Positions 1-24,889 of a DNA stretch of 24,889 bases are shown here, one piece after another. Made by a program: the position numbers and the translations under genes. The DNA comes from a virus. The notes beneath the pieces were generated by a model that saw only the letters and a program-made list of their open reading frames with translations, did not search any database and was not told the DNA's origin. Each line of letters begins with the position of its first letter. Within the stretch, counting starts at the first letter, position 1. The stretch is taken from positions 1 to 24,889 of the IMG/VR virus record IMGVR_UViG_3300007510_000068; one strand, given 5' to 3'.

Positions 1-391
1 AACCGGTAAAACCACACTTGTTCCATCCGGCGCATATGAAACACCAGCCGGGATTCCTTGACTTGACAGCCTCTTCCCGAACGAAAGTGTAGTGCCTTTC
101 ACCAGGCCAGCAGAAATCAGCAATGGCGTCAGCCTCCGTGATAAGGTCAGATGACAATGCGGTTGATTCATTTCTGAACACTGCACAGTTGACTCCTGTT
201 TGTTTTGAATCATCAATAAAATTCCTCCACACAAATAAGGCTTTTCTATCCGGTGTTGTGAGGACAATATGTTCCCCCGGCCCAACAAACTTCAGCCGTT
301 TTCTGCCATCTTTGTAATGGTAGCAGCTGTAATGTCGCTCATATAGTTTGATGAGTTCTGGTTCTCCATCTTGTCCAACAATCCAGTTCAT
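1..391 (-). CDS. Conserved phage protein, GNAT-like family (partial, C-terminus beyond window)
   Basis: The minus strand is open from an ATG at 391 to the window edge (130 codons), preceded by an AAAGGA Shine-Dalgarno sequence five bases upstream. The product starts MNWIVGQDGEPELIKLYERH and contains VGPGEHIVLTTPD, VNCAVFRNES, WPGERHYTFV and a C-terminal run resembling SRNPGWCF-AGW-KCG. From memory, this order of motifs recurs in a small phage family often left as hypothetical. The final block resembles the acetyl-CoA side of GNAT acyltransferases, so a nucleotide- or protein-modifying acyltransferase is possible but unproven. It is the most downstream gene seen in the leftward operon, after a 121-base leader with three stem-loops. 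The reading frame is near certain; the function is not. Confidence 0.75.
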   Translation of the reverse strand, partial: MNWIVGQDGEPELIKLYERHYSCYHYKDGRKRLKFVGPGEHIVLTTPDRKALFVWRNFIDDSKQTGVNCAVFRNESTALSSDLITEADAIADFCWPGERHYTFVREEAVKSRNPGWCFICAGWNKCGFTG

Positions 392-404
392 ATTTTCCTT
401 TAGC

Positions 405-510
405 CTGCTCTGCGGCTTGTCCGCAGCAGCAAAATTATTGGCCTTGCGTCAGTCGAGAGCCAATAAGTAGATACATAGATCTGTATATCTCCACTTTTGT
501 AATGATATAC
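405..510 (-). promoter_or_regulatory. Three consecutive stem-loops in the leader of the GNAT-like gene
   Basis: Between the 48-aa gene (ending at 513) and the ATG at 391 lie three inverted repeats: GTATATC/GATATAC (483-489 with 504-510), TTATTGGC/GCCAATAA (435-442 with 459-466, 16-base loop), and CTGC-tc-TGCGG/CCGCA-GCAG (405-429, 5-base loop). The last sits just before the Shine-Dalgarno sequence. None has a clean T-run on the minus strand, so they are not plain intrinsic terminators. They could be attenuators, processing sites or a binding site for a regulator. A 13-codon ATG reading frame preceded by GGAG runs through the middle hairpin and could be a leader peptide. Pairing is seen in the sequence; the role is inferred. 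Confidence 0.4.
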
Positions 511-512
511 AA

Positions 513-659
513 CTATTCCCGTTCCTTCCAGGCTTTTTTTAGATATTCCGCTTTATATATATCCTGATCAGATTCTATCTGTCTGCCTGCAATAGCAACC
601 ACCATAGTTGCAACCCCCAAAACAAATCCGAAAACCGCACCGACTATAAAACAAATCAT
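513..659 (-). CDS. Small one-pass membrane protein, 48 aa
   Basis: ATG at 659 follows AAAAGGGGGGTGT and overlaps the upstream gene's stop as ATGA, which argues for translational coupling. Residues 2-23 (CFIVGAVFGFVLGVATMVVA) form a glycine-rich hydrophobic helix, followed by a charged tail IAGRQIESDQDIYKAEYLKK that ends WKERE. One transmembrane segment with a cytoplasm-type charged tail is predicted. No family is recognised. As one of three tiny membrane proteins in the operon it could act on the host envelope (exclusion, or a lysis accessory), but nothing in the sequence proves this. It lies directly upstream of the structured leader of the GNAT-like gene. Confidence 0.65.
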   Translation of the reverse strand: MICFIVGAVFGFVLGVATMVVAIAGRQIESDQDIYKAEYLKKAWKERE

Positions 660-766
660 ACACCCCCCTTTTCATGGCATACAACATCATCCGGTTTCTG
701 ACACTCTCCGTTCTCATTCTCGTACGGACACGGTATGCCATTTTTTAGTATTGTTCCATTGCACAT
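656..766 (-). CDS. Cys-containing 36-aa peptide
   Basis: ATG at 766 has an excellent AAAGGAGG sequence seven bases upstream. The product MCNGTILKNGIPCPYENENG continues ECQKPDDVVCHEKGGV and has four cysteines (2, 13, 22, 30), enough for one zinc site, but the spacing fits no family I can name. The start lies inside the preceding gene (overlap 745-766) and the stop overlaps the next ATG, so it is embedded in a coupled series of tiny genes. The strong ribosome-binding site and the overlaps are the main evidence that it is translated. Confidence 0.6.
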   Translation of the reverse strand: MCNGTILKNGIPCPYENENGECQKPDDVVCHEKGGV

Positions 767-858
767 TTGATCCTCCTTTCAACCACTGGTACATTATATT
801 TAATAATTGCTCCTAAACTTAATAGGACTATAATTGCAACATATGCAGTAAATCTCAT
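745..858 (-). CDS. Small one-pass membrane protein, 37 aa
   Basis: ATG at 858 overlaps the preceding stop as TGATG, with GGGAGGG just upstream. Residues 1-19 (MRFTAYVAIIVLLSLGAII) are hydrophobic, with an arginine at position 2, followed by the short polar tail KYNVPVVERRIKCAMEQY. It looks like a single N-terminal membrane anchor with most of the tail exposed. No homologous family is recognised. The last 22 bases overlap the 36-aa Cys peptide gene in another frame, and the tail codons GAAAGGAGG also provide that gene's ribosome-binding site. Confidence 0.55.
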   Translation of the reverse strand: MRFTAYVAIIVLLSLGAIIKYNVPVVERRIKCAMEQY

Positions 859-1037
859 CACGGCCCTCCCAGCACCTTCAATGGTGCTTCAATCTGGTTG
901 TATAATGCTTTGATCATCATATGATCCTCTTTGATGATTTGCTCTATTTTGTCCATCCAATAAGCTTCGATAAGATTAACTATTAACAAGAACAGTACAA
1001 TCATCATAAATATTAAATATTTAAGATCCTTTTCCAT
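858..1037 (-). CDS. Small one-pass membrane protein, 59 aa
   Basis: ATG at 1037 is preceded by AAAGGAGGAG. The protein starts MEKDLKYLIFMMIVLFLLIV and has one strong transmembrane helix at about residues 6-27. A charged amphipathic segment (YWMDKIEQIIKEDHMMIKAL) and the end NQIEAPLKVLGGP follow. No signal-peptidase site is evident, so it is likely anchored in the inner membrane. It heads the run of tiny coupled genes 858-513. A holin-like or superinfection-exclusion role is possible by size and topology only. Function unknown. Confidence 0.6.
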   Translation of the reverse strand: MEKDLKYLIFMMIVLFLLIVNLIEAYWMDKIEQIIKEDHMMIKALYNQIEAPLKVLGGP

Positions 1038-1039
1038 CT

Positions 1040-1135
1040 TTACTCCTCCTTTGCTTCTTGTGGACTATACCAATAATGGGCACCCTCAATTTCAATCTTC
1101 AAATTGTCGCAGGTACAGCCTTTTATAATGTTCAA
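1040..1135 (-). CDS. Possible 31-aa Cys-containing small protein (uncertain start)
   Basis: A short frame ends at TAA 1040-1042, just before the next gene, and reads LNIIKGCTCDNLKIEIEGAH then YWYSPQEAKEE. The amino-acid texture (a C-x-C pair, alternating hydrophobic and charged residues) looks coding, and its last codons supply the AGGAGG of the next gene. The start is doubtful: TTG at 1135 or CTG at 1147 are the candidates, neither with a good ribosome-binding site. No ATG lies in frame before the upstream stop. Confidence 0.35.
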   Translation of the reverse strand: MNIIKGCTCDNLKIEIEGAHYWYSPQEAKEE

Positions 1136-1177
1136 GTTAACCGACAGGCGTCAGCGCAGTTCGCGTTCATGTTTGCA

Positions 1178-1348
1178 TTAGCGATTTTCTCGCTCTCTTT
1201 TTTCGTCTATTGCCTCATCCAGCCACTTTGCAGCGTTTTTTAAACTCCGCAAGAACCTGACCTTTTCAGGGTACAGCTTTGTCGCATATGCCTGTTTTTT
1301 GTTGGGTGAGGGCTTGCGCCCTGCACCCGTTCTTTTGCCGCCCCTCAT
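1178..1348 (-). CDS. Basic RGGKRTGAGRKP-type small phage protein, 56 aa
   Basis: ATG at 1348 overlaps the stop of the 19-codon gene as ATGA. The product starts MRGGKRTGAGRKPSPNKKQA, a glycine/arginine-rich opening common in small phage proteins with DNA-binding or terminase-small-subunit-like N-termini. It continues with YATKLYPEKVRFLRSLKNAA and a helical, charged end KWLDEAIDEKRERENR. The strongly basic N-terminus and predicted helices suggest nucleic-acid binding. It is promoter-proximal in the leftward operon, so it may be an early regulator or host-takeover protein. That role is inference; the family resemblance covers only the first dozen residues. Confidence 0.6.
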   Translation of the reverse strand: MRGGKRTGAGRKPSPNKKQAYATKLYPEKVRFLRSLKNAAKWLDEAIDEKRERENR

Positions 1349-1404
1349 TTAGTCATTAATCCTATTTTCATATTCCGGAACAAGGATGTCTTTAATATTT
1401 TCAT
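1345..1404 (-). CDS. 19-aa leader-like peptide at the head of the leftward operon
   Basis: ATG at 1404 follows AAGGAGA with good spacing and gives MKILKTSLFRNMKIGLMTK. The frame is also open upstream to an ATG at 1443 (32 aa), which would fall almost exactly at the predicted transcription start and would need leaderless translation. The internal ATG with its Shine-Dalgarno sequence is preferred. The stop is coupled to the next gene by ATGA. A peptide this short may serve mainly to bring ribosomes to the 56-aa gene behind it. No family is recognised. Confidence 0.45.
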   Translation of the reverse strand: MKILKTSLFRNMKIGLMTK

Positions 1405-1449
1405 GTTTTCTCTCCTTGTTTTATGTGTGTTTGTCTTAATCATGTCTAT

Positions 1450-1478
1450 ATAATACAGGAGTTTTAGATTAATGTCAA
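1450..1478 (-). promoter_or_regulatory. Sigma-70-type promoter of the leftward operon
   Basis: On the minus strand TTGACA (1478-1473) is followed after exactly 17 bases by TATTAT (1455-1450), a perfect -35 and a five-of-six -10. Transcription would start near 1443, about 39 bases before the preferred ATG at 1404. Upstream of the -35 lies an A/T tract that could act as an UP element. Confidence 0.75.
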
Positions 1479-1526
1479 GCCTTTTTTTTAAAAAAAGTGA
1501 AAAAAAATAAAAAAAAGTTTGACATT
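1471..1526. promoter_or_regulatory. Inverted repeat of the two -35 regions around an A/T tract (candidate operator)
   Basis: AATGTCAA (1471-1478) and TTGACATT (1519-1526) form a perfect 8-bp inverted repeat containing both divergent -35 boxes. The 40 bases between them are nearly all A or T runs, expected to be bent and UP-element-like. A dimeric regulator, for instance the adjacent HTH-like protein at 1580, could bind both arms and control both directions. The repeat is seen; its use as an operator is inferred. Confidence 0.4.
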
Positions 1527-1547
1527 GCGTTTTAACCATGCAAGAAT
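1519..1547 (+). promoter_or_regulatory. Sigma-70-type promoter of the rightward early operon
   Basis: TTGACA (1519-1524) and AAGAAT (1542-1547, four of six) are separated by 17 bases. Transcription would start near 1554, giving a leader of about 26 bases with AGAGGGGG before the ATG at 1580. It is weaker in its -10 than the divergent leftward promoter. Confidence 0.6.
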
Positions 1548-1579
1548 AAATCAACTTTTAACAGATAAAGAGGGGGCAA

Positions 1580-1795
1580 ATGAAGGTCAAAGATGTTTTG
1601 GAAAACATTGATACTGATATTTTAAAAAAAAGGCTTATCAGTATCGGATGGAAAAAGGGAGCGGTGGACATGGCGTTTTCCAGGGGGAACATTTCAAAAA
1701 AAATGGCTCCAGATATGGAAAAATTTACAAGTGTGTCAGCTAAATTTTGGCTGATGCCTGATACGTATGACATAAAAGGAGAACTGATTTCCTGA
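1580..1795 (+). CDS. Cro/HigA-like small HTH regulator (putative), 71 aa
   Basis: ATG at 1580 follows AAAGAGGGGGC and is the first gene of the rightward operon. The product starts MKVKDVLENIDTDILKKRLI. Its second half, SKKMAPDMEKFTSVSAKFWL then MPDTYD, resembles the end of XRE/HigA-type helix-turn-helix domains, where a helix of the type ALRLEKATGTSAEFWL follows the recognition helix. The region before it (GWKKGAVDMAFSRGNISKKM) could be the turn and recognition helix. Being adjacent to divergent promoters, it is well placed to be a Cro-like autoregulator. The HTH assignment rests on pattern only. An overlapping frame on the opposite strand is judged not to be a gene. Confidence 0.55.
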   Translation: MKVKDVLENIDTDILKKRLISIGWKKGAVDMAFSRGNISKKMAPDMEKFTSVSAKFWLMPDTYDIKGELIS

Positions 1796-1805
1796 TAAGG
1801 CTTTA

Positions 1806-1991
1806 ATGTGTTATCAAGGCTGCAGACACGAAAACTACCACGGTGATTGCACAAAAGGTAAATACCCTAAAGGTTGGATCTGTCCACCTGACCGGGTTTA
1901 TTGCGAATCCTGTGGAGATGTTTTTCATGAGGATCAAGTAATGGATGATTTATGTCATGCTTGTTATGACGAATTAAAGGAGAATAAATGA
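1806..1991 (+). CDS. Zinc-ribbon-type small protein, 61 aa
   Basis: The protein begins MCYQGCRHENYHGDCTKGKY and contains eight cysteines (2, 6, 15, 26, 33, 36, 50, 53). CESCGDVFHEDQVMDDLCHAC forms two knuckles, C-x2-C and C-x2-C, spaced 13 apart, as in a treble-clef or zinc-ribbon fold. The N-terminal cysteines and histidines could bind a second zinc. The ribosome-binding site (AAGG) is modest. The last codons contain AAAGGAG and overlap the SMC-like gene start as ATGA. Such proteins often mediate protein or DNA contacts, but no specific role can be assigned. Zinc binding is likely. Confidence 0.65.
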   Translation: MCYQGCRHENYHGDCTKGKYPKGWICPPDRVYCESCGDVFHEDQVMDDLCHACYDELKENK

Positions 1992-4027
1992 AAACATTAA
2001 CAATTCAAAAACTCCGTCTGCAGAATTTCAAAGGGATTAAAGATTTTACCCTTGAATCAGATGGAGAGGATATCATCGTATGGGGTCAGAACGCATCTGG
2101 TAAAACAACCCTTCAGGATGCATTCATGTGGGTCATATTTGGTAAAGACAGCCAGGGCAAAGCTGATTTCCAGTTAAAGCCTGTCGATATAAAAGGACAG
2201 GAGATCCACAAGCTCGAGACAGAGGTTGAGGCAACTCTGTTGATAGATGAAAAGCCCATCGTCCTTCTCAAAAGATACTATGAGAAGTACACCAAAAAAA
2301 AAGGCTCTGCCAAAAGAATTTTCCAAGGCCATACAACAGATTATTTTATTGATGATGTGCCCGTAAAAAAGAAAGACTATGATTCCAAAATAGTTGAAAT
2401 CATAAATATTAACTCGTTTAAGCTTATCACAAACCCCCATGAATTTAATAGTTTGCACTGGTCAAATTGCCGTCAGATCCTGCTTGAGATGTGCGGGGAT
2501 ATTTCCGATCAGGATGTAATCAAATCAGACGAAAAACTTGCAGGTCTTTTAGAAATTCTCAGCAATTCATCTGCTGATGACCACCGGAAAAAAGTCAAAG
2601 CCAGGCAGGGCAAAATCAATAAAGAGCTGGTTCAGATACCTGCCAGGATTTCAGAGAATCAGGAAGTCAGCAAAGCCGTCAGATCCTGCTTGAAGGGCTT
2701 AAAAACAGAGTTGAAAGATCAGGATGTTGCAAAACCTAATATTAAAATCATGCAGGGCTTAAAAACAGAGTTGAAAGATCAGCAGGAAGAACTCAGGTCT
2801 TTACAGTCGAATGAAGAGGTCAGCAAAAAACAGATCCGGATAAATAAAATTGATGCTGAAATCATCACCCTTCAGTCCAATGCAGACCAGGGTCTTTCCG
2901 AAAAGAAAAAGCCTTTCCTGGATGTAATTGAACACCTTGAAACAGCCTGGATAATAAGAAAGAGAGAACTCATCTCTCAGAAACATGGGAATAATGACAA
3001 GATAGATGATCTCAAACGACAGCTGCAGCAGGATTCCCAAAGGATCAAGATAGCAGAAGATGCAATCGAGGAAAAACGCAAGGAGTGGCATAGAGAGAAT
3101 GCCAAACAGCCTGAGATAAAAGAGGTATGCCCTGTTTGTGATCAGGATATTCCGGAAGATCAGATAGAAGAAGCAAAAGAGAAATTCAATCAAGCCAAGT
3201 CTAAAAAACTGGCTGAGAATACAGCTGCAGGCAAAGAGAGAGCTGAGTATATCAAACAACTCTCAAAAGGGATTGAGGCCAAAGAAAAAGCGATTGAGCT
3301 TTTAAATGAAGAGCAGACCACGCTTGATGGTTCTATAGATCATGAGCAGAAAGAGTTTGAGTCTTCCATTGCAGAGCAAAAAGAAAAAATAGCCTCTATC
3401 CCGGAGTCCGGTGCTGAAATCCCGGATGCCCTGACAAAAGAAAAAGCAGAGCTGGAATCAGAGATCAAAGATTTAAAAGAAGGATCTCAGGATCAGATTA
3501 AAACAATCCAGAAAGAAATTACAGATATTGAATCCCGTATTTCTTCTGAAAATGTCAAAGAAGCAGAGTGGAAAGCAGCTGAGAAAACCATTGCCAGAAT
3601 TGCCAAACTTGAAAAACAGGAAAAAAAGCTGGCAGCAGAGTATGAAAGGCTTGAGTCTGAACTTCACATGCTGGACCAGTTTATCGTCCATAAGGTCAAA
3701 CTACTGGAAAATCAAATAAACAGCCGGTTTGAAATGGCTCGTTTCAAGATGTTTAACGTGCTGATCAATGGCGGGATTGAAGAAACCTGCATCACAACTT
3801 ACAACGGGGTTCCCTGGGAATCTCTTAACTCTGCAGGAAAGATCAATGTGGGTCTGGATATCATCAATGCTCTGTCAGAGTATTATGGTTTTTCCTGTAC
3901 CGTATTTGTTGATAATCGAGAGAGCTGTACTGAAATCATTGATACACGGGCCCAGGTAATCAACCTCTATGTCTCTCCTGACCATCAAGAATTAACCGTA
4001 TCAAACAAAAAGGAGAAGGCAGCATGA
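1988..4027 (+). CDS. SMC/Rad50-like coiled-coil ATPase of the phage recombination module
   Basis: This 679-aa protein has the Rad50/SbcC architecture. The N-terminal lobe has Walker A GQNASGKT (residues 33-40). A long charged coiled coil spans roughly residues 200-590 and is split by a zinc-hook CPVC (381-384). A short C-terminal lobe has a signature-like LNSAGKINVGLDIINAL and a Walker B-like TVFVDNRES (Asp642). The usual Walker B Glu position is Asn, a variant I recall from phage members. It probably uses ATP to hold or remodel DNA ends during recombination or replication. Full SbcC is about 1,000 aa, so the coil is short. It is translationally coupled to the zinc-ribbon gene before it and to recT after it (ATGA at 4024), suggesting a joint function. 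Short repeats occur within it at 2469-2782. The family call is confident; the biochemical role is inferred. Confidence 0.85.
   Translation: MKTLTIQKLRLQNFKGIKDFTLESDGEDIIVWGQNASGKTTLQDAFMWVIFGKDSQGKADFQLKPVDIKGQEIHKLETEVEATLLIDEKPIVLLKRYYEKYTKKKGSAKRIFQGHTTDYFIDDVPVKKKDYDSKIVEIININSFKLITNPHEFNSLHWSNCRQILLEMCGDISDQDVIKSDEKLAGLLEILSNSSADDHRKKVKARQGKINKELVQIPARISENQEVSKAVRSCLKGLKTELKDQDVAKPNIKIMQGLKTELKDQQEELRSLQSNEEVSKKQIRINKIDAEIITLQSNADQGLSEKKKPFLDVIEHLETAWIIRKRELISQKHGNNDKIDDLKRQLQQDSQRIKIAEDAIEEKRKEWHRENAKQPEIKEVCPVCDQDIPEDQIEEAKEKFNQAKSKKLAENTAAGKERAEYIKQLSKGIEAKEKAIELLNEEQTTLDGSIDHEQKEFESSIAEQKEKIASIPESGAEIPDALTKEKAELESEIKDLKEGSQDQIKTIQKEITDIESRISSENVKEAEWKAAEKTIARIAKLEKQEKKLAAEYERLESELHMLDQFIVHKVKLLENQINSRFEMARFKMFNVLINGGIEETCITTYNGVPWESLNSAGKINVGLDIINALSEYYGFSCTVFVDNRESCTEIIDTRAQVINLYVSPDHQELTVSNKKEKAA
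2469..2693 (+). repeat. 19-bp direct repeat read in two different frames within the SMC-like gene
   Basis: The 19 bases starting GCCGTCAGATCC occur at 2469-2487 and again at 2675-2693. The first copy encodes CRQILLE in the gene frame; the second is shifted and encodes AVRSCLK. A shared DNA block in two frames cannot result from protein-level selection and suggests copying or template switching at the DNA level. Confidence 0.6.
2694..2782 (+). repeat. 29-bp direct repeat, period 60 bp, in the coiled-coil region
   Basis: An identical 29-base block beginning AGGGCTTAAAAACAG is at 2694-2722 and 2754-2782, exactly 60 bases apart, so it stays in frame and adds the peptide GLKTELKDQ twice, 20 residues apart. 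It immediately follows the second copy of the 19-bp repeat. The perfect identity implies a recent duplication in the coil. Confidence 0.7.
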
Positions 4028-4812
4028 CACCCAACTTACCCGCAATACAAAAAACATTATCAAACCCCAATGTCGTGACAAGGATAGAATCACGACTGGG
4101 AGAAAAGGCAGGAACATTTATTACCTCTGTTCTTGACCTTTGTGGAGAGGATCAAAACCTTGCTGTATGCGATCCCAATCTGGTTATAAAAGAGGCTTTA
4201 AAGGCTGCAGGGCTTGATCTCCCCATCAATAAAAACCTTGGTTTTGCTTATGTTATCCCTTATGGCAAAAAGCCTCAATTCCAGATGGGTTACAAGGGTT
4301 ATATCCAGCTTGCCATCCGCACCGGACAGTATAAACACCTCAATGCCGGAATCGTTTATGAAGGCGAAGAAATGATCGAAGACCGGATTAAAGGAACTCT
4401 TGAGATCGGTGGGGAAAAAACCAGTGATAAAGCCATCGGTTACTATTGCTATATGGAGCTGATCAACGGCTTCCAGAAAGCAATCGCATGGACCAGGGAA
4501 AGAGTTGTAACACACGCAAAAAGGTTTTCCAAAAGTTACAGCAAGGGAACTTCCCCCTGGAAAAGTGATTTTGATGCCATGGCATTGAAGACAATGATGC
4601 TGCAAATTATTCCAAAATACGGACCCATGACCATAGAAATGTCGACTGCCATGAGTTCTGATCATGCGGATTTCAAAGGCTTTAATCCACAGGATGAGGT
4701 TGATGCAAATGCTAACTCTGAAGTTATTGACATTGAAATGACTGATGAAGAGAAGGCAGAGATTGAAGCCCAGGAGAGAGAAGAGGCTGAACAATCTGGA
4801 CCGGGTTACTAA
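4024..4812 (+). CDS. recT: RecT-family single-strand annealing protein
   Basis: This 262-aa protein matches RecT throughout. An N-terminal helical section is followed by CDPNLVIKEALKAAGLDLPI, then LGFAYVIPYGKKPQFQMGYK and GYIQLAIRTGQYKHLNAGIV, the hallmark core of the family. AIAWTRERVVTHAKRFSKSY and WKSDFDAMALKTMMLQIIPK come later, and the C-terminal tail is acidic. RecT anneals complementary single strands and promotes strand invasion in phage recombination and concatemer formation. The length is typical (about 270 aa). Its ATG overlaps the stop of the SMC-like gene and the next gene starts immediately at its stop codon, forming a three-gene unit. No RecE-type exonuclease partner is recognised nearby; the MBL-fold protein that follows may replace it. 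Confidence 0.95.
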   Translation: MTPNLPAIQKTLSNPNVVTRIESRLGEKAGTFITSVLDLCGEDQNLAVCDPNLVIKEALKAAGLDLPINKNLGFAYVIPYGKKPQFQMGYKGYIQLAIRTGQYKHLNAGIVYEGEEMIEDRIKGTLEIGGEKTSDKAIGYYCYMELINGFQKAIAWTRERVVTHAKRFSKSYSKGTSPWKSDFDAMALKTMMLQIIPKYGPMTIEMSTAMSSDHADFKGFNPQDEVDANANSEVIDIEMTDEEKAEIEAQEREEAEQSGPGY

Positions 4813-5517
4813 ATGCTGGATATTAAAACATATGCTTCCGGATCATCTGGAAACTGCTACAAAATATCGGATGGCTATACCTCTATTATGATAGAATGCG
4901 GCATCCGTTTCCAGGCAATCCGTGAGGCTTTTTCTTTTAAATTATCCCAGGTGGATGGGTGTCTTATTTCACATTCCCATAAAGATCATTGTAAAGCCGT
5001 GGAACATATTTTAAGGGCTGGTATTGATTGCTATATGTCAGAGCAAACCAAAAGAGAAATTGGAGCTTCTGGCCATAGAATACATGCTTTTAAATCAAGA
5101 GAATTAATCACAATCGGAACGTTCTCAATCCTTACTTTTCCATTACAGCATGATGTCATGAACCACGGCTTTTTAATTCAAAATAAAAATGGTGAAAAAC
5201 TTTGTTATATAACAGATTCTTACTATTGTAGGTATAAATTCAAGGGTGTGAACTATTATATGATCGAGTGTAATTACTCCATGCCAATATTGGAAAAAAA
5301 TATTAAATCTGGCGTGACGGATAAGGCTCTCAGGAATAGGATAATAAAATCACATTTTGAGTTGGAAAATGTCAAAAAATTTTTCAAAGCAAATGATCTT
5401 TCAAGCGTGAAACAAATCCACTTAATCCATATCAGCAGCAATAACGGATATCCAGAGTTGTTTAAATCTGAGATCCAAGGAATTACTGGCAAAGAGGTAT
5501 ATATTCATGGCAGTTGA
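4813..5517 (+). CDS. Metallo-beta-lactamase-fold hydrolase, putative nuclease partner of RecT
   Basis: The 234-aa product opens MLDIKTYASGSSGNCYKISD, typical of the YycJ/WalJ-type MBL subfamily. The motif H54-S-H56-K-D58-H59 is present, followed by His113 (or His119), Asp135 (YITDS) and His206 (LIHISSNN), so all dinuclear zinc-site positions appear filled. WalJ-type proteins are linked to DNA 5'-exonuclease activity, and MBL genes often sit beside annealing-protein genes in phages. A role in producing single strands for RecT is therefore plausible but not shown. The ATG directly abuts the recT stop codon. It is shorter than WalJ (about 260 aa). Confidence 0.85.
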   Translation: MLDIKTYASGSSGNCYKISDGYTSIMIECGIRFQAIREAFSFKLSQVDGCLISHSHKDHCKAVEHILRAGIDCYMSEQTKREIGASGHRIHAFKSRELITIGTFSILTFPLQHDVMNHGFLIQNKNGEKLCYITDSYYCRYKFKGVNYYMIECNYSMPILEKNIKSGVTDKALRNRIIKSHFELENVKKFFKANDLSSVKQIHLIHISSNNGYPELFKSEIQGITGKEVYIHGS

Positions 5518-5947
5518 TATCATAGTCCAAAAAACCAGCGGAGCCTGGCTTAAAGCCTCGGAGAATATAGATATCAAGAAACTCCAGGCGTATAGTGTTA
5601 ATCAGCTCCTACAGGCCAAGATCAAAGGCATGCAGAAAGAACGCTCTTACCGTGAATTATGCTGTTATCACGGGTCATGTAAATATATCGCAAATATGAA
5701 TTTCAATGCAAATATGGACACCCAGGATAAGGTTGATTTCCTCACTAAGATCCGGTGTGGATTTGTTGAATCAATCATCCATGACAGCAAAATGGATCAG
5801 GTACATTTCATTCCGAAAAGCCTGTCTTATGTAAATTGTGACCAACCAGAATCTCATGTTTTTATTGCTGATGCATTAAGAAGACATGCTGCCCTGGTTG
5901 GGCTTGGAACCGATGAATATGTGCAATTACTGAATGATCAGAAATGA
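5507..5947 (+). CDS. Phage protein distantly resembling DUF1367-type proteins, 146 aa
   Basis: ATG at 5507 lies inside the end of the MBL gene (11-base overlap), with AGAGG upstream. The protein starts MAVDIIVQKTSGAWLKASEN. Its middle and end, KVDFLTKIRCGFVESIIHDS and VHFIPKSLSYVNCDQPESHV, resemble the arrangement of DUF1367/recombination-region proteins, in which a beta-rich start is followed by a conserved PKS-SF segment. The resemblance is weak. Position after SMC-RecT-MBL and coupling to an HNH-like gene suggest a DNA-recombination accessory role. Function cannot be stated from the sequence. Confidence 0.6.
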   Translation: MAVDIIVQKTSGAWLKASENIDIKKLQAYSVNQLLQAKIKGMQKERSYRELCCYHGSCKYIANMNFNANMDTQDKVDFLTKIRCGFVESIIHDSKMDQVHFIPKSLSYVNCDQPESHVFIADALRRHAALVGLGTDEYVQLLNDQK

Positions 5948-6243
5948 AAACTTTTTTTAAAAAAATAAAGATTAAACTCAAGGGAAAAGCATGGAAAAAA
6001 CGGGTTCTGGAATGCTTTGAGAGAGATAATTACATTGACCAATATACAGGTAAAAAATGCTGTTCTCCCCATTGTCACCATAGAGTCTTTGTCAGTCAGG
6101 GTGGGGATGACAGGCTTGAAAACCTGGCAACTTGTGAATGGGAAACTCATGCGAACCATGGTGATCTAAAAGATAAACCTCTGTTTTTTGAAGGTGATGA
6201 TTCCGTGATTCAGGGGTTAAAGGAGTATTTTAATGGCTTATAG
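5944..6243 (+). CDS. HNH-like (recombination-region) putative endonuclease, 99 aa
   Basis: The start overlaps the previous stop as ATGA. The basic N-terminus MKTFFKKIKIKLKGKAWKKR is followed by CSPHCHHRVFVSQGGDDRLE, NLATCEWETHANHG. The order His-His, then ENL, then H-x2-H matches an HNH beta-beta-alpha-metal core: the catalytic His would be one of the HH pair and the Asn is in ENL. C-x3-C before the HH may bind a structural zinc. Small HNH or NinG-like proteins near phage recombination genes process branched or nicked DNA. It is coupled to the replication initiator, whose ATG at 6233 lies inside this gene. Confidence 0.65.
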   Translation: MKTFFKKIKIKLKGKAWKKRVLECFERDNYIDQYTGKKCCSPHCHHRVFVSQGGDDRLENLATCEWETHANHGDLKDKPLFFEGDDSVIQGLKEYFNGL

Positions 6244-7075
6244 AAAATTTGATACAAGCACCTGGAGAGATCCCTGGTTTGAAGAATTGGGATTAAGGGA
6301 AAAACTTGCCTTTATATATTTCTGGACAAATGAAATTTGTAATCAAGCTGGCATATACGAGATAAGTGAAAAGCGAATTAAATTCGAACTTGGATATGGT
6401 ATCGATATGGTATTTGAGGGGTTGAAAGAGAAAATCCAATGGTATTCCGGGTCAAAAACCATATGGGTGAAGAACTTTTTTCGCCGTCAATGCCAAAATA
6501 GTAAGTTCGCAATATCCGCATTAAACAGTATAAAAGAAGATCCTGAGAAATTACAGATATTTATAGAATATAATAAAAAAATTTTAGAAGGATATAAGAT
6601 AGATTTAGACAAATATTTACATACCATATCGATACCATATCCTACAGAAACAGAAACAGAAACAGATACAGAAGCAGTAACAGATACAGACTTCCGTCAG
6701 ATAGAAAAATTTTGTGCCGACTTTATAAAGCACATCAAAAAAACCAAACCCACCCTTTCCCCTATATCTGATTCCTTACAAAAAAACAGCCATGTCGTTG
6801 TAAACCAATTAATCAGTCTTGATGGATTTACCTTGGATGAAATCATCACAACAATGCAATGGGCAGTAAAAGATGATTTCTGGCAGGATAATATTTTCTC
6901 TTTGGCGGCATTAAGAAAAAAAAGCGGGAATGGACTGACCAAATTTCAAAACATTAGAAATAGCATGGTTAAATCAAGCAAACAGCAATCCAAGAGCAAA
7001 CTAAATGATAAAAACAAAGAGGCTGGACGTAAATTCATTGAAAGAATGAACAGAAAAAGAGAACAAACATCATGA
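6233..7075 (+). CDS. Phage replication initiator (winged-helix, lambda O/DnaD-like)
   Basis: This 280-aa protein has three parts. The N-terminal winged-helix-like domain (about 1-100) starts YRKFDTSTWRDPWFEELGLR and contains GIYEISEKRIKFELGYG. A linker of Thr/Glu/Asp repeats (about 137-152) is encoded by a hexamer DNA repeat. The C-terminal domain (about 155-245) has FTLDEIITTMQWAVKDDFWQ and FSLAALRKKSGNGLTKFQNI, resembling the C-terminal end of DnaD/replisome-organiser proteins. A basic tail follows. Such proteins bind iterons and recruit helicase and loader. The likely loader gene follows immediately (ATGA at 7072). The gene itself contains iteron-like inverted repeats (6392-6642), as lambda O contains its origin. 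ATG at 6233 follows AAAGGAG. Confidence 0.75.
   Translation: MAYRKFDTSTWRDPWFEELGLREKLAFIYFWTNEICNQAGIYEISEKRIKFELGYGIDMVFEGLKEKIQWYSGSKTIWVKNFFRRQCQNSKFAISALNSIKEDPEKLQIFIEYNKKILEGYKIDLDKYLHTISIPYPTETETETDTEAVTDTDFRQIEKFCADFIKHIKKTKPTLSPISDSLQKNSHVVVNQLISLDGFTLDEIITTMQWAVKDDFWQDNIFSLAALRKKSGNGLTKFQNIRNSMVKSSKQQSKSKLNDKNKEAGRKFIERMNRKREQTS
6392..6691. other. Candidate replication origin with iterons inside the initiator gene
   Basis: The 10-mer GATATGGTAT occurs twice in tandem with an 11-bp period at 6393-6413, and twice more on the opposite strand at 6621-6641. Together the blocks 6392-6413 and 6621-6642 form a perfect 22-bp inverted repeat. Degenerate copies lie at 6439-6445 and 6457-6464. 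Between the blocks, about 6540-6620 is very AT-rich, suited to unwinding. Right after the second block, eight hexamers of the type ACAGAA/ACAGAT run from 6644 to 6691. Iterons, an AT-rich element and location inside the initiator gene are all as in lambda-type origins. Use as an origin is inferred. Confidence 0.6.
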
Positions 7076-7608
7076 AAAACACACCCGAAGAAATATTAAA
7101 ATTTGCAGTTGTAATAACGGCCTTGGCTGAAGAATTCGGTAGCACACTGTCTGATGATAATATCGAATTAAAATTTTTAGCATTGGAAGAATACACAATT
7201 GAAGAGATCCAGCAAGCCGCAACTTGGCTGATCAAAAACAGAGAACAAACCTATCCGGCCACTCCCAGAACAAAAGAAATCATCGATGCAATAGATATTA
7301 TCATCAACGGTAAATTGAATACAAACACAGCAGCTGCCCTGGAAGCTGACAAGGTATTAAAGAATTTAAAGTGTTTCGGACGTGAGTGTTCAACTGTCTT
7401 CAAAGATCCCATAACAAGATATCTCATGTCAAACCGGTGGTCTTTCTGGCAGTTGGGGAATATGCCTGAGAATGATCTGAAATGGTTCAGGAAGGAATTT
7501 ATTGAAGCATACCAGGAAATGGAAAAAGACAATAACGCTCTTCCTGCAGCCAAACAGATTGAGGGTGAAAAAATACCGGTTGAAAATTTAAAGCAGTTAA
7601 TAGCTTGA
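7072..7608 (+). CDS. Putative helicase loader / primosome accessory protein, 178 aa
   Basis: The product starts MKNTPEEILKFAVVITALAE and continues with EFGSTLSDDNIELKFLALEE, YTIEEIQQAATWLIKNREQT and YPATPRTKEIIDAI. That pattern (a helical repeat with LT-EQ-xx-A, then F/YP-x-P-T-x-EI) is common in phage replication-region proteins placed after the initiator and often described as loader-like. The second half holds FGRECSTVFKDPITRYLMSN and RWSFWQLGNMPENDLKWFRK, whose role is unknown. No Walker motifs are seen, so it would load helicase as lambda P does rather than as DnaC does. The start is coupled to the initiator by ATGA. Assignment rests on position plus the N-terminal pattern. Confidence 0.5.
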   Translation: MKNTPEEILKFAVVITALAEEFGSTLSDDNIELKFLALEEYTIEEIQQAATWLIKNREQTYPATPRTKEIIDAIDIIINGKLNTNTAAALEADKVLKNLKCFGRECSTVFKDPITRYLMSNRWSFWQLGNMPENDLKWFRKEFIEAYQEMEKDNNALPAAKQIEGEKIPVENLKQLIA

Positions 7609-7751
7609 GAAGACTTACAATAAATAACCACTGCCCGGCTAGATGCAAGAGAACCGGAAAATGTTATGGCCGGGCATATTTCAAAGGCAAGTCCGGTGGA
7701 CCGGTAGTATGCCCGGGAGATTGCAAGTACAGGAGAGAGCATGCCAAATAG
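7605..7751 (+). CDS. Cys-rich 48-aa protein with TTG start
   Basis: TTG at 7605 overlaps the preceding stop as TTGA, and the frame runs to TAG at 7749, 11 bases into the next gene. The product LRRLTINNHCPARCKRTGKC continues YGRAYFKGKSGGPVVCPGDC and ends KYRREHAK. Five cysteines (10, 14, 20, 36, 40) plus His9/His46 are spaced like a small zinc-binding fold, and the composition is basic. It fills the only gap between two early genes, and TTGA-type overlaps recur in this genome, which favours reality. There is no strong ribosome-binding site. No family is recognised. A TGCCCGGC/GCCGGGCA inverted repeat (7632-7639 with 7669-7676) lies within it. Confidence 0.55.
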   Translation: MRRLTINNHCPARCKRTGKCYGRAYFKGKSGGPVVCPGDCKYRREHAK

Positions 7752-8118
7752 TCACTTACAAAGAACAACAGAAAAATTGAGAGCTCAGGGGTTGTTATAC
7801 TGGAAGGTTGAATACTATCATCCCTGGGCTCAAAAGAAAATTGATCTATTCAACATCATCGATCTTGTTGTCCTGGATACAGGTGCCACGTTAGGTATCC
7901 AGGTCACCGGATCAGATCTTGCCAGCCACAGGCGTAAAATTGCAGAAGAGTTCCAGGAGTATACAAAAGCATGGCTTAACGCCGGGAATCAGTTATGCAT
8001 CCATTCCTGGCGTAAATTATTGGTCAAGCGTGGCGGGAAAGCAAGACGCTGGAACTGTAAGAAAACAGATGTGTTGCTTGTTGAAGGGGAAATCTATTTT
8101 GAAGAAGAAAGAAGTTGA
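7741..8118 (+). CDS. PD-(D/E)XK-like phage nuclease-fold protein, 125 aa
   Basis: ATG at 7741 follows AGGAGAG. The protein contains TEKLRAQGLLYWKVEYYHPW, then KKIDLFNIIDLVVLDTGATL, GIQVTG, and later WLNAGNQLCIHSWRKLLVKR followed by GGKARRWNCKKTDVLLVEGE. A conserved acidic residue in IDLVVLD and a Q-x-T strand (GIQVTG) suggest a PD-(D/E)XK-type core with Q in place of the usual D/E-x-K. The run HSWRK...RGGKARRW is a signature I recall from a phage protein family found near replication genes. It may be a structure-specific nuclease or an inactive DNA-binding relative. Fold-level confidence is moderate; no activity is proven. Confidence 0.6.
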   Translation: MPNSHLQRTTEKLRAQGLLYWKVEYYHPWAQKKIDLFNIIDLVVLDTGATLGIQVTGSDLASHRRKIAEEFQEYTKAWLNAGNQLCIHSWRKLLVKRGGKARRWNCKKTDVLLVEGEIYFEEERS

Positions 8119-8299
8119 TTATCAGGATGCTTTTGAAATTGTGCGGGATCTGCTGAACAATGCACTCAAAGTTAATGAACGGTATTATCTGGCATTGAAG
8201 TTCTATGCTGATCAGGAAAGATGGGGGACCAGTGAGATTGTCCTGTTTGATCAGGGAGCAACAGCAATCAGGGCCCTTAAAATGCAAAGAGAGGATTAA
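8099..8299 (+). CDS. Unknown 66-aa early protein (TTG start likely)
   Basis: The frame ending at TAA 8297-8299 reads KKKEVDYQDAFEIVRDLLNN, ALKVNERYYLALKFYADQER, WGTSEIVLFDQGATAIRAL, which is convincingly protein-like and mostly helical. The frame is also open further upstream, through the preceding gene, to an ATG at 7919, but that part looks like an out-of-frame shadow. TTG at 8099 with GAAGGGG upstream is the best start. The resulting 20-base overlap with the PD-(D/E)XK-like gene suits the coupled layout. No family is recognised. It is likely a small soluble accessory protein of the replication region. Confidence 0.5.
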   Translation: MKKKEVDYQDAFEIVRDLLNNALKVNERYYLALKFYADQERWGTSEIVLFDQGATAIRALKMQRED

Positions 8300-8301
8300 A
8301 C

Positions 8302-8805
8302 ATGGTCAACTGCGAGACATATAAGGCCGAAATACCTGACAAAACCTGTATCTCAAGGATTAAAATAATAAGAAAGAATCAACACGGCAAAAACTGGGGC
8401 AATAGTGGGGGCCAGACTGGTTTGGCATTCCAACATTGCGGAAAGTGTGAGCTTGGAAATAATATTTATGAAAAACATTTAAAAGGGGAACTCATGGAAG
8501 AAAAATTCTGTAATACCTGCAAGAAAGCATTACCGAAAGACTTAAATCATTTTGATGCTGCAAATCGGTCGTCCGACAAGTTGACGAGAGACTGTAAGGT
8601 ATGTCGTGGATCTGAATACTCCTCTTCAGAAGATTCATCACCAACAGAAAAAATGCTGCAGACCAGGTATGTCCTGGACCTCAAAGATCACCCTGAACTT
8701 GTGAAAAAACTGGAACAATGGGCCGCAGATAATATGAGAACTGTAAGCAACCAGATTATTTTTCATCTTATCCATGTTGCCATGGCAAAAAGGTATGTCC
8801 ATTGA
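8302..8805 (+). CDS. Zinc-knuckle plus ribbon-helix-helix putative regulator, 167 aa
   Basis: Residues 1-64 include MVNCETYKAEIPDKTCISRI and FQHCGKCELG. From residue 65, MEEKFCNTCKKALPKDLNHF and DCKVCRG form a paired C-x2-C zinc module. After a Ser-rich linker, about 122-165 reads RYVLDLKDHPELVKKLEQWA, ADNMRTVSNQIIFHLIHVAM, which resembles an Arc/MetJ-type ribbon-helix-helix (beta strand, then a helix with R-x-VSNQI). Residue 65 is an ATG at 8494 with AAAAGGGG upstream, so a second, 103-aa product may be made from an internal start. As one of the last early genes it may control the early-to-late switch. The DNA-binding call is by pattern. Confidence 0.55.
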   Translation: MVNCETYKAEIPDKTCISRIKIIRKNQHGKNWGNSGGQTGLAFQHCGKCELGNNIYEKHLKGELMEEKFCNTCKKALPKDLNHFDAANRSSDKLTRDCKVCRGSEYSSSEDSSPTEKMLQTRYVLDLKDHPELVKKLEQWAADNMRTVSNQIIFHLIHVAMAKRYVH

Positions 8806-8987
8806 TGATATGTCCTGAATGTGGGGAGGGAACCAACAGGGTTATTAAGACATACAATTTAACCAATGAGAATATAGTTCAACGCATTAGAGTGTGTATG
8901 TGCTGTGGATACTCGTTTATGACGTTTGAATCAATACCTGAAAAAGAAGAAAGAAAAGAGAAAATACGAAAAACTTTCGTCACATAG
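8805..8987 (+). CDS. NrdR/Ogr-like zinc-ribbon protein, 60 aa
   Basis: ATG at 8805 overlaps the previous stop as TGATG; a TTG three bases earlier (8802) is an alternative. MICPECGEGTNRVIKTYNLT, then RIRVCMCCGYSFMTFESIP, follows the NrdR-type zinc ribbon (CPxCG, about 26 residues, CxxCGxxFxTFE). The ATP-cone domain of NrdR is absent and a short basic tail follows instead. Phage zinc ribbons of this size, such as Ogr/Delta, can activate late transcription, and this one is the last gene before the early/late boundary. An activator of the adjacent late genes is attractive but unproven. The zinc ribbon itself is confident. Confidence 0.7.
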   Translation: MICPECGEGTNRVIKTYNLTNENIVQRIRVCMCCGYSFMTFESIPEKEERKEKIRKTFVT

Positions 8988-9009
8988 ATATATAGCGCTA
9001 TATGACGAA
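8976..9009. promoter_or_regulatory. Nested dyad at the early/late boundary
   Basis: A perfect 14-bp palindrome ATATAGCGCTATAT (8990-9003) lies inside a wider inverted repeat TTCGTCA (8976-8982) / TGACGAA (9003-9009). The wider arms extend imperfectly to 8971 and 9014. There is no T-run directly after it, so a protein-binding site (late-switch operator) or a transcript-end hairpin for the preceding gene are both possible. The left arm lies in the last codons of the zinc-ribbon gene. Confidence 0.45.
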
Positions 9010-9048
9010 TCTTTCAATTGCCTAAATTAATTTTTATTTGAGACAATT

Positions 9049-9079
9049 AACTCGTGTTTAATTTAAAAGCGAGTTTTTT
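9049..9079 (+). terminator. Intrinsic-terminator-like hairpin directly before the late HNH gene
   Basis: AACTCG (9049-9054) pairs with CGAGTT (9070-9075), and TTTAA/TTAAA inside extends the stem across a small internal mismatch; T continues to 9079. It has the form of a Rho-independent terminator closing the early operon. It ends at the base before the ATG at 9080, and the only Shine-Dalgarno-like bases (GCGAG) of that gene are in its descending arm. It may therefore also restrain translation of the first late gene. Confidence 0.65.
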
Positions 9080-9463
9080 ATGCCTGAAGCACCTAAACAA
9101 CCATGCAATCGATGTAAGAAAGTATTAAGCACTGACACTTATTGTGCTTCATGTATGCCTGTCGTTCATCAGCGAGAGAAAGCAACCAGACAAAAGTATG
9201 ACAAACGAAAACCATCAAGCCAGCGTGGTTATGATGCCAGGTGGCAGAAGATCAGGAAAGTGAAGCTTGCAATGAATCCGTTATGCGAGTGTCAGGATTG
9301 TAAAGAGGCCCACAGGATTACGATTGCGAATGTAGTCCATCACATTGTGGCGATAGATGAAAATCCAAGTCTGAGGCTTGATATAGACAATTTGATGAGC
9401 ATGTCAAGAGCTTGTCATGAGGTTGAACATGGACGATTAAACAAAGGGGTAAGGGGTGTCTGA
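9080..9463 (+). CDS. HNH endonuclease of the packaging module (HK97 gp74-like)
   Basis: This 127-aa protein begins MPEAPKQPCNRCKKVLSTDT, the usual opening of packaging-associated HNH proteins, with C-x2-C pairs at 9/12 and 22/25. It then has RGYDARWQKIRKVKLAMNPL, CECQDC (69-74), the His pair NVVHHIV (catalytic His87 or 88), DNLMSM (Asn104) and CHEVEH (His113, His117), completing the HNH metal site. Such nucleases act with the terminase of cos-type phages to cut concatemers; the gene sits next to terS as expected. The N-terminus is conserved, so ATG 9080 is right despite its poor ribosome-binding site, which lies in the terminator hairpin. Confidence 0.85.
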   Translation: MPEAPKQPCNRCKKVLSTDTYCASCMPVVHQREKATRQKYDKRKPSSQRGYDARWQKIRKVKLAMNPLCECQDCKEAHRITIANVVHHIVAIDENPSLRLDIDNLMSMSRACHEVEHGRLNKGVRGV

Positions 9464-9491
9464 TACCTACAGGGGTTGCTTCTCTACCGTT

Positions 9492-9526
9492 TGGTGCAGC
9501 CTTTTTCTTACTACACCACAAAAAGG
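9492..9526 (+). promoter_or_regulatory. Hairpin that would hide the terS ribosome-binding site
   Basis: In the 70-base gap before terS, CCTTTTT (9500-9506) pairs with AAAAAGG (9520-9526), whose AAGG is the Shine-Dalgarno sequence of the ATG at 9534. A second, interleaved pairing TGGTG (9492-9496) with CACCA (9514-9518) is possible, giving either competing folds or a pseudoknot-like shape, although its one-base connector makes a standard pseudoknot unlikely. Translational control of terS is inferred. Confidence 0.35.
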
Positions 9527-9533
9527 TTAAAAA

Positions 9534-9908
9534 ATGGGACGGATTAATAAGCCAACTAAATTAAAGATTTTAAAGGGGACTTACCGCCATTATCGTGAGA
9601 ATCCAAACGAACCAATGCCGGAAAATCCCCTGGGAGAACCGCCAATTTCTCTCACTGATGTTCAGCAGGAAGCCTGGCATGAAATAGCCGAGCTTATCCC
9701 TGATGGTGTGTTGACGGAAGCCGATAGAATCATCGTTGAGATTGCAGCCAGGTTTCTTTCCGATCTTCGATTAAAAGGCAGTCTGTCAGTGGGCAATATG
9801 GGCCATTTAATGATTGCCTTGGGGCGTATGGGGTTGACCCCTGCGGATAGACCTAAAGTTTCTGTACAAAAGAAAACAGGCAAAAACAAATGGGAAAAAT
9901 ACGGCTAA
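9534..9908 (+). CDS. terS: Terminase small subunit, P27 family
   Basis: The 124-aa product MGRINKPTKLKILKGTYRHY continues with NEPMPENPLGEPPISLTDVQ, AWHEIAELIPDGVLTEADRI and LGRMGLTPADRPKVSV. This is the P27-family plan: a basic start with LK-L-GT-R, a proline-rich linker, W-x2-I-x2-L-x4-VLT-x-AD helices, and the C-terminal GL-TPADR motif. TerS recognises the packaging site and regulates the large subunit. Length is typical. It is followed after three bases by terL and preceded by the HNH gene, the usual order for this class. The AAGG ribosome-binding site is predicted to be within a hairpin. Confidence 0.92.
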   Translation: MGRINKPTKLKILKGTYRHYRENPNEPMPENPLGEPPISLTDVQQEAWHEIAELIPDGVLTEADRIIVEIAARFLSDLRLKGSLSVGNMGHLMIALGRMGLTPADRPKVSVQKKTGKNKWEKYG

Positions 9909-9911
9909 ATA

Positions 9912-11615
9912 ATGCGTAGACCTCTTACAAATAAAGCCAATAAGTATGCAAGGGATATTGTTTCCGGAAAAATATTGGCTTGTCAGTATGTTATTTCAGC
10001 CTGCCAGAGGCATTTGAACGACTTGGAAAGAGCAAAAAAGAAGAGTTTTCCCTATTATTTCAACCCTGATATGTCAGAAAAAATGCTGAGTTTTGCCCAA
10101 AATATGGAGCATACCAAAGGCAAATGGGCCGGAAAGCCTTTATTTTTAGAGCCGTGGCAATGTTTTTGCCTTGGTATTCCCTTTGGATGGCTGAAGAAAG
10201 GAGACAATCTGAGGCGATTTAGGGAAATATTCTTACTGGTTCCCAGGAAAAACGGCAAATCAATCAAAGGTGCAGCTCTTGGAAATTATATGTTTGCTGC
10301 AGATGGAGAGGCAGGGTCAGAGGTTTACAGTGTTGCAAACAGTTTAAAACAAGCCCATGAAGTTTTCCGGCCAGCTTGGTTAATGACAGCAGCATTGCCC
10401 GATTATAGAAAACACTTTGGCATTGAGCTTGGCGGGACCAGGAAAAATCCCGGGAATATTTTTTCCTTGAAAAACAATTCTCGATTTGAAGCTTTGATCA
10501 GAAAACCAGGTGATGGTGCAAGCCCGCACGCCTGGATTCAGGATGAATATCACGAAGCTAAAAGTGAAGATTCGTATGATACCGGGAAAACTGGTATGGG
10601 ATCAAGATCTCAACCCATGATGATTGTTGTTTCTTCAGCCGGAACAAATACAGCCTCCCCATGTTATGTTCTGCAAAAGCAGGTTGAGAAGATTCTGTCC
10701 GGTGAAACCGTCAATGATGAAATTTTCGGGATTATTTATTCCATTGACAAAGATGATGACTGGACTGATTTCAAAAACTGGGAAAAAGCAAATCCAAATA
10801 TTGGTGTTTCCGTTTCTAAAGATTTTTTAAAATCTCAGCTAAAAACAGGAGTCCAAAATTCCCGCAAACAAAATATCATAAAATGCAAGCATCTAAATCT
10901 TTGGTCTAATGCCGGATCAGCCTGGCTGAATATGGTTGAATGGGAAAAAAGTTCAAGAGATCTGAATATTTTAGATTTTACCGAACAGCCTTGTTATATC
11001 GGGCTTGATCTTGCATCCAAGATAGATATCGCCTCAAAGATGTATCTTTTTAAGCAGGATGACGACTATTATCTATTTTCTCAGCATTATCTACCCGAAG
11101 AACGGATTCAAGGTGAGGATCAGGCGCACTATGCCGGATGGTTTGAAGATGAATACATAGAAGTAACTCCAGGAGCCAGGATAGATCTTGAAAAAATCCA
11201 GGATGACATCAAAGAAGATGCGAAAACATTTGACCTTTCTGGAATGGAGAATGGCGGTGGTGAAGTCTGTAATGATCCATGGAACGCTCAGCAGTTAATA
11301 ACCAACCTGATGGCAGAGGATATCGCTTGTGTTGAGATCCCACAGACAGTGGTTCACCTTTCTGAGCCTATGAAGGAGATTGAGGCGGCTATTAAATCCG
11401 GCAACTTCTATCATGATGGGAACCCGGCAACTACCTGGATGGTAGGCAATGTCTGCTGCAGAATTGATAAAAAAGAGAATGTTTTTCCCTACAAAGAAGC
11501 GCCTGAAAATAAGATTGATGGGGCGGTGGCAACAATAACAGCGATGTCCAGGGCGATGTATAGCGAGCATACTGGCAAATCGGTTTATGAGACACGCGGA
11601 GTGATAGCATTGTGA
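9912..11615 (+). CDS. terL: Terminase large subunit (packaging ATPase/nuclease), Terminase_1-like
   Basis: This 567-aa motor protein has an N-terminal ATPase with Walker A VPRKNGKS (110-117), the R-K-x-GKS variant usual in this family, Walker B AWIQDE (207-212, catalytic Glu212) and a coupling-type motif VVSSAGT (239-245). The C-terminal RNase H-like nuclease begins near CYIGLDLASK (Asp366 as a metal ligand), and further acidic residues lie around NDPWNAQQLI and KIDGAVATITAM. It pumps DNA into the prohead and cuts concatemers. Length matches the family (about 550-570). The portal gene starts with GTG overlapping its stop (GTGA), which couples the two. Confidence 0.95.
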   Translation: MRRPLTNKANKYARDIVSGKILACQYVISACQRHLNDLERAKKKSFPYYFNPDMSEKMLSFAQNMEHTKGKWAGKPLFLEPWQCFCLGIPFGWLKKGDNLRRFREIFLLVPRKNGKSIKGAALGNYMFAADGEAGSEVYSVANSLKQAHEVFRPAWLMTAALPDYRKHFGIELGGTRKNPGNIFSLKNNSRFEALIRKPGDGASPHAWIQDEYHEAKSEDSYDTGKTGMGSRSQPMMIVVSSAGTNTASPCYVLQKQVEKILSGETVNDEIFGIIYSIDKDDDWTDFKNWEKANPNIGVSVSKDFLKSQLKTGVQNSRKQNIIKCKHLNLWSNAGSAWLNMVEWEKSSRDLNILDFTEQPCYIGLDLASKIDIASKMYLFKQDDDYYLFSQHYLPEERIQGEDQAHYAGWFEDEYIEVTPGARIDLEKIQDDIKEDAKTFDLSGMENGGGEVCNDPWNAQQLITNLMAEDIACVEIPQTVVHLSEPMKEIEAAIKSGNFYHDGNPATTWMVGNVCCRIDKKENVFPYKEAPENKIDGAVATITAMSRAMYSEHTGKSVYETRGVIAL

Positions 11616-13507
11616 ATTTTTTTAAAAAAATATTTAAGAAACGAAGCACCCTTGTAAATCCGGATAAATGGCTTGTGGATGCCTTGGGCAGTGGATCATC
11701 ATTAGCTGGAGTATCAGTCAATGAAGAATCAGCCATGAAATATTCCGCTGTTTTTGCTTGCGTCAAGGTTTTGTCTGATACAATTGCCAGTCTTCCGCTT
11801 AATATGTATGAGCGGTTGCCTGATGGCGGTAAAAAGCGAGCGACAAAGCATTGGCTTGATAATGTTTTACATCTTGCACCGTATCCTGGGATAAGTTCCT
11901 TCAGGCTCAGGAACGCATTACAGGCAAATTTATCTTTGTGGGGCAATGCTTATTGCCAGATCATCAAGACGCAAGGCGGCAAGATTCTTTTATTCCCTCT
12001 TTTGTCCAAACACATGCAGATCAAGGATGGCAAATATATTTACGGCAATAAGACAGTTGAACGATCAGAAATTTTACACATCCCGGGATTTGGCTTTGAT
12101 GGTGTTATTGGAAAATCCACAATTACTCTTGCCCGTGAATCAATTGGCCTGGGGCTCGCTACAGAGGAGTTTGGTTCTCAATATTTCGGGGCTGGAACTC
12201 ACCCTGGTGCAATAGTTGAACATCCAGGCAAACTCAGCCAAGAAGCCCATGATAATTTGAAAAAATCTTTAACAAAAAAATATTCCGGCCTTGGCCAAAG
12301 TCACAAGCTCTTATTGCTTGAGGAAGGCATGAAGCTTCAAAAAGCAGGAATACCTCCTGAAGATAGTCAATTTTTAGAAACCAGGGAATTTCAGTTAAAT
12401 GAAATATGCCGGATTTTTAGAGTTCCTCCACACATGGTGGGAGATTTAAAAAGAGCCACATTTTCCAATATCGAACATCAGTCCATTGATTTTGTTGTCC
12501 ATACCATCAGGTCGTGGTTGGTCCTTTGGGAACAGGAACTGACCTTAAATCTGCTGTCTCCCAGGGAGCAGGAAAAATATTTTATCGAGCATAAGGTTGA
12601 CGGCCTTTTAAGGGGTGATATCAAAGCCCGGTATGATGCTTATGCAACTGGCCGTCAAAATGGCTGGCTTTCTGCAAACGATATCAGGGCACTGGAAAAC
12701 ATGAATCCAATTAACGGTGGGGACATCTATCTTGTTCCCCTCAATATGGTTCCCACAGAAAAGGTTATGGAAAATGAGGGGCGGACTCGATCTGATTTCA
12801 TTGAAAAACGAAGTGTGGCAGGGCGTGACAGGGTTACAAAAACATATGTCAGATTGATCCGGGAAAATGCTCAAACAGTTGTGAACAGAGAAACCCTGGC
12901 TATCAAAAAACAGATCAAAAAACAGCGCAAGTTAAGATCTATGTCTGATTTTAAAAACTGGATCATGGAATTTTACAGCACAATGCCGGACTATATCCGG
13001 GCTAAAATGGGACCGTCATTGCAGGTTTTTATGGAGACCGTGGCACATGAGGCAATGACCGAGGTTGGATTAGATGAGCTTCCGGCGGACCTTGATACTT
13101 TTAGTGATGATTATATCGACCGGTTTGTTCAACGGTATATTTCTTCTTCCCAGGGTCAACTACTGGCTTTAACTGACCTGGACGAGATCGAGCAAAGAGT
13201 CACTGAATGGCACGACAAAAGAGCCGATAAAGTGGCACAGGATGAAGGTGTTAGAGCAAGCAATGCATCTGCCCTGTTGGTATTTGGTGCTGCAGGAGTA
13301 ACAACCTTGAAATGGTTTCGCAGAGGGAGCAAATCCTGTCCGTTTTGCCGGGCATTGGATGGGAAAACAGTTGGTATAAACACACCTTTTGTTCCCAAAG
13401 GCGCTTTTGAACCAGAAGGACACGAAAAAAAACCAATGAAAGTAAGAGGACCTAAATTCCACCCCCCGTTACATCAGGGATGCAAATGTATAATTTTACC
13501 AACATGA
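11612..13507 (+). CDS. Portal protein fused to a MuF-like capsid-morphogenesis domain
   Basis: Residues 1 to about 390 are an HK97-family portal: MNFFKKIFKKRSTLVNPDKW, then YSAVFACVKVLSDTIASLPL, NMYERL, and FRVPPHMVGDLKRATFSNIE. Residues from about 400 to 631 are a second domain ending with SCPFCRALDGKTVGINTPFV and KFHPPLHQGCKCIILPT. There C576, C579, H617, H621, C624 and C626 form the metal-binding pattern of MuF/SPP1 gp7-like minor head proteins. In most phages these are separate genes; here the frame is continuous, making one 631-aa chain. The portal forms the DNA channel; the MuF part would lie inside the head near the portal. GTG start at 11612, coupled to terL. Confidence 0.9.
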   Translation: MNFFKKIFKKRSTLVNPDKWLVDALGSGSSLAGVSVNEESAMKYSAVFACVKVLSDTIASLPLNMYERLPDGGKKRATKHWLDNVLHLAPYPGISSFRLRNALQANLSLWGNAYCQIIKTQGGKILLFPLLSKHMQIKDGKYIYGNKTVERSEILHIPGFGFDGVIGKSTITLARESIGLGLATEEFGSQYFGAGTHPGAIVEHPGKLSQEAHDNLKKSLTKKYSGLGQSHKLLLLEEGMKLQKAGIPPEDSQFLETREFQLNEICRIFRVPPHMVGDLKRATFSNIEHQSIDFVVHTIRSWLVLWEQELTLNLLSPREQEKYFIEHKVDGLLRGDIKARYDAYATGRQNGWLSANDIRALENMNPINGGDIYLVPLNMVPTEKVMENEGRTRSDFIEKRSVAGRDRVTKTYVRLIRENAQTVVNRETLAIKKQIKKQRKLRSMSDFKNWIMEFYSTMPDYIRAKMGPSLQVFMETVAHEAMTEVGLDELPADLDTFSDDYIDRFVQRYISSSQGQLLALTDLDEIEQRVTEWHDKRADKVAQDEGVRASNASALLVFGAAGVTTLKWFRRGSKSCPFCRALDGKTVGINTPFVPKGAFEPEGHEKKPMKVRGPKFHPPLHQGCKCIILPT

Positions 13508-13516
13508 GGTGTTGAG

Positions 13517-14101
13517 ATGAAAGATAAAAAAGAAGTTCGATACTTTAAACCGGAGTTCCGGGTAAAAAAAGGCGATGATGGCAACCAGATATCAGGCTAT
13601 GCAGCAGTTTTTAACACTTGGAGTGATGACCTGGGCGGTTTTAAAGAGCGGATTATACCTGGCGCTTTTGCAAATGCCCTGAGTAAATCTGATTGCCGGG
13701 CATTGATTAACCATGATTCCAATCTGATTTTAGGCAGACAGTCAGCCGGTACTTTGGAATTACAGGAAGATGATGCCGGTTTGAGAATGAAAGTTGACCT
13801 GCCTGATACCCAGGCAGCACGTGATCTGGTGATCAGTATAAACCGAGGTGATATCACACAGCAGAGTTTCGGTTTCATCGTTAAAACCGATAAATGGACA
13901 GAAAATCGGGAAACAAGGGAAGTCACGCGGGATATTATAGAAATTGAGGAGTTATTTGATGTATCCCCGGTCACTTTTCCTGCATACCCTGACACAACAG
14001 TAGCAAAACGATCTTTAGACGCGGCGACCCGCGAAAAGAATATACCAGAGCCGATGCTCCGGGAACGGTTAGAGTTAAAATTAAAATCAATTGAGGAGTA
14101 A
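13517..14101 (+). CDS. Prohead maturation protease, HK97 family (S78)
   Basis: This 194-aa protein contains ISGYAAVFNTWSDDLGGFKE, IIPGAFANAL, ALINHDSNLILGR with catalytic His66, a hydrophobic strand, and DITQQSFGF with nucleophile Ser117. The later EELFDVSPVTFPAYPDTTVA is the family's C-terminal signature. It cleaves the scaffold-like delta domain of the capsid protein during head maturation and then itself. Length is close to HK97 gp4 (about 225). Position between portal and major capsid is canonical. The Shine-Dalgarno sequence GAGGTGTTGAG precedes the ATG. Confidence 0.95.
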   Translation: MKDKKEVRYFKPEFRVKKGDDGNQISGYAAVFNTWSDDLGGFKERIIPGAFANALSKSDCRALINHDSNLILGRQSAGTLELQEDDAGLRMKVDLPDTQAARDLVISINRGDITQQSFGFIVKTDKWTENRETREVTRDIIEIEELFDVSPVTFPAYPDTTVAKRSLDAATREKNIPEPMLRERLELKLKSIEE

Positions 14102-14106
14102 GAAAA

Positions 14107-15312
14107 ATGAGTAAAAAGTTAAGAGAAAAAAGGGCAAAGGTTCTCCTGGATCAGCGGGCGCTGCTTGACAAAGCAGATGAAGAAAAACGTGGTCTTACAG
14201 CAGAAGAAAGAGAGCAATATGACAAGTACGACAAAGAGTTTGACACCTTGACTGAGCAGATCAAGACAGCGGATGCTGATGAGGCCCGCAAAAAGAAGCT
14301 TGAAGATCGTGAGAATCTGCTTGATCAGCCATTGAGTGATCCGCTTGAAACTCCTGAAGGTCAGGGAGGAGGGCAGGAACGGTCTGATGAATACGGGGAT
14401 GTTTTCTGGAGGAGAATGCGAAGTCGTGACGGAGCCGGGCTTTCCACTGAAGAACACCGTGCTTTACAGGTAGGGACAGATTCCGAGGGTGGATATCTTG
14501 TTCCTGATGAGTTTTATAAAAGACTCATCGATCTGCTTCAAGATGCCAATATTATGCGCTCTTTGTGCACCGTGATCCGCACCTCCAATGGAACGACCGA
14601 ACTGCCGGTGGTATCCAGCCATGGAGCAGCAGCCTGGATTGCAGAAGAGGGAGCGTTTACAGAAGGTGACGATGCTTTTACTCAGGTTACATTGAGTGCA
14701 TATAAGGTCGGAACCATTATGAAGGTTTCTGAAGAGCTGATCAATGATTCAGTATTTAATCTGGATACCTACATTGCAAAAGAATATGCCCGTAGAATAG
14801 GTGTCGCAGAAGAGGCCGCTTTTGTTTCCGGTGACGGGTCCAGCAAACCAACCGGAATTGATGAGGCCATCGCAGCTGGTGTGACTGCTGCCAGCGCATC
14901 GGCAATTACTTCTGACGAGTTGATCGACTTGTTTCATTCCCTGGGCCGGGCGTATCGTAAAGGCGCCACTTTTCTGATGGCAGACGGCACCGCCAAGGTA
15001 ATCCGAAAACTTAAAGATGGTAATGACCAGTACCTATGGCAGCCAGGGCTCAAAACCGGACAGCCGGATACCTTGCTCGGCAAACGGGTAGAGATCTCCG
15101 AGAATGTTGCAGCTATTGCTGCATCAGCTAAGTCTATCTTATTTGCAGATTTTTCCTATTACTGGATTGCGGACCGCCAGGGCATGGTTATGCAGCGTCT
15201 GAATGAGCTGTATGCCGCTACCGGGCAGGTCGGTTATAAAGCTTATCAGCGGGTTGACGGCAAGATGACTCTTGCAGCTGCAGGTAAGCATCTGGCAATG
15301 GCGGCTGCATAA
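14107..15312 (+). CDS. Major capsid protein, HK97 fold, with N-terminal delta (scaffold) domain
   Basis: The first ~115 residues are highly charged and helical (MSKKLREKRAKVLLDQRALL; AEEREQYDKYDKEFDTLTEQ), the HK97 delta-domain type. The mature part begins near ALQVGTDSEGGYLVPDEFYK and continues with RTSNGTTELPVVSSHGAAAW, EEGAFTEGDDAFTQVTLSAY, KVGTIMKVSEELINDSVFNL and SGDGSSKPTGI, all typical. The C-terminal RQGMVMQRLNELYAATGQVG closes the fold. Protease cleavage is expected around residues 110-122. Length is typical (about 400). Codon use is richer in G/C here than in neighbouring genes, as for a highly expressed gene. A GC-rich hairpin follows the stop. Confidence 0.95.
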   Translation: MSKKLREKRAKVLLDQRALLDKADEEKRGLTAEEREQYDKYDKEFDTLTEQIKTADADEARKKKLEDRENLLDQPLSDPLETPEGQGGGQERSDEYGDVFWRRMRSRDGAGLSTEEHRALQVGTDSEGGYLVPDEFYKRLIDLLQDANIMRSLCTVIRTSNGTTELPVVSSHGAAAWIAEEGAFTEGDDAFTQVTLSAYKVGTIMKVSEELINDSVFNLDTYIAKEYARRIGVAEEAAFVSGDGSSKPTGIDEAIAAGVTAASASAITSDELIDLFHSLGRAYRKGATFLMADGTAKVIRKLKDGNDQYLWQPGLKTGQPDTLLGKRVEISENVAAIAASAKSILFADFSYYWIADRQGMVMQRLNELYAATGQVGYKAYQRVDGKMTLAAAGKHLAMAAA

Positions 15313-15334
15313 GCCATAGTAATATCAATTTAAC

Positions 15335-15359
15335 TGCCTGGGGGTTATTCTCCCAGGCA
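15335..15359 (+). terminator. GC-rich stem-loop after the major capsid gene (no T-run)
   Basis: TGCCTGGG (15335-15342) and CCCAGGCA (15352-15359) form a perfect 8-bp stem with a 9-base loop. AAGGGGAAAA follows instead of T residues, so it would not terminate strongly. More likely it stabilises the 3' end of the capsid message or reduces read-through to the connector genes. The next gene's ribosome-binding site lies just after it. Confidence 0.5.
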
Positions 15360-15370
15360 AGGGGAAAACC

Positions 15371-15544
15371 ATGGAAATAAAAATAACAGTCAGCATAGCG
15401 GGAGCAGATTTTTCATACTCTCCTGGTCAAATAGTTGACATGCCAGCGGCCAGGGCAAAGAAATGGATCAAGCGGGGCCATGCTGTAGCCGTTAATGTTA
15501 AGAAACTCAAAGAACCAAAAAAAGGCGGCGGGCATAAAAAATGA
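15371..15544 (+). CDS. Small head-region protein, 57 aa
   Basis: ATG at 15371 follows AAGGGGAAAACC. The product MEIKITVSIAGADFSYSPGQ continues IVDMPAARAKKWIKRGHAVA and ends in a Lys/Gly-rich tail. The plan (strand, AGADFSYSPGQ-VD, then a helix with A-x-WIKxG-A) is common for small phage proteins between capsid and connector genes. It resembles a SPOR/Rho-N-like miniature fold. It may stabilise or decorate the capsid, or help connector assembly; no function is established here. The stop overlaps the next start as ATGA. It is a confident gene because of its ribosome-binding site, pattern and position. Confidence 0.8.
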   Translation: MEIKITVSIAGADFSYSPGQIVDMPAARAKKWIKRGHAVAVNVKKLKEPKKGGGHKK

Positions 15545-16101
15545 AGGCAACCATTGTCACAGCACCGGCAACCGAGCCTGTAACACTGGCAGAGGCCAAA
15601 AGTCATTTGCGGGTTGATATATCGGATGATGATACCCTGATAGGAACCCTGATTGAAACGGCCAGGATACATGCCGAAAACATAACACGCCGAAAGTTCA
15701 TTGAACAGACATGGGATTTCTTTTTTGATAAATTTCCGGGCGATGAAATCATTGTTCCATTTGGGAGTCTGACTTCTGTAACATCTGTCAAATACATAGA
15801 TTCTGATGGCGTGACCAATACATGGGACAGTGAGTCTTATATTGTCGATACAGATTCTGAACCAGGTCGGGTTCTACCTGAGTATGGAGAGTCATTTCCA
15901 AGTGACAGCCTGTATAATTCTAACCCTGTTATCGTTCGGGCAGTTTTGGGATATGGTGATGTGCCAGCACCGATTAAAGCTGCTATTTTGCTTATTCTGG
16001 CCGACCTCTACGAGATTAGAGAGCCTGGTGTAGTTGGCACCATATATACTCCAACCAAAACAGTTGAAAACCTTTTGGCATCTTACAGGTTATTTTTATG
16101 A
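15541..16101 (+). CDS. Head-tail connector protein (phiE125 gp8 / HK97 gp6-like)
   Basis: The 186-aa product starts MKATIVTAPATEPVTLAEAK and continues SHLRVDISDDDTLIGTLIET, ARIHAENITRRKFIEQTWDF. The P-VTLAEAK-HLRV-DDTLI pattern followed by A-IHAE-TRR-F is the hallmark of the gp6-like adaptor family. AAILLILADLYEIREPGVVG near the end is the second helical conserved part. These proteins form the ring docked on the portal. Some phage members are split into two genes, but here it is full length. It overlaps its neighbours by four bases on each side. Confidence 0.9.
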   Translation: MKATIVTAPATEPVTLAEAKSHLRVDISDDDTLIGTLIETARIHAENITRRKFIEQTWDFFFDKFPGDEIIVPFGSLTSVTSVKYIDSDGVTNTWDSESYIVDTDSEPGRVLPEYGESFPSDSLYNSNPVIVRAVLGYGDVPAPIKAAILLILADLYEIREPGVVGTIYTPTKTVENLLASYRLFL

Positions 16102-16415
16102 GATCCGGTTTGCTGAGACATAGGCTTACTTTCCAGACCAAATCTGCATCAAGGGATGCTTATGGGGGAGAGGATGCAACCTGGTCTGATGATGAAACCC
16201 GTTGGGGGTCAGTTTCACCATTGAGAGGACAAGAGTATTTTGCAGCTCAGCAGGTTCATGCAGAAGCAACCCACAAGATCATTATCCGTCATTATGAGGG
16301 TTTAACCATCAGGCACAGAATAAAATTTGACACTCGGTATTTTAACATTGAATCGATCCGGAATATTGATGAACGCGGTATTATGATGGAGCTGATTTGC
16401 AATGAAATGGTCTGA
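16098..16415 (+). CDS. Head closure protein (SPP1 gp16-like head-tail joining)
   Basis: This 105-aa protein, MRSGLLRHRLTFQTKSASRD then YGGEDATWSDDETRWGSVSP and LRGQEYFAAQQVHAEATHKI, carries the family pattern: a basic start, GLLRHRLTFQ, W-x-V-PL-G-E---A and I-IR-Y. It ends in short beta strands RYFNIESIRNIDERGIMMEL. It forms the stopper ring between connector and tail. It starts as ATGA at the previous stop and overlaps the next gene by 14 bases. Length (100-115 aa) is typical. Confidence 0.9.
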   Translation: MRSGLLRHRLTFQTKSASRDAYGGEDATWSDDETRWGSVSPLRGQEYFAAQQVHAEATHKIIIRHYEGLTIRHRIKFDTRYFNIESIRNIDERGIMMELICNEMV

Positions 16416-16776
16416 TAATTCCAGTGACATCATAGCAGATTTAGAATCTTTTATTAAAACTACATTGTCTAAATCTGACCGCAGGAAAAAGATTGTGACA
16501 AAGGGTGGTGCAATAATGGCAGCAAAGATCAAACGTTTAGCACCACTTGGGCCAACCGGAAATTTAAAAAAAAGCATTGTTGCAAAACCATTCCAGGCTG
16601 CTGGGCCTTCAGATGCTTTTGTGGCCATTGATCGGAAAATAGCTCCCCATGCACATTTAATTGAGTACGGAACTGTGAAAATGCCAGCAAAACCATTTTT
16701 CAGGCGGGGTATTGAGCAGTCAAAAGGCAAAGCATTTGCTTATATTGAAAAAGAACTTTTAAAAGGCGGTTTTTAA
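16402..16776 (+). CDS. HK97 gp10-family tail component
   Basis: The 124-aa product contains KGGAIMAAKIKRLAPLGPTG then NLKKSIVAKPF, PHAHLIEYGTVKMPAKPFFR and GIEQSKGKAFAYIEKELLKG. A helix followed by AP--TG-LK-SI and H--LIE-GT-----PF-R is diagnostic for the gp10 family, which helps join tail and head or complete the tail. Length and place, between head closure and tail terminator, are as expected. The next gene's ATG directly follows the stop. Confidence 0.9.
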   Translation: MKWSDNSSDIIADLESFIKTTLSKSDRRKKIVTKGGAIMAAKIKRLAPLGPTGNLKKSIVAKPFQAAGPSDAFVAIDRKIAPHAHLIEYGTVKMPAKPFFRRGIEQSKGKAFAYIEKELLKGGF

Positions 16777-17184
16777 ATGCAGATCGAGGCGGCATTATAT
16801 TATGAATTGACAAATTCAACCGATATTACGGATATTGTCAGTACCCGGATTTATCCCCTGGCATTACCTCAACAAGTCAGCCTCCCAGCAATCAGCTATT
16901 TCAGAGTGACCGGACCGAGATATCACGGTCAAGGAACAGATCCCGGAGTAGCAAGGCCTTTAATTCAAATATCATGTTGGGGGGAGAGCTATTCAGATGT
17001 CCGGGAAATAGCAGAAGAGATCCGGAAATTATTTCAAGATTTTGCAGGCACAATGGGTGGTGCTGGCGGTGTCGAGGTTTTATCAGTCTCCTATGAAGGA
17101 GATGCAGATTTTTACGAAGACGAAACCAAGACCTACCACATTGCTTTAGATTTTATATTTAACCACATAGAGGAGAGAAACTAA
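16777..17184 (+). CDS. Tail terminator / tail completion protein (DUF3168 family)
   Basis: The 135-aa product starts MQIEAALYYELTNSTDITDI and continues VSTRIYPLALPQQVSLPAIS, YFRVTGPRYH, then RPLIQISCWGESYSDVREIA. This is the DUF3168/gp17-like pattern: an N-terminal helix, R-YP---PQ---LPAI-Y-RV, and a strand then helix of the Q-S-W-----A--IA type. It forms the hexamer that caps the tail tube and receives the head. The stop codon shares one base with the next start (TAATG). Confidence 0.88.
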   Translation: MQIEAALYYELTNSTDITDIVSTRIYPLALPQQVSLPAISYFRVTGPRYHGQGTDPGVARPLIQISCWGESYSDVREIAEEIRKLFQDFAGTMGGAGGVEVLSVSYEGDADFYEDETKTYHIALDFIFNHIEERN

Positions 17185-17600
17185 TGGCAGGAAATACAAC
17201 CCCGATGCACGGGAAGGTATGCAGGATTGACGATGGCGGGACAGAGATTGATTATTCTGTTGACTGGTCCATAACAGCAAGTCTTGATCTTGCAGATGCC
17301 AACAGGCAGGGAGAGGAATGGAAAGAGAGTGTTGCAGGCCAAGCCGGTTGGACCGGATCAATGACTTTTCACTTTGTTGCCGGCAACACGGAGCAGAAGG
17401 CATTGCTGGATAACATTGTCGCGGCAACACCGGGAACAAAACTGACCGATATTAAGTTTTTACTTGAAGATTCAGGAGATTATTTTTCCGGGAACATCTT
17501 TCTGAACAGTTTTGCAATTACGACATCTGTTGGTGATATCGTTAATTGTTCGTTTGATTTTACAGGTGACGGAGCGTTGTCTTTAACTCTGGCTGAATAA
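17184..17600 (+). CDS. Major tail tube protein
   Basis: The 138-aa product begins MAGNTTPMHGKVCRIDDGGT, then WSITASLDLADANRQGEEWK and AGQAGWTGSMTFHFVAGNTE. Segments GDYFSGNIFLNSFAITTSVG and DIVNCSFDFTGDGALSL give the beta-sandwich of a short tail-tube protein of the TP901-1/lambda V type. The start is preceded by GAGGAGAG. Its length is at the compact end of the family. It lies just before the frameshifted chaperones and the tape measure, where the tube protein is expected. Confidence 0.85.
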   Translation: MAGNTTPMHGKVCRIDDGGTEIDYSVDWSITASLDLADANRQGEEWKESVAGQAGWTGSMTFHFVAGNTEQKALLDNIVAATPGTKLTDIKFLLEDSGDYFSGNIFLNSFAITTSVGDIVNCSFDFTGDGALSLTLAE

Positions 17601-17624
17601 CTTAACTAAATAAGAGGCTTTAAT

Positions 17625-17954
17625 ATGAGGCTTGATGTCAGTAAAGAAACCTATGAGGCCAAATGGTATGACTTTAACGGATGCCGCTTAAGGATCCGTC
17701 CATATGGAATAGGCCAGGGAGATATTGTTTTCCGGGACAATGAACTTGTCCAGCGAGGCGAAGACCGGTGGAAAATGTTTGATTACTCCCTGGTTGCCTG
17801 GGAAGGCGTAACGGATCAGAACGGTGAAAAACTTGCCTTGACTGCTGAAGTTAAACGCCGGGTATTTGATTTTGGCCTGGGCGGGATTGCAACTTTTGTA
17901 ATCTTGAAAAACAGCGAATTTTTAGTTGACAAGCAGGATCAGGAAAAAAACTGA
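17625..17954 (+). CDS. Tail assembly chaperone, short form (G-like)
   Basis: The 109-aa product MRLDVSKETYEAKWYDFNGC continues RLRIRPYGIGQGDIVFRDNE and ends LVDKQDQEKN, stop. Between tail tube and tape measure this is the place of lambda gpG. Its last three codons, GAA AAA AAC, precede the TGA and contain the slippery heptamer A AAA AAC. Most ribosomes should stop here; a minority should shift into the following frame (see the longer form). A similar fold to other G proteins is expected but not visible from simple motifs. ATG at 17625 follows AGAGGC. Confidence 0.88.
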   Translation: MRLDVSKETYEAKWYDFNGCRLRIRPYGIGQGDIVFRDNELVQRGEDRWKMFDYSLVAWEGVTDQNGEKLALTAEVKRRVFDFGLGGIATFVILKNSEFLVDKQDQEKN

Positions 17955-18319
17955 GGCAATGGGCAGTCTGGTATTTTGGAGAAATCCGAAATGACTGTCC
18001 AGAGTGCCACAGGATGAGAAAAGAGGGCTTTGTTAAAGATGTCACTTGCAGGGGAATTGAATACACAGAAAAATGTCCAAGGGGATTGGTTCCAAAGATT
18101 TCAAAATCCAATGCCTTGTTCTGGTCTTTTTTCCGACGTATCAATGTCTCTTTGTATAATGGCATGGGTGGGTTTCAGACAGGGCATATTAAAGGTTTAT
18201 TGTCAGACTATGGAGTACCTGAAGGACAAAAGCCGGTATTTTATGACAAGCTGTTTATCGTTTTGGAATGTATCAATGATGCACACAGAAAAAGGCTAAA
18301 AAGTGGCAAAAGAACTTAG
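17625..18319 (+). CDS. Tail assembly chaperone, -1 frameshift product (GT-like)
   Basis: A one-base backward slip at 17945-17951 joins the 109-aa G-like part to 122 codons that start LRQWAVWYFGEIRNDCPECH and end at TAG 18317-18319, giving 231 aa. The downstream part has no good start at the junction; its first ATG is at 18014, 21 codons in. The 21 codons before that ATG are clearly protein-like, which supports the shift. The T-like part has CPEC and CRGIEYTEKC (a possible zinc site) and SKSNALFWSFFRRINVSLYN. In lambda, G binds the tape measure and T recruits tube protein. The tape measure starts inside this gene (18303). Confidence 0.88.
17945..18001 (+). promoter_or_regulatory. Programmed -1 ribosomal frameshift element
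   Basis: The heptamer A AAA AAC (17945-17951) is in the correct zero-frame register, with TGA directly after. After an 8-base spacer (17952-17959), TGGGCAGTC (17960-17968) pairs with GACTGTCCA (17993-18001), 9 bp including one G-U. Within it ATTTTGG (17973-17979) pairs with CCGAAAT (17986-17992), 7 bp including one G-U, loop AGAAAT. The two helices are continuous on one side, with a 4-base bulge on the other, giving a near-coaxial stimulator. Site, spacer and structure match known -1 signals. Confidence 0.88.
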
Positions 18320-20480
18320 AATAAATCTGGTTGTCGATGACAAGGGAACGCCAAAAATACAACAGTTTGGTAGAACCGTTGACAAGAATATGTCCAGATC
18401 GGCAGCCAGCACCGGAAAGATGACGGCGGCTTATGCAGCCTTGACAGCAGCTGTGGTTGGTTATGGTGCGGCAATTGCCAAAGTCACTCAGGTTGGCGTG
18501 GGTTTTGAAAAATCCATTATGGCTGTGAAAGCGATATCCGGAGCCACGGGTAAAGAGTTTAATCAGCTTTCTGAAATCGCCAAAAAAATGGGGGCAACCA
18601 CTGAGTGGTCAGCTTCTCAATCAGCCGATGCTCTGAAATATATGGCCATGGCCGGGATGGAAGTGCAAGATATGATTAAGGCTCTGCCCGGTATGCTCGA
18701 CCTTGCCACAGCTGGCCAGGTTGATCTTGCCCAGGCATCCGATATTGTGACCGATACCTTAACGGCCTTTGGTCTTGAAGTTGAAGAACTTACCAGGCTG
18801 TCTGATGTTTTTGTCAAAACAAGCTCTTCAGCCAACACAAATATTGAGATGCTTGGAGAATCTTTTAAGTATGTTGCTCCTGTTGCAGCCAGTATGGGAT
18901 ATAGCATTGAAAAAACATCTGCCTTTCTGGGTATTATGGCCAATGCCGGTGTAAAAGCTTCCATGGCTGGAACAGATCTCAGGGCAATAATGCTCCGTAC
19001 ATCAGTTGCAGCTGAAAAACTGGGCCTTGACTCCGGGGCCAGCCTTGTTGAAGTTCTGGAGGAGATGAGAAAAAAACAGATTTCCGCAACAGAAGCTACA
19101 GAAATTTTTGGACGTATCTCTTCCAAATCCGCCTTGATCCTTGCCAATAATATTGATCAGGTAAAAGAGTTCACAAGTAAACTTGAAAATGCTGAAGGGG
19201 CTTCAGGTAAAATAGCAGCAACAATGCGGGATACCCTGGGCAATGATCTGAAAACTCTTCAATCAACCCTTGAAGGTGTTGCACTTGAGATGTTTGATAT
19301 TTTTGGTGCGGATGCCAGGAGCGCCATTAAAGACGTTACAGAATTGGTTCGTGATTTAACGCCTGTTTTTCAGGTCATGGCTGAGAGTGCATCTCTTGTA
19401 TTTAAAGCAATCTCAGGGGCCGCAAAATTTGCCAAGCGAAAACCTGGGCGTGAGTTGCGGATGACAGATGAGTTTGGCATGGGAATCCTGCCAGGTGAAG
19501 GAAAGCCTCCATCTAAGCCATCAGACAGAAAAGGCAAACCTGTTGATGATTTAGAGGCGGAAATTGCGAAGGCAGAAGAATTACATGATGCATTAGGAAA
19601 AAGCTTTGCGGATCAACTCATAGATAAGGATAAGGCTCAAGAAGATCATCAGGCACGCTCAAAAAGACGGATTGAGCAGCAATCAGCCTGGGAGATAGCA
19701 AAAGCTCAAGAGCTGCATAATGCTATGACTGATAGTTTTGTTGAACAGCAAGAAGCCATGAAACAAGCTGTCCAGGACAATATGACTGAGAGTGAAGAGG
19801 TATACCTCAGTTTCCAGGAACGAATAAGTGAAATGACAGAAGACTGGAATCCATGGCAGCGAATGGGCGAGAATCTGGCAGATATATTTGGACCTGGTGG
19901 TTCTCTTGCTAAATCAATGGGACAGACAATGTCTCAAATAATTGTTTACGGCAAGCAAGGGGAAGACGTCTTTAAGAAAATGGGGCAGGCGATCTTAGGT
20001 CATGCTGTCAAAGCCATGGTTGAAATGGGTGCTCAAATGGCTATAAACTGGGCTATGGAAAAAATGTTTAAAACTGCTTCAACAGCAACCAGTGTCGCTC
20101 AGGCGGCAACTGTTGCAACTTCATGGGCTCCTGCAGCTGCTTTGGCTTCCCTGGCATCTTTTGGAATGAACGCAACCGCTGCCATGTCCGGAATGATGTC
20201 TACATATTCTTTAGCGAACGTTTTGGCTCTGCCCCGGGAATCTGGAGGTGATGTGGCTGCAGGATCACCTTATGTGGTTGGGGAGCGGGGTCGGGAACTT
20301 TTCATCCCGGATCAATCAGGACAGATCATCAGTAATGCCGATATGACACAACCCACAAATATCAATGTTGGCTCTCTGGTGACGGTCGAGGGTGCCTTAA
20401 TTGCTGATGAAAGCGCTTTTAATGATTTTGTGGAGACGATAAACGACAGGTTATATAAATTAAAAAACTGGGGGTATTAA
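18303..20480 (+). CDS. Tail tape measure protein (TP901-type)
   Basis: This 725-aa protein starts at GTG 18303 after AAAAGG, inside the T-like gene. Hydrophobic AAYAALTAAVVGYGAAIAKV (about 42-61) is followed by the TP901 core: GVGFEKSIMAVKAISGATGK, EFNQLSEIAKKMGATTEWSA, SQSADALKYMAMAGM and LPGMLDLATAGQ. Charged helices with a repeated EIAKAEELHDALGKSF / EIAKAQELHNAMTDSF unit come next, then a second hydrophobic region (AQAATVATSWAPAAALASLA) and GGDVAAGSPYVVGERGRELF, a common end. It sets tail length: at about 0.15 nm per residue, roughly 110 nm. Confidence 0.93.
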   Translation: MAKELRINLVVDDKGTPKIQQFGRTVDKNMSRSAASTGKMTAAYAALTAAVVGYGAAIAKVTQVGVGFEKSIMAVKAISGATGKEFNQLSEIAKKMGATTEWSASQSADALKYMAMAGMEVQDMIKALPGMLDLATAGQVDLAQASDIVTDTLTAFGLEVEELTRLSDVFVKTSSSANTNIEMLGESFKYVAPVAASMGYSIEKTSAFLGIMANAGVKASMAGTDLRAIMLRTSVAAEKLGLDSGASLVEVLEEMRKKQISATEATEIFGRISSKSALILANNIDQVKEFTSKLENAEGASGKIAATMRDTLGNDLKTLQSTLEGVALEMFDIFGADARSAIKDVTELVRDLTPVFQVMAESASLVFKAISGAAKFAKRKPGRELRMTDEFGMGILPGEGKPPSKPSDRKGKPVDDLEAEIAKAEELHDALGKSFADQLIDKDKAQEDHQARSKRRIEQQSAWEIAKAQELHNAMTDSFVEQQEAMKQAVQDNMTESEEVYLSFQERISEMTEDWNPWQRMGENLADIFGPGGSLAKSMGQTMSQIIVYGKQGEDVFKKMGQAILGHAVKAMVEMGAQMAINWAMEKMFKTASTATSVAQAATVATSWAPAAALASLASFGMNATAAMSGMMSTYSLANVLALPRESGGDVAAGSPYVVGERGRELFIPDQSGQIISNADMTQPTNINVGSLVTVEGALIADESAFNDFVETINDRLYKLKNWGY

Positions 20481-20483
20481 TCT

Positions 20484-21542
20484 ATGCGGTTCATGTATGA
20501 CAATCTTCTGAATGATGCAGATATGTTGACAATATCCTCATTAAAAACCGGGACAGTAACAACAGCTTTAAAAAACGGTACAGGATCTGCTGTCATAACC
20601 ACAGAGGGGGATTTTTCAGGAACTGAAGATCTTGAGTATACGATTGAAATTGATAGTGTGGCCGGAGGTAAAGAAGTTGGACAGGCTACGTTTAAATGGA
20701 CAGATGGCCAGGGGAGCTGGAACGCTACAGGCGTAACCACATCCAGTTCTCCAATTACTTTAAATAATGGCGTTAACGTGTCCTGGGCTTCTGGCACTGG
20801 TGATGATTTTGAACTTGAAGACACCTGGTATTTTAAAGCCGTGAATCTTTACAATGGAGAGCGATTGCTTGACTGGGATCGTGATTCAAGATATCGTTCA
20901 AGTGCGTTGGAATCGCCAAATACAATCACTATTGATTTAGTCTCCTCTCAAGAAATAAAAGCTCTGGTTATTTATGATCACAATTTCACATCAAATGCTA
21001 CTATTACGTTAAAAGGTCATACGTCTGATTCATGGGGGAGCCCGGACTTTTCAGAAGCTGTAACATGGGCGAGTGATAAGATACTTCATTATTTATCCTC
21101 TGCAACTACAAAGCGTTATTGGAGGCTTGAAGTCACAGATGCTGGTAATTCTGATAATTATATAGAAATTGGAGAATTATTTATAGGTTCTTATTTTGAA
21201 CCGGCGGAGACTTTCCAATTTAGAACCGGCGCCAGAGATATTAAATCAATCATCAAACAGAATAAAACGGCGTTTGGTGTTGCAAAGAAACGCTTTTTTA
21301 ATTTCCAGAGAGATTTTAAATATAAATTAAATCATATTTCTGACATTGATTCTTACATTGATATGATTGAGACAATTATAGATAGATCAGATGGGTCTAT
21401 CACTCCTGTTTATTTCAATGAGGACGAAACGAGTTTATCCGATTTCTGGATGGTTGAGCTGGAGAGTTTGCCTTATAAATTGACTACTAATAATTTACAA
21501 TCATCTAAGCTGCGCATGCTGGAGGTGGTCTCAAGTGTATAG
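20484..21542 (+). CDS. Distal tail protein with discoidin-like middle domain (putative)
   Basis: The 352-aa product begins MRFMYDNLLNDADMLTISSL. Residues about 130-235 hold LLDWDRDSRYRSSALESPNT, ITIDLVSSQEIKALVIYDHN, WRLEVTDAGNSDNYIEIGEL and FIGSYFEPA. This is the sequence of a galactose-binding/F5-8C-like beta sandwich as used in phage distal tail proteins. The end (FNFQRDFKYKLNHISDIDSY; VYFNEDETSLSDFWMVELES) resembles tail-tip proteins that attach the tube to the hub. It follows the tape measure after three bases. Family assignment is by pattern and position. A receptor- or sugar-binding role for the middle domain is possible. Confidence 0.7.
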   Translation: MRFMYDNLLNDADMLTISSLKTGTVTTALKNGTGSAVITTEGDFSGTEDLEYTIEIDSVAGGKEVGQATFKWTDGQGSWNATGVTTSSSPITLNNGVNVSWASGTGDDFELEDTWYFKAVNLYNGERLLDWDRDSRYRSSALESPNTITIDLVSSQEIKALVIYDHNFTSNATITLKGHTSDSWGSPDFSEAVTWASDKILHYLSSATTKRYWRLEVTDAGNSDNYIEIGELFIGSYFEPAETFQFRTGARDIKSIIKQNKTAFGVAKKRFFNFQRDFKYKLNHISDIDSYIDMIETIIDRSDGSITPVYFNEDETSLSDFWMVELESLPYKLTTNNLQSSKLRMLEVVSSV

Positions 21543-22035
21543 GACTTCAATTGCTTTCCATAGAAAAATATATCGGGATAAAATTCCTATCAGTTATATT
21601 ATGATTGAGACAGATATGGGGGCACGGGCATATGGTGAAAAAGAGTTAAGTCTTGTTGCCTCTGCAACTGGATATAAAGCAGATGGCACAGTTCTTGCCG
21701 ATGGTACAGTCCAGGCTACAGTCGGAGTTGAATTAATAGAAAAATCAGGCAGATTAATGTCAATGTCCGGATTCAAGCGTACAGCGCATGGAGATAAAAG
21801 AGGCATTCTTTTAGGATATTCTACAAAAAAACAGCAAAATATGATTGTAAGTTTAAATAATACAGATCAATATTTCTCAAAGCTGATTCCCAAGGAACCA
21901 TTTTTAACAAAGCAATTATCTGTATATATTGGATTTGAGGAGCTTCCTTTTGAAGAGGCTTTAGCTATATTTGAAGGAACAATCACAGAGATTAAAATCA
22001 GTAAGAATTTATTGACAGTCGAGGCTATAGAATGA
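21535..22035 (+). CDS. Tail tip/baseplate protein, 166 aa
   Basis: GTG at 21535 lies in the last codons of the previous gene. The product includes RTSIAFHRKIYRDKIPISYI, IETDMGARAYGEKELSLVAS, RLMSMSGFKRTAHGDKRGIL and LLTVEAIE. Beta-rich, with LLGYSTKKQQNMIVSLNNTD in the centre, it looks like the small tip protein between distal tail and hub proteins (comparable in place to lambda L or to DUF2163-like proteins), but sequence identity to a named family is not evident. It is coupled at both ends (ATGA at 22032). Confidence 0.6.
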   Translation: MYRTSIAFHRKIYRDKIPISYIMIETDMGARAYGEKELSLVASATGYKADGTVLADGTVQATVGVELIEKSGRLMSMSGFKRTAHGDKRGILLGYSTKKQQNMIVSLNNTDQYFSKLIPKEPFLTKQLSVYIGFEELPFEEALAIFEGTITEIKISKNLLTVEAIE

Positions 22036-23144
22036 GCGATCTTGATGTTAAATTTGAATTAAGAAAAGCTGAAATTTATACAAATCCTGCTATAACATCA
22101 GCCGTCTTGCCTATAGTCTATGGTGATTTAACAGCCGGTTCCCGTGGCATATGGGAAGTTCCATGCATTGATACGGTTAATCATGTTTATGCATTTGCAG
22201 ATCATGAGGTCATGAGTGTGGCGAATGGCAATTCAATTACAGTTTATGTTGATGGAGTCCAGACAGCAAGTGGATGGACGTTTTCTCACAACAATGCGTA
22301 TGAGTCCCAAGGAACGATCTCAATTATTACCTTCACCTCTGATCAGGGCAACTCAAAAATAACGGTTAAGGGCAAAGGGAAGGACGATGGAGGCGGAGTC
22401 ATCACTGATAACATCATAGATATCATTTATGATTTTCTTACAGTAGAAAATAGTTTCACTTTAAATAATTTCGATGCAACTAAAAAAGCCACATCTCATA
22501 ACGTTTTTTCTGATAAAAGCTATGAGGCGGCAGGTGTCATTGATCAGGATGAAAAAATATGGGATATTGTCCAGAAAATGATTGGCAGCTTCCTGGGTTA
22601 TATTTATATAGATGGCAACAATAAAATCTCAATGTCAATATTTGATGGTATTGATCCTTCACAATCAGCAGCTCCTGCAATTCCAGAGCATGAAATAGAA
22701 ATAAAAACAGCCCTTCAACGACAAGAGAATTTAATCAATCAATGTCCGGCTTATTATTCGTATAATTATTCTGAGCAGCAATTTGATGATTATAGCAGTG
22801 GAGAATCAGGTGCCGATACTGCCAGTCAAAATATATATGGTGCTCAATTGCCTGGTGATGATTTTGAGTTATTCTGGTGTCGGGATTCAACGTCCATTGG
22901 AGTAATTCAAGATTTGGTTACAGATAAGTATGGATTCCCGTTATGGGAAGTCGAGTTTATAGATCAGACATTGAAACGTTTATTCGTTGATATTGGCGAT
23001 TTCCTTGCAATCACAACCAGAGAAATATATGATATAGAGGGTGACAGCTGGGATCAAAGATTGGTGGAGATCACAAGCATTAATCCCAATTTTAAAAAAT
23101 CCACTGTAACATTTAAAACAGTTGATACTGGAGTCACATTATGA
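22032..23144 (+). CDS. Tail hub/baseplate protein, 370 aa (putative)
   Basis: The product begins MSDLDVKFELRKAEIYTNPA and includes VLPIVYGDLTAGSRGIWEVP (about 25-44), VYAFADHEVMSVANGNSITV, FLGYIYIDGNNKISMSIFDG, and a C-terminal part with LWEVEFIDQTLKRLFVDIGD, FLAITTREIYDIEGDSWDQR and LVEITSINPNFKKSTVTFKT. The last part, a strand-rich domain ending in an RLVEITSI-PN pattern, is typical of hub proteins where ring-forming domains are joined. No enzymatic motif is seen. It precedes the collar-domain fibre and probably links fibre to tail tip. Assignment is by place and fold-like pattern. Confidence 0.55.
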   Translation: MSDLDVKFELRKAEIYTNPAITSAVLPIVYGDLTAGSRGIWEVPCIDTVNHVYAFADHEVMSVANGNSITVYVDGVQTASGWTFSHNNAYESQGTISIITFTSDQGNSKITVKGKGKDDGGGVITDNIIDIIYDFLTVENSFTLNNFDATKKATSHNVFSDKSYEAAGVIDQDEKIWDIVQKMIGSFLGYIYIDGNNKISMSIFDGIDPSQSAAPAIPEHEIEIKTALQRQENLINQCPAYYSYNYSEQQFDDYSSGESGADTASQNIYGAQLPGDDFELFWCRDSTSIGVIQDLVTDKYGFPLWEVEFIDQTLKRLFVDIGDFLAITTREIYDIEGDSWDQRLVEITSINPNFKKSTVTFKTVDTGVTL

Positions 23145-23743
23145 CAGATCAAAGTATACAATACACAGAGTATATGGTTGGGGCAAATCATCCAACATCA
23201 GACGACACTTTAAACCGGCTTGTGCTTGTTGAGCATGGTAATGATGGGAGCCATAACCGGGACATAATCGAAGCAGGGACAGAGGTAAATCTTTCCTATG
23301 TTCCTGATGCAGCTGAAATGACTGCCAGGCGATTACTGCACCGGGATGGATCAAGCCTAAGCCGTACAACCTATTCCGCTTTATTTGCTAAATTAGGCAC
23401 AATATATGGCAATGTGGACGCTAATCATTTTAATCTTCCTGATGATCGAGGCCGTTTTTTACGAATGTGGGACGATGGCGCTGGAACTGATCCGGATGCA
23501 TCCTCCCGTACAGATAGAGGTGATGGCCAGGGCGGCGATTATGTTGGAACTCTGCAGGATGATGAATTCGAAAGCCATACACATAACCGCAAATATAGAT
23601 CGAGTGAATTTTCCGGGTCCGCTGATCATGATATTCAGGGTCCGGATACTGCAAATACAAGTTTGAATTATGCAAGCCAGGCCAGAGGTGGGAATGAAAC
23701 ACGACCAAAAAATATTTATAAATGGGGAGGGATACACTATTGA
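23141..23743 (+). CDS. Tail fibre protein with tail-collar domain
   Basis: This 200-aa protein starts MTDQSIQYTEYMVGANHPTS. The middle carries the collar-domain signature: RTTYSALFAKLGTIYGNVDA then NHFNLPDDRGRFLRMWDDGA, which is L--IG-IYG------FNLPD-RG-F-R. Later EFESHTHNRKYRSSEFSGSA and GGNETRPKNIYKWGGIHY complete the HxH (SHTHN) and GNETRPKN motifs of such fibres, where His residues bind metal in the trimer. It is short, so probably a small receptor-binding or adaptor fibre. The stop overlaps the next gene's TTG. Confidence 0.85.
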   Translation: MTDQSIQYTEYMVGANHPTSDDTLNRLVLVEHGNDGSHNRDIIEAGTEVNLSYVPDAAEMTARRLLHRDGSSLSRTTYSALFAKLGTIYGNVDANHFNLPDDRGRFLRMWDDGAGTDPDASSRTDRGDGQGGDYVGTLQDDEFESHTHNRKYRSSEFSGSADHDIQGPDTANTSLNYASQARGGNETRPKNIYKWGGIHY

Positions 23744-24162
23744 ATTTATACCAAACAGATACAAAAGGTCGGTATTATCCAGAGCTTACAACGAAAGCTC
23801 GGAGGAGTCCGTTATGGAAACATGGTGATTCTGAGAATGATCTCTATATTTACAATCACCGGACAGCCAGCCTGGAAAAGCCTCCTAAATATGACAGTAA
23901 AATGGAAGAGGTTTGGCTTGAAAACTATAAATGGGTTGTGAAACCCAAGCTCGAACTAAAGACTACCAAATATCACCGTTACGATCCGGTTAATAAAAAA
24001 TGGATTATCAAGCCGGAAGATCAAAAGAAACTTGATTCTGAAAAAAAGATGGCAAAGACCCATGAGGAATCCTTGCAGGAAGAACATCGCCGGGAGAATC
24101 TGATCAAAAAGAAAATAAGAGAGATTGCAATAGAACAATTGAAAGGAGAAGGGTTGTTATGA
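23740..24162 (+). CDS. Tail-fibre-assembly-like protein, 140 aa
   Basis: TTG at 23740 overlaps the fibre stop as TTGA and has GGAGG nine bases upstream; an ATG at 23722 in the same frame lacks a good site, so TTG is preferred. The protein begins LNLYQTDTKGRYYPELTTKA, with later LYIYNHRTASLEKPPKYDSK, VWLENYKWVVKPKLELKTTK, and a highly charged helical tail (SEKKMAKTHEESLQEEHRRE). Position right after a fibre gene and the coil-rich tail recall fibre-assembly chaperones, but the usual Caudo_TAP motif is not clear. It could instead be a small structural coil protein. Confidence 0.5.
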   Translation: MNLYQTDTKGRYYPELTTKARRSPLWKHGDSENDLYIYNHRTASLEKPPKYDSKMEEVWLENYKWVVKPKLELKTTKYHRYDPVNKKWIIKPEDQKKLDSEKKMAKTHEESLQEEHRRENLIKKKIREIAIEQLKGEGLL

Positions 24163-24671
24163 AACATTTTAAATTTTTTGGCATTTGTTTAGGGTTGCTG
24201 TTTCTAATAGCAAGTGCTGCAAATGCAGCCGGAACAGTGGTGCAATCTGCAAGCATGGTTCAGAATGATATCCGGCAGGTTACATTTACCTGCACTGGGG
24301 ATGCTTCAGATGGATCTATACCGAACACTGATACTAACACGGCCATTACGGGTTATATAAAGGGTTTTTATCTTTACAAGGTGGAGGCTTTCCCGACTGA
24401 TGGGGGTACGGCTCCAGATGCGGCAGATGTGTTGATATATGATAGTGACGGTCTGGATCTGCTCGGATCAGAGGATGGTTCAACCGCATATGCCGGACTC
24501 GGCTTGATCCATGCTACACTTAAGCGATCATGCCTGCCGAATATGCACCTGCCCAGAGCCGATTTGCATGTCAATTTTTATCCAAGTATCAATGGGGCTT
24601 TAACCCTGGATGTGGTCAATCAGGCAACAGCCAGTGCGGAATATACTATTGTTTTAACTTTTGTCAAATAA
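24159..24671 (+). CDS. Exported protein with Sec signal peptide in tail module, 170 aa
   Basis: ATG at 24159 overlaps the previous stop as ATGA, with AAGGAGAAGG upstream. The N-terminus MKHFKFFGICLGLLFLIASA then ANA|AG is a classical signal peptide (basic start, hydrophobic core, ANA cleavage near residue 23). The mature part is small, beta-rich and acidic: VQSASMVQNDIRQVTFTCTG, SDGLDLLGSEDGSTAYAGLG, LDVVNQATASAEYTIVLTFV. There is no lipobox. Phage virion parts are normally cytoplasmic, so a signal on a gene inside the tail operon is notable. It may act at the host envelope or on receptors. No family is recognised. Confidence 0.8.
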   Translation: MKHFKFFGICLGLLFLIASAANAAGTVVQSASMVQNDIRQVTFTCTGDASDGSIPNTDTNTAITGYIKGFYLYKVEAFPTDGGTAPDAADVLIYDSDGLDLLGSEDGSTAYAGLGLIHATLKRSCLPNMHLPRADLHVNFYPSINGALTLDVVNQATASAEYTIVLTFVK

Positions 24672-24680
24672 GGAGGAGTG

Positions 24681-24889
24681 ATGAAAAAAAATAACATTTT
24701 TAAACCTTATATATTCTTCCCTATTTTCTTTTTTACAATATTCTTTGTTGGGTTGTCTCAGGCTTTCCCGCCTGTTCCAATTCAGCAGACCACTCAGGCA
24801 CAATTCATCCAATTCACTCCTTATGGCAATATTTCTGCAACAGATGTCCAGTCAGCCCTTGAGGAGCTTGACGATGAGAAAGTTTCTAT
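24681..24889 (+). CDS. Tail-fibre-like protein with N-terminal signal peptide (partial, runs off window)
   Basis: ATG at 24681 follows AGGAGGAG. MKKNNIFKPYIFFPIFFFTI then FFVGLSQA|FPP is a basic start, a strongly hydrophobic core and a plausible AxA-like (SQA) cleavage site. The mature start FPPVPIQQTTQAQFIQFTPY is followed by GNISATDVQSALEELDDEKV, the repeat unit common at the start of phage tail fibres (ISATDVQSALEELD). The frame is open to the window end at 24889, so its length and C-terminal domains are unknown. The combination of fibre-type repeat and export signal is the unusual point. It sits ten bases after the preceding exported protein. Confidence 0.8.
   Translation, partial: MKKNNIFKPYIFFPIFFFTIFFVGLSQAFPPVPIQQTTQAQFIQFTPYGNISATDVQSALEELDDEKVS

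Follow-up and report, generated by a model that had tools for sequence, protein, structure and literature searches.

A candidate replication origin of paired GATA-NNN-TATC sites inside the initiator gene of a phage

Results

The initiator gene and its neighbors

The window, i.e., the whole 24,889-nt stretch of viral DNA analysed here, contains a gene for a 280-residue protein followed by a gene for a 178-residue protein (Table 1). The 280-residue protein matches PHROG replisome organizer families and, in part, DnaD-like families, with matches to O-like families over its C-terminal part. The replisome organizer matches agree with an earlier note on this DNA, made from the sequence alone, which had placed a repeat inside a replication initiator gene. 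No Pfam family was found in the protein. The Phage_rep_O N-terminal domain (PF04492) and the RepA_N domain (PF06970) are both absent in the Pfam search, as is the DnaD/DnaB_2 C-terminal domain (PF07261, TIGR01446), so we assign the protein to none of the lambda O, RepA_N or DnaD-domain families. The DnaD/DnaB_2 domain (PF07261, TIGR01446) is present in two relatives, L234 and L078.

In the AlphaFold2 model, built on 30 homologues, the protein consists of an N-terminal winged helix, a disordered linker and a C-terminal helical part. The N-terminal domain (residues 11-130) is of the winged-helix type and is predicted confidently (pLDDT about 88-95), and residues 135-148 of the linker mostly have pLDDT below 50. 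Because predicted helix 57-63 is placed before two wing strands, we read it as the putative recognition helix. Comparison of the model with solved structures gave no significant match; the top, non-significant one is the initiator 4pt7.

The 178-residue product is plausibly a helicase loader. It has no sequence match to a solved loader, and its model has no significant fold match among solved structures; the best, non-significant match is lambda P on DnaB, with a model confidence of only 61. Upstream, positions 1988-5517 of the window encode an SbcC-like ATPase, RecT and a metallo-hydrolase as one block, which is kept in the relatives L003 and L005. In a related phage (L006:5278-6084), a frame of many short GIKAG/GWIEAG-type repeats lies beside the RecT-hydrolase genes.

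Table 1 Features of the candidate origin region and adjacent genes (window coordinates).
Feature	Position	Strand	Remarks
Replisome organizer/replication initiator gene, 280 aa	6233..7075	+	PHROG matches, AlphaFold2 model
Block 1	6393..6414		Two 11-mers, GATATGGTATC GATATGGTATT; codons of residues 54-61
AT-rich stretch between blocks	6540..6620		81% A+T; proposed unwinding element, putative function
Block 2	6620..6642		Two 11-mers, plus strand CATACCATATC GATACCATATC; codons of residues 130-137
Eight purine-rich ACAGAA-like hexamers after block 2	6644..6691	+	Code for Thr/Glu-rich linker
Candidate helicase-loader gene, 178 aa	7072..7608	+	Homologues directly behind initiator in L131, L140

Paired 11-bp sites around an AT-rich stretch

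The perfect 22-nt inverted repeat described in the earlier note (6392-6413/6621-6642) is real. Its arms are 100% complementary and lie 207 nt apart, and it is the strongest repeat in the section of the window from 5 to 9 kb. Each arm consists of two 10/11-mers at an 11-bp step (starts 6393, 6404 and 6620, 6631). The site unit is an 11-bp near-palindrome, GATA-NNN-TATC, in two head-to-tail copies per arm, with the centre NNN in the window being TGG, or CCA on the opposite strand. Of the paired 10-mers proposed previously, the pairing at 11 bp holds, and GATA-NNN-TATC, an 11-mer, describes the unit better than GATATGGTAT does. Block 1 encodes the turn and the start of predicted helix 57-63, and block 2 encodes the entry to the linker. 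Elsewhere in the window there are only two isolated 10/11 matches, at 12576 and 23731, and an Rfam search gave no match. Two further stretches that had been suggested as partial copies, near 6440-6446 and 6458-6465, are probably not sites because they are missing the GATA/TATC half-sites that relatives conserve.

Chance was assessed by shuffling synonymous codons of the window gene with the protein and codon usage held fixed. In 2000 such shuffles the longest inverted repeat was usually 9-10 nt and never above 19 nt, compared with the observed 22 nt, which puts the repeat beyond chance. Of 20,000 shuffled genes, 6 had at least two full GATANNNTATC sites and 44 had two tandem pairs.

The very AT-rich section that had been pointed out between the arms contains the A+T maximum of the whole window, a 60-mer with 52/60 A+T (best starts 6548-6560); the A+T content of 6540-6620 is 81% versus 66% for the initiator gene. 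The eight ACAGAA-like hexamers listed in the same note are also present. Their counterpart in relatives, 20-60 nt past block 2, is likewise rich in purines (a fraction of about 0.8), and the hexamers may either assist strand opening or only encode a charged linker. GC skew is uninformative on the position of the origin because the window is coded almost wholly on one strand.

Nearest relatives

Peptide patterns of the whole initiator retrieved no relative from the viral and genome collections, but the doubled 10-mer, used as a DNA pattern, matched four viral contigs (L064, L065, L066 and L067). Two of these, L066 and L067, were set aside as likely chance matches, the pair lying close to the end of the contig or within an unrelated gene. 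L065 encodes a distant initiator with the pair just ahead of its linker. In L064, the nearest relative, the gene product is homologous to the N-terminal part (66% over 140 residues), and doubled sites stand at both of the positions seen in the window, their starts being 230 bp apart versus 228 bp in the window. The centre of block 1 in L064 is opposite to that in the window, such that both L064 blocks point one way and a mirror orientation is therefore not required. The mirrored layout, earlier considered distinctive, is thus a by-product of the near-palindromic 11-bp site, and arm orientation as a functional feature is ruled out by L064 together with the mixed centres among relatives.

Over residues 1-113, identity between the window protein and that of L064 is 72% outside block 1 and 4/8 within it, whereas all GATA/TATC half-sites of block 1 are kept bar one base. 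Half-sites that are kept while residues change would be expected under selection on the DNA, although the comparison covers only eight residues.

Several other features of these relatives were observed. In L064 (6908-10677), only the N-terminal domain of the initiator homologue is left (146 aa); behind it come a primase-like frame and a helicase-like frame, the latter seemingly with an intein and a nested endonuclease-like frame. A GC-rich relative of the window initiator, L207:2501-3346 (58% identity over the first 53 residues), has no GATANNNTATC, and its linker codons hold GGTGTCGACACC-like palindromes, which might represent this type of site in a GC-shifted version. Initiators of the window family are also encoded in three plasmid records of 37-45 kb from Bacillus, Alkalihalophilus and Brevibacillus (NZ_CP085707.1, NZ_CP144225.1 and NZ_CP085877.1), which may be phage-plasmids with an origin of the kind proposed here.

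Recurrence of the site across a group of initiators

Among IMG/VR viral stretches, 119 contain the generic site in doubled form, GATANNNTATCGATANNNTATC, compared with 10 for a palindromic control matched in composition. An automated rule placed 76 of these 119 in winged-helix initiator frames, of which 12 have the site exactly at nt 164 and the majority of the remainder have it around nt 380-390. Two or three of these 76 assignments are doubtful and several more initiator frames are visible by eye; at least about 70 of the 119 doubled sites are in initiator genes, at two hot spots.

For a second set, the genome collection was searched with aligned residues 1-54; as these leave out both blocks, the 80 loci obtained are blind to the motif. 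Site density in these homologues is 46-fold higher within the gene (59 full sites in 69.8 kb) than in the surrounding DNA (6 in 324.7 kb, 4.7 times as much sequence). A full site is present in 33 of the 80 genes and absent from 47, a tandem pair is present in 27, and nearly all sites lie at nt 160-185 and 360-490. The 59 sites and 34 pairs observed compare with means of 8.6 and 1.0 (maxima 16 and 4) in synonymous shuffles.

We define here a GATA-NNN-TATC group, consisting of winged-helix phage initiators whose genes have 11-bp sites in tandem around nt 164, around nt 360-410, or both. The window gene has such sites, and its protein is homologous to the winged-helix domain of the group by tblastn, alignment and model. 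In relatives, block 1 has its counterpart at gene nt 164/175 and block 2 near gene nt 360-410. Besides the window and L064, sites at both places are found in 14 further listed genes, in two of which (L264 and L144) the first site is single and shifted; the layout is thus not particular to the window phage. A fixed distance between the blocks was rejected, as it ranges from 170 to 274 bp in relatives. The centres vary among relatives (CCC, CCG, CAG, CCA) and agree within a gene in 38% of cases versus 20% by chance (highest of 2000 shuffles, 27%), a figure that includes kinship among the genes.

Sites, initiators and hosts

The sister phage L003, whose RecT is 89% identical to that of the window, encodes at the corresponding position a Phage_rep_O initiator (PF04492, 8e-22) with four internal repeat copies, the fullest form being GTGTCAAAAATGACAC. 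The window arms were looked for in L003 and are absent. Initiator and sites have here been swapped together, as one unit. In the exchanged replication module of L003 (8478-11512), the initiator is followed by a 771-aa frame for a DnaB-type helicase, apparently with an intein.

In another clade of related initiators (L230, L236, L252, L273 and others), the same linker region has ACGATACGT in place of GATANNNTATC, repeated about every 11-12 bp, and represents a candidate second origin class. Initiators with a GGKP-type wing carry ACGATACG repeats and those with an SPK-type wing carry GATANNNTATC, with no cross-over among those classified. Of the rows in the tree set, 25 carry a repeat other than GATANNNTATC and others have no recognised repeat. 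The second type, with ACGATACG, falls in one clade of 27 rows (support 100/100). Because its rows form one clade, the second class represents essentially one switch rather than many, which weakens the match of wing motif and site class as evidence of recognition. The window and L064 join L140 (support 98/91), a placement that is unsure because the branches are long.

The GATA-NNN-TATC site type is present in prophages of both Bacillota and Bacteroidota, and Lysinibacillus prophages have two site types that match two initiator clades. From these sequence patterns, the site appears to go with the initiator and not with the host.

Interpretation

We consider it very probable that the phage starts its replication within its own initiator gene, at an origin that includes the two blocks and the AT-rich stretch between them. 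This reading, already put forward as a candidate in the earlier note, is well supported because (i) homologous genes have the sites at these two places as well, (ii) they exceed synonymous shuffles, and (iii) they are missing in sister phage L003, which has a different initiator. The region has two features of intragenic iteron origins: repeated short sites in the initiator gene beyond chance and, next to them, an AT-rich stretch as the putative unwinding element, here between the blocks.

With the observed sites, positions, statistics, recurrence, gene order and predicted fold as the basis, we infer the steps of binding, melting, helicase loading and origin activity as follows. The winged-helix N-terminal domain of the 280-residue protein would bind the GATA-NNN-TATC iterons, which are paired in each block at a spacing of one helical turn. 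Binding at blocks 1 and 2 would place the protein on either side of the AT-rich stretch, where it could help the melting. The C-terminal part and the neighboring 178-residue loader-like protein may then recruit the replicative helicase, probably that of the host.

Some initiators autoregulate, and near-palindromic sites and winged-helix proteins would fit repression as well as initiation. The sites could be operators at which the initiator, or a repressor of the phage, chiefly regulates transcription of the initiator gene instead of starting replication. We judge this improbable: both blocks lie well within the gene and none near its start, the sites accompany the initiator in both host phyla, and the AT-rich stretch sits between the blocks. 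Origins often combine host and phage sites, which leaves some room for a nucleoid or initiation factor of the host as the binding protein. One site type occurs in prophages of Bacillota and Bacteroidota, however, and a host factor is further argued against because Lysinibacillus prophages fall in both site groups, following the two initiator clades; such a factor is very unlikely.

It might also be that the repeats merely follow from the conserved peptides GYxIDTVS and DTxSIPYxY, which do recur in many relatives. This hardly deserves credence given that synonymous shuffles of the 80 genes, which keep the peptides, fall far short of the observed sites and pairs. Moreover, between the window and L064 the residues of block 1 change more than the rest of the domain while the half-sites stay, and among relatives the linker DNA of the site is read in different frames.

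Beyond an origin in the window itself, we lean slightly toward a broader reading, in which tandem GATA-NNN-TATC sites with an 11-bp period would be one old origin code common to phage initiators of Bacillota and Bacteroidota and to the window phage. In the two-block form, the DNA coding for the recognition helix would itself be a landing site, so helix and site would have to evolve together. The locus would then be a clear case of DNA with two duties, as it would have to encode a DNA-reading helix and also be the predicted site of that helix. A shared, searchable motif would place the origin of many uncharacterised phages and prophages to within tens of bases, and the sites in prophages of two host phyla, together with the unit replacement in L003, make module exchange in phage replication directly testable.

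Comparison with known systems

Origins within initiator genes are a known kind, exemplified by lambda, SPP1 and pSK41, and the candidate origin would work in a similar way to these and to the putative origin of 80alpha. What appears new in the window is that initiators share a site code and that one block falls in codons of the predicted recognition helix. Among the papers listed in a literature search with six common 11-mer forms, none dealt with phage origins, and GATA-NNN-TATC was not found described as such a site; most subscription journals were outside the scope of the search, and earlier notice is possible. At the lambda origin, iterons lie inside gene O with a loader-type partner downstream. 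The window resembles lambda and the L003 phage O in having iterons inside the initiator gene and differs from them in that Phage_rep_O (PF04492), found in L003, is missing from the window protein and the iteron sequence is unrelated.

In Staphylococcus phage 80alpha, a putative origin is annotated within the initiator gene ORF20 (gp20), and the initiator and loader are reported to be enough for autonomous replication (PMC5499656). The position of this origin inside the initiator gene is like that of the candidate origin in the window, whereas ORF20 has a different N-terminal sequence and other repeats, with no GATANNNTATC sites. In the plasmid pSK41, the origin of the RepA_N-type rep gene lies in codons of the central linker, and initiators of this type have a winged-helix N-terminal domain and a DnaD-like C-terminal domain; the chimeric pPR9, in which phage-like versions of the N-terminal part and the origin region take the place of the RepA_N ones, is able to replicate (PMC5703833). 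The window shares with pSK41 the winged-helix N-terminal domain and sites in linker codons. Unlike the window, pSK41 has different Rep boxes and no described block in recognition-helix codons, and its RepA_N domain is missing from the window protein.

In Bacillus phage SPP1, oriL lies within the replisome organizer gene, gene 38, with an AT-rich unwinding element; its repeats are bound by the gene 38 product, and the loader gene is next (G38P, G39P, G40P) (PMC6316719). By description, the window is like SPP1 oriL in having sites in the initiator gene and an AT-rich element. Unlike the window, SPP1 also has oriR and its own helicase, and unlike SPP1, the window has near-palindromic 11-mers in two blocks on both sides of the AT-rich stretch.
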